From Elusimicrobia bacterium GWF2_62_30 (GTDB lineage: Bacteria > Elusimicrobiota > Elusimicrobia > Elusimicrobiales > UBA9959), in contig MGUK01000034.1 of assembly GCA_001799995.1 (NCBI GenBank), positions 1 to 47,305 on the forward strand: 47,305 nt of DNA, read 5' to 3'. Position 1 is the first letter of the stretch, and each line of letters starts with the position of its first letter. The notes under the pieces were generated by a model. The model did not search any database. It saw only the letters and a list, made by a program, of their open reading frames with translations, and had not been told where the DNA came from. The translations under genes were made by a program, and so were the position numbers. Positions 1 to 47,305 of this stretch are shown one piece after another.

Positions 1-146
1 TATCTGCTAAACACACGACCGCGCAAATGCCTGAACTACGAAACGCCGGCCGATATTTTTAAGCAAGGTGTTGCACTTCGCGGTTGAATCCGGCATGGCC
101 TGAATACATTAAATTACGAGTTCTGCCAGCATCAGTCCGCCGCCAT
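1..146. other. Left edge, no gene recognised
   Basis: This stretch lies between the window edge and the terminator-like hairpin of the first kinase gene. I see no convincing reading frame, RNA gene or promoter in it. A neighbouring gene outside the window could end or begin here. Confidence 0.4.
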
Positions 147-170
147 AAAAAAGGGGGCCCGCGCCCCCCC
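147..170 (-). terminator. Rho-independent terminator of the PAS histidine kinase gene
   Basis: Read on the minus strand, a run of seven G (170-164) is followed by a short loop, five C (157-153) and then six T (152-147). This is a GC stem plus U-tract about 100 bases after the kinase stop codon at 269, in the correct orientation. Confidence 0.55.
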
Positions 171-268
171 GGCGCGAGCCCCCCGTACTGTACGCACCCC
201 TTACCTAACCCCCGAATCTTTGCTCAACTCTTCCACCCCAAAGACAGGACAGGCAGCCGCAGGAATAA

Positions 269-1531
269 TTATACGGCGGTCTTTCCCGGTCCCGATAAGG
301 GGACATGGACGGTGAGCGTAGTCCCGGCCCCGGGCACGGAATTAAACTCGATGCGGCCGCCGTTGGATTTCGCCCGCTCGCGCATGCTCCCGAGGCCGAT
401 GCCCCGCCCTGCGGGCTGGCGGTCGCCGCCGGACGCAAAGCCGATCCCGTTGTCGCTTACGCTCAAGACCACCTCGCGCCTTTTGCGGGAGAGGTCCACC
501 GTCACCATGGTCGCCTTGGAATGTTTTCCGATATTGTTGAGCGCCTCCTGGGTGATGCGGAAAAGGGCCAGCGCCAGTTCTGGCGGAACCGCCGCGGGAA
601 TGCGCACGGTCCGCAGCGTCACGGCGATCCCCGAGCTCTCCCTGAAATCCCGGCAAAGCGTGCGCAGGGCCGGCTCAAGGCCCAGGTCACAGAGCTCGGG
701 AGGCATGAGGTTCTTGGAAACAAGACGGACCTCGGAGATGGCGCGCCCCATTAACCCTTCCATTTCAATGAGCTGCGCCGCGGCGCCCACTTTCAAGCCT
801 GTCTTTCTGGATAAGGATTCAATCCTGTATTTAACACCCGAAAGTATCTGGCCTACCCCGTCATGAAGATCGCGGGCCATGCGCTTGCGTTCCGTTTCCT
901 GGGCTGAGATCACGCGCGTGTACAGCCTGCGGAGTTCCCGGTCGGCCCGCTTTTGCTCCGTGATGTCCCGTTCCGTGGCGGCCAGTTCCACCGGAACTCC
1001 ATTTTCATCCTGCAGCACCGTGACCGTGAGCAGCACATCCAGTATCCGGCCGTCCTTCGCGCGGCGCCGGGTTTCGATCGGAGCCGGTTTCTTTCCCTGC
1101 GCGGAAAGCCTGATCTGCTCCTGCGTCCGGGTGCTCTCGTTTTCCGGGATAAGCCGCCCGAGGCTCATTCCCAGGGCTTCCGCCTCGGTGTAGCCGTACA
1201 TCTTTTGCGCGCCGCTGTTCCAGGCGATGATCCGGTCCTCGAAATCACGGATGATGATGGCGTCGCCGGAGTCGCGCACCAGGGCGGCCAGCCGCATCGC
1301 GGTTTTTTCCCGGAGTTCCAGGTCGCAGGCGCTGGTACAGGCCGGAGGCTCTGAGAGCCCGCATCCGGCGCGGTCCGGTGTCCGGTCGCCGCGCCCGGCT
1401 GCTTCGGCCGGAGCGCTCCATTCCGCCGTGAAGACCGGATAGCTGACGCTATCCGTATCCGCAAAGGATTTCGCTTCCCGGAAAAAGGACGCCCCGGGAC
1501 TCGTGACATCACTGACTTCGCTGAATTTCAT
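269..1531 (-). CDS. PAS domain sensor histidine kinase, NarX/DegS type (HisKA_3)
   Basis: 420-residue two-component kinase without predicted membrane helices, so probably a cytoplasmic sensor. Residues 1-75 are low-complexity. A PAS domain spans about 76-195 and ends in the usual ATERDITEQKRA PAC motif. The dimerisation/phosphoacceptor segment ERKRMARDLHDGVGQ carries His223 in DLHD, which is typical of HisKA_3 kinases. The ATPase has an N box (EALNN, 329-333), DNGIGF (360-365) and GRGIGLG (376-382). Kinases of this class usually phosphorylate LuxR/NarL-type regulators, but none is adjacent. The start at 1531 has a GGAG about 8 bases upstream. What the PAS domain senses cannot be told from the sequence. 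Confidence 0.88.
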   Translation of the reverse strand: MKFSEVSDVTSPGASFFREAKSFADTDSVSYPVFTAEWSAPAEAAGRGDRTPDRAGCGLSEPPACTSACDLELREKTAMRLAALVRDSGDAIIIRDFEDRIIAWNSGAQKMYGYTEAEALGMSLGRLIPENESTRTQEQIRLSAQGKKPAPIETRRRAKDGRILDVLLTVTVLQDENGVPVELAATERDITEQKRADRELRRLYTRVISAQETERKRMARDLHDGVGQILSGVKYRIESLSRKTGLKVGAAAQLIEMEGLMGRAISEVRLVSKNLMPPELCDLGLEPALRTLCRDFRESSGIAVTLRTVRIPAAVPPELALALFRITQEALNNIGKHSKATMVTVDLSRKRREVVLSVSDNGIGFASGGDRQPAGRGIGLGSMRERAKSNGGRIEFNSVPGAGTTLTVHVPLSGPGKTAV

Positions 1532-1657
1532 AAAACCCGCTCCGGCCGTTTTATGGCCCCCCGTGCTAACCTTGGGGATAGTTTACCAGTCCCAGGGTTT
1601 TTCAGCCATTACCTGTTTCCGCTTTAAGTTAACCTTTTTCCTCATCAGTGAAATAGA

Positions 1658-1684
1658 GCCCCCGGCGCCTGAGCGCCCGGGGGC
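1658..1684 (-). terminator. Strong GC hairpin, possible terminator of the permease gene
   Basis: An eight-pair stem (GCCCCCGG at 1658-1665 with its complement at 1677-1684) extends through a one-base bulge into three more pairs around a CTGA loop. On the minus strand it is followed by CTCTATTT, only a weak T-tract. It lies about 140 bases after the stop of the minus-strand permease gene. It could be an intrinsic terminator or only an intergenic hairpin. The rest of 1532-1821 shows no gene. Confidence 0.4.
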
Positions 1685-1821
1685 CGGAATTCAGCGTTCT
1701 AAGATGTCAGGTGAACAGCGGGTAGTCTACCGGGCCGTGTTCGGCGGTTAGGGTGTACCGGATCGGAAGTCAGGACGGAACGGGCCGGCCTCCAGGCCGG
1801 GCCAAGGTTCCCTTCCGAAGA

Positions 1822-2865
1822 TCATTTCGCGTCGCGCGAATCCTGCACCTGCAGGGAATTGAGCAGGGCCAGCAGCATGGCCGCCACTATCGGGCCGAAT
1901 ATCACGCCCAGCAGGCCGAACATGTTTATGCCGGCGAAGATGGCTATCAGCGCCAGCAGCGGGTGCATGTCGCCGTGGCCTTTGAGGACTATGGGGCGCA
2001 CGATATTGTCCATCAGGCCGGCCACCACCGCTACCAGGCCCATCAGGGCCATGCTGAAAACGGAGCCGTTGAAGTACAGGTAAACGGCCCCGGCCAGGCA
2101 GACCGGCAGGCTGCCAAGGATCGGTATCCAGGCGAAGATGAAAGTGGCGCCGCCGGCGAGGAAGATGGCCGGCACGTCCAGCAGCCAGAACCCGAGCATT
2201 ACCGCCAGCGCCTGCGCGGCGGCCGCTGCCGAGGTGGCCCACACGGTGGACGCGGCCGTGGCGCGGAAAGAAGAGATGAGCCGTTTGCGCAGGTCGGAGT
2301 CCATGGGCGTCCTGTCGGCCAGCCATTTAAGGAAAGCCGCGCCTTCGAACAGCAGGAAGAACCAGGTCAGCATCGAGAGCACGAACTTAAGCGCCAGGTC
2401 CGGCAGGGCCGCGGCCTGCACCAGGATCACGCGGCTGAGGGCGGTCCCGGCGCTCTGGGCGAACTCAAGGCCTTTGGCCTGCAGGTCGCCCGGGTTCTTG
2501 ATCACCCATTGAACGGGCTTAAGCGCCGTGACGGTGTCCACCGCGGTCTTCACAAAAGCCGCTCCGCGCTCGTCCGCCAGGTAAGCGGCCAGGGCAATGG
2601 CCTGCTCTATGGCGTTAACGGCGATAACGGAGAGCGGCGCTATTATGGCCACCATGATTATCGCCATGGCCAGGCCCGCCGCGGCGCGCGGGCCGGCGCC
2701 GCGCCTGACCAGGAAATTGTAAAGCGGGCGGCTGAGTATGGCCAGCAGCAGGCCCATCAGCAGCGCGATGAAGTAAGGCCAGACCATGGCCAGGAACAGG
2801 GAAAGGAAAATGGTAAGCAGTACCGCCATGGCCAAACCGGGATTCTTTTTTTCTTGCATAGTCAT
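1822..2865 (-). CDS. AI-2E/PerM family permease (UPF0118)
   Basis: 347-residue polytopic inner-membrane protein. Paired hydrophobic segments occupy about 11-45 and 62-90, and four more helices fill the C-terminal half (about 195-330), with a long soluble segment between them. This layout and the C-terminal glycine/proline-rich re-entrant region (PILGSLPVCLAGAVYLYF) fit the AI-2E transporter/PerM family. Family members include the AI-2 exporter TqsA and Na+/H+ antiporters, so substrate and direction are not predictable. The start is one of two ATGs two codons apart; GAGG lies 5 bases before the first. It is divergent from the next histidine kinase across an intergenic region of about 110 bases. 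Confidence 0.85.
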   Translation of the reverse strand: MTMQEKKNPGLAMAVLLTIFLSLFLAMVWPYFIALLMGLLLAILSRPLYNFLVRRGAGPRAAAGLAMAIIMVAIIAPLSVIAVNAIEQAIALAAYLADERGAAFVKTAVDTVTALKPVQWVIKNPGDLQAKGLEFAQSAGTALSRVILVQAAALPDLALKFVLSMLTWFFLLFEGAAFLKWLADRTPMDSDLRKRLISSFRATAASTVWATSAAAAAQALAVMLGFWLLDVPAIFLAGGATFIFAWIPILGSLPVCLAGAVYLYFNGSVFSMALMGLVAVVAGLMDNIVRPIVLKGHGDMHPLLALIAIFAGINMFGLLGVIFGPIVAAMLLALLNSLQVQDSRDAK

Positions 2866-2942
2866 TTTGTCCTCGGACGGAAGTGATAGTCCCGTTATTT
2901 TACTATTTTACGCCTGGCGGCGCAGTCCGGCCGGCTGACCTG

Positions 2943-2972
2943 TTGCATAAAGTCTTCTTGTACGGCTATAAT
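2943..2972 (+). promoter_or_regulatory. Sigma70-type promoter of the receiver-histidine kinase; predicts a leaderless mRNA
   Basis: TTGCAT (2943-2948), an 18-base spacer and a perfect TATAAT (2967-2972). The next ATG is at 2980, only 7 bases after the -10 box, so transcription should begin at or next to the start codon. No Shine-Dalgarno sequence lies between. Confidence 0.75.
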
Positions 2973-2979
2973 ACTATTG

Positions 2980-4938
2980 ATGAGCGATATTAAAGGCCGA
3001 GTGCTGGTGGTCACTACCGGCAAGGAACTCCTGGACGAGATGGCGCCGTCCATGTCGGGCAGGGGCCTGGAGCTGGTCTGCGTGCCTACCCTTAAGTACG
3101 CGGCCGACCGGCTGGCCGCCGGGGACTGTTCCGCCATCGTGGTGGATTTCGGCCAGGTGCCGACCACCGAACGCGAGCCTTTCCTGGCCCTGCACAAACA
3201 ATTTCCCGCCGTCCACATGTTCACCCTGGAAACCCAGGTCAGCACCGCGCCGGCCCTGCCCGCGCCGCTGCGCCGCCTGAGCTGGCCGCTGCCCATGGGG
3301 TTCGCGGACCAGGTGCGGGTCGTGGACCGGCCCGTGGTCATCCTGGCCGACGAAGTTCTTTTCAGCACCGGGGCGGTGCAGACCGCGCTGCAGGAGGCGG
3401 GGGTGCACGCGGCGTCCATGGATTCCTCCGCGGGCCTGCCGGATTTCATACGCCAGATGCAGCAAGCCCGCGCCGCCGCTATCCAGCCGAAGAAGCCGAA
3501 GAAATCCTGGTCGCTCTTGGGCGGCAGCGAGGAAGAAGAGGCCGCGCCCGAGCCGCCTCCGGCCGGGGTAGTGGTGGTGCAGTTCTCCGGCACCCTGCAG
3601 CAGGCCGTCGCGCTGGACGCCGCCATCCGCAAGGAGATCCCGGAAGCCGGCTGCTATTTCGTTTCGGGCATGGACACGCCGCGCTATGCCATCTGGGCGC
3701 TTACCGATTTCAACCCGGTGGCCCTGCCCCGCGAACAATCCGGCCGCGTAGCCGGCATTCTGGTGGACCTTACCGAAGGCAGCGCCGTCCGCCAGAAAGA
3801 AAGGGAAAAAGAAAGAATACTCCTCCTGGATACTTTTAAACCCGTACTGACTACCCTGGGCCAGGCCCTGACCAGCTACGGTTACGAGGTTGCCATCACC
3901 ACCGAAGGGGAAGAGGCCCTGAGCCTCTGCAAAAAAGGCGCCTTTCACCTGGCCGTGGTGGGCACTTCCACCACGGCGGCCCAGTATTCCGGGGCCGAGA
4001 TAGCCCTGAAGCTGCGCGAGCGCGACCCCGACCTGCGCATCATCTTCATGGTGGACCAGTATCCCCTTAAGGCCGCCCTGCAGGGCGTGAGCCAGGTAGT
4101 GGAGCTGGGCCTGGACGACGCGCTGCTCAAACCCATTGAGGCCTCGCGCCTGATCTTCTCGATAGAGAAGGCCCTGGAGCGGCGCTTCCTGCTGTTGGAG
4201 AACGCGCGCCTGCTCAAAGAGATGCAGGAGCTGAACCGCCAGCTGGCCGCCATCAACGGCTTCCAGAAGAATTTCTTCGCCACCGTGGCGCACGACGTGA
4301 AGAGCCCGCTCACCGCCATCCTCGGCTACTCCGAGGTGCTTACCGGCAAGCTCAAGAACATGCCCAGCGAGGGTAAATACGCCGCCAATATCCACACCTC
4401 GGCCAGGACGCTGAACGTCCTTATCTCCGACCTGGTGGACCTGGCCGCGATAGAGTCCGGCAAACTGCGCGTGGAGATAGGCACCCTCAACCTGCTTTCC
4501 GTGGTCAACGACGTGCGCTCGCGCGTGGAGATAGCCGCCCAGAAGCGGAACCTCTCCCTCATCATGGACGTCCCGCCCGTGCTGCCGCCGCTGGCCGGCG
4601 ACGACGCCCGCATCGGCCAGGTTGTGCAGAACCTCTGCACCAACGCCATCCAGTACACCAAGGAAGGCGGCAAGATCACCATACAGGTGAAGACCGCCCC
4701 CGACAGGGTGATCGTCAGCGTGATAGACACCGGTATCGGCATCTCGAAGGAAGACCTGCCCCGCGTGTGGGAGCGGTTCTTCCAGACCAAGGAAGCCCAG
4801 GGCATGCGCAAGGCCGGCTTCGGTTTGGGCCTCAAGATCGCCCGCGAGATCGTGCAGCGCCACGGCGGCGAGATGGGCATCGAATCCGAACTGGGCGTAG
4901 GCTCGCGCTTCTTCTTCCATATTCCTGTAAAGCAATAA
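2980..4938 (+). CDS. Hybrid histidine kinase with degenerate N-terminal receiver domains
   Basis: 652-residue soluble kinase. Residues 5-85 look like a receiver fold lacking the phosphorylation pocket. Residues about 117-235 look like a second receiver interrupted by a charged/proline linker (170-195). Residues 279-398 form a third receiver that keeps the lysine (Lys384) and an acidic residue (Asp284) but has Gly328 where the phosphoacceptor Asp should be. The HisKA motif VAHDVKSPLTAILGYSE has His438. The ATPase follows, with QNLCTNAIQYT (N box), DTGIGIS and GFGLGLKIAREIVQRHGG. ATG 2980 is chosen over the in-frame TTG at 2977. The inactive receivers probably act as protein-docking or allosteric input modules; this is inferred. 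A strong terminator follows. Confidence 0.86.
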   Translation: MSDIKGRVLVVTTGKELLDEMAPSMSGRGLELVCVPTLKYAADRLAAGDCSAIVVDFGQVPTTEREPFLALHKQFPAVHMFTLETQVSTAPALPAPLRRLSWPLPMGFADQVRVVDRPVVILADEVLFSTGAVQTALQEAGVHAASMDSSAGLPDFIRQMQQARAAAIQPKKPKKSWSLLGGSEEEEAAPEPPPAGVVVVQFSGTLQQAVALDAAIRKEIPEAGCYFVSGMDTPRYAIWALTDFNPVALPREQSGRVAGILVDLTEGSAVRQKEREKERILLLDTFKPVLTTLGQALTSYGYEVAITTEGEEALSLCKKGAFHLAVVGTSTTAAQYSGAEIALKLRERDPDLRIIFMVDQYPLKAALQGVSQVVELGLDDALLKPIEASRLIFSIEKALERRFLLLENARLLKEMQELNRQLAAINGFQKNFFATVAHDVKSPLTAILGYSEVLTGKLKNMPSEGKYAANIHTSARTLNVLISDLVDLAAIESGKLRVEIGTLNLLSVVNDVRSRVEIAAQKRNLSLIMDVPPVLPPLAGDDARIGQVVQNLCTNAIQYTKEGGKITIQVKTAPDRVIVSVIDTGIGISKEDLPRVWERFFQTKEAQGMRKAGFGLGLKIAREIVQRHGGEMGIESELGVGSRFFFHIPVKQ

Positions 4939-4958
4939 CCAGTTCTCCAGGGCCGCAG

Positions 4959-4989
4959 ACCGCCGGGATCCCCCCGGCGGTATTTTTTT
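4959..4989 (+). terminator. Rho-independent terminator after the receiver-histidine kinase
   Basis: A nine-pair stem (4959-4967 with 4973-4981; core CCGCCGGG/CCCGGCGG) encloses a five-base loop and is followed by seven T (4983-4989). It begins 20 bases after the kinase stop codon, so the kinase appears to be a single-gene transcript. Confidence 0.9.
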
Positions 4990-5085
4990 ATACGCCCGCC
5001 GCGGGAAATGCGGGAGAGCCTTTTGATACAATTTGGGCTGGGGCTGGATGCGGCAGCCCGTATATTCCGTCCGGGAGAAAACAAA

Positions 5086-5325
5086 ATGGCAGATATAAAA
5101 GAAGAGTTGAACGTGAAAGGCGAAATGCTGCTCAAGAAGGTGAAGGACCTGATCAGCGAGGGCAACATCCGGCGGATAACGATAAAGGACAAGGACGGCA
5201 AAGAGCTGGTCACTTTCCCGCTCACCGTCGGCGTGGTCGGCACGGTGCTGGCGCCGGTGCTGGCGGCGGTGGGGGCCATCGCCGCGCTGGTGACCGATTG
5301 CACTATCGCGGTGGAACGTAAATAG
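5086..5325 (+). CDS. DUF4342 family protein
   Basis: 79-residue protein matching the DUF4342 pattern as I remember it. A charged N-terminal helix (EELNVKGEMLLKKVKDLI) is followed by the beta-hairpin GNIRRITIKDKDG, then a glycine/alanine/valine-rich hydrophobic segment at about 45-70 ending in TDCTIAVERK. The hydrophobic segment is long enough to enter a membrane. No biochemical function is established that I know of. The start is set by GGGAG 8 bases upstream; a longer in-frame start at 5008 would add 26 unconserved residues. It appears to be the first gene of a plus-strand cluster with yjbQ, corA and a peptidase. Confidence 0.78.
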   Translation: MADIKEELNVKGEMLLKKVKDLISEGNIRRITIKDKDGKELVTFPLTVGVVGTVLAPVLAAVGAIAALVTDCTIAVERK

Positions 5326-5374
5326 CTGAAAAAAGGGCCGGTGGCGGAACGAGCCGCGCCCGCAAGGGGGGGAG

Positions 5375-5773
5375 ATGATACATAAATTCAAGGTAAGGAC
5401 GTCGGGCAAAACCGATATGGTGAACATCACCAAGGAGATCGGGGCCCTGGTGCGCGAGGGCGGGCTGGCGAGCGGGGTCTGCCATGTTTTCATGCCGCAT
5501 ACCACCTGCGGGCTGGCGATAAACGAGAACGCCGATCCCGACGTGAAAAGCGACATCAACTCCGCGCTGGACTACAGCGTGCCGAAGGATTTTCCGTACA
5601 AGCACCGCGAGGGGAATTCCCCGGCACATGTGAAATCGGTGCTGGTCGGGTCTTCGCTTACGGTCTTCGTGGAGGACAGCACGCTGGAGCTGGGCACCTG
5701 GCAGGGCGTGTTCCTTTGTGAATACGACGGGCCCCGCATCCGCGAGGTCTGGCTGCGGCTGATCAAGGGCTAG
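5375..5773 (+). CDS. yjbQ: YjbQ/UPF0047 family protein (secondary thiamine-phosphate synthase type)
   Basis: 132-residue single-domain protein. It carries the conserved YjbQ signatures VFMPHTTCGLAINENADPDV (residues 38-57) and EGNSPAHVKSVLVGSSLTV, with the paired histidines that line the presumed active site, and the C-terminal GTWQGVFLCEYDGPR. Length and motif order match the family. E. coli YjbQ was reported to have weak thiamine-phosphate synthase activity; the physiological role is unsettled. The purine-rich AAGGGGGGAG directly precedes the ATG. It lies 49 bases after the DUF4342 gene and 17 bases before the CorA-type gene, probably one transcript. Confidence 0.9.
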   Translation: MIHKFKVRTSGKTDMVNITKEIGALVREGGLASGVCHVFMPHTTCGLAINENADPDVKSDINSALDYSVPKDFPYKHREGNSPAHVKSVLVGSSLTVFVEDSTLELGTWQGVFLCEYDGPRIREVWLRLIKG

Positions 5774-5790
5774 CCGCCCCGCAAGGAAAT

Positions 5791-6816
5791 ATGTCAAACC
5801 ACAGGTTCTACAGGATAGATAGCAACGGGGTCCTCTACCCGGAACAGACCGCCGAAGAGGCGGTAAAGCCAGCCCCGGGCGGCGGCTATACCTGGCTGGA
5901 TTACACGAATCCCTCTCCGGAAGACATCGGCCCGCTGGTGGAGCTGCTGGACATCCACCCGCTTTCGGTAAAAGACTGCCTGGACGAAGCCCATATCCCG
6001 AAGATAGACAACTTCGACAAGAGCACCTTCCTGCTGATGAATTCCTGCGCGTATCAAGAAGGGCGCTTCCTCACCGGGGAGATAGATTTCATCATCGGCA
6101 AAAGTTTTCTGGTGACCGTGGGCGGGCAGCGCGGCGCCGCCCACTGGGACGAGAAGGACATCCGCGGCGTGCTGCGCCTGGAAGCGGCGAACCTCGGGCG
6201 GGGGCCTGATTTCCTGCTGCACGCCCTGCTGGACCATGTGATAGACTCCAAGCACAAGGCCATAAGCCTGCTGGAGTCGGAAGTGGACGAGACGGAAGAG
6301 AGCATTATAAACAATCTGGCCGGGTTTAAAATGGTGCGGCTGGTCGAGCTAAGAAGGAATATCCTGCGGCTGCGCAAAAGCCTGTTCTACGAGCGCGAGA
6401 TGCTCATCAAGCTCTGCCGCCGCGACTCGCTTTTCATCAGCGAGAAAGCCATCTACCATTTCAGGGACATCTACGACCACCTCACGAAGTATTACGAGGA
6501 GGCCGAGATCTACCGGGAGGTCATCCTGAGCCTTACCGAGATGTATCTTTCCATGGTGAACAACCAGATGAGCGTGGTAGCCAACCGCACCAATACTACG
6601 GTCAGGCGCCTGACGTTCATCACCACCATCTTCATGCCGCTGACGCTGCTGGCCGGCGTAGGCGGCATGTCCGAGTGGAGCATGATGACCGGGCCGGAGA
6701 ACTGGAAGACGGCTTACCCGGCCTTCATCCTTGGCATGGTGATCCTCGGAGCCCTCACTTACGGGGTCCTGCGCATAATGGATAAAAGACTGCGTTCAAA
6801 ACTGGAAGGGAAATAA
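5791..6816 (+). CDS. corA: CorA-type metal channel with variant GMS signature
   Basis: 341-residue CorA/MIT-superfamily channel subunit: cytoplasmic alpha/beta N-terminal domain (about 1-150), long stalk helices (150-270), then two membrane helices (about 275-292 and 309-328). The selectivity motif is normally Gly-Met-Asn; here the first helix ends in AGVGGMSEWSMM, so Asn is replaced by Ser294, followed by an unusually long loop TGPENW. Related MIT proteins with altered signatures can differ in selectivity, so Mg2+ transport should not be assumed. The C-terminus is basic, as usual. AAGGAAAT before the ATG serves as ribosome-binding site. The stop codon directly abuts the next start (TAAATG). 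Confidence 0.87.
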   Translation: MSNHRFYRIDSNGVLYPEQTAEEAVKPAPGGGYTWLDYTNPSPEDIGPLVELLDIHPLSVKDCLDEAHIPKIDNFDKSTFLLMNSCAYQEGRFLTGEIDFIIGKSFLVTVGGQRGAAHWDEKDIRGVLRLEAANLGRGPDFLLHALLDHVIDSKHKAISLLESEVDETEESIINNLAGFKMVRLVELRRNILRLRKSLFYEREMLIKLCRRDSLFISEKAIYHFRDIYDHLTKYYEEAEIYREVILSLTEMYLSMVNNQMSVVANRTNTTVRRLTFITTIFMPLTLLAGVGGMSEWSMMTGPENWKTAYPAFILGMVILGALTYGVLRIMDKRLRSKLEGK

Positions 6817-7989
6817 ATGAAAAAGATATCTAACAAGAAAGACGCGGCGGCCGCGGAAAAAGCGCTGCTCGAAGTTACGTCGCTGCCTACCGCCGCGGCG
6901 CATGAGGACGCGGTGATAAAATACGTCGCGGACTGGGCCGGCAGCCGATCGGCGCGGCTTATCCTGGAGCGCGACCGCTGCGGGAACCTGGTACTGACGC
7001 GGAAGGATTTTAAAAAAGCGTGCAGGGGGAAGGCGCCGCTGTATATCACCGCCCACCTGGACCACCCGGCTTTTATCGTGCGCTCCGTTAAGAGCTCCGG
7101 CGACGCGGAACTGGAATTCCGCGGCGGCGTGCATGACGCCTACTTCAAAGGCGCCGTTATAGAGATCTTCGACGCGGAACTGGCGCGCTCTTTCACTGCG
7201 CGCATAATCGCCCTGGACGCGAAGGCTAAACCGTTCAAGACCGTGCATGCGCGGCTCTCCCGGCCCGCGGACGCGGCGCTTATAAAAGCCGGCTGCCTGG
7301 GCCGCTGGAAATTCCCGCGGTCCTCGGTGCGGGGCGGCCTCGCCTATACCAACGGCTGCGACGATCTGGCCTGCGTGGCCGCGGCGCTGCTGGCCTTCGA
7401 TAAGATCTCGAGCGATAAAAAACTGGCCCATGTGGCCGTGCTGTTCACCCGCGCCGAGGAAATAGGTTTCGTGGGCGCTATAGGCGCGGCGCGCGGCGGC
7501 ACGGTGCCGAAGAACGCGCGCCTGGTCTGCCTGGAGTGCTCGCGCAGCTTCCCGCACGACTCGCCCATAGGGGCGGGCCCGATAGTGCGCGTGGGCGACC
7601 GCATGAGCGTTTTCACGCCCGAGCTGACCAACATCGTTTCGAATATCGCGGCGGGCTACCAGAAGGAGAACCCGGCTTTCAAATTCCAGCGCAAGCTGAT
7701 GCCGGGCGGGGTCTGCGAGGCCTCGGCCTTCTCTTTCTACGGTCTGCGCTCCACCTGCGTCTGCCTGCCGCTGGGCAACTACCACAACATGCAGGACCCC
7801 GACGCGGCGCTGGCCGGGAAGAAGGGGAAGGTCGGGCAGGAGTTCATCGCCGTGGCCGATTTCCTGGGCATGATAGAGCTGTTGGGCGCGGTGGCCCGGG
7901 GCCTGGACGCGCCGGGCGAGGGCATGCGCGGCCGCATGGAAAAGATCTGGGCCCAGCACGGCGCCCTGCTATCTCGGGACGAAAAATAA
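6817..7989 (+). CDS. M42/M28-like metallo-aminopeptidase
   Basis: 390-residue cytoplasmic co-catalytic metallopeptidase. Candidate metal ligands and catalytic residues occur in M42 order: His80 and Asp82 in TAHLDHPAF, Asp182/Asp183 in GCDDLA, Glu214/Glu215 in TRAEEIGFVGA, Glu240 in CLECSR and His323 in YHNMQDPD. The DD-L-A and HNMQD variants differ from canonical M42 enzymes (HMDE, DDRxG), so this is a divergent member. A beta-barrel dimerisation insert around 95-165 is as in M42. It starts at the base after the CorA-type stop codon, implying translational coupling. The substrate is unknown; aminopeptidase activity is inferred from family. Confidence 0.78.
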   Translation: MKKISNKKDAAAAEKALLEVTSLPTAAAHEDAVIKYVADWAGSRSARLILERDRCGNLVLTRKDFKKACRGKAPLYITAHLDHPAFIVRSVKSSGDAELEFRGGVHDAYFKGAVIEIFDAELARSFTARIIALDAKAKPFKTVHARLSRPADAALIKAGCLGRWKFPRSSVRGGLAYTNGCDDLACVAAALLAFDKISSDKKLAHVAVLFTRAEEIGFVGAIGAARGGTVPKNARLVCLECSRSFPHDSPIGAGPIVRVGDRMSVFTPELTNIVSNIAAGYQKENPAFKFQRKLMPGGVCEASAFSFYGLRSTCVCLPLGNYHNMQDPDAALAGKKGKVGQEFIAVADFLGMIELLGAVARGLDAPGEGMRGRMEKIWAQHGALLSRDEK

Positions 7990-7992
7990 CTT

Positions 7993-8487
7993 ATGGAAAT
8001 AAAGCCCTGCAACCCTTATAACTCGGTGGTGGTCGCTAAGAAGCTGCTGCGGCTGGCCGGCGGCTCTGCCTTCAAGATCTATTATGTAAGCCTTACGGGC
8101 CGGGCCAACCCCGAGAAATGCGATTGGGCCTTCTCTACGGTTACCGCCGATAAATTCGAGAGCGCGCTGGTGAAATTCAACCCGGAAGGCGTAGGGTTCA
8201 TAACGGCTTTCCCGCCTATTACCAAGATCTTCCGTTTTGCGCCTTCGGGCGAGACCATCCTGCACGTGCGCGGCCTGCAGACTGAGGGCCTGGCGCCGCT
8301 GGACCTTAACCGCCCCGACGGGTACCTGGAGTTCGCCTGCTACGCCGAGGCCGCCATAGCCGCCGACGAATACCGCAAATGGGCGGAAGCAAAAAACGTG
8401 GGCGAATACCTGGAATATTTCAGCCCGTTCACCGGCGGCCCCGTCGCCGACCACGCCAAACTCTCCGCCTACGCCGCCAAACTGTAA
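7993..8487 (+). CDS. Conserved-looking protein of unknown function
   Basis: 164-residue soluble protein that I cannot assign to a family. It has no signal peptide or membrane helix. Composition is normal for a globular alpha/beta protein, with aromatic-rich strands in the middle (FITAFPPITKIFRF) and a helical C-terminus. The start lies 3 bases after the peptidase stop codon, so it is almost certainly translated with that gene. A palindromic repeat element begins 6 bases after its stop codon and could end the transcript. Confidence 0.62.
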   Translation: MEIKPCNPYNSVVVAKKLLRLAGGSAFKIYYVSLTGRANPEKCDWAFSTVTADKFESALVKFNPEGVGFITAFPPITKIFRFAPSGETILHVRGLQTEGLAPLDLNRPDGYLEFACYAEAAIAADEYRKWAEAKNVGEYLEYFSPFTGGPVADHAKLSAYAAKL

Positions 8488-8492
8488 GTTTC

Positions 8493-8575
8493 AGGGGACG
8501 CTGGTAAGTATTTAAGCTTTTATCAACCGCCGGATAAAAAGTTAATAACAACTTCAATACTTACCAGCGTCCCCT
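8493..8575. repeat. 83-bp palindromic element, copy 1
   Basis: Two 35-base arms (8493-8527 and 8541-8575) are inverted repeats, identical over the outer 20 bases (AGGGGACGCTGGTAAGTATT) and at 31 of 35 positions by hand count. They enclose a 13-base loop. A second copy of exactly the same length lies at 20543-20625 in the opposite orientation. No transposase is encoded inside. The structure fits a REPIN/MITE-type non-autonomous element mobilised by a Y1 (RAYT-like) or other transposase elsewhere. I see no clear target-site duplication. Confidence 0.88.
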
Positions 8576-8646
8576 ATCCCCCCTATACCCCCCTAAAGCA
8601 TCGAATACGATCCCGCGGATCCGGAGTATTATTACTTCAGGGCCAT

Positions 8647-9828
8647 TTATAGGGAGAGGGTCAACGGTTGCCGGGAGTACCAGTACAGGAACTCGTCCCA
8701 CCCGGAGGCATGGGCCCAGGCCAGCCTTTCGTACGCGTAGTTGTAGGCTGAAGGGATGAAGACGGCTATGCCGCGCGAATCCCCGGAGTGGATGCTGTTG
8801 CGGGTATAGACCACCAGGTCTTTGGTTATATAGTCCTGCAGCGCCCGCCCGGCGGCGGCTACGGCGGGGGATTTCGTGCGCGCGCTTACCAGCCCGGCAA
8901 AATGCCACAGGTCCTTGCTGTCCGGCGCCGCGAACCACTGCGCGTCGTAGATGGCGCCTTTTATAACGTCCCTCTCTCCCGCCGAGACCAGGGCGGCGGC
9001 GAACCCGTCCGCGGCCTTCACCAGGCCCGGCAGCGCCGAGGCTTTAAGCAGGCTTTGGGTGTAATAGCGTTCGTCCGAGCCCTGGTAATGCTCGTAAAAA
9101 CTATCCACCACGGCCCTGCCCAGTTGCTCCGGGGCAAGCTCCGGCGCGGCCGACAGCGCGGCGAGGAACTTGTCGTAGGAATAACCGTCGGCCGGCTCCG
9201 TTTCTTCCGAACCCAGGATGTAGCCGGCGTGGTCCTTTATCTCGTAGGCTACCTCCGCCATCTGCATAAGGCAGGCGTCCGAGGCGTAAAGGTCCGCCCC
9301 GCCCATTTCCTGCAGGGCCAGGGCCAGTTGCTGCGTGGTTATATGGTTGCCGGTCTCGTAGTCGTCCGAGATCCCTTTTGCTCCGCTGCCGTCATATTTT
9401 TCCCAGCCTTTGCCGTGGTTCCAGACTATCAGCATGTATTTCTTCGCGGGATAGGCGGCCTTCGCCCATTTGCCGAACTCGGCCAGGTGGGTGTAATCCC
9501 CCATGTCCGTTTTTTCCTGGCTCCACAGTATGGGGGACGAGATCTTTTTTCCGTCCGCGTCCTTTTTTACCAGGTAGCGGCGCGCGCCCTTCCAGTCCCC
9601 ATCCGCGGAACTGTAGCCGGCCATGCGGCCCAGCTCGGTGACGATATTGACCCTGTCCGAAGAGCCTACCGCCTCCATCTCGTTCATGTCCTTGAGGGCG
9701 GCGCCTTCCAGGTTGTTCTTGCCGTTGAGGAAGACCATTATGGTCCAGTCCTTCGCCGGGGCCTGCCCGGCGTAAAGCCCTGCCGGGAAGGCCAGGGCCG
9801 CTGCGGCGATCAGTGTTTTTATCAGCAT
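8647..9828 (-). CDS. Exported clostripain-family (C11) cysteine protease 1
   Basis: 393-residue exported protease. A signal peptide covers residues 1-20 (cleavage likely after LYA). The C11 core begins at WTIMVFLNGKNNLE. The catalytic dyad is His138 in VWNHGKGW and Cys186 in SDACLMQ. Clostripain cleaves after arginine in known members, but specificity here is unproven. The start at 9828 has a perfect AAGGAG 5 bases upstream. The frame stays open for 45 more codons to an ATG at 9963 that encodes a second signal-like sequence and lies 9 bases after the stop of the preceding gene. It is the second gene of a two-gene operon with the exported protein at 9973, and is paralogous to the protease at 23698. 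Confidence 0.86.
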   Translation of the reverse strand: MLIKTLIAAAALAFPAGLYAGQAPAKDWTIMVFLNGKNNLEGAALKDMNEMEAVGSSDRVNIVTELGRMAGYSSADGDWKGARRYLVKKDADGKKISSPILWSQEKTDMGDYTHLAEFGKWAKAAYPAKKYMLIVWNHGKGWEKYDGSGAKGISDDYETGNHITTQQLALALQEMGGADLYASDACLMQMAEVAYEIKDHAGYILGSEETEPADGYSYDKFLAALSAAPELAPEQLGRAVVDSFYEHYQGSDERYYTQSLLKASALPGLVKAADGFAAALVSAGERDVIKGAIYDAQWFAAPDSKDLWHFAGLVSARTKSPAVAAAGRALQDYITKDLVVYTRNSIHSGDSRGIAVFIPSAYNYAYERLAWAHASGWDEFLYWYSRQPLTLSL

Positions 9829-9972
9829 GGGGACTCCTTTTATGTAGTTCAATGACACATAAACTTCTTTCAGCTTTTCAGGAGCGATGACCTGCGCGGC
9901 CGACGCGCCAGCGAGGATGGGCAGAATGAGCGCGAGCAGGCCGTAAATGGTTTTCCTTTTCATGATCCCCGT

Positions 9973-11079
9973 TTAGAACACCTTGCCCAGCAGGCCCTGC
10001 AGCAGCTGGCCGAACTCCAGCACATAGGTCTGGGTCTGCGGAATGTAAGCCAACTGCACGTGGGCCGGGATGAGCAGGGCGGAAAGCGCGCCTATGCCCG
10101 CCTGGGTAAGGGCGCTGTTCCAGGACATGGGGTTCTGCATCGTGCCCTGCCCGGTGGCCAAGCCGTTGAAGGTCCACCAGAACCAGCCCACGCCGTTCTC
10201 GCGGCAGTACGCCATGCTGCCGGGGCCGTCCCAGTTGGACCCCAGCTGCAGCAGGCCGGTTTCGGCTATGCCGTAGAACGCTATGTCGCAGCCGCCGGTC
10301 CACCAGAGCGTCATGAAGGACATGGCGGCCTCGGGGCTGATGTTGTTCCAGAGGTACGCCGTGGTGGCGCCCTGGAAGGTTACCTGCATCACCCGGTAAG
10401 GCAGGGTAGCGCCCAAGGTCCGGTTGAAGAAGTTGAAGAGCAGGTAGTCGAACAGCGCGAAGATGCCGGCCGCGCCGAAGGCCGCCCCTATCTGCGCCAG
10501 GTAGCCGGAGTTCGGGTGGTTGTTGGTGAGGAGGGTGCTCTGCAGGAAGCCGGGCTTGTGCACGGGGTTCTGCTGGTTATTGCCGGTGAAAGTTCCCTGG
10601 CCCAGCTGGTTCGAGAGGTTCAGCAGCGAAGAGGTGGGGTAGACGGGGTCGACATAGGGCTGGGTGGAGAGGGGTACCATGTAGCTGGTAAGGGGGGGAG
10701 GCACGTTGCCCATATTGCCGGTGTTGGGCGGGGGAACGTTCCCGTCCCGGGTTACCGAGCCGTCGAAAGAGTTCCGGAGGTTCTCAAAGGTATGGCGCAT
10801 TTTCTTCAGCTTTTCATATTCTTCGGACTGCCTGTTCAGCTCTCCCAGCGTAACTTTCGGCTTCCCGTCCGGCCCCAGCCCGGAACGCAGCGTGAGCTTG
10901 AGCATGGCCTCTTTTTCTTCATCCGTCATTTCCACCCGCTGCATGACGGGTTCCGGGTAGGTTTTCTCCCCGTTCTGCAAGAGCTCCTGCATGGAGGAGA
11001 GGTCCATTCCCGAAAGGTCCTGGGCCTTTGCCTGCCCGGGGACCGCCGCCAGAACCGCCGCTAATAGTATTTTTTTCAT
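9973..11079 (-). CDS. Exported protein of unknown function
   Basis: 368-residue protein with a signal peptide at 1-19 (MKKILLAAVLAAVPGQAKA). A charged coiled segment (about 45-105) contains a KVTLGELNRQSEEYEKLKK helix. A Pro/Asn/Gly-rich linker (115-190) follows, then a hydrophobic, aromatic C-terminal half with two or three possible membrane segments (about 200-345). I recognise no family. The ribosome-binding site is GGGAG 8 bases upstream. The downstream clostripain frame begins within 10-145 bases, so the two are probably co-expressed. Its upstream region carries copy A of the conserved divergent promoter block. Confidence 0.68.
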   Translation of the reverse strand: MKKILLAAVLAAVPGQAKAQDLSGMDLSSMQELLQNGEKTYPEPVMQRVEMTDEEKEAMLKLTLRSGLGPDGKPKVTLGELNRQSEEYEKLKKMRHTFENLRNSFDGSVTRDGNVPPPNTGNMGNVPPPLTSYMVPLSTQPYVDPVYPTSSLLNLSNQLGQGTFTGNNQQNPVHKPGFLQSTLLTNNHPNSGYLAQIGAAFGAAGIFALFDYLLFNFFNRTLGATLPYRVMQVTFQGATTAYLWNNISPEAAMSFMTLWWTGGCDIAFYGIAETGLLQLGSNWDGPGSMAYCRENGVGWFWWTFNGLATGQGTMQNPMSWNSALTQAGIGALSALLIPAHVQLAYIPQTQTYVLEFGQLLQGLLGKVF

Positions 11080-11121
11080 AACCTTTCTCCCTGCCGTAAG
11101 ATCGCGCTTCCCTTCACTGAT

Positions 11122-11127
11122 AGTATA
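11122..11127 (-). promoter_or_regulatory. -10 box upstream of the exported-protein/clostripain operon
   Basis: TATACT on the minus strand, 43 bases before the ATG at 11079, with no recognisable -35 hexamer at 16-18 bases. This suggests activator dependence. It lies 68 bases from conserved block A, the same distance as at the two sister loci. Confidence 0.45.
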
Positions 11128-11194
11128 GGGCGCGGGGGGCTTTACGGCCTGGGGCGCCGGCCCCGAAAATCCGGCATTTTAGCCCCAGGGATTT

Positions 11195-11261
11195 TGCCTC
11201 TTCGGCTCAGGTATGAATTGTCACTGAAATCCTGAAAATGGTGAACCGCTGCTTCTCTATG
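11195..11261. repeat. Conserved divergent-promoter block, copy A
   Basis: This 67-base block aligns without gaps to 12362-12428 and 18870-18936. Shared landmarks are TGCCTCTT at the left, an A/T-rich centre, GGTGAACC and the right-end GCTTC-CTATG. By hand count it matches copy B at 48 of 67 positions. In copy C the block is the promoter and start codon of a regulator gene. Here the -35 is degraded to TTCGGC and the ATG leads directly into the antisense of the gene at 11271, so the plus-strand promoter function is probably lost. The block may still act as an upstream operator for the minus-strand gene. Confidence 0.75.
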
Positions 11262-11270
11262 AAAAACGGG

Positions 11271-12257
11271 TCACTGGATCAAAGGCAGTACGGACCGGTC
11301 ATACAGGTCCATCATCCCCGTCAGGTCCCCGCTCATGCACGCCGTATAACCTTTCGATGACGGGTCAAAAGGATTATAGGCGAGGCGCTTATCATAACAA
11401 ACGGCGCCCTGCATTTTAGAGGATCTTACGGTGTTATCTATGAGGAAATTACCCGATTTGCCGAACAGGTATTTCTGCGCCTCGGTGATAGAGCCGTACT
11501 TGAGCATAGCAGCGGTCAGCATTGCCGTTACCGCTGTTTTTTCCAGGCCTTTAAGCACGCTGTTGTTGTCAAGCGAGATGATGTTCTCCCGGTAATTCAG
11601 GTTGGTCAGCCCGTCCAGCAGGCTGTTTATTACGCCGCCCATGCCGCACATCATGCCCGCTTCCCCGGGTAGATATCCGCACAGGCCCATCAGCTCCCCG
11701 AATATCCTGCTCTCGGATTTTTTCGGCAGCACCTCGCGCAGCATATCGTCCCGGAAGGCCTTTAAAATGCCCCTGCACACCTCGCCCCTGTCCGGCATCG
11801 GCACGCTGTTGTCGGTCCTGGTGACGACTATGTGCAGGTCCGTCAGGTTATAATACGTGCTTTGCGCTCCCTGGTCTGACAGCCAGGTCTTAACCTCCAT
11901 GCTGGCGCCGAAGGAGCCCGAAAGGTCGTTGTAGTCGTACTGTTCACTTTTGCCTTTCCCGTTGCGGCAGTTGAAGATGACCGCCGAATATTTATCGTTC
12001 GAAGATTTGGGCAGGCCCAGGGCGGGCGGATAACCCGGGCTGTCGGGGAAATTGGCGTAGCCGTTGGGTGTGGTATTTGAAGCGAACTTCGGGTACGGGC
12101 CGTAGCAGTTCCCGTCCCCGCACCCGTATGCGAGGCGATACTCGCGGTTGTAACTCGCGTATTTCCAGGTGTAGATGAAGTCGGAATAGTCGTCTTCGGC
12201 GGCGGCGGTCCCGGCGAATGAAACCGCCAGGAACAGAACTTTTATAATAGTTTTCAT
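11271..12257 (-). CDS. Exported cysteine-rich protein of unknown function
   Basis: 328-residue protein with a signal peptide at 1-20 (MKTIIKVLFLAVSFAGTAAA). The mature part contains about nine cysteines (CGDGNC, FNCRNGKG, VCRGILK, LCGYLPGEAGMMCG, AVCYDK, TACMSG), consistent with disulfides in the periplasm or outside the cell. I recognise no domain. GGAG lies 6-7 bases before the start. Its last codons (RSVLPLI) and downstream sequence recur in degraded form at 12437-12475, so the locus has undergone a local duplication. It belongs to the group of exported genes preceded by the conserved promoter block (copy B). Confidence 0.68.
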   Translation of the reverse strand: MKTIIKVLFLAVSFAGTAAAEDDYSDFIYTWKYASYNREYRLAYGCGDGNCYGPYPKFASNTTPNGYANFPDSPGYPPALGLPKSSNDKYSAVIFNCRNGKGKSEQYDYNDLSGSFGASMEVKTWLSDQGAQSTYYNLTDLHIVVTRTDNSVPMPDRGEVCRGILKAFRDDMLREVLPKKSESRIFGELMGLCGYLPGEAGMMCGMGGVINSLLDGLTNLNYRENIISLDNNSVLKGLEKTAVTAMLTAAMLKYGSITEAQKYLFGKSGNFLIDNTVRSSKMQGAVCYDKRLAYNPFDPSSKGYTACMSGDLTGMMDLYDRSVLPLIQ

Positions 12258-12283
12258 ATCATCTCCCGGTATCCGCTCTCTTT

Positions 12284-12294
12284 AGGATAGGATA
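12284..12294 (-). promoter_or_regulatory. -10 region upstream of the cysteine-rich exported protein
   Basis: The minus strand reads TATCCTATCCT, two overlapping -10-like hexamers, about 30 bases before the ATG at 12257. No good -35 is present. Block B lies 68 bases upstream, the same geometry as at the sister loci. Confidence 0.4.
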
Positions 12295-12361
12295 GCGGGT
12301 CTCTGTGGGTTTTTCACGGGCCGGGTGGCCTAAAGCCGGGGCGCTATCAGGCTGACGTTCC

Positions 12362-12428
12362 TGCCTCTTCGGCTTAGGGAAAGAGCTGCACTAAAATGCG
12401 GGAAAAGGTGAACCTTCGCTTCGCTAGG
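12362..12428. repeat. Conserved divergent-promoter block, copy B
   Basis: Second copy of the 67-base block, matching copy C at about 53 of 67 positions by hand count. It keeps TAAAAT and AAAAGGTGAACC, but its -35 is TTCGGC instead of TTGACT and the final ATG is AGG. No plus-strand gene can therefore start here. It lies 105 bases upstream of the minus-strand start at 12257. Confidence 0.75.
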
Positions 12429-12436
12429 AGCAAGGG

Positions 12437-12475
12437 TCACAGGATCAAAGGCAGAACGGACCTGGCGCTGGAAGA
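12437..12475 (-). pseudogene. Relic of the 3' end of a duplicated exported-protein gene
   Basis: Read on the minus strand, codons SSARSVLPLIL plus TGA match the last codons DRSVLPLIQ plus TGA of the gene at 11271-12257 and lie at nearly the same distance (8 versus 9 bases) from the 67-base block. No further homology is visible upstream. This is best read as the tail of a tandem copy that has otherwise been lost. Confidence 0.55.
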
Positions 12476-12532
12476 CTTGGGCGGGCCCGGCGCCGGGGAT
12501 AACCGGGGCTGCCGGCCCCGCGGTCGTATTGG

Positions 12533-13531
12533 TCAGAATTTCCAGCCCGCCCCGAATCTGAAGTTGTCGCCAAGGACGGTCATCGGTTGAAAAGCCAGGT
12601 CGAGCGAGAGCGCGTTCATGCGCAGGCCCACCCCGGCGGTTATTCCGGCGAGGGTCCCCAGATCCGAGACGGACCTGCTAGTATAACCGAGCCGGGCCGA
12701 AGCCCAGAGCCGTTGGGTAAGGACGCGAGAGCCCTCGGCTCCTAACTTCGCATAGGGCTTCCCTGCATACGGCACCGACACGTCGAGGGCGAGCAGCAGG
12801 CTGCGGTCGTCCTTCCTGCTGCACTCATATGCGAGGGCGGCGGCGAACTGCGCGGGCAGAGATTCGGCTTTTTCTATGAAACGCAGCCGTCCGCCGATAT
12901 TCCGGAACGCTCCCGCCAGGACCAGGTTCCCGCCGCCCGGGCGGAAGGCCGCTCCGCCGTCAAAGGCGAAGGTCGACGCTGACCGGGTTCCCAGATCTTC
13001 ACGGACCGTCTTTAGCGTGGCGCCAAAGGCCGTACGCTTGAACCCCGACCCCCCGCGCTTTATCGATCTTGCTTCCCCAAAGCCTCCGGTCTTGTCTCCG
13101 GACAGGCTCGAAAAGTCACTCCCGTAGGACAGCGCGTAAGCCTCCGAATGCGGAGAGAAGGAACCAAGGTTTTGATTCAAGGCGTTTACCTTGGCCAGAG
13201 GATCCTGGGTCAGGCGCAGCGCGGAAATGGCGAAAACTCCCCGCAGGAGCGGGGCCGGGACGGCGACAGCGAAGAAATCCAGGGCGACGCCGGCCGGCAG
13301 CCGGGTGCGCGAGTAGGAAACCTCCGGGCGGGCCAGCCCCGCCAGGCCCGCCGGGTTCCAGAACGCGGCGTCCGCCTCGCCTGTCACCGCGGTAGAGGCG
13401 TCCGCCAGGCCGAGCGAGCGCGCCCCGGTGCCCAGCGAGAGGAATTGCGCGGCGCTGCTCCCCGCTTCGGCCTGCAGGGCCGCCGGCGCGGCCAGAACGA
13501 GCAGGCAGGAAATGACAATAAAGGTTCTCAT
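12533..13531 (-). CDS. PorV/PorQ-like outer-membrane beta-barrel protein
   Basis: 332-residue protein: signal peptide at 1-21 (MRTFIVISCLLVLAAPAALQA), then the opening typical of PorV/PorQ (UPF0164-like) proteins, AAQFLSLGTGARSLGLADAS and AFWNPAGLAGL. Alternating beta-strands follow to a terminal Phe (GAGWKF), a barrel-insertion signature. In Bacteroidetes, PorV is the shuttle that accepts type IX-secreted cargo by its C-terminal domain. The start is set by signal-peptide position and by the ATGA overlap (13528-13531) with the stop of the upstream cargo-like gene, so the two are translationally coupled. A role in exporting that protein is an inference. Confidence 0.82.
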   Translation of the reverse strand: MRTFIVISCLLVLAAPAALQAEAGSSAAQFLSLGTGARSLGLADASTAVTGEADAAFWNPAGLAGLARPEVSYSRTRLPAGVALDFFAVAVPAPLLRGVFAISALRLTQDPLAKVNALNQNLGSFSPHSEAYALSYGSDFSSLSGDKTGGFGEARSIKRGGSGFKRTAFGATLKTVREDLGTRSASTFAFDGGAAFRPGGGNLVLAGAFRNIGGRLRFIEKAESLPAQFAAALAYECSRKDDRSLLLALDVSVPYAGKPYAKLGAEGSRVLTQRLWASARLGYTSRSVSDLGTLAGITAGVGLRMNALSLDLAFQPMTVLGDNFRFGAGWKF

Positions 13532-16074
13532 CGTATTATCACCACCCTGCGGGTCTTGGTCTGTCCGCCTGATTTGAACGCGGCGTAATAGGTGCCGGAC
13601 GCGGCCTTGCTCCCGGAACGGTTGTTGCCGTCCCACGTCAGCACGCCGCCGGGCGAGGCGGTCCCCTGCCAGACCAGCTCGCCCGCCAAGGTGAAGATCT
13701 TCACGGACGCCGAAGCCTGCAGGTTGGAGAAGGTCAGCGCCGAAGCAAAGTACGCGCTGGCCGGGTCACCGATCTCCCAGGGCTGGGGAAAAACCTGCAC
13801 CGCGGACAGGCTGGAGGCCGGGGTCACCAGCAGCGGCACGAAAAAGGAAAAATGGTCGAGCTGGCTGGTGAAGGTATGCTGCGCGGTGTCCACCGCGGTA
13901 GGCAGCAGGCTCCATTGCGCCGCCGCTTCATCGTAGCGCGCCAGCTGTATGCTCCGCGGGTCGGAGCCCGGGGGGACCTGCGCCGGATCGTAAGTCATGG
14001 TAACGCTCACCAGGCCGGCTGGCTGCAGCCCGCCCGCGGAAAGGTTGAAGCCGGTGCCCAGCTGCCCTCCCGTAAGCGCCGCCTGGTTGGATTCCAGCCC
14101 CGGAAGCAGATACGAGACGTCGGTATTCACGGTGACTATCGTTCCCGCTGGCAGGACGCCGGGCGGAATAGTGACGTTGAGCGAAAGAATAGGGGACAGC
14201 TCCGGGACCAGGTTGAGGGTCAGGCCCTCCGCTGTCATGGTCATTGTAGAGATGGTTTCCTGAACGCCGATGCCGCCGCCGCTGGGGATAATGTCCCGGT
14301 AAGCGGGTTCGATACCGGCGGCCGCGACCACCTCCGGGCGGTACACGTCGTTGTAAAGCACAGTATTGGTGCTCAGCGGGTTGTTGTTCTCGAAAATATA
14401 GTCGTTATAGGTACAGGCCATTGTAGTGGTAATATTTACAGAAACATTCTCCTGAACCGTAATATAGTTACTGGTCTCATCAAGGTAAATGGCTGCCACC
14501 AGGTGACTGCCGGGGCTGGAAGGCGGCGCATAGGAACGGAGATCAGACACATAGTTATACTCGATCCTCGTGCCGGGCTGGGGAGCCAGCGTATAGATGC
14601 CGCTTCCGTCCGAAAGCCTGTTCAGCACCTTATGGATCTTGTTGTAGCTGATGATATTGTTCATGGGCGCCGTGGGTGTTGATACCCAGCTTTTCCAGCC
14701 CCAGCCGACGCTGACACCCGTGTATGGCAGGTCCGAGATCTCGTTATGCTGAACAGTTAAGGAAATGGGAAAGCCGCCGTAGACCCCCACGCTGCCGAAG
14801 TAATCCTGGCCGGTCCTGGAGATCCAGTTATTGGTCACGGCGTTCCGCTGGCAGGTCTCGGGATTCCCGGCCTCACTGTACATCGAAAGTACGGCCACTC
14901 CGCCGCCGGAGATGTCGGTGAACACGCAGCCGTTCACCGTATTGTCGTTATCGCCGGTGTCCATCTTCACGCCCATGCCGCCCATGTGCTGGAAAACATC
15001 GCGTTCGAACAGGATATTTTGCGCACCGGTCAGGTGCACCGCGGCCGGAGGAGTTGTGCCCCCTTCGAGGGTATAGAGCCAGCCCGCCTGCTGTCCCATA
15101 TAGCCGGTATAACTGGGCAACGTCCAGTTGGTATACTCGAAGGTAAGCCCATGGAACTGGATATTGTGCACGGGAATGTCGACCGCCCCCTGAAGGGAGA
15201 CCAGGGTCTCCAGCGAAGGGGCAACGACCACGGCATTGTTTATATCCTCTCCGGAGCGCGGCTTGTAAAACAGCTCGCGGGATTCCGTGTCCAGGAACCA
15301 TTCCCCCGGAGCATCCAGGAACACCAGGGCATTCTCGAAATAGTAAGGCGAACCGTTAAAGATACCGTCCCCGGCATGCCCGGTCCACTGCAATTGCTCT
15401 TCCGCCGCCGGGATAGTCACGTACACCATGGGTAAGTCCTCAAGGGGCGCATTGGTGAACGACTCAATATGCAGCCGCGACGTGTCCCACTGGCGGTCGA
15501 GAACCATCTCGACCGCGCTTAGCCCCGGCCAATTGGCTATCTCGCCGGCGTTTATAACAATGACCTTGTTGATGCTGGACGAACTGACTATGTAGTGGGA
15601 ACTACCCTGATTAGGCGTGCGAGCGCGGACGGCGCGCAGACCGTTGACGTATAATTGGCGGAAGTCGAAGTCTACGTTCGACGCCTTGTAGATGCCGGAG
15701 CCGGCGCTGGTCCAGCCCGTGATAACCTTGCCCCCGCTCAGGCGGGGCCGCTCGCCGGGATAGGACTGGTAAATGATATTGTGCCCGTTGGTCCCGGAAT
15801 CAGAGGCGGTGAAAGTTGTCGAACTTGTCAGCGGGTAGACGCCGCCGCGCAGGTAGACAATGATATCCCCGGTCATGGCGTCGTTCACATCGCTGACCGC
15901 CCCCCGGGCCCCGTCGAGCGTTTTAAACGGCAGAGCCAGCGTGCCGGGGTTTCCATCGCTGCCTTTGGGAGAAACATAATACACCGCCTGTGCGCCGCCG
16001 GGGCTGGCCTGACACAAAGAAACTCCCGCTGTGATAAAACAGCCCGTCAGCAGTAATTTTAAAGTAGAGGACAT
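13528..16074 (-). CDS. Exported right-handed parallel beta-helix protein with FlgD-like C-terminal sorting domain
   Basis: 848-residue exported protein. After a signal peptide (1-24) comes YVSPKGSDGNPGT, the standard opening of right-handed parallel beta-helix proteins, then a helix region to about residue 560 with YNxI/NNxI-type turns, resembling polysaccharide-active enzymes. A beta-sandwich stretch (about 590-755) follows. The last 85 residues form an FlgD-Ig-like domain (VQVFPQPWEIGD ... GELVWQGTASPGGVLTWDGNNRSGSKAASGTY ... RRVVIIR), the kind used as a type IX sorting signal. The start at 16074 has AAGGAG 6 bases upstream; an in-frame ATG 25 codons earlier overlaps the promoter. Substrate and activity are unknown. 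Confidence 0.8.
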   Translation of the reverse strand: MSSTLKLLLTGCFITAGVSLCQASPGGAQAVYYVSPKGSDGNPGTLALPFKTLDGARGAVSDVNDAMTGDIIVYLRGGVYPLTSSTTFTASDSGTNGHNIIYQSYPGERPRLSGGKVITGWTSAGSGIYKASNVDFDFRQLYVNGLRAVRARTPNQGSSHYIVSSSSINKVIVINAGEIANWPGLSAVEMVLDRQWDTSRLHIESFTNAPLEDLPMVYVTIPAAEEQLQWTGHAGDGIFNGSPYYFENALVFLDAPGEWFLDTESRELFYKPRSGEDINNAVVVAPSLETLVSLQGAVDIPVHNIQFHGLTFEYTNWTLPSYTGYMGQQAGWLYTLEGGTTPPAAVHLTGAQNILFERDVFQHMGGMGVKMDTGDNDNTVNGCVFTDISGGGVAVLSMYSEAGNPETCQRNAVTNNWISRTGQDYFGSVGVYGGFPISLTVQHNEISDLPYTGVSVGWGWKSWVSTPTAPMNNIISYNKIHKVLNRLSDGSGIYTLAPQPGTRIEYNYVSDLRSYAPPSSPGSHLVAAIYLDETSNYITVQENVSVNITTTMACTYNDYIFENNNPLSTNTVLYNDVYRPEVVAAAGIEPAYRDIIPSGGGIGVQETISTMTMTAEGLTLNLVPELSPILSLNVTIPPGVLPAGTIVTVNTDVSYLLPGLESNQAALTGGQLGTGFNLSAGGLQPAGLVSVTMTYDPAQVPPGSDPRSIQLARYDEAAAQWSLLPTAVDTAQHTFTSQLDHFSFFVPLLVTPASSLSAVQVFPQPWEIGDPASAYFASALTFSNLQASASVKIFTLAGELVWQGTASPGGVLTWDGNNRSGSKAASGTYYAAFKSGGQTKTRRVVIIR

Positions 16075-16113
16075 CAAAAGCTCCTTCCCGATCAGCGGTA
16101 TATGCCCCATAAT

Positions 16114-16142
16114 AGTATAGTGGACAAATCCGAATGTATCAA
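16114..16142 (-). promoter_or_regulatory. Sigma70-type promoter of the beta-helix/PorV operon
   Basis: On the minus strand: TTGATA (16142-16137), a 17-base spacer, TATACT (16119-16114). Expected transcription start is near 16107, giving a leader of about 33 bases with AAGGAG at 16086-16081. Confidence 0.78.
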
Positions 16143-16185
16143 TGGGCACTCACTTTAACGGTACCTTTGCTTGCGCCCGCCGGTG

Positions 16186-17112
16186 CTAATTATTAGCGGT
16201 AAGCCATGCCAGGGAATAGGTAAAGCCTTCGCTGTTCCCTTTGACGGCCTTGTCGGCGATGATCCGGCCCTCTTTTCCCAGTTCCGCGGCGCGCGCAGTC
16301 GCTGCAAGCCCTGCTTCGGACTCGGTAGCGTAAACCGCGGAGGAGGTTTCCCTGCCGTCCCGCGCCCTGGCGGCATAATGAACGAGCAGCCGCTCCTCCG
16401 CGTCCGAAATTACGGTTTCAGTATCCGCTACGGCGAGCTGCGCGGCTTCGAAGGCGGCGAGGATTGCAAGCTTCCCTTCGGCCGTCACTCCGGTAGAAAC
16501 CGAAGTGAACCGCCGGAAATCGGCTCGCTCCTTTTCGGGCAGGGCGCTGGAGACCTTGTAATAGATGTAATATTTGAAGCCGCTGCCGTCCGTAAGCCTG
16601 ACCGGGCAGACCGCGAACTGCGGGACTATCTCCTCTACCATTGCCGACACTTGAAGCATCCTTTCCCCTGCTTCCCTGCTTGTGGCGTAAAGAGGCGACT
16701 TGAACAGTTTTGCCAGCCCGCCGGTATAGACTATCGAATAGGCATACTTCCCCGTGGCTTCATTCCGCAAAACCCGCCGGTCTACTACCTTAAGCCCGGC
16801 CATTGAAAAACTGCCGGCCCAGGCGCCCAGGTCGGAGTTGGCGTCCTCGAGCGTTTCCTGTTCCGGGCCGAGGAACTCGAACTGCCCGGGAACCGGCGTG
16901 GGCAGCCCCGTGTTGACCGGGAGATATTCTTCCGCTACTTTATGCGCCCCGGGGGAAGGAGCGGCCGGCCCCTGCGCTTCGGCCGGGGAAGGCCATACCA
17001 GGCCTCCCGGGGGAAAGAAATTCTCCCCGGCGGACCGTACCGCCTCGGGGGACGCATAGGCGCAGACAGCTGAAAACACGATCGCCGCGAGGGGAACTGA
17101 TTTTTTCATCAT
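16186..17112 (-). CDS. Exported protein of unknown function (third gene of exported operon)
   Basis: 308-residue protein with a signal peptide (1-20, ending AYA) and a Pro-rich mature N-terminus (about 30-75). The globular part has helices rich in Ala/Glu near the C-terminus. No cysteine pattern or known family is recognised. GGAGG lies 7 bases before the first ATG of MMKK. It is 32 bases from the preceding gene's stop codon, so it completes a three-gene operon running from 18755. Confidence 0.66.
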   Translation of the reverse strand: MMKKSVPLAAIVFSAVCAYASPEAVRSAGENFFPPGGLVWPSPAEAQGPAAPSPGAHKVAEEYLPVNTGLPTPVPGQFEFLGPEQETLEDANSDLGAWAGSFSMAGLKVVDRRVLRNEATGKYAYSIVYTGGLAKLFKSPLYATSREAGERMLQVSAMVEEIVPQFAVCPVRLTDGSGFKYYIYYKVSSALPEKERADFRRFTSVSTGVTAEGKLAILAAFEAAQLAVADTETVISDAEERLLVHYAARARDGRETSSAVYATESEAGLAATARAAELGKEGRIIADKAVKGNSEGFTYSLAWLTANN

Positions 17113-17144
17113 GTAAGAACCTCCGTTTAAGATCTTTCCGGCCG

Positions 17145-17900
17145 CTATTCGGACATCCAGTAGTTAAGCCTGTAGCGGAAGCGCACTTCGCCCTGGGGAT
17201 CATGCGTAAGAAAGACGCCGGCGCTGACCGCCGCGTAGCCGGTGCTGTTGAACTCGGCTATTTTTGCGCGCATGCTCCCTTTTGCCATATCAAGACTGAA
17301 GAACAGCCCGCTGGTGTACTGCATTATCTCCTTTTTTTTATTTTCATTCTTGTTCTTGCCGCTCAAGTTGGAGCCGGCGTAGTACAGGGCGCCCGCGGCA
17401 ACGGCCTTGCAGCCGCCCTTGGCCTGCCAGGTCTCTTCTTTGGGCGTACCGATATTAACGGTCACGCTCCCGGAAAGCCTGGTGGCGTTGAAGCGTATCT
17501 CCATTTTAACCCCATCCGCGTCGGGCCCTTTGAAAACGTAGAGCCGCTGGGCGGGCATGGTTTCCAGGTATTGCGTGTCTTTCAGCGGCAGCGTGTGCAG
17601 CTCGTTATTGTCGAAGAAAGACGCCGTTTTGTTCTTCATGTTTATTTCAATGTCATATTCCTCGATGCCGGAGACCTCGGAACACCTGTAATAAAGCCCC
17701 AGGGAGCCGTCCTGCTCTTTGACGGACTTCGTGTCGGCCTCCGGGAGTTTCTTACCGCTTTCTACAGGTGCGCTCGCTTCAGGGAGAGCTGTCGTCAGCT
17801 TCTCTACCTCTCCGGCCTTGACCGATTGCAGGTCAAATGCGCAGGCCGCATTGCAGTTCAAGACCGCCGCCGCTGCCGCCGCCAAGATCGCTTTTTTCAT
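17145..17900 (-). CDS. Exported protein of unknown function (second gene of exported operon)
   Basis: 251-residue protein with a signal peptide (1-21, ending CAF or ACA). The mature part is beta-rich with three cysteines and a Lys/Asn-rich loop (GKNKNENKKKE, about 188-198). The C-terminus ends in alternating aromatic strands (VRFRYRLNYW). AAGGAG lies 7 bases before the start. It is 24 bases downstream of the first operon gene. No family recognised. Confidence 0.66.
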   Translation of the reverse strand: MKKAILAAAAAAVLNCNAACAFDLQSVKAGEVEKLTTALPEASAPVESGKKLPEADTKSVKEQDGSLGLYYRCSEVSGIEEYDIEINMKNKTASFFDNNELHTLPLKDTQYLETMPAQRLYVFKGPDADGVKMEIRFNATRLSGSVTVNIGTPKEETWQAKGGCKAVAAGALYYAGSNLSGKNKNENKKKEIMQYTSGLFFSLDMAKGSMRAKIAEFNSTGYAAVSAGVFLTHDPQGEVRFRYRLNYWMSE

Positions 17901-17924
17901 AGATCATCTCCTTATTGTTTTTGT

Positions 17925-18755
17925 TCAGTTGAACTTCACGTTCGACAGCCTTTCCGTTACGGCGTCCATCTCTTTCTGGTTGGCGAGTTTCAGGCCGTTG
18001 CGGTAGGGGATCCCCAGTTCCTCCATCGGGCCGTCACCCTGCAGGTAAAAGATATCCGTGTACTGCGTGTCCTGGATGCTGGTGTGGATCTTCCAGTGCA
18101 GCTTCAGCTGCATGGAAGCTACGGGGTTCTCATGCGTGCCCACGTTGGCGATGGTGGAATCCGGCACCTCCGCGGTAAGGTCCACATTGTAGCCCCAGGC
18201 GGTATTTATGCTTAAAGGCTCCACGGTAACCCCGGTCAGGAATTTCCCCACGCCTTTGACATTACCGTTATAGGTCCAGTGCACCTGGAAAACGAGCTTT
18301 ACTACTTCAAGGCTCATTAGGTTATTTATCTTAAAGCCGTACCTCTTGGTGGCGGGTTTTGACCAGCCCTGCAGCTGCCCCCAGTGGGTGATGCCATAAG
18401 GAACGGCGCTGGCGTAGTTTATACTCGTATTGACCACCGGCTGGTTCTTCGCGATTATCGTAAAGACCTTGTCCACCAGGTTCACGATATTGTCCAGGGT
18501 GGTAACGGCGTTATTTATGTCACCCAGCGGGCCGGTGTTGTTCTGTATGTAAGGAGGCAGGACGGGCGTGCCGGTAGATAAGGGTATGCCGCCGTCCAGC
18601 TTTACCTCCTCCAGCGTTACGGAGTTCCCGTCCACGGTAAGGTACTTTATGTCCCGGTCCCGGGGGCTTGGGCTCGGGCCGGCCGCCTCCCCCGCGTAAA
18701 CCCCGCCGGCCAGCCACAGCAGCGCCGCGGTGATGGTGAGTGTTTTGTTTTTCAT
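17925..18755 (-). CDS. Exported protein of unknown function (first gene of exported operon)
   Basis: 276-residue protein with a signal peptide (1-21, ending YAG/GEA). The mature protein contains alternating hydrophobic strands (KLVFQVHWTYNG, MQLKLHWKIHTS) suggesting a beta-sandwich or lipid-binding fold; there is no cysteine in it. I recognise no family. The start at 18755 has AAGGA 10 bases upstream; the longer frame to 18863 would place the signal peptide internally. It is divergent from the regulator at 18934, with conserved block C between them. Confidence 0.66.
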   Translation of the reverse strand: MKNKTLTITAALLWLAGGVYAGEAAGPSPSPRDRDIKYLTVDGNSVTLEEVKLDGGIPLSTGTPVLPPYIQNNTGPLGDINNAVTTLDNIVNLVDKVFTIIAKNQPVVNTSINYASAVPYGITHWGQLQGWSKPATKRYGFKINNLMSLEVVKLVFQVHWTYNGNVKGVGKFLTGVTVEPLSINTAWGYNVDLTAEVPDSTIANVGTHENPVASMQLKLHWKIHTSIQDTQYTDIFYLQGDGPMEELGIPYRNGLKLANQKEMDAVTERLSNVKFN

Positions 18756-18795
18756 AAAGTTGCCGTCCTTGTTCCGCTCTTTTCGCCGCAGGGAT

Positions 18796-18801
18796 ATGGT
18801 A
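18796..18801 (-). promoter_or_regulatory. Possible -10 box of the exported-protein operon
   Basis: TACCAT on the minus strand, 40 bases before the start at 18755 and 69 bases from block C. It is a weak match on its own; its value lies in having the same spacing to the block as the -10 boxes at 11122 and 12289. Confidence 0.3.
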
Positions 18802-18869
18802 GCAGGCGCCGGCCGGGCCAGCCTGGGGCCGGGTGCCCAGGCCCGGTATATTTTCATGCTCACGCGGTC

Positions 18870-18936
18870 TGCCTCTTTGACTTAGGGACGGATTGATACT
18901 AAAATATGGGAAAAGGAGAACCGTCGCTTCGCTATG
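18870..18936. repeat. Conserved divergent-promoter block, copy C
   Basis: Third and apparently intact copy of the 67-base block. Its right end is the start codon (18934-18936) of the regulator gene. It contains the regulator promoter, while its left end lies 115 bases upstream of the divergent exported-protein operon. Between block and operon is a GC-rich stretch with repeated GGCCGGG-type words, partly shared with copy B. Confidence 0.78.
18877..18905 (+). promoter_or_regulatory. Sigma70-type promoter of the regulator gene
   Basis: TTGACT (18877-18882), 17-base spacer, TAAAAT (18900-18905). It lies within block C. An AGGAG at 18914-18918 is 15 bases from the ATG, unusually far for a ribosome-binding site. 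Confidence 0.7.
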
Positions 18937-19791
18937 GAAACAATATTTTCGAGACTGCTGGTACAGCTCAGGAAGGAAGCGGGTTTCCCCACCGCCTATA
19001 AGTTCTATCACGACACCGGCGGCAAAGGCGTGCTCAAGATGTCGTACCGGGCCTACCTTATGGCGGAGCAGGGCAGGATACTGCCGGAACTGGGAAGGCT
19101 CGGAGTTTTTATCTGGGCTCTGGGCCTGACCTCAAAAAGCGTTGAGGCGAATGCGTTCGTGTCCGCCTGGCTGAAGACCATGGCGGGAGAAGATAATTTC
19201 AAGGACCTGGTTGAGCCTCTCCTGGCGGCGGCCGCGGCCGCGGCCGCGCCCGGCCTTTCGCCCATGCAGAAAGCCGTAAAAAAATCCATGGCCGCCCAGA
19301 AATATCATCTTACGGTGGAACAGGCCGCGGCCATCTACGCCAGCCATGATAATTACCTGTGCTACCTGGCAATGTCGAACGATACCGGCGCGTGGGGGAA
19401 AAAAGAATTCGCTGCCAGGCTTTCCCTGAAGGAACCTGTGGCGGAAAAAGCGCTGAAGGCGCTGGCCGCGGTAAAGATAGTGAAAGAGGTGAAAAAAGGG
19501 GTTTATAAATGCCCGCTGGCCGGCAGGATACGCGAATTCCCCCATATGGGCACGCTGCCCGAGGAGCTGCGGAAAAAGATACACAGCTACGATAACGAAC
19601 TTGAGGCCACGGGCCAGCGGGCCTTCGTCTGCCGGTCCATCATACGCGCGGACGAGGTGGACCTGCATAACTACTTCCCCATCGTGGAGGTTAACGTCTC
19701 CACGGCCGAAACCTACTCCGTTAATGAAAAGACCGGCCACTCTGCCCTGTTCATGGTGGAGGGCAAGGTCACCAAGCTCCGCGATTTCTAG
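18934..19791 (+). CDS. Putative helix-turn-helix transcriptional regulator
   Basis: 285-residue soluble protein. Residues 1-82 resemble a divergent XRE/Cro-like helical domain (FSRLLVQLRKEAGFPTAYKF, SYRAYLMAEQGRILPE). An eight-alanine run (98-105) forms a linker. Residues about 138-200 look like a winged helix (WGKKEFAARLSLKEPVAEKALKAL, then VKEVKKGVYKC), recalling TIGR02147/DUF4423 regulators. The C-terminal third is unassigned. There is no signal peptide, unlike the exported proteins around it. It is divergent from a three-gene exported operon and starts inside block C, so autoregulation and control of that operon, and possibly of the other two block-bearing genes, is a reasonable inference. 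DNA binding is predicted, not proven. Confidence 0.62.
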   Translation: METIFSRLLVQLRKEAGFPTAYKFYHDTGGKGVLKMSYRAYLMAEQGRILPELGRLGVFIWALGLTSKSVEANAFVSAWLKTMAGEDNFKDLVEPLLAAAAAAAAPGLSPMQKAVKKSMAAQKYHLTVEQAAAIYASHDNYLCYLAMSNDTGAWGKKEFAARLSLKEPVAEKALKALAAVKIVKEVKKGVYKCPLAGRIREFPHMGTLPEELRKKIHSYDNELEATGQRAFVCRSIIRADEVDLHNYFPIVEVNVSTAETYSVNEKTGHSALFMVEGKVTKLRDF

Positions 19792-20162
19792 CGGAAAGGT
19801 TCCCGGCCGGACCCGAAAGGCGACTTATACGAAACAATAGGCCGTCTGGTGAGCATAGCTCCTGATGCGGCACTGGCATAGCCTTGAACCCGCCCCGGCT
19901 GACGACTGACAGATCACTCCTGAAAACTCCGCGACGCCCGGCAAGCCTATGGCAGTGCCGCATCAGGAGCTATGCTCATCAAGCGGCCAACAGCCGGGCG
20001 CGGCGGCGATTTTTCTGAAAGTTTTCAGGCAGCAAAAGAAAGAACTAAGGGAATAACTACCGATAAGATGCCCTTATGTTTCCTACAGTTAATTCAGGAA
20101 ATAGTAATTATAGAAGTCCTGCGTCTTGCTCCCATCCTTATTAACTTGCACGTAATGTGAGA
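19792..20162. other. Intergenic region with palindromic element, no gene
   Basis: 371 bases between the regulator and a small minus-strand gene. It contains the 133-bp palindrome at 19848-19980. The remainder (19981-20162) is lower in GC than its surroundings, and I see no supported reading frame in it. The composition shift suggests remnant or transferred DNA. Confidence 0.5.
19848..19980. repeat. 133-bp palindromic element (second family)
   Basis: Arms 19848-19886 and 19942-19980 are 39-base inverted repeats matching at 36 of 39 positions by hand count (core GCATAGCTCCTGATGCGGCA), around a 55-base centre. The sequence is unrelated to the 83-bp element. It has no coding capacity. It is likely a MITE- or REP-like element, or a fossil terminal-repeat pair. 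Confidence 0.8.
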
Positions 20163-20537
20163 TCAAGTATTCGCCTGCTTTGCGATACTGGAGCGTGCGC
20201 AGATTTTATTATTGAATAACACAACAGCCTCGGCAGCAGGGAACTTTATCTCCCACAACGTCTCGCCTTTCCGGACCAGGTCTTTTATCGTCCAGGCAAG
20301 GGAGCTCGGGTCCGCGGTAAGCTCGTCATAATATGCCGGATTGGGATCCTCGTGCAGAGATACCAGGAAGGAAGTGCGGTTTTCGCTGAACAGCGGCCCT
20401 TGCTGATTAACTTCCTGGTAATCCCCGGCTATTATATAAGCACCGTAAAATTCATGCGGTGACTTGAAACCCACCAGACGCCCGACACGAAACCCCATGA
20501 TATCTTTCTTAACGGCAGGAACACCTTCATTAAACAT
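20163..20537 (-). CDS. Small protein of unknown function, possibly 5'-truncated
   Basis: 124 residues, no signal peptide, no recognised family. The only ATG that gives the full frame (20537) is 5 bases from the palindromic element at 20543. It has no ribosome-binding site, and the frame upstream closes with a stop inside the element. Insertion of the element may have removed the native start, leaving a pseudogene, or the element may mark the gene's natural boundary. Composition is less GC-rich than its neighbours. Confidence 0.42.
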   Translation of the reverse strand: MFNEGVPAVKKDIMGFRVGRLVGFKSPHEFYGAYIIAGDYQEVNQQGPLFSENRTSFLVSLHEDPNPAYYDELTADPSSLAWTIKDLVRKGETLWEIKFPAAEAVVLFNNKICARSSIAKQANT

Positions 20538-20542
20538 GGGAT

Positions 20543-20625
20543 AGGGGACGCTGGTAAGTATTTAAGTTGTTATTAACATTTCCCCCGACGGTTGATAAAA
20601 CCTTAAATACTTACCAGCGTCCCCT
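20543..20625. repeat. 83-bp palindromic element, copy 2 (inverted relative to copy 1)
   Basis: Arms 20543-20577 and 20591-20625 match at 32 of 35 positions, with the outer 24 identical, around a 13-base loop. Its left inner arm (TTGTTATTAAC) equals the complement of the right inner arm of copy 1, and its loop is also related to the complement of copy 1's loop, so the two copies face opposite ways. It ends 7 bases from the stop codon of the outer-membrane protein gene and could act as its transcription terminator. Confidence 0.88.
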
Positions 20626-20632
20626 GCATATT

Positions 20633-21421
20633 TCAGAAGCTGTAGGCCACGCCGAACAGGTTGTATTCGTTGGATTCCGAATTGTACTCCATGTATTTGT
20701 AGCGGTAGGACAGGCCCCAGTGGCGGCTTACGAAGATGTTCGCCATCAGCGAATATTCGTCCAGTCTTTCACCGGCGTTATAGCGGCCCATCCACTTTGC
20801 CTGCACCTGCAGGAAATGCGCGAAGACCGCGTCGATGTTAAGGCCGAGCAGGCCGTAGCCGGCCTTGTCGTCCAGCGACACGGTAACGGAGGGATTATTG
20901 GCGACCCTCTCCATGATGAGATCGCCGTTCACGCTTTCGCGCGCCAGGCCGGCGTAAGGCATGACCGAGAGGTCCACCTTGTCTTTCTTGAAATAAAAGT
21001 AGCGCCCGCCGCGCACGTAACAGAACAGCACCTCGTTGTCCATGTCGAAAAGGCGCTGCCCGGGAATATTGTTGCCGGCGGAAAGGCTGATGTACAGGTT
21101 CTCCATCCCGGCGCCTACCGCGTATTTTCCGGCCTTGGTGGGCAGCAGGTAATAGTCCGCGTTCAGGTGCAGGCCGTTCACCAGGCTGTAGTTGACGTTG
21201 GGTGCGCGGTAGTAGAAGATGTTGGCCTGGAACTTGTCGGTATCTATCCATTGCGCGTACAGGCCGTTCATCTCACCCGTGTCCTTGAGCTCAAGGGAAG
21301 AGCTGGCGTATTTGTTGGTCAGGTAGCCGGTGTAAGGGGTGATCAATCGTATGGTCTCGGCGGCGGCGGGGCCGGCGCTGAATAACGCTAGCAGGGCGGA
21401 TAAAATAGTTATTCTTTTCAT
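20633..21421 (-). CDS. Outer-membrane beta-barrel protein of unknown function
   Basis: 262-residue protein with a signal peptide (1-22, ending AAA-ET). About ten amphipathic strands follow, many ending in aromatic residues (ANIFYYRAPNVNYSL, GGRYFYFKKDKVDL, WGLSYRYKYMEY), and a C-terminal aromatic tail GVAYSF typical of BAM-inserted barrels. Size suits a barrel of roughly 10-12 strands. Function is unknown. AAAGGA lies about 9 bases before the chosen ATG; the longer frame to 21490 would put 23 residues in front of the signal peptide. It is divergent from pbpC. Confidence 0.75.
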   Translation of the reverse strand: MKRITILSALLALFSAGPAAAETIRLITPYTGYLTNKYASSSLELKDTGEMNGLYAQWIDTDKFQANIFYYRAPNVNYSLVNGLHLNADYYLLPTKAGKYAVGAGMENLYISLSAGNNIPGQRLFDMDNEVLFCYVRGGRYFYFKKDKVDLSVMPYAGLARESVNGDLIMERVANNPSVTVSLDDKAGYGLLGLNIDAVFAHFLQVQAKWMGRYNAGERLDEYSLMANIFVSRHWGLSYRYKYMEYNSESNEYNLFGVAYSF

Positions 21422-21492
21422 GGTGTGCGTTCCTTTGCGGCAGATGGTTGGCTGCGACAATAAAATTCTACAAAATACAATGTATCGCACAG

Positions 21493-21519
21493 TTTGACCT
21501 TGGACAGTTTTGTTATAAT
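21493..21519 (+). promoter_or_regulatory. Promoter of pbpC; predicts a leaderless mRNA
   Basis: Perfect TATAAT at 21514-21519 with a TTTGAC-like -35 at 21493-21498 (short 15-base spacer). The pbpC ATG follows only 6 bases after the -10 box, so the transcript should start at or beside the start codon. Confidence 0.62.
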
Positions 21520-21525
21520 TCCGCT

Positions 21526-23655
21526 ATGAGGATCGCCCGCGCCGCCTGCCTGTTGTCCCTGCTCGCGCTCCCGGCGTCCGCCGCGCCGGCGCCCGGGGCG
21601 TCCACCGGGATCACCGACCGCTACGGGCGCGAACTGCGGGCCTATCTCGACGGGGCCTCCGCTTCGGCCTGCGTCCCCGTAAAGCTTGAGGGGATCTCCC
21701 CGTGGCTGGTGCTGGCCACCGTGGCGGCGGAGGATAAAAGGTTTTTCTCGCATTCCGGCGTGGACCTCAGGTCGGTAGCGCGGGCGGTCTGGCAGAACTC
21801 GAAGAACGGCCGCACCGTCTCCGGGGCGTCGACGATAACGCAGCAGCTGGCGCGCGCTCTTAAGCCCAGGCCGCGCACCTTTCTGGGCAAGCTCTCCGAG
21901 ATGTTCTCCGCGCTGCGGCTGGAAGCCGGGCACAGCAAGGAAGAGATCCTCGAGGGCTATTTCAACGGGGTCTCGTACGGCCCGCTCCTGACCGGGGCGG
22001 AGGCCGCTGCCAAAGCCTATTTCGGCCTGCCGGCCCGGGACCTGAGCCTGGCGCAGGCGGCGCTGCTGGCCGGCATCCCCAAGTCGCCGGTGAACTACGA
22101 CCCGCAGAAACACCCCAAGGAGGCCTTCGCGCGGCAGGGCCTGATATTGCGGCGCATGCTGGACGCCGGGCTGGTGGACGGGGAGAATTACCGGCTGGCG
22201 GCTGCCGAGAAGGTCAGTATAAATAAGAAAGAGAGCGTCTTCGCGGCCCCGCACTTCGCCGATCAGGTGCTGCGGCGTTCCGGGCGGGGCCAGGTAACCA
22301 GCACGCTCGACCTGCGGGTGCAGGAGCGCGCGGCCGACGCGCTGAAGAATCACCTGGAAGAGCTGAGCGCCCGCAACCACGTTACGAACGGCGCGGTGCT
22401 GGTGCTCGAGAACGCCACGGGCGCGGTGCTGGCCTGGGTGGGGTCCAATGATTTTTTCGACGCGGCGCATTCGGGGCAGGTGGATGGCGTGGTGGCACGG
22501 CGCCAGCCCGGTTCGGCGCTTAAACCGTTCCTGTACGCGCTCGCGCTTTTCAAGGGCGCCAAGGCCTCGGACCTCATCGAGGACGAGCCTTTCTTCGCCG
22601 CCGGCGGGCATTCCGCCATGAACTACGACAAGACCTACCACGGGAAGGTCCGCCTGCGCGAGGCCCTGGCCTGCTCTTACAACGTGCCGGCCGTGCGCCT
22701 GGCCCAGAAAACCGGCGTGAGCGCTTTCCTGGCCAAGCTCAGGGATTTTGGCTTCGCTTCGCTTGATAAGCCCGCCGCTTTTTACGGCGAGGGGCTCGCC
22801 CTGGGCAACGGGGAGGTTACCCTGCTGGAACTGGTGAACGCCTATGCGGCGCTGGCGCGCGGCGGCATCTGGCTGCCTGCCCGCCTCGCAGCTGGCGAGC
22901 GCGCTGACGGGGCGCGCCGGGTAATGGGCGCGCGGGAAGCCTATATCATAACCAGCATTCTCTCCGACAATTCGGCCAGGGCCCCGGCTTTCGGCGTGAA
23001 CTCGGCTTTCAACCTGCCGTTCGACTTCGCCGGCAAAACCGGCACCACCAAGGATTACCGCGACAACTGGGCCGTCGGGTATACGCCGGAATGGACCGTG
23101 GGCGTGTGGGTGGGGAACTTCGACGGCGCGCCGATGCGCAAGGTTTCCGGCATCACGGGCGCCGCGCCGGTGCTCAGGGAAGTGGCCCTTGAGCTGAATA
23201 AATTGTACCCTTCCGCTCCGTTCAAGCGGCCGCCCGGGGTGAAGACGGTCCGCGTCTGCCCGGTCTCCGGCCTGCCGCCTTCCGGCTACTGCCCGGCCTC
23301 GATGGACGAGGTGTTTGCCTCCGCCAGCCTGCCTTCCGGGCAATGCGCCGAGCACCTGCCGCCCGGCGACACCGCGGCGCCGTCCCCCGCCGCGGCCGGG
23401 CCCTCGATAAAATTCCCAGGCGACGGCGACATCTTCCGTATAGATCCCCAGACGCCGCGCGCCGCGCAGGCGCTGTTCTTCAAGGCTTCGGCCGGGGGCG
23501 ACCTGGTTTGGAGCGTGGATGCGCTTGAACTGGCAGAGCGCGGCCAGGAAGTGCTCTGGCCGCTTAAACCCGGGAAGCACAGCGTCTATTTCACTGCCGT
23601 CCTTAACGGCCAGCCTTACAAATCCCGCCCCGTCCGCTTCACCGTAATAAAATAA
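21526..23655 (+). CDS. pbpC: Penicillin-binding protein 1C (bifunctional transglycosylase/transpeptidase)
   Basis: 709 residues. An N-terminal hydrophobic segment (1-20) acts as signal or anchor. The GT51 transglycosylase has EDKRFFSHSG with catalytic Glu69 and GASTITQQLAR. The transpeptidase has the SxxK motif Ser330-Lys333 (QPGSALKPF), SYN (384-386) and KTG (504-506). A C-terminal BiPBP_C beta domain covers about residues 625-709, diagnostic of PBP1c. It polymerises and cross-links peptidoglycan in the periplasm. In E. coli pbpC is beside the alpha-2-macroglobulin gene yfhM; no such gene is here. ATG 21526 fits the signal sequence; there is no Shine-Dalgarno sequence because the promoter abuts the start. 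Confidence 0.93.
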   Translation: MRIARAACLLSLLALPASAAPAPGASTGITDRYGRELRAYLDGASASACVPVKLEGISPWLVLATVAAEDKRFFSHSGVDLRSVARAVWQNSKNGRTVSGASTITQQLARALKPRPRTFLGKLSEMFSALRLEAGHSKEEILEGYFNGVSYGPLLTGAEAAAKAYFGLPARDLSLAQAALLAGIPKSPVNYDPQKHPKEAFARQGLILRRMLDAGLVDGENYRLAAAEKVSINKKESVFAAPHFADQVLRRSGRGQVTSTLDLRVQERAADALKNHLEELSARNHVTNGAVLVLENATGAVLAWVGSNDFFDAAHSGQVDGVVARRQPGSALKPFLYALALFKGAKASDLIEDEPFFAAGGHSAMNYDKTYHGKVRLREALACSYNVPAVRLAQKTGVSAFLAKLRDFGFASLDKPAAFYGEGLALGNGEVTLLELVNAYAALARGGIWLPARLAAGERADGARRVMGAREAYIITSILSDNSARAPAFGVNSAFNLPFDFAGKTGTTKDYRDNWAVGYTPEWTVGVWVGNFDGAPMRKVSGITGAAPVLREVALELNKLYPSAPFKRPPGVKTVRVCPVSGLPPSGYCPASMDEVFASASLPSGQCAEHLPPGDTAAPSPAAAGPSIKFPGDGDIFRIDPQTPRAAQALFFKASAGGDLVWSVDALELAERGQEVLWPLKPGKHSVYFTAVLNGQPYKSRPVRFTVIK

Positions 23656-23683
23656 AAAAGGCCGGGAAGTCCCGGCCTTTTTT
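23654..23683. terminator. Bidirectional rho-independent terminator between pbpC and clostripain 2
   Basis: Stem GGCCGGG (23660-23666) pairs with CCCGGCC (23671-23677) around AAGT, flanked by six A on the left and six T on the right. It lies directly after pbpC and 15 bases after the end of the convergent protease gene, so it can stop transcription from both sides. Confidence 0.92.
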
Positions 23684-23697
23684 AGCGGCAGCGCGGC

Positions 23698-25155
23698 TCA
23701 ATTCGTTACAAGGTATTTTACGAAGGCGCTCCAGCTCGTGTTCTTGTCGAACTGCAGGTCCGTGTACTTGGTCTGCAGCGAGCCCGGAGCGATGAACACC
23801 GTGGGCGCGGCCGGGTCGGTGGCGGCCTTTATGGCGGGCACGAAGATCGTTATGCCGTGGCTCTTGGAATAGTCCTTGGCCCCGTTCGTGCCCACGCGGA
23901 AGTTGTAGAGGACCATATCGCTGATTATGTAGCTCTTGATCTCCTCGGCGGTAATGTCCAGGTCGCACGTTTTCTGCGATTCTTTCAGCTTGCCTTCGGC
24001 GATCTTCGCCTTCAGATGCTTCTGGGAGAGTTCCACGAAATCGTAGAAATCCACGCAGTACTCGTAGTGGTAGCGCAGCACTTCCTTCATGGCCCCGCGG
24101 AAAGCCAGCTTCGCTTCCGGGTCGTTGAGCGCCAGCGCCTCGGCGGCGTATCTCTTGGTCAGCGCTTCCAGCCCGGCTATTTTCTGCGGCTCGATGGCCG
24201 AGAACGTGCCGGGGTACTTTTTGACCGAGTTCCAGAGCGCGGTGTTGTATGAGGCCCAGGTGCGCATAAAGGAATCGACGAAGGCGGACGGCGCCATGTC
24301 CGGGTTCGCTTTAAGCGGCGCAAAGAGCTTGGAAGGCTTGAAATGGTTGGTGTAGCTTATCTCTTCCGAGCCCAGCAGGAAGGGGACCTGGCCGCGCACT
24401 TCCGCGGCTACTTCCGAAGCCTGCATCAGGCAGTCGTCGAAAATAAGCACGTCCGCCCCGCCGAATTCCTTGAGCGCCAGCCCTATCTCTGGGGTGGTGA
24501 TATAGTTGCCGGTGACGTCGTCGTAGGAAACGCCCTTGGCGGAACCCTGCTTCTTCTTGCGGTCCACCCAGGCGCCGCCGTGGTTGCCGACCACGACGAT
24601 GTATTTCTGCGCGGGGAAGTTGGTCTTCGCCCAGTTGACGAAAGACGCCAGGTTCTTATAATCGCCCATATCCTCGTTCTCGGCTACGGGCAGGCGTATG
24701 GAGCCGCCTATTTTCGCGGCCGCCGGGTTCGGGTTCTTGAGCACGTAGAAGCGGCGCACGCCGTCCCAGTCGGCCCCGTACATGTTCTGCACGGCGCAGG
24801 TGCTGCAGGCCGGCACGGGCTTTATCACGCCTATATCCATCACTATGTTTATATTCGCGTCGGAACCTATCTTCTCCAGTTCCATCATCTTGCGCGCCAT
24901 GAACACGCCCAGGTTGTTCTTGCCGTTCATGAAGAGGGCTATGGTGTACTTCTTCTGCGGCAGCGGGAGCCCGGTCATGGCCGCCGCGGGGGCGTCGGTA
25001 CGGGCGGGAAGGGAAGCGGAGGGGCTGGGCGCCGGGACCTTGGTGGAATCGAGCGAGAAGGTTTCCCCGCCGAAAGAGGTTAAGGACTTGGCGTCCGAGA
25101 GGGCCGGAAGGGCCAGAAGGAGCGCGGCAAGCAGCAGGTTTTTTATAGTGGTCAT
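23698..25155 (-). CDS. Exported clostripain-family (C11) cysteine protease 2
   Basis: 485-residue exported protease, longer than its paralogue at 8647. Signal peptide 1-22, then a Ser/Pro/Ala-rich linker or propeptide (37-65). The C11 core (YTIALFMNGKNNLG onward) has catalytic His192 in VGNHGGAW and Cys242 in FDDCLMQ. An additional CSTC pair (117-120) is absent from the paralogue. AGGAG is 7 bases from the start. It is transcribed divergently from a serine protease gene, with its own promoter. Arginine specificity is known for clostripain itself and is not shown here. Confidence 0.87.
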   Translation of the reverse strand: MTTIKNLLLAALLLALPALSDAKSLTSFGGETFSLDSTKVPAPSPSASLPARTDAPAAAMTGLPLPQKKYTIALFMNGKNNLGVFMARKMMELEKIGSDANINIVMDIGVIKPVPACSTCAVQNMYGADWDGVRRFYVLKNPNPAAAKIGGSIRLPVAENEDMGDYKNLASFVNWAKTNFPAQKYIVVVGNHGGAWVDRKKKQGSAKGVSYDDVTGNYITTPEIGLALKEFGGADVLIFDDCLMQASEVAAEVRGQVPFLLGSEEISYTNHFKPSKLFAPLKANPDMAPSAFVDSFMRTWASYNTALWNSVKKYPGTFSAIEPQKIAGLEALTKRYAAEALALNDPEAKLAFRGAMKEVLRYHYEYCVDFYDFVELSQKHLKAKIAEGKLKESQKTCDLDITAEEIKSYIISDMVLYNFRVGTNGAKDYSKSHGITIFVPAIKAATDPAAPTVFIAPGSLQTKYTDLQFDKNTSWSAFVKYLVTN

Positions 25156-25173
25156 ATCAATTCTCCTGCATAT

Positions 25174-25202
25174 AGTGTAGATAGGATGCCTTGACTTGTC
25201 AA
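25174..25202 (-). promoter_or_regulatory. Sigma70-type promoter of clostripain 2 with palindrome over the -35
   Basis: Minus strand: consensus TTGACA (25202-25197), 17-base spacer, TACACT (25179-25174). The -35 is embedded in the perfect palindrome CTTGACTTGTCAAG (25190-25203, apart from the central pair), a possible operator. Confidence 0.72.
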
Positions 25203-25295
25203 GGGGCCCTGGGCCCAGAGCCGCGGGTTCGGGCTGTACAACATAGCTGCACAGTTGGTAAAGTTAAAGGTAAAGCGGGACGACGGAGGAGAGTT

Positions 25296-26303
25296 ATGGT
25301 AAAAACTACACGGACATTTTTCAGCTTTGCCGCGCTGCTGGCGCTGCCGGCGCTTTCTTCGGCGGCGGGCAAGAGCATTTACGGTCCTGACGACCGCCTT
25401 GACTACTATGAGGCTCCGGCCGCTATTCAGGCCCTTTCCGATTCCGTGGTTTCCCTGTGGAGCAGGGGCGACGTTTCCTTAAGCCCCTCTACCGGGAAGT
25501 ACAACCTGAGCACCATCACCCTGGGCGAATCCAACACGCTCTGCGCGGGCGAGAAATTCTACGAGCAGGCTACCGGCGCTTTCTGCTCCGGCGCGCTGGT
25601 AGGCGAAGACCTCGTTATGACGGCCGGCCACTGCGTGAAGAACGAGGAAGAGTGCGACGAGCTGCGGCTGGTGTTCGGTTTTAACGTGGCTAAAGCCGGG
25701 GAAACTGGCGTGACCAGCGTCGCCAAAAGCGAGGTTTACAACTGCTCCAAAATAGCGGTCCGCTACAAGGCCGGCGAACCGGGCTCCCCCGTGCCCGCCG
25801 GCCAGCGGATGGGCGCCGATTACGCGCTGATAAAGCTGGACCGCAAGGTAAGCGGCCATAAACCGCTGGCCATCAACAGGTCCGCGGGCGCCGCCAAGGA
25901 CGCCAAGATCTTCGTAATAGGCCATCCCTCCGGCCTGCCTCTTAAGGTGGCCGCCGAATCCAAAGTGCGCGACGCCGGCAAAACGGGCTACTTCGTGGCG
26001 GACCTGGACACCTTCGGCGGCAATTCCGGGTCCGCGGTGTTCAGCCTGGCCACGCACAAGATAGAGGGGATACTGGTGCGCGGCGACAACGACTATGTGT
26101 ACTCGGATGAAGCCGGCTGCAGCACCGTAGCCGTCTTCCCCCAGGACGGCGGCCGCGGCGAAGACGTTACCAAGATAGCCGAGCTCGCCACCTACGTGCC
26201 GCTGCTGCCCGGCGAGAAAACGGGAGCGGCCCAACCGGTGGACGTGGCCCCGCCCGCCGGCCGGAAAGCCGAACCGCTGCCGCTGCGCGTCAGTTTTGAA
26301 TAA
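25296..26303 (+). CDS. Exported S1-family serine endopeptidase
   Basis: 335-residue exported trypsin/glutamyl-endopeptidase-like protease. Signal peptide 1-24. The triad is His112 in VMTAGHCV, Asp175 in GADYALIKLD and Ser244 in GGNSGSAVF. Cysteines at 83, 97, 113, 120, 150 and 275 could form disulfides. The last about 35 residues are Pro/Ala-rich. GGAGG lies 6 bases before the ATG; an in-frame upstream ATG would bury the signal peptide. The divergent pairing with clostripain 2 suggests joint use in extracellular protein breakdown or mutual activation; this is an inference. Confidence 0.86.
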   Translation: MVKTTRTFFSFAALLALPALSSAAGKSIYGPDDRLDYYEAPAAIQALSDSVVSLWSRGDVSLSPSTGKYNLSTITLGESNTLCAGEKFYEQATGAFCSGALVGEDLVMTAGHCVKNEEECDELRLVFGFNVAKAGETGVTSVAKSEVYNCSKIAVRYKAGEPGSPVPAGQRMGADYALIKLDRKVSGHKPLAINRSAGAAKDAKIFVIGHPSGLPLKVAAESKVRDAGKTGYFVADLDTFGGNSGSAVFSLATHKIEGILVRGDNDYVYSDEAGCSTVAVFPQDGGRGEDVTKIAELATYVPLLPGEKTGAAQPVDVAPPAGRKAEPLPLRVSFE

Positions 26304-26326
26304 ATATCCTTTGCAGGCCTGAACGT

Positions 26327-26809
26327 ATGGCGCAGAACATCGAAATAAAGGCGCGCGCGGGGGCTTGGGCCGCGCAGGTGAAAAAAGGCCTTGAACTGGC
26401 CGACCGCACCGAGCGGCTGGCGCAGACGGATACGTTCTTCAACTGCGCCAACGGCCGGCTGAAGCTGCGCGAACAGCGCGGCAAGGCGGATTACCTTATC
26501 TTCTACCGTCGGGCCGGTGAGAAGGGCCCCAAGATCTCCAACTACACCCTGGTGCCGGTCAGCGACGCGCGAAGGACGCTGGCCGCGCTTTCGCGCATCA
26601 TGGGCACGACCGTAAAAGTGGTAAAAAAACGCCTGGTCTGTTTCGCCGGGCGCACGCGCATCCATTTCGACGAGGTGAAGGGGCTGGGCCGCTTTATCGA
26701 GCTTGAGGTGGTGCTGAAGCCCGGCGAGGCCCCGGCAAAGGGCCGCCGGGAGGCGGCCCTGCTTATGAAGGAACTTGGTATAAAGAAGCGCGACCTGCTG
26801 CCCGGCTGA
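26327..26809 (+). CDS. CYTH domain protein (class IV adenylate cyclase/triphosphatase fold)
   Basis: 160-residue protein with the CYTH signature ExExK as NIEIKAR (4-10), then TDTFF, RLKLREQ, YRRAG and the strand FIELEVVL near residue 127. These charged strands line the triphosphate tunnel. Family members include CyaB-type cyclases, thiamine triphosphatases and inorganic triphosphatases, and the sequence does not decide among them. It begins 23 bases after the serine protease gene without a clear ribosome-binding site and ends 2 bases from the convergent phospholipase-like gene. Confidence 0.82.
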   Translation: MAQNIEIKARAGAWAAQVKKGLELADRTERLAQTDTFFNCANGRLKLREQRGKADYLIFYRRAGEKGPKISNYTLVPVSDARRTLAALSRIMGTTVKVVKKRLVCFAGRTRIHFDEVKGLGRFIELEVVLKPGEAPAKGRREAALLMKELGIKKRDLLPG

Positions 26810-26811
26810 CC

Positions 26812-28365
26812 TTATTTCCCGGCCGAGAGCTGGGAGAAGAAATATTTCCCGACTATCCTTGAAAGCCAGCCCGGCTTTTTCTGGTTCCTTTCCTGGTCCG
26901 TGAACTGGCGGGCTTCGGCTATGTCTTTGGCGAAGGCAGCGTCGATCTGCGCTACCGAGGCCTGATCCAGCAGGTTGATGTTGAGCTCCGTGTCGTAGCG
27001 CTCGCTCCTGGGGTGCAGGTTGTAGGAACCCACGTTGCAGAACACGCCGTCCACGGTCATGAACTTGGAGTGCAGCGTCTGCCCCTGCTTGAGATAGACT
27101 TTAGCGCCGGCCGCCGCGAAGGCCTTCATGCTCTGCAGGATCACGTCGGCCATGGCTTTGCCGTCGGAGTCTATGCTTTCCTTCGAATTGGTGAGGATGT
27201 TGACTTCCACGCCGCGGGCGCGGGCGTCGGCCACGGCTTTGGTCAGCGCGGGGATGGCCACGATATAGGCGTTCTCGATGTTGATGCGCCTGGTGGCGCC
27301 GTACATCGCCTTGATGACGCTGGAAAGTATCCCGGGCCGCAGGACGGGCGGGTTGTGGTGCAGCACGGCGATGCGCGCCGCCGCGCCGCCGGCCCCTTCC
27401 AGGGCGGGCGCCTCGACCAGGCCGGAGGCGTCCTTTATGCGGGGGTTCCACATCCTGGCGAAGACAGCGAGGGAATCTTGCACTGAAGGGCCGGTATAGA
27501 GGATGTCGGTGTCGCGCCACTTAAGACCGTCGCCCTTGTGGGAGTAGGGATCGCCGAAATTCATGCCGCCTATAACGGCGTACTGGCCGTCCACTATCAT
27601 CATCTTCACGTGCAGGTAATCGTGGCTGCGCTCGGGGTCGGTGTAGCGCAGCACCCCGATGCCGGCCGCTTTCATCCGCTTGAGGAGCTTTCCGCCGAAG
27701 GTGTTGGCCATCTTGTCGTCCACCATCACCTTTATGTCCAGCCCTTCCTTCTGCTTGGCCAGCAGCATTTCTACGGCTTCCCTGCCGGTGGTGTCGTCGT
27801 AAAAAGCGTAGGAGGCGATATAGATGCTCTTCTTCGCCTCTTTGATAAGGCGGTCCTTCACGGCGAAGGAAGCGGGGCCGTCCACCAGGAACCCGGCGGT
27901 GTTGCCGGAAGTGAACTTCGCGCCGGAGACTTCCTCCAGTTCGCGCAGGAAGCCTTCTTCGGCGAGCAGCGAGGGCTGGCCGGCCTGGCGGGGCGGGTAC
28001 TGGGTTTTGGCCACCGCGGCCATGATGGACTCCGAGATCTGGTCGAAGCTGGCGGCTGCGTCGCGCCAGGGGAGGACGCCCGCGTCCCCGAGCTGGGCGC
28101 AGATGGCGTGATAGGCGACTACGAGGTAGCCCCATTTCTGGCCCATGGGCATGGCGTTGTCTTTGGGCGGCGCGGGTTCGTTGGCTTTCGGGACGGCTAT
28201 GTCTCCGGCGTCCAGCTTTACTCCGAGCCCGGCGGCGGTGCGGGCCAGCTGCGCGTTGATATCCTGAGGGGGATTGGCTGCGGGGTAAATTGTCTGCGCG
28301 GTGGCGAGCGGGGGGAGAAGAAGGAGCGTCAGGGAGATGGTTCTGAAATTAAAGGGTTTCTTCAT
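26812..28365 (-). CDS. Exported phospholipase D-like protein
   Basis: 517 residues with a signal peptide (1-23, ending ATA). Two HKD motifs are present: His252/Lys254 (LHVKMMIVD, followed by GGMNFGD) and His432/Lys434 (LHSKFMTVD, followed by GSYNLHPRS with the acidic residue near E460). The architecture matches cardiolipin-synthase/phospholipase D proteins, but it is exported rather than membrane-anchored. A 130-residue helical N-terminal region precedes the first PLD domain. The substrate may be phospholipid or another phosphodiester; unknown. A TACAAT box lies 7 bases before the ATG, and no ribosome-binding site is seen. Confidence 0.84.
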   Translation of the reverse strand: MKKPFNFRTISLTLLLLPPLATAQTIYPAANPPQDINAQLARTAAGLGVKLDAGDIAVPKANEPAPPKDNAMPMGQKWGYLVVAYHAICAQLGDAGVLPWRDAAASFDQISESIMAAVAKTQYPPRQAGQPSLLAEEGFLRELEEVSGAKFTSGNTAGFLVDGPASFAVKDRLIKEAKKSIYIASYAFYDDTTGREAVEMLLAKQKEGLDIKVMVDDKMANTFGGKLLKRMKAAGIGVLRYTDPERSHDYLHVKMMIVDGQYAVIGGMNFGDPYSHKGDGLKWRDTDILYTGPSVQDSLAVFARMWNPRIKDASGLVEAPALEGAGGAAARIAVLHHNPPVLRPGILSSVIKAMYGATRRINIENAYIVAIPALTKAVADARARGVEVNILTNSKESIDSDGKAMADVILQSMKAFAAAGAKVYLKQGQTLHSKFMTVDGVFCNVGSYNLHPRSERYDTELNINLLDQASVAQIDAAFAKDIAEARQFTDQERNQKKPGWLSRIVGKYFFSQLSAGK

Positions 28366-28372
28366 GTCTTTA

Positions 28373-28378
28373 ATTGTA
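28373..28378 (-). promoter_or_regulatory. -10 box abutting the phospholipase-like start codon
   Basis: TACAAT on the minus strand at 28378-28373, 7 bases from the ATG at 28365; a TTGGGA lies 15 bases upstream as a weak -35. This predicts a leaderless transcript. Confidence 0.55.
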
Positions 28379-28480
28379 CAGGTTGCCGGCGGTTCCCAAT
28401 AGAGGCTAAGGACACGGTTGTGCCCTGTTAAAGGGCCCATGCCATTTGCCCCAAAGGCGCAGGCCCGGGGATACGCGGCC

Positions 28481-28616
28481 GAGGGGCTGTCTGTAGTATG
28501 GGGTCTTCGGGTACGGGTCTCGCACACCGTGCTCGCCCTCATCACTCAGGCTCGGCGCTTACGCAAGCCTCGCCTTCCGTGACGCCCCTCAGACCCCATA
28601 CTACAGACAGCCCCTC
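28481..28616. repeat. 136-bp palindromic element (third family)
   Basis: Perfect 26-base inverted repeats at 28481-28506 and 28591-28616 (core GGGGCTGTCTGTAGTATGGG) around an 84-base centre without coding capacity. It ends 6 bases from the stop codon of the ygbA-like gene. It is unrelated in sequence to the 83- and 133-bp elements. The perfect arms suggest recent mobility or selection for the hairpin. Outside the element, 28379-28480 holds nothing I recognise. Confidence 0.85.
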
Positions 28617-28622
28617 ACGGGC

Positions 28623-28916
28623 TTAAAAGCGGAGGTAGTGGCGCAGGGTAAGGAGGGGGTGGCGGAAGAGCATTTTGGGGCCGGAGTACCGCATTACTTC
28701 CCTGATGAGGGCGCGCTTTTCGGGGGCGTAACAGTTGGAAGGGCAAGCCTTGCAGGCGGGCTTGGGGTCGCGCGGGCAGTTGATGATGCAGCCGGCCGCG
28801 TAGACCAGCAGCGCGCCGCAATCCGGGCAGAGCCGCTCCCCGCCGTGCTTGCCGCGGCAGTAGATGGACATCATCCTTTCCAGCGTCCTGATCTCGCTTT
28901 TGATGTTACCGGCCAT
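28623..28916 (-). CDS. ygbA: YgbA-like (nitrous-oxide-stimulated promoter) family protein
   Basis: 97-residue cysteine-rich protein. The N-terminus IRTLERMMSIYCRGKHG and the following CPDC - C - CPRDPKPACKACPSNCY pattern match the YgbA_NO family, as does the ending REVMRYSGPKMLFRHPLL. E. coli ygbA is induced by nitric oxide; the protein's biochemical role is unsettled, and the cysteines suggest a metal or iron-sulfur site. I chose ATG 28916; a TTG 7 codons upstream overlaps the -10 box. TATAAT lies 10 bases before the ATG. Confidence 0.84.
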   Translation of the reverse strand: MAGNIKSEIRTLERMMSIYCRGKHGGERLCPDCGALLVYAAGCIINCPRDPKPACKACPSNCYAPEKRALIREVMRYSGPKMLFRHPLLTLRHYLRF

Positions 28917-28926
28917 GTTACGGGAT

Positions 28927-28932
28927 ATTATA
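28927..28932 (-). promoter_or_regulatory. -10 box of the ygbA-like gene
   Basis: TATAAT on the minus strand at 28932-28927, 10 bases from the ATG at 28916. The predicted leader is only about 3 bases. No obvious -35 is present. Confidence 0.5.
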
Positions 28933-28968
28933 TTCAAAAGGCACTAGCTTGCGGGCTTTATTGCAAGA

Positions 28969-28974
28969 TATAAT
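28969..28974 (+). promoter_or_regulatory. -10 box of the scramblase-like/rhomboid gene cluster
   Basis: TATAAT at 28969-28974 with a weak upstream TTGCGG; the leader carries GGGAGG before the ATG at 28997. It is divergent from the ygbA-like promoter about 40 bases away. Confidence 0.5.
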
Positions 28975-28996
28975 AAATAGATATTTCGGGAGGCCT

Positions 28997-29899
28997 ATGT
29001 CTATCAACGTAACCTGCTCCTGCGGCTCGGTATATAATCTCAAGGACGAATACGCCGGCAGCCAGGTGGCCTGCCCGAAATGCAGCGCGACCATCAGCGT
29101 CCCGGCCCTGCCGCCAGCCCCGCCGGTAAAGGCGCAGGACGGCGACTCCGCGTTCGCGCGCAATAAGTTCCTGCTTAACCAGCGCCACCTGGCCATTAAA
29201 GAGAAATATTCCGTGGCCGACGAGGAAGGCAACGAGATCATGTACGTGGAGCGCCCGCGCTATCTGATCCTGAGCATCTTGGGCGGCATGGTCGGCATGG
29301 CCGCCGGTTTTGCCTGGTACCTCGGGTCCGCGCTGGTGGTACACGGGCTGAAGGGCTCCCTGCCTCCCGCCTTGTACGGGCTCCTGGGCCTGGTCGTCCT
29401 GGCCTCCAGCGTTTTCGTGATAGCCGTGGTCGCCATGGCGCTGTCCAAGAAGCGGCACATCTCCATCTACCGCGACGACAGCAAAGGGGAGCCGCTGCTG
29501 CAGGTGCTGCAGGACTTCAAGATACAGATCCTGACCTCCTCGTTCACCATCGCGGACCCGGAGGGGAACCCGATAGCGACGATCTACAAGAAATACCTGC
29601 ACAACATCCTGCGCAAGCGCTGGTACTGCGTCGCCCCCGACGGCAACCCGCTCTTCGTAGTCAAAGAGGACTCGATGATCCTTTCCATCCTGCGCCGGTT
29701 CCTGGGCAGCTTCTTCGGCCTGCTGCGCACCGACTTCATCTTTTTCGACGCGGACGAGAACGTGCTGGGCGAGTTCAACCGCCGGATGACGCTGCTGGAC
29801 CGCTACGTGCTGGACATGTCCGCCGACAGCCTGCGCAAAGTGGACCGCCGCGTGGCGCTGGCCACGGGCGTGCTGCTCGATACCGGGGAAAAGCGCTGA
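28997..29899 (+). CDS. Zinc-ribbon and scramblase/Tubby-C-like membrane protein
   Basis: 300-residue protein. A zinc-ribbon-like start is formed by CSC (7-9) and CPKC (28-31). A Tubby-C/scramblase-like beta domain (LAIKEKYSVADEEGNEIMYVE) is interrupted by two membrane helices (about 90-115 and 120-148) and resumes with repeated 'ADPEGN / APDGNP / DADENV' beta units to about 290. The fold guess rests on the repeated 'D-EGN-I' strand pattern. GGGAGG precedes the ATG. The stop overlaps the rhomboid start by one base (TGATG), so the two are coupled. A membrane or lipid-linked role is plausible but unproven. Confidence 0.66.
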   Translation: MSINVTCSCGSVYNLKDEYAGSQVACPKCSATISVPALPPAPPVKAQDGDSAFARNKFLLNQRHLAIKEKYSVADEEGNEIMYVERPRYLILSILGGMVGMAAGFAWYLGSALVVHGLKGSLPPALYGLLGLVVLASSVFVIAVVAMALSKKRHISIYRDDSKGEPLLQVLQDFKIQILTSSFTIADPEGNPIATIYKKYLHNILRKRWYCVAPDGNPLFVVKEDSMILSILRRFLGSFFGLLRTDFIFFDADENVLGEFNRRMTLLDRYVLDMSADSLRKVDRRVALATGVLLDTGEKR

Positions 29900-30588
29900 T
29901 GGCCGGTGAGCCCCGCAAGATCTCTTCCGACATGCTGGCGGAAGACCCGTTCCACCCGCTGCGGATTGATTTCGAGAAGGGCATGTCGGCCCTGCCGGCT
30001 TTCGCGCTGGCGCTCATAGCGGCCAACGTGCTGGTCTACATCTGGGAAGTTTCCGTCGGGGCGCTTAAAAGCAAAGAGGCCATAATAGCGGCCGGGGCCA
30101 TTTACGGCGAGAAGGTGCTGGCCGGCCAGAGCTGGCGCCTGGTCACCGGCATGTTCCTGCACGGCAGCACCAGCCACCTGGTGGGCAACTGCGTGGCGCT
30201 GTATATCCTGGGGCTCGCCTCGCAGCGGGCCTGGGGCGTCTACCGCGCGCTCGTCATCTACTTCACTACCGGGCTTGCCGCGTCCTTTTTAAGCGCCCTC
30301 TCCCAGCCTATGCCGGCCGTCGGGGCGTCCGGGGCTATCTTCGGGCTGAGCGGCGCCATCATCGTTTTCTTTTACCGCTACAGCGGCTCGTTCTACCTGC
30401 GCAGCCGCCGCATCGGCTCTGCGCTGCTCGGCTGGGCCATCTTCGATTTCACCATGGGGGCGGTCACGCCCTACGTGGACCACTGGGCGCACCTGGGAGG
30501 GCTGCTGGCCGGCGTAGTAGCGGGCTTCCTGCTGCCGTCCGCCCTTTTCAACGCGAACGGGCAGGTAGAAGACAACCCGCCTTCCTGA
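29899..30588 (+). CDS. Rhomboid family intramembrane serine protease
   Basis: 229 residues, six membrane helices. The catalytic dyad is Ser144 in GASGAIFG and His198 in DHWAHLGG, and the oxyanion-helping Asn97 lies in HLVGN. Helix L1 carries WR-LVTGMFLH, as in GlpG-type rhomboids. The N-terminal 30 residues are cytoplasmic. The start overlaps the upstream gene's stop, and the YfhO-like gene follows after 15 bases. The upstream membrane protein may be a partner or substrate; this is inferred from coupling only. Confidence 0.9.
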   Translation: MAGEPRKISSDMLAEDPFHPLRIDFEKGMSALPAFALALIAANVLVYIWEVSVGALKSKEAIIAAGAIYGEKVLAGQSWRLVTGMFLHGSTSHLVGNCVALYILGLASQRAWGVYRALVIYFTTGLAASFLSALSQPMPAVGASGAIFGLSGAIIVFFYRYSGSFYLRSRRIGSALLGWAIFDFTMGAVTPYVDHWAHLGGLLAGVVAGFLLPSALFNANGQVEDNPPS

Positions 30589-30603
30589 CGCCCCGCCCGG
30601 GAA

Positions 30604-33018
30604 ATGAGCAAGAAAAAAATAAAAAAAGAAAATGCGCGCCCGCAGCCCGCCGCCGCGGAAGGCGGCCGGAGCTGGTGGCCGCTCGCGGCGGCCTTGCTGA
30701 TAGCCGCGGTCGCCCTGGCCGTCTACAAAGACTTTCTCCTGTTCGATAAGCTCTACCTGTTCAAGGATATCGGCAGCGATTCCATCAACTTCAGCTATCC
30801 GCAGTATTTCCACGTCGCGCAGTACCTCAAGAGCGAGGGCCTGCCGCGCTGGTCTTTTGCCCAGGGCATGGGGCAGAACATCTTCCCCGGCTGCCTGGCG
30901 GACCCGTTCAACGCGCTGTTCATGCTGGCGGGCCCGGATTTCGTAGCCTGGGGGATGGCCTGCGCTGAAGTGCTGAAGATCTTCTGCGCGGGGCTGTTCT
31001 TCTGGCTTTTCCTCAGGAAGACCGGGACCTCGGAGTTCGCCTCGGCCGTGGGCGCGCTGTATTATGCCTTCTCCGGCTTTGTGGTGCTGGGCGGCGGCTG
31101 GGGGCTGTTCTCCACGGAAGCCGTCTACGCGGCGCTGCTGCTTTACGCCTTCGAGCGGCTGTACCAGGACGACAGCTTCTGGCTGTTCCCGCTAGCCGTG
31201 GCGCTGATAGCCGTGCTGCAGCCTTTCGACCTGTACCTGTACGGGTTGTTCCTGGGCGCCTATATGCCGTTCCGCTTCCTGGACGGCAACGACTGGGACG
31301 CCGCTAAATTTTTCCGGTTGTTCCTCAAGACGCTTGGCCTCGGGCTGCTGGGCGCGGCCCTGAGCGCTTTCTTCCTGGGCAACGGCCTGCTGCAGATGTA
31401 CAACAGCCCGCGCGTGGCCGGCCCGTCGTCGTTCTTCGCCAAGCTGCTGGACAAGCCGCTGTTCGGGCTGGAGGGCCGGGAGCACAACGGCACCGCTATC
31501 CTGCGGTTCTTCTCCAGCGACATCCTGGGCACCGGCAGTTCCTTTATGGGCTGGGGCAATTACCTGGAGGCGCCGCTGTTCTACTGCGGCCTGCTTACGC
31601 TGCTGCTGGTGCCGCAGGTCTTTCTCGCCGCGGATAAAAAAAGGAAGCTCCTTTACGGCGCGCTGCTGGCTGTCTTCTTCGCGGTGGTCGCCCTGCCGTA
31701 CTTCAGGTACGCCTGCTGGCTGTTCGCGGGGGATTATTACAGGAGCCTGTCGCTCTTCGTGGTGCTGATCCTGCTGCTGCTCGGCGTAAAGGCGCTGGAC
31801 AGGCTGGACCGGGCGCCGAAGACCGGCCTTTTTACGCTGGCGCTGACGCTGGGCGCGCTGCTGGGCCTGCTGTATTACCCCTACGCGCCGCAGGTGAAAA
31901 TAATAAACGAACCCGTGCGGGCGGCGGTGGTGAAGTTCCTGTGCGGTTACGCCGCGCTGGCCCTGCTGCTGGGTTCCGGGAAATGGAAGGCGTACGCGCG
32001 CGGCCTGCTGCTGGCGGCCGTCGCGGCGGAAGCGGCTTACATGGCCGATATAACGGTGAACCATCGGCCCGTGGTCCTGGCCTCCGAATTCGAGCAGCGC
32101 ATCGGTTATCGCGACCATACCGTGGAGGCCGTGGACTGGCTCAAGGGCCAGGACCGAAGTTTTTTTCGCGTGGAGAAGGATTATTTCTCCGGCCCGGCCA
32201 AAGACCCCAGCGTGAACGACGCGAAGGTGCAGGGGTATTACGGCACGCCGTCGTACCATTCGTTCAACCAGATCAACTATGTGCGCTTCCTGCTGGAACT
32301 GGGACTTATCGAGGGCGGCAGGGAAACGCTGACCCGCTGGGCGCCCGGGCTGCGCGGCGTGCCGCCGCTGCACAGTTTCGGCAGCGTCAAATACGCGCTG
32401 TCGCGGTCCGCGGAGCCTTTCTTCCTGCGTTTCGATTATGAGCCGCTGGCCGAGGCCGGCGACGTCAGGATCTTCCGCAACAAGCACGCCCTGCCGCTGG
32501 GCTTCACCTACGAAAAAAGGATAAGCCCGGAAGAGTTCGCCAAGCTTTCGTCCAAAGCCAAGGCCGCGGCCCTGTACAAGGCGTTCGTCGTCGACGAGAA
32601 AATTTACGGCGGAGCGGCGGCCTTCCCGGCGGTGAAGGCCGCGGAGCTGCCGGCCGATTTCGCGCGCGAGGAGTACCTGCGGGACGCGGCCCTGCTCGGG
32701 CGGGAGACGCTGGACGTCTCGGAGCACGGGCCGAACCGCATACGCGGCAGCATCACCCTGGCCTCGCGTAAACTGCTGTTCTTCTCCATCCCGTTCGACC
32801 CGGGCTGGTCGGCCAGGGTGGACGGGCGGGACGTGACGCCCGCGCAGGTGAACATAGGGTTCACCGGCCTGTTCCTGGAGCAGGGAAAGCACGAAGTAGA
32901 ATTGAAATACGAGCCGCCGTATCTGGGGCTGAGCGCGGCCGTGTCGCTGGCGGCTATCCTGCTTTACTGCGGCCTGCTGCTCCTGCGGGCGCGGCCTAGC
33001 GCGAAACCGCAGCTATAA
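30604..33018 (+). CDS. YfhO-family multi-spanning membrane protein (GT-C-like)
   Basis: 804 residues, about 12 membrane helices from residue 20 to 500, and an early loop with Asp residues (KDIGSDSINFSYPQYFH) typical of GT-C glycosyltransferase-like proteins. A large soluble domain (about 500-770) ends in the YfhO hallmark FFSIPFDPGWSARVDG and a final membrane helix. In Bacillus and Listeria, YfhO proteins take part in lipoteichoic acid glycosylation; here a role in glycosylating envelope polymers is likely, with unknown acceptor. It ends inside the convergent lipoprotein gene (23-base overlap, 32996-33018). Confidence 0.83.
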   Translation: MSKKKIKKENARPQPAAAEGGRSWWPLAAALLIAAVALAVYKDFLLFDKLYLFKDIGSDSINFSYPQYFHVAQYLKSEGLPRWSFAQGMGQNIFPGCLADPFNALFMLAGPDFVAWGMACAEVLKIFCAGLFFWLFLRKTGTSEFASAVGALYYAFSGFVVLGGGWGLFSTEAVYAALLLYAFERLYQDDSFWLFPLAVALIAVLQPFDLYLYGLFLGAYMPFRFLDGNDWDAAKFFRLFLKTLGLGLLGAALSAFFLGNGLLQMYNSPRVAGPSSFFAKLLDKPLFGLEGREHNGTAILRFFSSDILGTGSSFMGWGNYLEAPLFYCGLLTLLLVPQVFLAADKKRKLLYGALLAVFFAVVALPYFRYACWLFAGDYYRSLSLFVVLILLLLGVKALDRLDRAPKTGLFTLALTLGALLGLLYYPYAPQVKIINEPVRAAVVKFLCGYAALALLLGSGKWKAYARGLLLAAVAAEAAYMADITVNHRPVVLASEFEQRIGYRDHTVEAVDWLKGQDRSFFRVEKDYFSGPAKDPSVNDAKVQGYYGTPSYHSFNQINYVRFLLELGLIEGGRETLTRWAPGLRGVPPLHSFGSVKYALSRSAEPFFLRFDYEPLAEAGDVRIFRNKHALPLGFTYEKRISPEEFAKLSSKAKAAALYKAFVVDEKIYGGAAAFPAVKAAELPADFAREEYLRDAALLGRETLDVSEHGPNRIRGSITLASRKLLFFSIPFDPGWSARVDGRDVTPAQVNIGFTGLFLEQGKHEVELKYEPPYLGLSAAVSLAAILLYCGLLLLRARPSAKPQL

Positions 33019-33517
33019 TATCGTTGCGGATCTCCAGCATGGCCGGCGGCAGGGCCTCGCGCCAGGCTGTTTGGTAATCCGGGGCGTCGGCTTCGGTCCA
33101 GGTCCTGGTGTAGGTCTTCTCTAAAAGCGTTTTCCCGTCTCTTGTGAGCTTCACCGCTACGGCGGCTTCCAGCAGCCTGCCGGAGCCGTTCACCTGCTTT
33201 ACGGCCACGCGGGTGAGGGTGGAATAGAGCGTGGGCGAGGAAGCCTGCCCGGCGGGATATTCGGCCACTACGACCTGCCCGTCGTTGGACAGGTCCTTGC
33301 GGAAAAGCCCGGTTACAAGTTCGGTGGCCGCGGTTTTGTTGAGGCCTTCCGGCATGTCCTCGCCGATGACGGTATGCGCCACCCTTATTTCGCCTACCCC
33401 GGGCCCGGACGGCAGCGGGGCGTAATCATCCACGCGGTACCAGCCGCGGTCGCCCGGCGAACAGGCCGCCAGCGCGATAGAAACCGCGGCAAAAGCAAAA
33501 AGGTATCTAAGGGTCAT
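32996..33517 (-). CDS. Putative lipoprotein of unknown function
   Basis: 173 residues with a type II signal peptide and lipobox LAAC (lipidated Cys19). The mature domain has alternating strands (EIRVAHTVIGE, QVVVAEYPAG, AAVAVKLTRDGKTLLEKTYTR) resembling small periplasmic ABC-associated or DUF4410-type lipoproteins; assignment is uncertain. AGGAG is 6 bases before the start. Its 3' end overlaps the convergent YfhO-like gene by 23 bases. Confidence 0.72.
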   Translation of the reverse strand: MTLRYLFAFAAVSIALAACSPGDRGWYRVDDYAPLPSGPGVGEIRVAHTVIGEDMPEGLNKTAATELVTGLFRKDLSNDGQVVVAEYPAGQASSPTLYSTLTRVAVKQVNGSGRLLEAAVAVKLTRDGKTLLEKTYTRTWTEADAPDYQTAWREALPPAMLEIRNDIIAAVSR

Positions 33518-33540
33518 TTTGTTCTCCTGATATTGAGTTT

Positions 33541-33571
33541 ATTCTACACATTTTAAGGCCCGCAGTCCCAA
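33541..33571 (-). promoter_or_regulatory. Possible promoter of the lipoprotein gene
   Basis: Minus strand TTGGGA (33571-33566), 19-base spacer, TAGAAT (33546-33541), about 24 bases before the ATG at 33517. Spacing is longer than ideal. Confidence 0.4.
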
Positions 33572-33632
33572 GCGCGCCTGGAAAGGCCGCGGCGGGGTGA
33601 TATTTCATAGAATATCCCCGGTAGAGAAAATT

Positions 33633-36062
33633 ATGAAAGGAAAAAACGCGAACAGCCGGCTTTCCGGAGCCGGGAGGGTCCTTCCGGCGGCGCTGTTGGC
33701 CGCCTGCGCCCTCTTCTGCTGCGGGCCGCTGCGCGCGGCCGCCCCCGGCGTTCACGGGAAAGCCGCCGAAAGAGCCCTTGCCGTCCTTTACCCCCTGAAC
33801 GGCACCCTGTTCCCGCCCGAGATCGCGCCCCCGGAGTTCCGCTGGGAGGCCGCGTACGAGGCCGTTGGCCGCTGGCGCATAAATATAAGTTTCCCCGCCG
33901 GTGCCGGCCTGGAGTTCTTTTCCGAAGTCCCGCGCTGGCGCCCTCCCGCTTCCGCCTGGGAGGAGATAAAAGAGCGGTCCCTGGGGAAAACGGCGGTCTT
34001 CTCCGTGACGCCCGCCGGGGGCGCGGCGGCCGGCGCAAAACCGCGCACCGGCCGCGTCTCCTTCTCCACGTCCAAAGACGTAGCGGGCGCTAAGATCTTC
34101 TACCGGGAAGTCCCGCTGCCGTTCTCCGTGGCCGTGAAGGACCCGGCCCTTATCCGCTGGCGCCTGGGGGATATTTCCTCCGGCGGGCTCCCGCCCGTGG
34201 TGCTCGAGGGCCTGCCCGTCTGCGGCAACTGCCACTCCTTTTCGGCCGACGGTTCCGTGCTGGGCATGGACGTGGATTACGCCAACGACAAAGGCTCCTA
34301 CGCCATAGTCCCCGTCGGGGAGGAAATGGAACTGGACAGGAGCAGGGTCCTCACCTGGAGCGACTATAAGCGGGAGGACAAGGAGCTGACGTTCGGCCTG
34401 CTCTCGCAGGTCTCTCCGGACGGCCGGTATGTCGTCAGCACCGTAAAGGACCGCTCCGTTTTCGTGGCCAGGCCGGACCTGGCGTTCTCGCAGCTTTTCT
34501 TCCCGGTGAAGGGGATACTCGCGGTCTATTCCCGGGAGGACGGGACCTTCAGGGCCCTGCCAGGCGCCGACGACAAAGGCTTTGTGCAGAGCAACCCGGC
34601 CTGGAGCCCTGACGGCCGCTATATAGTTTTCGCCAGGAGCCGGGCTTACGAATTGAAGAACCTCAGGAACGAGGCGTCGGCGCTGCTGTCCCCCGAAGAA
34701 TGCGGCGAGTTCCTCAACGGCGGGAAAAAGTTCCGGTACGATCTTTACCGGGTGCCCTTCAACGGCGGGAAAGGCGGCCGCGCGGAGCCGCTGGAGGGCG
34801 CGTCGGAAAACGGCATGAGCAATTTCTTCCCCAGGTATTCTCCCGACGGGAAATGGCTGGTCTTCTGCAAAGCGGAGAGCTTCATGCTGCTGCAGCCGGA
34901 CAGCGCCCTTTACATCATGCCGGCCGGCGGCGGCAAAGCCCGCAGGCTGAGGAGCAATACTCCGGGCATGAATTCCTGGCACAGTTGGTCCCCCAACGGG
35001 AAGTGGCTGGTGTTCTCCGGGAAGGACGGCTCGCCCTATACCCGGCTTTACCTCACGCATATCGACAGCGCCGGCGGCGATACTCCCCCGGTGCTGCTCG
35101 ATAATTTCACCCTGCCCGACAGGGCCGCGAATATCCCGGAATTCGTAGCCCCCAAAGCCGGGCTGATAAAGCGGATAGCGGAGAAGTTCCTGGACGCCGG
35201 TTCCTTTTTCCGGATAGGCCTGCAGCGCCTGGCGGCCGGAGACCCCGCCGGCGCGGCCGAGGGGTACCGCAAAACGCTGGAGCTGGACCCCGGCAACTCG
35301 GCCGCGCACGACCTGCTTGGCGTTTCCCTGGACGCCCAGGGAAAAACCGCGGAGGCGGCGGAACAATACGGCGCGGCGATCAAGGCGGACCCCGCCAATT
35401 TCCGGGCGCACACCAACCTGGGCATCCTGCTGATGCGGCAGGGACGCCTCGACCGCGCGGTCCCCATGTTCAGGAAGGCGCTGGAACTGGACCCGGGCGC
35501 GGCGATGGCGCACCTGATGCTTGGCCGGGCGCTGGGCATGCAAAGCCAGCTGCCGTCCGACAGGAATCTGTTCAACGACTTGCTCAGGCAGCAGCCGGGC
35601 TACGCCGCGCACCCGGCCGGCAGGTCCGCGGCCGGGCGCAGGGAACTGCTGAAAGGAGCCATCGGGCATTATGCTGAGGCCGCGCGCCTGCAGCCCGCCG
35701 ATGCCGGCACGCAATTTGAGCTGGCGCTGGCGCTGGATGCCGGCGGCGACGCGGACAAGGCGCTGTTTCATTTCCGGGAGGCCGTTAAGCTCTCTCCCGG
35801 GTTCGCTATGGCCAGGAACGGCCTGGCGCTGGCGCTGGAAAAGCGCGGTGAGTTAGCGGCGGCGTCGGCGCAGCACCGGGCAGCGGTGGAGATAGAACCC
35901 GGGGTCCCCATACTGCGCTATAACCTCGGTAAGGCGCTGGAACTGGAAGGTAAAAAACCGGAGGCGGCCGCGGCCTACCGCGAGGCGTTGCGCCTGGACC
36001 CCGGCTTACCGGAGGCCCGGGAGGCTCTCGACAAGCTGCAGCCGCGCGGCCCGGGAAGGTAA
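33633..36062 (+). CDS. Exported TolB-like beta-propeller and TPR protein with a CxxCH motif
   Basis: 809 residues. A signal peptide (about 1-34) is followed by an N-terminal beta domain (45-190). The segment CGNCHSFSADG carries CxxCH (Cys197, Cys200, His201), the covalent haem-c attachment pattern. TolB/PD40 propeller blades follow, each with the S-P-D-G-R/K-Y/W-(I/L)VF signature (about 270-500). A TPR array follows (about 530-800: AAEGYRKTLELDPGN, AAEQYGAAIKADPAN, AVPMFRKALELDPG). The protein is periplasmic or surface-associated. Similar TolB proteins in Bacteroidetes and Planctomycetes carry one CxxCH; whether haem is bound is unproven. TAGAAT at 33608-33613 may be its -10 box. Confidence 0.8.
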   Translation: MKGKNANSRLSGAGRVLPAALLAACALFCCGPLRAAAPGVHGKAAERALAVLYPLNGTLFPPEIAPPEFRWEAAYEAVGRWRINISFPAGAGLEFFSEVPRWRPPASAWEEIKERSLGKTAVFSVTPAGGAAAGAKPRTGRVSFSTSKDVAGAKIFYREVPLPFSVAVKDPALIRWRLGDISSGGLPPVVLEGLPVCGNCHSFSADGSVLGMDVDYANDKGSYAIVPVGEEMELDRSRVLTWSDYKREDKELTFGLLSQVSPDGRYVVSTVKDRSVFVARPDLAFSQLFFPVKGILAVYSREDGTFRALPGADDKGFVQSNPAWSPDGRYIVFARSRAYELKNLRNEASALLSPEECGEFLNGGKKFRYDLYRVPFNGGKGGRAEPLEGASENGMSNFFPRYSPDGKWLVFCKAESFMLLQPDSALYIMPAGGGKARRLRSNTPGMNSWHSWSPNGKWLVFSGKDGSPYTRLYLTHIDSAGGDTPPVLLDNFTLPDRAANIPEFVAPKAGLIKRIAEKFLDAGSFFRIGLQRLAAGDPAGAAEGYRKTLELDPGNSAAHDLLGVSLDAQGKTAEAAEQYGAAIKADPANFRAHTNLGILLMRQGRLDRAVPMFRKALELDPGAAMAHLMLGRALGMQSQLPSDRNLFNDLLRQQPGYAAHPAGRSAAGRRELLKGAIGHYAEAARLQPADAGTQFELALALDAGGDADKALFHFREAVKLSPGFAMARNGLALALEKRGELAAASAQHRAAVEIEPGVPILRYNLGKALELEGKKPEAAAAYREALRLDPGLPEAREALDKLQPRGPGR

Positions 36063-36095
36063 TGCGCCGGCGAGGATCACAGGACCGGTCCCTTT

Positions 36096-36947
36096 ATGAA
36101 TAAAGACGCGGCAGCCAGGGAAATAATGCTTTTGGGCGCGCTGGGCGAGGCGCGCGCGGCCGCTTTCGCGGCCGGCATCGAGCTGGTGGCGCTTAAAGGC
36201 GCGGCCCTCCTGGAACTGGGCCTTTACAAGCCCGGCGAACGCGGCATGACGGACGTGGACGTGCTGGTACGGCGCGGGAACCTGGCCGCTTTCGAAAAAA
36301 CGCTCGCCGGCGTTGGCTTCGAACCCATGCCCGACAGCGCCGACGCCTGGCTGCGGCCCGGCCCCGGCAATTCGCCGCCGGCGATAATTGACATACATGC
36401 CGGCCTCTGGCATATAGAGAACAACGAAGAGCTTTTTGACTGGGGGCTTGAGCCCGGCCCCGAAGGCCTCGCCCTCAATCTGCCGGACCTCTTCCTGCAC
36501 GTGGCGGTCCATCCGCTGCTGCACCACGGGGAAGTTACCCCGCGCTGCCTGGAGGACTGCCGCCGCGCCGCCCGCAAAGGCGTGGAGGTGCACGGCCGCG
36601 GCTTCTGGCCCTCCGCCGCCCGCAAGGCCGGGTTTTACGGCCTGCGGCCCGCGGTCTGGGCCGTGATACGGCGCCTGCTCGCCGCCGGGGACATAGCCCC
36701 GGAAGAGGCCGCGCTCTTTTCTCCGCGGGGCACGGAGAAGATAAAGGCGGCCTTCTTCGAGAAAGCCGCGCGGAAACATTCCACCTTGCTTGAATACCTG
36801 CTGCCCGCCCTGCAGCGGCCGGGCCTGGTGGCCGATTATCTGCTGCCGCAAAAACGTTTCATGCTGCGCCGCTACGGCTCCGCCTCGCTGCTGGTCTACC
36901 TGCTGCGCCCGCTGCGGCTGCTCGGCTCTGTCCTTTTCCGGCGCTGA
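36096..36947 (+). CDS. Nucleotidyltransferase-fold family protein (NTP_transf_5 type)
   Basis: 283 residues. The core LKGAALLELGLY ... RGMTDVDVLVRR (residues 33-61) is the NTP_transf_5 motif, with the paired aspartates Asp53/Asp55 as metal ligands. A helical region with conserved His residues (DIHAGLWHIE, HVAVHPLLHHG) follows. Such proteins often lie in surface polysaccharide or asparagine-synthase-like clusters; the substrate is unknown. It starts 33 bases after the TPR protein gene without a strong ribosome-binding site. Confidence 0.78.
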   Translation: MNKDAAAREIMLLGALGEARAAAFAAGIELVALKGAALLELGLYKPGERGMTDVDVLVRRGNLAAFEKTLAGVGFEPMPDSADAWLRPGPGNSPPAIIDIHAGLWHIENNEELFDWGLEPGPEGLALNLPDLFLHVAVHPLLHHGEVTPRCLEDCRRAARKGVEVHGRGFWPSAARKAGFYGLRPAVWAVIRRLLAAGDIAPEEAALFSPRGTEKIKAAFFEKAARKHSTLLEYLLPALQRPGLVADYLLPQKRFMLRRYGSASLLVYLLRPLRLLGSVLFRR

Positions 36948-36975
36948 CCCGCGCGCCATCGTTAATTTTTTGCAC

Positions 36976-37003
36976 ATGACAACCGGATATCGTTTTTGAT
37001 AAT
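36976..37003 (+). promoter_or_regulatory. Promoter of the PAS-only protein
   Basis: ATGACA (36976-36981), 16-base spacer, GATAAT (36998-37003). The expected start near 37010 gives a leader of about 118 bases before the ATG at 37128. Confidence 0.6.
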
Positions 37004-37053
37004 CTTATAGCATTGCGGGGGGGAAGGGTATTGAACAGGGATAGCTTCGTTTA

Positions 37054-37109
37054 CGGCGCAGGAACCGGTTTCCCGGTTTCCTTCGCCGGAGCCGCCGCGT
37101 GGGGGCGGA
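37054..37109 (+). promoter_or_regulatory. Structured 5' leader with two hairpins
   Basis: First hairpin 37054-37088: CGGCG / CGCCG outer stem and AGGAACCGG / CCGGTTTCCT inner stem around TTTC. Second hairpin: CCGCC at 37092-37096 can pair with GGCGG at 37104-37108. The ribosome-binding site AAAGGGGAAGAG follows directly. It does not match a riboswitch class I can recognise, but it is a candidate cis-regulatory RNA. Confidence 0.42.
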
Positions 37110-37127
37110 AGAACTAAAGGGGAAGAG

Positions 37128-37928
37128 ATGCGCACAAATGGTTCTAAGACAGCCGGGAAGGCCGCGGAGCCGCGGGTAGAGTTTCTCGCGGGCCTGCTGG
37201 ACAGTACGAACCTGGTCGTTTACCTCAAAGACCTGGAGGGGCGCTATATTTACGTGAACCGGCGCTACGAGCGTCTTTCTACCTTCCCGCGCGAAGCCCT
37301 GTACGGCAAGCGCGATCCCGACTTTTTTAAACCTGAAGTGGCCGCGCTTTTCCGCGCCCAGGACGCCCTGGTCATCGCGCACCGCGGGCCCATGGAGTTC
37401 GAGGAGACCATTCCTCTGCCGGGCGGGGAGCGTTCCTTCATCACCGAGAAGTTCCCGCTCTTCGACGTGAAAGGCGCTGTCTCCGGCGTGGGCGGCTTCT
37501 GCACGGAGATAACTTCCCAGAAGAACCGGGCCGAGGAGTCCCTGGCCGAGGAGCGTGAGCGCCTGGCCGTGACGATGCGCAGCATCAGCGAATTGGTGGT
37601 AGCCACTGACACCAAGGGCGCGGTGACCATGCTCAACGCCGCCGCCGAAGCCCTTACCGGCCTGAGCCAGAAAGAAGCGGCGGGGCGGCTTATAGACAAG
37701 GTGCTGCGTCCCGCCGGCAAGACCGCCGGCGCCTTCGGGCGCCTGGTCCGCCGGGCCCTTTCGGCGAAACCCGGCCCCGGCGTCTCAGGGGAGCTGAAGA
37801 TAACCGGAGCCGACGGAGCCGCCCATGTCTTTATCCCTTCGGCCGCCGCGGTAAGGGACCGGAGAGGAAGCCTTATCGGCGCCGTTATCTGCCTGCGCGA
37901 AGTGACGCGCCGGCCCGCGCGGCGATAG
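37128..37928 (+). CDS. PAS-PAS protein without output domain
   Basis: 266 residues: PAS 1 at about 18-138 (NLVVYLKDLEGRYIYVNRRYE, ending GGFCTEITSQK), a short coiled linker, PAS 2 at about 148-262 (SISELVVATDTKGAVTMLNAAAEALTG, ending ICLREVT). There is no kinase, GGDEF or DNA-binding domain, and the stop codon abuts the convergent methyltransferase stop (TAG directly followed by TCA). It may be a stand-alone sensor that acts by protein contact, or a truncated kinase whose output half has been lost. Confidence 0.8.
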   Translation: MRTNGSKTAGKAAEPRVEFLAGLLDSTNLVVYLKDLEGRYIYVNRRYERLSTFPREALYGKRDPDFFKPEVAALFRAQDALVIAHRGPMEFEETIPLPGGERSFITEKFPLFDVKGAVSGVGGFCTEITSQKNRAEESLAEERERLAVTMRSISELVVATDTKGAVTMLNAAAEALTGLSQKEAAGRLIDKVLRPAGKTAGAFGRLVRRALSAKPGPGVSGELKITGADGAAHVFIPSAAAVRDRRGSLIGAVICLREVTRRPARR

Positions 37929-38975
37929 TCAGGGCTGTTTCGGCCTTTTCTCTTGCGCGGGTGCAAGCAATCTTTTCGCCTCGGCCAGCCGCGGCCAGGA
38001 AGCCGGTGCGTTCTCTACCGTCCAGAGTAAAGTTTCCCTCGCCTCTTCGGTACGCCCCAGGCCGCGCAGCAGCTCATAGCTTTTTAACGAGGCTTCGCTG
38101 CACAGCTCCCGGAAAGACGCGGCCCCGGCCTCCGGGGCGGATTCGGCCGCGTAAAGCGCCTTCTTGCAGGCTTCCAGCGCCGGCTCTTTCTTGTCCTTGC
38201 CGGCCAGGTCCAGGCAGGAATCCAGCAGGGTTTCCGGGTAGCTGCGGTCTTTCTTTTTCAGGATGCAGGCGATAGAGCGTCCCTGGTTGCCGCTGACCAG
38301 GGCGGCAGATTTGACGTTGTCGTCGAGGTATTTAATTTCTTCCTGCGTCATGTAGGCGCTTTCGAATTTGCCGCCGGCGATGAAGCCGTTTAACATCTTC
38401 AGGGTAGTGTTCTTTCCGCCGGGGTCTATCCCGTAGCCGTGTTTGGCGCCGGTCATCAGGGAGGTGTGCACGTCCTCGATCACATAATAACCGCCGTACC
38501 TGACGTGCTTGAACAGGAAACCCAGGCTTACCTGCTGCTGTTCCATGGAATGCCCGCCGTCATCGAGGAGCACGTCGAACTCGCAACCTGAGAACTCCGT
38601 GAACTTTTTCAGCTGCTCCCTGTTCGCCTGGTCCGCTCTGAAGGTCCTGATGGCCCCGGAGTCGAACCGGGTACTGTCGACGATATCGATGCCGTAGACA
38701 GCGGCCCGCCTGAAATAGCCCTCCCACATCTTCAGGGACGCGCCTTCCTCTATCCCGATCTCGCAGATATTCCTGGCCGTCTCTTTTACCGGGCGGAAAA
38801 AATATTCATAGGTCTCGGTGTAATTATGGTATTTCGGGCCCTTGTCCGTCCCGTATTTCGTGGCAAGGGCGCCCAATTCTCCGCCCTCACCGGCCCGCAG
38901 GCAGGGGCAGCCCAGGGAGAACAGGGCGATAGCCGATAACCCGGCGAGAAACGGCGCAAGATATTTTCTGGGCAT
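37929..38975 (-). CDS. Exported methyltransferase-like protein
   Basis: 348 residues with a signal-like N-terminus (1-28, FLAGLSAIALFSLGCPC). A class I SAM-methyltransferase-like domain (about 38-245) resembles MycE-type sugar O-methyltransferases: ATKYGTDKGPKYHNYTETYE, motif I ICEIGIEEGASLKMW, VYGIDI, LLDDGGHSMEQQ and YYVIEDVHTS. The C-terminal 100 residues are helical and TPR-like. Export would separate it from cytoplasmic SAM, so either the N-terminus is a membrane anchor facing the cytosol or the domain has another role. AGGAG lies 6 bases before the chosen ATG. Confidence 0.74.
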   Translation of the reverse strand: MPRKYLAPFLAGLSAIALFSLGCPCLRAGEGGELGALATKYGTDKGPKYHNYTETYEYFFRPVKETARNICEIGIEEGASLKMWEGYFRRAAVYGIDIVDSTRFDSGAIRTFRADQANREQLKKFTEFSGCEFDVLLDDGGHSMEQQQVSLGFLFKHVRYGGYYVIEDVHTSLMTGAKHGYGIDPGGKNTTLKMLNGFIAGGKFESAYMTQEEIKYLDDNVKSAALVSGNQGRSIACILKKKDRSYPETLLDSCLDLAGKDKKEPALEACKKALYAAESAPEAGAASFRELCSEASLKSYELLRGLGRTEEARETLLWTVENAPASWPRLAEAKRLLAPAQEKRPKQP

Positions 38976-39072
38976 GAGCTTCTCCTGTATTTCTGGGACG
39001 AGGCGGCCGGAAAAACAAGAGCGGCCTTCTCCGGGAAAGCCGCCCAAAAACCGCTTGGCCGCCCTTCCCGGT

Positions 39073-39465
39073 TCAGTCCTTCTCCGCGGCCAGGCCGCGC
39101 ACCAGCGTCACCATCTTCAAAATATTCCTGAGCCGCTCCAGGCCTGGCGGCTTTACTATGAAGTCCAGCGCGCCTTCCTTCACCGCTTTGGCCGCCAGGT
39201 CGGCGTTGTCGAGGCTGGTGAGAATTATCACGCAGGCGTCCTTGTTCTTCTGCAGGGCCTTGAACGAGAATTCCAGCCCGCTGGCCCCGCGCAGGTAAAT
39301 ATCGGTTATGACGATGTCGAAGGGTTTTTCTTCCAGCAATTCTCGCGCCGCTTCGGCGTCGTCCAGGCGGGTCACCTCGAACCGGGGGAAATCCTTAAGT
39401 ATCTCCTCCACGCGGGCGACGACGTAGCCTTCATCCTCTATAAAAAGCAGTTGTTTTTTGTCCAT
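39073..39465 (-). CDS. Single-domain response regulator (CheY-like)
   Basis: 130-residue receiver domain only. The acidic pocket is IEDE (near 9-12), phosphoacceptor Asp in VITDIYL (about Asp55), Thr/Ser in ILTSLD and Lys in VKPPG. There is no output domain. It lies 14 bases downstream of the HD-GYP gene stop with no clear ribosome-binding site, suggesting coupled translation. A kinase-receiver-HD-GYP relay controlling c-di-GMP breakdown is a natural inference; no kinase gene is in this operon. Confidence 0.88.
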   Translation of the reverse strand: MDKKQLLFIEDEGYVVARVEEILKDFPRFEVTRLDDAEAARELLEEKPFDIVITDIYLRGASGLEFSFKALQKNKDACVIILTSLDNADLAAKAVKEGALDFIVKPPGLERLRNILKMVTLVRGLAAEKD

Positions 39466-39479
39466 GGGACCGCGGGGCC

Positions 39480-40706
39480 TCAGGCTTCTTCCCGCTCCTC
39501 TTCGGCCCACCAGTATTCCGCGCGCAGTTCGTCGGCGAGTTCCCGGTTCATGTCCGCTATTTCGGCGGGGGAGACGGTGCGGGTTATGGAGTTAAGCGGA
39601 TGCTTCAGCAGGTCCACGGAGCGGGGCGGGATGCGGTTGAATTCCGCGTCCAGCAGGACCTCCACTACCGGCTTGGTAAGCGAGCCGGGGTTTACGCAGC
39701 TGACGCGGGCTATTTCCCCGGTAGAGAGGGCTACCAGCGAATTCGGCGGGTAGATCGACAGCGCGGCGATAAGCGCCTTGACCGTCTTCGCGCTGAAACC
39801 GCGCCCTTCTTTCTCTATCAGCTCGCGCACCACGTCGGGCGGGTTCAGGGCCTCGCGCCAGGGGCGCGGGTGCGTCATGGCCTCGTAGACGTCGGCGATG
39901 CCTATTATCTGGGCGAGGGGGTCTATCTCCTCGCCCGAAAGCCTGTCGGGATAGCCCGAGCCATCCAGGCGCTCATGGGTCTGAAGCAGTATCAGCTTGG
40001 CGCGCTCCTTAAGCTTATAGTCCAGGTCCACTATCCGGTCCAGCATGCGCATCCCCGCTTCGGTGTGCAGGGTTATCTCCGAAAAATCCTCGTCGCTAAG
40101 GCGCTCTTTGCTGTTGTAGAGTTCCTTGTACTCCGTCATGCCTATGTCGTGGGCCATCGCGCAGAAGCCAAGGAATTCCAGGTCGCTGTCCGAAAAGCCC
40201 GCGGCGCGCCCGAAGGCCAGCGCGAGTATCGCGGTGTTGGCGGTATGCGCCGCAAGGTAGTCGGTCCCGGTCGAATAGGAGGTGAAGTTCAGCAGGACGG
40301 GGTTGGTCTTGAGCGCCGCGGACGCGGCTTTGCAGGCGCGGATGACGGAGTCGTACTGTTCCGTATAAGGCTGCTCTATGCGGCGCAGGAGCTCGGAGGC
40401 CTGCTCCAGCATGCGGGTGTAAACCTCCCTGGCCCGCGCGCGCAGTTCCCTGAAAGAAGGCCCCGGGGGTACTTCGGCGGCCGGCCTGGCCCTGGGCATG
40501 GCCGGTTCCGCGGGGCGCGGCTCTTCCTTTTCCCGCTCCCGGACGACCGGCAGCTTTTCCTCCGGGGCGGCGGCTTGCGGCGGGCGGTCCGGGGCGGCGC
40601 TCTCGGCGGCGGAAGCCGCGGCCGGGCCCGGGGCCGCGCGTTTTGGCGGCGCGGGTTCAGCGGGTTCCGGCCTGTGCTTGAGCTTGTTCAGGTCCGAGAA
40701 TTTCAT
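39480..40706 (-). CDS. HD-GYP domain phosphodiesterase
   Basis: 408 residues. Residues 10-85 are a Pro/Ala/Glu-rich disordered region and 85-140 a helical segment. The HD-GYP domain (about 145-330) has HTANTA, the HD pair His186-Asp187 (MAHDIG), HTEAGMRML, His244 in LLQTHERLDGSGYPD with GYP at 251-253, and ADVYEAMTHPRP. Its C-terminal 80 residues match the extension seen in stand-alone HD-GYP proteins. Active members hydrolyse c-di-GMP or cGAMP. A TACAAT box 6 bases before the ATG predicts leaderless transcription. Confidence 0.9.
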   Translation of the reverse strand: MKFSDLNKLKHRPEPAEPAPPKRAAPGPAAASAAESAAPDRPPQAAAPEEKLPVVREREKEEPRPAEPAMPRARPAAEVPPGPSFRELRARAREVYTRMLEQASELLRRIEQPYTEQYDSVIRACKAASAALKTNPVLLNFTSYSTGTDYLAAHTANTAILALAFGRAAGFSDSDLEFLGFCAMAHDIGMTEYKELYNSKERLSDEDFSEITLHTEAGMRMLDRIVDLDYKLKERAKLILLQTHERLDGSGYPDRLSGEEIDPLAQIIGIADVYEAMTHPRPWREALNPPDVVRELIEKEGRGFSAKTVKALIAALSIYPPNSLVALSTGEIARVSCVNPGSLTKPVVEVLLDAEFNRIPPRSVDLLKHPLNSITRTVSPAEIADMNRELADELRAEYWWAEEEREEA

Positions 40707-40712
40707 ACCTAT

Positions 40713-40718
40713 ATTGTA
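40713..40718 (-). promoter_or_regulatory. -10 box abutting the HD-GYP start codon
   Basis: TACAAT on the minus strand at 40718-40713, 6 bases from the ATG at 40706. No strong -35 found. Confidence 0.5.
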
Positions 40719-40756
40719 CCTGCGGGCGGTTAAATAATGATTACAGAACCATTAAT

Positions 40757-41875
40757 TTATGAATGGATGGTTTTTTCGTAGATGCGGTATTTCTTGTAGA
40801 CGCGGCCGCCGATAGCCTCTATGGAGTTGTTTATCTGCGTGTTGTCTTCCAGCGTCCAGGACATCTCGCCGTGGACCCATTCCATCTTCTTGCCGGCCTC
40901 TATGGCCGTTTTTATCAGCAGCATTTCCAGGCCGCGGCCGCGGAATTCTTTCTTCACGCCCAGCGTGAGCATGCGCCCGGCGCGCATCTTGAACAGCATC
41001 CGGTACAGGAAAGGCAGGAGCGTGAAAGGGTTCAGGCTGCCGCGGGCGGCTTTGAGCGCCACGTTGAAATCCGGCAGCATCATGACGAAAGCGGCCGGCT
41101 TGCCGTCCACCCGGGCGAAGTAGAGATAGTCCGGCTTGAGCATGGGCTTCAGGGCGGCGGCCAGGTCGTCCATCTCGGCGGCGGTCATGGGGATGAAGCC
41201 CCAGTTTTTCTCCCAGGCCGAGTTGTAGATGTCCTTAAGGTCGGCTATCGCGGCGTCCAGGTTCTTGATGTCGACGAAATCCACGGTGACGTTGCCGCCG
41301 CGCGTTATGCGCTTTACCAGCTTTTCGAAACGTTCCGGGAAGCCCTGCGCCACTTCCATGGTGTAGGCCAGCAGGTCCTTGGCCTTGGCGTAGCCGACCG
41401 CCTCTATCAGGCCCGCGTAGTAGGGCGGGTTGTAGGGCATCATCACCATCGGCGTGGAATCGAAGCCCTCTATCAGCAGGCCGCAGGTCTCGTTGGTCGA
41501 GGGGTTCACCGGTCCGCGGATCAGGTCCATGCCCTTGGCGCGCAGGTACTTTTCCGCGGCGGCGAACAGCCCTGCCGCCGCTTCGTGGTCCTCGGCGCAG
41601 TCGAAAAAGCCGAAGAAGCCGCAGTTCTCGCTGTGGAAGGAGTTGTGTGCCCGGTTGACTATGGCGGCTATGCGCCCGGCGGGCTTGCCGTCCCTGTAGG
41701 CCATGAAAAGGGCGCGCTCCCCGTGCAGCCAGAAGGGGTGGGCGTTGTCCAGCAGGTGGCGGATGTCCTTTTTCAGCTCGCCGACCCAGTACGGGTGGTC
41801 CCTGAAAAGGGCGAAGGGATAGTCGATGAACTCGTTAAGAGCCTCTGCGGGGAGCTCCCGTATTTCTATGGACAT
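40757..41875 (-). CDS. YghO/bacterial ceramide synthase-like GNAT-fold acyltransferase
   Basis: 372 residues. The N-terminal half has FALFRDHPYWVGELKKDI and a GNAT-like strand (ERALFMAYRDGKPAGRIAAIVN) followed by GFFGFFDCAEDHEAAAGLF. The middle contains GPVNPSTNETCGLLIEGF and the second GNAT-like fold ends in LTLGVKKEFRGRGLEMLLI. This double-GNAT architecture matches E. coli YghO and the bacterial ceramide synthases that N-acylate 3-ketosphinganine. The adjacent upstream gene is serine-palmitoyltransferase-like (33 bases away), which strongly favours the sphingolipid role. No Shine-Dalgarno sequence is evident. Confidence 0.78.
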   Translation of the reverse strand: MSIEIRELPAEALNEFIDYPFALFRDHPYWVGELKKDIRHLLDNAHPFWLHGERALFMAYRDGKPAGRIAAIVNRAHNSFHSENCGFFGFFDCAEDHEAAAGLFAAAEKYLRAKGMDLIRGPVNPSTNETCGLLIEGFDSTPMVMMPYNPPYYAGLIEAVGYAKAKDLLAYTMEVAQGFPERFEKLVKRITRGGNVTVDFVDIKNLDAAIADLKDIYNSAWEKNWGFIPMTAAEMDDLAAALKPMLKPDYLYFARVDGKPAAFVMMLPDFNVALKAARGSLNPFTLLPFLYRMLFKMRAGRMLTLGVKKEFRGRGLEMLLIKTAIEAGKKMEWVHGEMSWTLEDNTQINNSIEAIGGRVYKKYRIYEKTIHS

Positions 41876-41908
41876 AATAGTGGTATGGTGCCGGCGAACG
41901 CCTGCGGC

Positions 41909-43117
41909 TTATCTTGCCGCCGCGGCGTGTTTTTTCCCGAGCACTTTCTTTACGCAGGTCTCGAAGATATTGAGCGCGCGGTCCAGCTGTTCCCTGGTGT
42001 GGGTGGCGGTGGCCACCACGCGCAGCAGGGCCCGCTTGGGGGGGACGGCCGGGCTGACCACCGGGTTGGTGAACAGGCCGTTGTCGTAAAGCATGCGCCA
42101 GAGCATGAAGGTCTTCTCGTTGTCGCCTATGACGACCGGGATTATCGGCGTCTTGGTCTCGCCGGTATTAAGGCCCATGTCCTTGAAGCGCTTCATCAGG
42201 TAGGCGGCGTTGTCCCACAGCTTCTTGATGCGCTGCGGCTCTTCTTCTATGATCTCGATGGCCTTTATGATGGAGGCCACCGAGGACGGCGGCAGCGCGG
42301 CCGAGAAGATCATGGAGCGGGAAATATGCTGGATGTAGTGGAGGATGTCCGCGTCGCCCACCGCGAAGCCGCCCACCGAGGCGAAGGACTTGGAGCAGGT
42401 GCCCACTACCAGGTCCACTTCCTTGTGGGAGAGGCCGAAATATTCGCAGGTGCCGCGGCCGCGCTTGCCCAGCACGCCGGTGGCGTGGGCGTCGTCCACC
42501 ATCAGGCGGGCGCCGTACTTCTTGCAGACCTTGGAGATCTCCGGGATGGGGGCTATGTCGCCCTCCATGGAGAAGACGCCGTCCACGATGACCAGCTTGC
42601 CGTGGCGGGGGCCTATCTCTTTGAGCACCTTGTCGAGGTTCTCGGGATCGTTGTGCTTGAAGCGGCGCAGTTCGCCGTGGGACAGCCGGCAGCCGTCCAG
42701 GATGCTGGCGTGGTTGAGCTTGTCGATGATGGCGAAATCGCCCTTGCCGACCAGGGCGGACACCACGCCCAGGTTCATCTGGTAGCCGGTGGCGTAGATG
42801 AGGGCGGCTTCCCGGCCCTTGAAAGCCGCGAGCTTGCGCTCCAGTTCCATGTGCAGGATGGTGTTGCCGTTGAGAAAGCGCGAGCCGGCCACTCCGGTGC
42901 CGAACTTGTGTACCGCCTCAATGGCGGACTTCTTCATCCGGGGGTCGTTGGCCAGGCCCAGGTAGTTATTGGAGCCGAACATGATGAACTTCTTGCCCTT
43001 TATCATTATCTCGGGGGCCTGTTCGGATTCGAGTTCCTTGAAATAGGGGTAGATGCCGGAGGCGATGAGCTGCTTAACGATGTCGAAGTTGCGGCACTTT
43101 TCAAAAATGTCAATCAT
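41909..43117 (-). CDS. spt: Serine palmitoyltransferase-like alpha-oxoamine synthase
   Basis: 402-residue PLP enzyme of the Kbl/BioF/HemA/SPT family. PLP lysine Lys243 lies in GTCSKSFASVGG; His136 (NHAS), Asp208 and His211 (VDDAHATG) form the rest of the cofactor site. Features closer to bacterial SPT than to Kbl or BioF include the N-terminal GIYPYFKELES, FGSNNYLGL, GSRFLNGN, KHNDPENLDKVL, VDGVFSMEGDIA and the ending NPVVSPAVPPKRALLRVVATATHT. SPT condenses serine with palmitoyl-CoA or -ACP to 3-ketosphinganine. It starts an operon with the ceramide-synthase-like gene. Automatic annotation would probably say glycine C-acetyltransferase. Confidence 0.82.
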   Translation of the reverse strand: MIDIFEKCRNFDIVKQLIASGIYPYFKELESEQAPEIMIKGKKFIMFGSNNYLGLANDPRMKKSAIEAVHKFGTGVAGSRFLNGNTILHMELERKLAAFKGREAALIYATGYQMNLGVVSALVGKGDFAIIDKLNHASILDGCRLSHGELRRFKHNDPENLDKVLKEIGPRHGKLVIVDGVFSMEGDIAPIPEISKVCKKYGARLMVDDAHATGVLGKRGRGTCEYFGLSHKEVDLVVGTCSKSFASVGGFAVGDADILHYIQHISRSMIFSAALPPSSVASIIKAIEIIEEEPQRIKKLWDNAAYLMKRFKDMGLNTGETKTPIIPVVIGDNEKTFMLWRMLYDNGLFTNPVVSPAVPPKRALLRVVATATHTREQLDRALNIFETCVKKVLGKKHAAAAR

Positions 43118-43128
43118 AGTATCCAGAT

Positions 43129-43157
43129 ATTCTATTAAATTGCGCTGCTGTATGCAC
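43129..43157 (-). promoter_or_regulatory. Promoter of the SPT-like operon
   Basis: Minus strand GTGCAT (43157-43152), 17-base spacer, TAGAAT (43134-43129), 11 bases from the ATG at 43117, giving a very short leader. Confidence 0.5.
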
Positions 43158-43212
43158 TACCGAGAGGGCCAGGAAGCGGCTAGTTCCCGCTGTGGCCGGC
43201 TTTTCGCGGACA

Positions 43213-43676
43213 TTACTTACCCATTTTTTTCGCCAGGGACGTGGTGGAGCGGCCTTTGAGCAGCGGCACCAGGGCCACCCGGCCGGCGAATTGGGCGCCT
43301 ACCACCTCGTCCCGGCCGTAGTCCCCGCCTTTTACCAGCACGTCCGGGCGCAGGGCCTTGAGCAGGGCGAACGGCGTATCCTCTCCGAAAACCACCACCG
43401 CGTCCACCGCGGCCAGGGCCGCCAGCACCCGGGCCCTGTCGGCCGTCCTGTTGAACGGGCGGGAGGGGCCCTTGAGGCGCCTCACCGAAGCGTCCGAGTT
43501 CAGCCCCAGGAACAGGAAATCCCCGAATGAGCGGGCCTTCTCCAGCACGGTGATATGCCCCGCGTGGAGTATGTCGAAACAGCCGTTGGTGAAAACGGCC
43601 TTCTTCCCCCGGCGCTTCAGGGCCGCGCGCAGGGCGCAGGCCTTTTTAATGGTGACGATCTTGCCTGCGGTGAACA

Positions 43677-43677
<1 letters not shown>
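43213..43677 (-). CDS. rfaE2: D-glycero-beta-D-manno-heptose 1-phosphate adenylyltransferase
   Basis: 154-residue nucleotidyltransferase. FTNGCFDILHAGHI contains the HxGH motif (38-41), with LNSDASVRRLKG, RPFNRTADRARVLAAL, VKGGDY and the C-terminal GRSTTSLAKK phosphate-binding motif. Length equals the RfaE domain II enzyme separated from its kinase half. It activates heptose 1-phosphate to ADP-heptose for LPS core. Its ATG shares one base with the accC stop codon (TAATG), so it is translated with accC, an unusual pairing. Confidence 0.92.
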
Positions 43678-45041
<1,364 letters not shown>

Positions 45042-45090
45042 GGATCCTCCAGGAAAATCATCGCGCCGCGCTTGCCCGCCGGCGCGGCCG

Positions 45091-46785
45091 CTACTGTCTT
45101 TCGTCCGAGCGCGGCTGCAGCAGGGCGGGGTCCAGGACGGGCGCCTTTTCCACCTTTCCCTTGCTGGTCCACAGATTCACGAAAAAGACGAAAATGTCGG
45201 AAGTCTCCCGCTTCCTGGTGGCCTGGTCCAGGACTTCCTGGCGCAGGTAGACGCGGTATTCGGGCCCGGAGAGGTGCACGGCCAGCCATTCGTCCTTCGG
45301 CAGGTACCTGGCGCCCTTGGCGCCGAGCTTGGCCGCCAGGGCGTCCAGCTGCCGCCGGCGCACCGACCGCACGGGCGGGCTGCCGGGCTGCAGGCGGGAC
45401 CTCTTGGCAAAATCTATGGCCTCGTTGGAGGCGGCGCCGCTCATGTAGGCCTGGCGCTTCAGGGCGTCGTCCCTGGACGGGCCCTGCACGCAGACCGTGC
45501 CGGCGCGCATTACGTCCGCCAGGGCCTTCTCGTAATTCTTGGTGTTGACGTAGACGTCCGCCCGGTTGAGAAAGATGGGGCATTGCTGTTCCACGGTCAG
45601 TTCCGGGAGCTTGAGCATCTTCTCGTATTCGTCCAGGGCGGCGCGGTTGCGCTCCAGGAGGCGGAGGCTGTCGGCGTAATAAAGGTTGAACCAGTAGAGT
45701 TCCTGCCCCGTGTAGCCCACCGGGTAGGCGGCGGCCGCCTCCAGGGTGCGGCTACAGGATTCCACGGACCGGTCGTAGAGGCTCATGAAGAATTCCGAGG
45801 CGCACAGGTAGCCGGAGGCGCGCGGGTCCATGGGGTCCGTCAGGTAAAGCTTCTGCGCCAGGAACAGCGCCTGGGTGAAATCCTGGCGGCTCATGGCCTC
45901 GTCGATGGGCTGGAACAGCATCCAGATATAGGGCCGCGCCCAGCGGTCATGTTCCTGCACGAAGGAGAGGTAGTCGGTCTTCCAGGGGCCGCTGCCTTCC
46001 TTGAGCTGGTACTTTATCATCGCGCCCTGCTTGGCCATGGTAAAGATCTGCACGTCCCGGAACTGCCAGGGCGGCGTCTTTGCATAGTAGTCCCTGTTGT
46101 AGGCGATATAGTCTTCCAGGGAGCAGACGGATTTGGAATTGGCGGAAAGCTGGTCGTAGGCCTCTTCGTACTTGCCCTGCTGCATGTTCGTCAGGTAGTC
46201 CTTGGCCGTCATGGTCAGGCGCAGCTTGGGCATGAACGGGGCTATTACGAAATAGCCGATCACGGACATGATGGCGAGCACGGTCAGCGACATGGCCGGG
46301 CCGGTAAGCTTTTTGGCCATGTTGGATGTGGGGATGGCCGGCATGGGCGGCCTGGTGGCGGCCGCGTTCTTTTCCGAATACGGGATCTTCTGCGTCAGGT
46401 CCGGGCGGGAAGTGTCCTGCTTCGCCGGGCCGGCGGCCGGCGGGGGCGGCGGCTTGGGCTGCTGATCGTCCACATGCCGCCTGAAAGAGGCGTATTTTTC
46501 GCTTACGGCGTCCTGCATGCTCTGGATCTCAAGGCACCGGGGCGGGTCTTTCTGTTGTTCCGCCGGCGGCTGCTTCTGCGGCGGAGGCGGCGGAGCCTGC
46601 TGCGGGACCGCCGGGGAGAGCAGCTGGCCGCACTGGTCGCAATAGTTCTTTTCTACGGAATTGGAAAAACCGCAGGCGCCGCACTTCTTTTCAAGCGCGG
46701 CGCCGCATTTCAGGCAGGTGTCGCCCAGCACGTTCGGCTCGAAGCCGCACTTGGGGCACCTGATCACGGCTGGTTTTCCCGCCAT
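45091..46785 (-). CDS. Double zinc-ribbon, single-span membrane protein with TPR-like C-terminus
   Basis: 564 residues. Four CxxC pairs (CPKC, CLKC; CGAC, CDQC; residues 10-52) form two zinc ribbons. A proline/glutamine-rich linker (57-150) follows, one membrane helix (about 163-185, MSLTVLAIMSVIGYFVIAPF), an NTF2/DUF4878-like segment (195-290: AKDYLTNMQQGKYEEAYDQLS) and helical TPR-like repeats (about 300-460). I know no function. It starts 3 bases after accB and ends 49 bases before accC, so it is embedded in the acetyl-CoA carboxylase operon. Confidence 0.74.
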   Translation of the reverse strand: MAGKPAVIRCPKCGFEPNVLGDTCLKCGAALEKKCGACGFSNSVEKNYCDQCGQLLSPAVPQQAPPPPPQKQPPAEQQKDPPRCLEIQSMQDAVSEKYASFRRHVDDQQPKPPPPPAAGPAKQDTSRPDLTQKIPYSEKNAAATRPPMPAIPTSNMAKKLTGPAMSLTVLAIMSVIGYFVIAPFMPKLRLTMTAKDYLTNMQQGKYEEAYDQLSANSKSVCSLEDYIAYNRDYYAKTPPWQFRDVQIFTMAKQGAMIKYQLKEGSGPWKTDYLSFVQEHDRWARPYIWMLFQPIDEAMSRQDFTQALFLAQKLYLTDPMDPRASGYLCASEFFMSLYDRSVESCSRTLEAAAAYPVGYTGQELYWFNLYYADSLRLLERNRAALDEYEKMLKLPELTVEQQCPIFLNRADVYVNTKNYEKALADVMRAGTVCVQGPSRDDALKRQAYMSGAASNEAIDFAKRSRLQPGSPPVRSVRRRQLDALAAKLGAKGARYLPKDEWLAVHLSGPEYRVYLRQEVLDQATRKRETSDIFVFFVNLWTSKGKVEKAPVLDPALLQPRSDERQ

Positions 46786-46788
46786 TTT

Positions 46789-47166
46789 TTACTTCGGTTC
46801 CACGAAGAACATGGGCTGGCCGTATTCCACCGGTTTGCCGTCCTCTATGGAGATGATCTTGAGCAGGCCGTTGGCCGGCGCGGTTACGCTCTTGAAATCC
46901 TTGCCCACCTCTACGATGCCCAGTTCCTGGCCCTTCTTTACGGAGGCGCCCTCTTTGAGGTGATTGGTCTTGCCGGGGCGGGCGAAACGGAAAATGCCTA
47001 TCGACGGCGCGAGCACGGGCTCCATGGCCGAGGAGAGCACGGAATTGTGCACGGGGTTGTTGTTGAACTTGAGGCTGATCTTGTCCTCCCCGTTCTTCCA
47101 GGTTATCTCTTCCAGGTCCGTAGACTCCATCCACTTGGTCAGCTTGGTCAGTGTTTTTACGTCCAT
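46789..47166 (-). CDS. accB: AccB-like biotin carboxyl carrier protein with atypical biotin motif
   Basis: 125 residues, shorter than E. coli AccB (156). The N-terminal helix (TKLTKWMESTDLEEITWKNGEDKISLKF) and thumb-less lipoyl/biotinyl domain (VLAPSIGIFRF ... PVEYGQPMFFVEP) match the BCCP layout. The normal acceptor tetrapeptide AMKM is replaced: IVEVGKDFKSV places Lys89 in the right position but without either flanking methionine. The accC context supports AccB identity. GGAGG precedes the ATG by 4 bases. Whether Lys89 is biotinylated is open. Confidence 0.85.
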   Translation of the reverse strand: MDVKTLTKLTKWMESTDLEEITWKNGEDKISLKFNNNPVHNSVLSSAMEPVLAPSIGIFRFARPGKTNHLKEGASVKKGQELGIVEVGKDFKSVTAPANGLLKIISIEDGKPVEYGQPMFFVEPK

Positions 47167-47192
47167 ATTACCTCCGTTAAATTAGTTGTTTC

Positions 47193-47305
47193 TTACAGCC
47201 CCGCTTCAGACGGGTCGAAAGCCTGCGGCAGCAGTCTGCCGGCCTTCGTGAAAGTGACTTTCTGCTTCTTCGCCATGGGGAACCAGTCCACGTAGATGAT
47301 CTCCG
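47193..47305 (-). CDS. C-terminal fragment of an unidentified gene, cut by the window edge
   Basis: The final 36 codons of a reading frame enter from the right edge and end in TAA at 47193-47195, 26 bases upstream of the accB start. The visible tail reads EIIYVDWFPMAKKQKVTF and onward to PSEAGL. The fragment is too short for me to name a family. It could be a separate gene of the acc operon. An internal ATG (47276) could also start a 27-residue peptide, but the frame stays open to the edge. Confidence 0.5.
   Translation of the reverse strand, partial: EIIYVDWFPMAKKQKVTFTKAGRLLPQAFDPSEAGL

Follow-up and report, generated by a model that had tools for sequence, protein, structure and literature searches.

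Bacterial ceramide synthesis has been described in Caulobacter crescentus, whose spt/bcerS/cerR route uses the same three enzyme types as those considered here (PMC11087976, PMC11324152); we liken the two by the published description of that route, its proteins standing outside our sequence comparison. By the account in PMC11324152, bacterial cerS always lies in an operon other than that of aasR, cerR, acpR and spt. Escherichia coli has an spt-acpR-epi-aasR/yghO cluster, in which an SPT-type gene lies near yghO together with genes for an acyl carrier protein (ACP) and an acyl-AMP ligase, and PMC9386255 lists YghO as what corresponds in E. coli to the acyltransferase that Caulobacter requires for dihydroceramide. 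Serine palmitoyltransferase (SPT) itself is represented by the solved enzyme of Sphingobacterium multivorum (3a2b, 8guh), and Rubrobacter and Streptomyces plasmid runs carry an SPT-type gene, then at once a GNAT gene and, third, a reductase-type gene.

We analyzed a stretch of 47,305 nucleotides from Elusimicrobia bacterium GWF2_62_30 (contig MGUK01000034.1; the window), in which a gene for an SPT-type alpha-oxoamine synthase of 402 aa (41909..43117, minus strand) is followed, after a 33-nt gap (41876..41908, minus strand), by a gene for a YghO/bCerS-type GNAT N-acyltransferase of 372 aa (40757..41875, minus strand). We read this pair as the putative first two enzymes of a bacterial ceramide route, with a CerR-type reductase encoded elsewhere in the genome, and assign this reading a probability of roughly 0.8. 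It draws on gene identity as judged from sequence and residues, from the clade, and from synteny and co-occurrence; from this we infer the substrates, the order of the steps, the function of CerR, co-transcription and the lipid itself. In contrast to Caulobacter, the GNAT gene lies directly 3' of spt, no ACP gene adjoins the pair, and no AasR orthologue was detected in the genome, which is 84% complete. In E. coli, yghO is divergent from the spt run, unlike the arrangement in the window; the order seen in the Rubrobacter and Streptomyces runs is that of the window, and their GNATs are 43% and 38% identical to its GNAT, respectively, whereas their third gene has its candidate equivalent here on another contig.

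The preliminary description had named an SPT-like PLP enzyme followed after 33 bases by a GNAT protein; both open reading frames and the gap are present, as are the motifs GIYPYFKELES (residue 21), GSRFLNG (residue 78) and VDGVFSMEGD (residue 178) and Lys243, which aligns with the PLP lysine of the S. multivorum SPT. The compared catalytic residues are the same in the two enzymes, and N50, H136, D208, H211, T240, K243 and R366 were invariant in all 20 aligned rows; since these residues are common to Kbl and BioF too, they are necessary but insufficient for assignment as SPT. The top NCBIfam model was SerpalmtaseCFB (NF047600) at 528.8 bits, below its curated cut-off of 640, so that the protein is not filed as a member, and the top PDB chains were those of the S. 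multivorum SPT (427 bits, residues 5-384). Phylogenetic analysis separated 87 SPT-type rows (3a2b included) from four Kbl/BioF rows, two of which were flagged as long branches, with support of 100/99, and placed the window protein on the SPT side with the solved and operon-linked SPTs. The grouping inside Kbl/BioF that the preliminary description had named as refuting its reading thus did not appear. The S. multivorum SPT was not in its nearest clade; the nearest row was Elusimicrobia bacterium GWC2_64_44 (90% identical), in agreement with the Elusimicrobiota-like organism presumed from the letters.

The choice of this enzyme among serine, alanine and glycine, and between acyl-CoA and acyl-ACP, is not readable from these data. 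The alternative that fares best, though we consider it unlikely, is that the SPT-type enzyme favours alanine or glycine above serine and that the pair makes 1-deoxy-ceramide-type lipids in place of true ceramides. PMC11334938 describes alanine as an alternative Spt substrate that yields the backbone of 1-deoxyCer, and 1-deoxysphingolipids are reported there from euxinic water; the residues that we compared do not separate serine from alanine use. The best solved match, however, bears the name serine palmitoyltransferase, and nothing that we found favours alanine.

The GNAT gene was assigned by Pfam and by its relationship to YghO, through which its likeness to bCerS was judged, Caulobacter bCerS being outside the comparison. 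E. coli YghO is a full-length relative at 36% identity (35.4% over 96% of the query in a second comparison), which supports the proposed pairing of an SPT with a bCerS. With regard to the "double GNAT" architecture proposed earlier, the GNAT signal given by Pfam was confined to residues 187-331 in the C-terminal half, where PF00583 matched at 31.3 bits.

We then consider whether the GNAT might be a YghO-family acyltransferase for another substrate that stands beside SPT for some other reason, which appears improbable. NCBIfam searches matched no model to this protein, and among 80 loci fetched with the GNAT, 16 with room to see an SPT had none, a plasmid copy from Roseomonas (38% identical) likewise having no SPT annotated within 13 kb. 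Against this, SPT adjoined the GNAT in 58 of the 80 loci, spread over many phyla, and in 19 of 20 chosen Elusimicrobiota loci, proportions which indicate that the pairing is more than chance. Furthermore, Rubrobacter and Streptomyces carry SPT-GNAT-oxidoreductase runs, and E. coli yghO adjoins SPT-, ACP-, epimerase- and acyl-AMP-ligase-type genes. In a sample of 198 genomes of the phylum, SPT (E <= 2.2e-138) was found in 70 of 70 members of the window's order, and all 70 also had a GNAT match, two of them weak; in the 25 sampled class-mates (families f3-f9), by contrast, there was no GNAT match and the SPT query met only Kbl-level matches or none, a difference that represents one clade set against others and not independent events. 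The three-gene run was also observed in a genome apparently of the cultured Endomicrobium proavitum, and two related genomes of the Endomicrobia type have lost SPT and retained bCerS and CerR.

Two further alternatives concern the identity of the PLP enzyme. A SulA-like first enzyme condensing cysteate, with the pair making sulfonolipids, is very improbable: SulA and SPT have a common fold and active site (PMC9304779), and the PDB matches include a cysteate enzyme (28eh, 258.2 bits) and SulA (7u7h, 243.7 bits), but the S. multivorum SPT match is far higher and Ala273 occupies the site of SulA Lys281, as placed by Lys+30 spacing from the PLP lysine and not by alignment with SulA; we set a cysteate enzyme aside on this residue. 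A Kbl or BioF identity can be dismissed with still greater assurance, despite strong matches to both models (BioF 400.5 bits, Kbl 380.4 bits) and more raw identity with the Kbl of the same genome (41%) than with E. coli SPT (37%), on the basis of the tree split, the GSR motif, residue 273, which is Ala in all 16 SPT-type rows and 3a2b but Ser, Asn and Thr in the three aligned Kbl/BioF rows, and a separate Kbl elsewhere in the genome (479.3 bits against the glycine C-acetyltransferase cut-off of 460) adjoining a Tdh-like gene.

For the ceramide route, a third enzyme would be required, and the window holds no ceramide reductase gene, as the preliminary description had observed. It had suggested that an epimerase-type CerR be sought elsewhere, and a candidate lies on another contig of the same genome (G000:C37:29519-30460), which scored 244.3 bits against operon-linked CerR-type proteins, with the genome's next match at 106.7 bits. 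All 24 genomes searched have an epimerase-family match at 1e-20, so that presence means little without such a score gap. An orthologue of the candidate occurs in 67 of 70 members of the order. Outside the order, 44 genomes have a match at 1e-55, which falls on the gene beside SPT in 35, and a CerR-type gene lies directly upstream of SPT in 11 of 16 chosen loci, in contrast to its third place in Rubrobacter and Streptomyces. The candidate, which adjoins exbB-exbD-tonB, forms a clade of its own (100/99) and does not fall inside the Elusimicrobiota operon CerRs, the tree giving that clade no firm deep position relative to operon CerRs and to certain other epimerases; the CerR model gives a higher score (272.8 bits) to a relative in one genome with neither a GNAT nor an SPT-level match (G061). 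Among NCBIfam models, the candidate matched the hopanoid-associated epimerase HpnA best (97.7 bits), but so did three operon or reference CerR-type proteins (122.1, 92.6 and 113.8 bits), so that this model does not discriminate; an HpnA identity was rejected, all of these scores lying far below the cut-off of 367.65. Taken together, sequence comparison makes it likely that the candidate is CerR.

A dedicated ACP, for which a search elsewhere had also been suggested, did not emerge. ACP-like stretches lie on three other contigs, where inspection by eye showed an ACP after a FabG-like gene (C39), ACPs among ketosynthase- and ketoreductase-like genes (C50), in a neighbourhood that we take to resemble an aryl polyene cluster, and a tandem-ACP megasynthase-like open reading frame (C85); none lies by SPT, and all were set aside. 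The best AasR match in the genome was a 418-aa frame at 70.8 bits. The dedicated ACP and acyl-ACP synthetase of an AcpR/AasR-dependent (Rhodobacteria-type) SPT system were thus not found in the 84% complete genome, whose missing part may hold them.

Upstream, the pair belongs to a longer run of genes on the same strand, extending at least to accB at 47166. An rfaE2-type (HldE C-terminal domain) heptose 1-phosphate adenylyltransferase gene (43213..43731; TIGR02199 184.1 bits, cut-off 181.5) lies 95 nt upstream of SPT, preceded by accC biotin carboxylase (43677..45041; TIGR00514 647.2 bits, cut-off 626.5), a zinc-ribbon protein (45091..46785; PF12773 27.7 bits, cut-off 27.3) and an accB-like biotinyl-domain protein (46789..47166; PF00364 41.8 bits; TIGR00531 62.2 bits, below its cut-off of 115.2), all on the minus strand. 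Among 23 loci of the window's order, which include two pairs of same-sequence loci, the rfaE2-type gene was the upstream neighbour of SPT in all 23, accC lay upstream and the accB-like gene was present in all 23, and the zinc-ribbon gene between accB and accC was matched in 17; the SPT-GNAT pair comes after accB-accC-rfaE2 in this order. The earlier proposal of a pair under one promoter found no support: scanning for promoters and terminators yielded nothing usable and turned up no sigma-70-like site on the coding strand between 40500 and 43400, and the pair sits inside the longer run. By its position at the end of a run with the acetyl-CoA carboxylase genes accB and accC and an ADP-heptose gene, the pair may couple ceramide output in the window's order to the supply of fatty acids and of LPS core.

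In the proposed route, SPT would form 3-ketosphinganine by condensing a long-chain acyl thioester with an amino acid, most probably L-serine; the YghO/bCerS-type GNAT would N-acylate this product to keto-ceramide, and the candidate CerR-type NAD-dependent reductase would convert this to dihydroceramide; the lineage would thereby make ceramide-type lipids. The conserved spt-bcerS adjacency fits this step order, with acylation before reduction, and contrasts with the split arrangement described in PMC11324152.

The literature that we searched held no report of sphingolipids or their synthesis in Elusimicrobiota; a Black Sea paper counts 38 phyla, and its main text has no word beginning with Elusimicrobi, although its supplementary tables may list the phylum (PMC11334938). 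By sequence matches, the SPT-bCerS pair recurs through much of this poorly known phylum. We tentatively suggest, as a possibility somewhat short of even odds, that most Elusimicrobiota have ceramide-type lipids at the core of their envelope, that the window's order has integrated long-chain-base synthesis into an accB-accC-rfaE2-spt-bcerS run of envelope genes, and that some Endomicrobia-type genomes, having lost SPT and kept bCerS and CerR under purifying selection, salvage long-chain bases. Ceramides in these genomes would then be built from long-chain bases of the surroundings, possibly of a eukaryotic host. Salvage of long-chain bases by bacteria is called not clear in PMC11324152, and genomes without SPT but with the two later genes would offer a natural test of it. 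Should the predicted function of the pair prove correct, a large part of Elusimicrobiota would join the bacterial sphingolipid makers, apparently including a pure culture, and cultured members make the ceramide prediction testable.

The two genes of the pair were recovered in the ORF listing, both on the minus strand: the serine palmitoyltransferase-type gene (SPT) at 41909..43117 and the YghO-type N-acyltransferase gene (GNAT, or bCerS) at 40757..41875. The 33-nt gap between them, three SPT motifs and Lys243 all agree with the preliminary description; its proposal that one promoter serves the pair found no support: the minus strand over 40500-43400 showed no sigma-70-like site.

We compared SPT with the related PLP enzymes Kbl and BioF. 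Its raw identity is 41% to the Kbl of its own genome and 37% to E. coli SPT, so identity alone does not settle the assignment. The top NCBIfam model was SerpalmtaseCFB (528.8 bits, under the cut-off of 640), with bioF at 400.5 and glycine C-acetyltransferase at 380.4 bits; the best solved chains were those of S. multivorum SPT (427 bits), followed by 8s1y (313.9 bits), named BioF/Kbl and presumably a Thermus protein. A tree of 91 rows separated the four Kbl/BioF sequences (the own-genome paralogue, E. coli Kbl, E. coli BioF and 8s1y, the two E. coli proteins being flagged as long branches) with support of 100/99 from 87 SPT-type rows, which include 3a2b, E. coli SPT and a Pseudomonas plasmid SPT. 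The window protein fell on the SPT-type side, closest to that of Elusimicrobia bacterium GWC2_64_44 (90% identical). Searching the genome assembly (2.91 Mb, 84% complete) at E ≤ 1e-5 matched two places, SPT itself and a paralogue on contig C84 that passes the glycine C-acetyltransferase cut-off (479.3 vs 460) and adjoins a gene that scores best with the L-threonine 3-dehydrogenase model (338.7 bits, short of the cut-off of 458.35). With this separate Kbl beside a Tdh-like gene, the reading of the SPT-like protein as itself the Kbl/BioF enzyme, named in the preliminary description as the outcome that would count against it, is therefore not borne out.

N50, H136, D208, H211, T240, K243 and R366 were conserved in 20/20 rows of the alignment. 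At position 273 the 16 SPT-type rows and 3a2b all carry Ala, against Ser in the own Kbl, Asn in E. coli Kbl and Thr in E. coli BioF. The cysteate enzyme SulA is described as marked by Lys281, 30 residues past its PLP Lys251, where SPTs carry alanine (PMC9304779); we equated position 273 with Lys281 by its spacing from the PLP lysine. Several other Elusimicrobiota families have SPTs with a C-terminal extension of ~40-50 residues (loci L063, L066, L068, L070 and L074), basic-rich by eye and missing from the window SPT.

The GNAT protein, proposed in the preliminary description to be a double GNAT, gave a Pfam GNAT signal at residues 187-331 only. It shares 36% identity with E. coli YghO, 43% with a Rubrobacter, 38% with a Streptomyces and 38% with a Roseomonas plasmid GNAT. 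The E. coli record (L082) holds genes for an SPT-type enzyme, an acyl carrier protein (ACP), an epimerase and a fatty acyl-AMP ligase, with yghO in divergent orientation, matching the set given for BL21 in PMC9386255 (spt, acpR, epi, aasR, aca/yghO). SPT-GNAT-oxidoreductase runs are present in Rubrobacter and Streptomyces, whose GNATs are compared above, and on the Roseomonas plasmid no annotated SPT lies within 13 kb of GNAT. Among the best 80 of at least 588 matches in a GNAT-alignment profile search of genome contigs, SPT lay next to GNAT (on the same strand and no more than 400 nt away) in 58 (52 upstream, 6 downstream; split over two ORFs in L203) and nearby in 2; 4 loci were cut by contig ends, and the remaining 16, with 1.5 kb or more visible on each side, showed no SPT. 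A gene of the type of ceramide reductase (CerR; >150 bits), the third enzyme of the bacterial ceramide route, stood in 34 of these best 80.

We then surveyed 198 genomes of the phylum, grouped by kinship labels: 70 from the window's order (Elusimicrobiales), 25 class-mates (families f3-f9) and 103 others. GNAT was matched at E ≤ 1e-5 in 160. All 70 order members had SPT (E ≤ 2.2e-138) and a GNAT match, two of them weak (G045, 4.8e-37; G183, 5.0e-16), whereas GNAT was found in 0/25 class-mates, of which 23 gave SPT-query matches no better than 6.2e-103, the level of the window genome's own Kbl, and 2 gave none at 1e-60. This contrast may reflect a single gain or loss event. The 103 others had GNAT in 90 and SPT at E ≤ 1e-118 in 85. 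In 20 SPT loci hand-picked to span families, SPT and GNAT were adjacent in 19 (exception, G029), and a CerR-type gene lay directly upstream of SPT in 11 of the 16 outside the order, as in G023 (L076), with CerR-type (8154-9134), SPT (9155-10348) and GNAT (10395-11516) on one strand.

For the window's genome, the expectation of an epimerase-type CerR elsewhere yielded a candidate. An alignment of 15 CerR-type proteins found contig C37:29519-30460 at 244.3 bits (next best, 106.7), which is likely, though unproven, to be CerR. Queried with the order's candidates alone, orthologues at E ≤ 2.2e-95 were found in 67/70 order members (missing in G108, G019 and G130, the last being partly matched where a contig ends) and 0/25 class-mates, with at most 11 first-look candidates scored per genome, so that a miss is no proof of absence. 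One class-mate, G061, had a weaker relative (3.8e-68) that scored 272.8 bits with the 15-protein alignment, above the window genome's own candidate. Outside the order, 44/128 genomes matched at 1e-55: 35 beside an SPT gene or fragment, 8 elsewhere and 1 unjudgeable. The order's candidates group together as a separate clade (100/99), with no clear support for its deeper placement relative to operon CerRs and certain further epimerases. The C37 candidate adjoins exbB, exbD and tonB-like genes; L139 8017-11446 carries exbB-exbD-tonB, then small proteins and the CerR-like reductase, and portions of this arrangement reappear in the six further order loci examined. The aligned CerR-type proteins start nearly at the Rossmann motif (except L065, with a longer, doubtful start), and so cannot accommodate a signal peptide at the N-terminus; Caulobacter CerR has been placed in the periplasm, with an NADH problem noted (PMC11087976).

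Upstream of SPT, accB, accC and rfaE2 occurred in this order in 23/23 order loci (L078-L081, L152, L155-L162, L164, L165 and L238-L245, G034 included; L080/L160 and L241/L159 are identical sequences), and a zinc-ribbon protein was matched in 17. bCerS followed SPT in 22; in the exception, L152 (G045), SPT is in place at 8560-9768 with no bCerS beside it, the weak match being that genome's sole GNAT. The run, closely spaced across the order (window part, 43213-47166), links fatty-acid initiation, ADP-heptose and ceramide genes. The accB-like protein (46789-47166) apparently carries EVGK, read by eye, at the biotin-carrier motif, usually EAMK. No orthologue of the acyl-ACP synthetase AasR was found in the genome (best match 70.8 bits, in a 418-aa frame), and ACP-like stretches stand away from the pair. 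Large synthase-like ORFs occur at L254 (contig C85, 1-11604), one with three tandem ACP domains and presumably of secondary-lipid type, and L256 (C50) holds a gene group that resembles aryl polyene synthesis.

Two Endomicrobia-type genomes of genus g29, in the same family as G023 and both 99% complete, keep GNAT and CerR-type ORFs only: in G017 (L235, 4713-7112) with a 240-nt gap and no SPT between, and in G001 (L236, 2883-5701) with a 695-nt gap holding SPT-like scraps (best E 1.5e-4). Whole-genome SPT searches gave each a single match elsewhere, 32% identical at ~2e-69 to 4e-69, the Kbl level. SPT has been lost from between the two ORFs, perhaps in a single event. Between these genomes dN/dS is ~0.17 for GNAT (0.123/0.731) and ~0.15 for CerR (0.119/0.789), and both genes therefore look selected; part of this divergence could predate the loss. 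These organisms may salvage long-chain bases from outside; the accessible text of PMC11257099, which deals with genome reduction in Endomicrobia, contains no word starting with sphingo, ceramide or lipid.

The window gene order differs from the one PMC11324152 describes for its bacteria, and is common to actinobacterial plasmids and many other phyla in this analysis. Spt-like proteins have been reported from 38 Black Sea phyla, often clustered with bCerS and CerR (PMC11334938, in whose main text Elusimicrobi* is not named), and among the paper listings consulted on sphingolipids, ceramide or serine palmitoyltransferase in Elusimicrobia and Elusimicrobiota none concerned synthesis. The pair would therefore represent a new case, in Elusimicrobiota, of an already known enzyme type.
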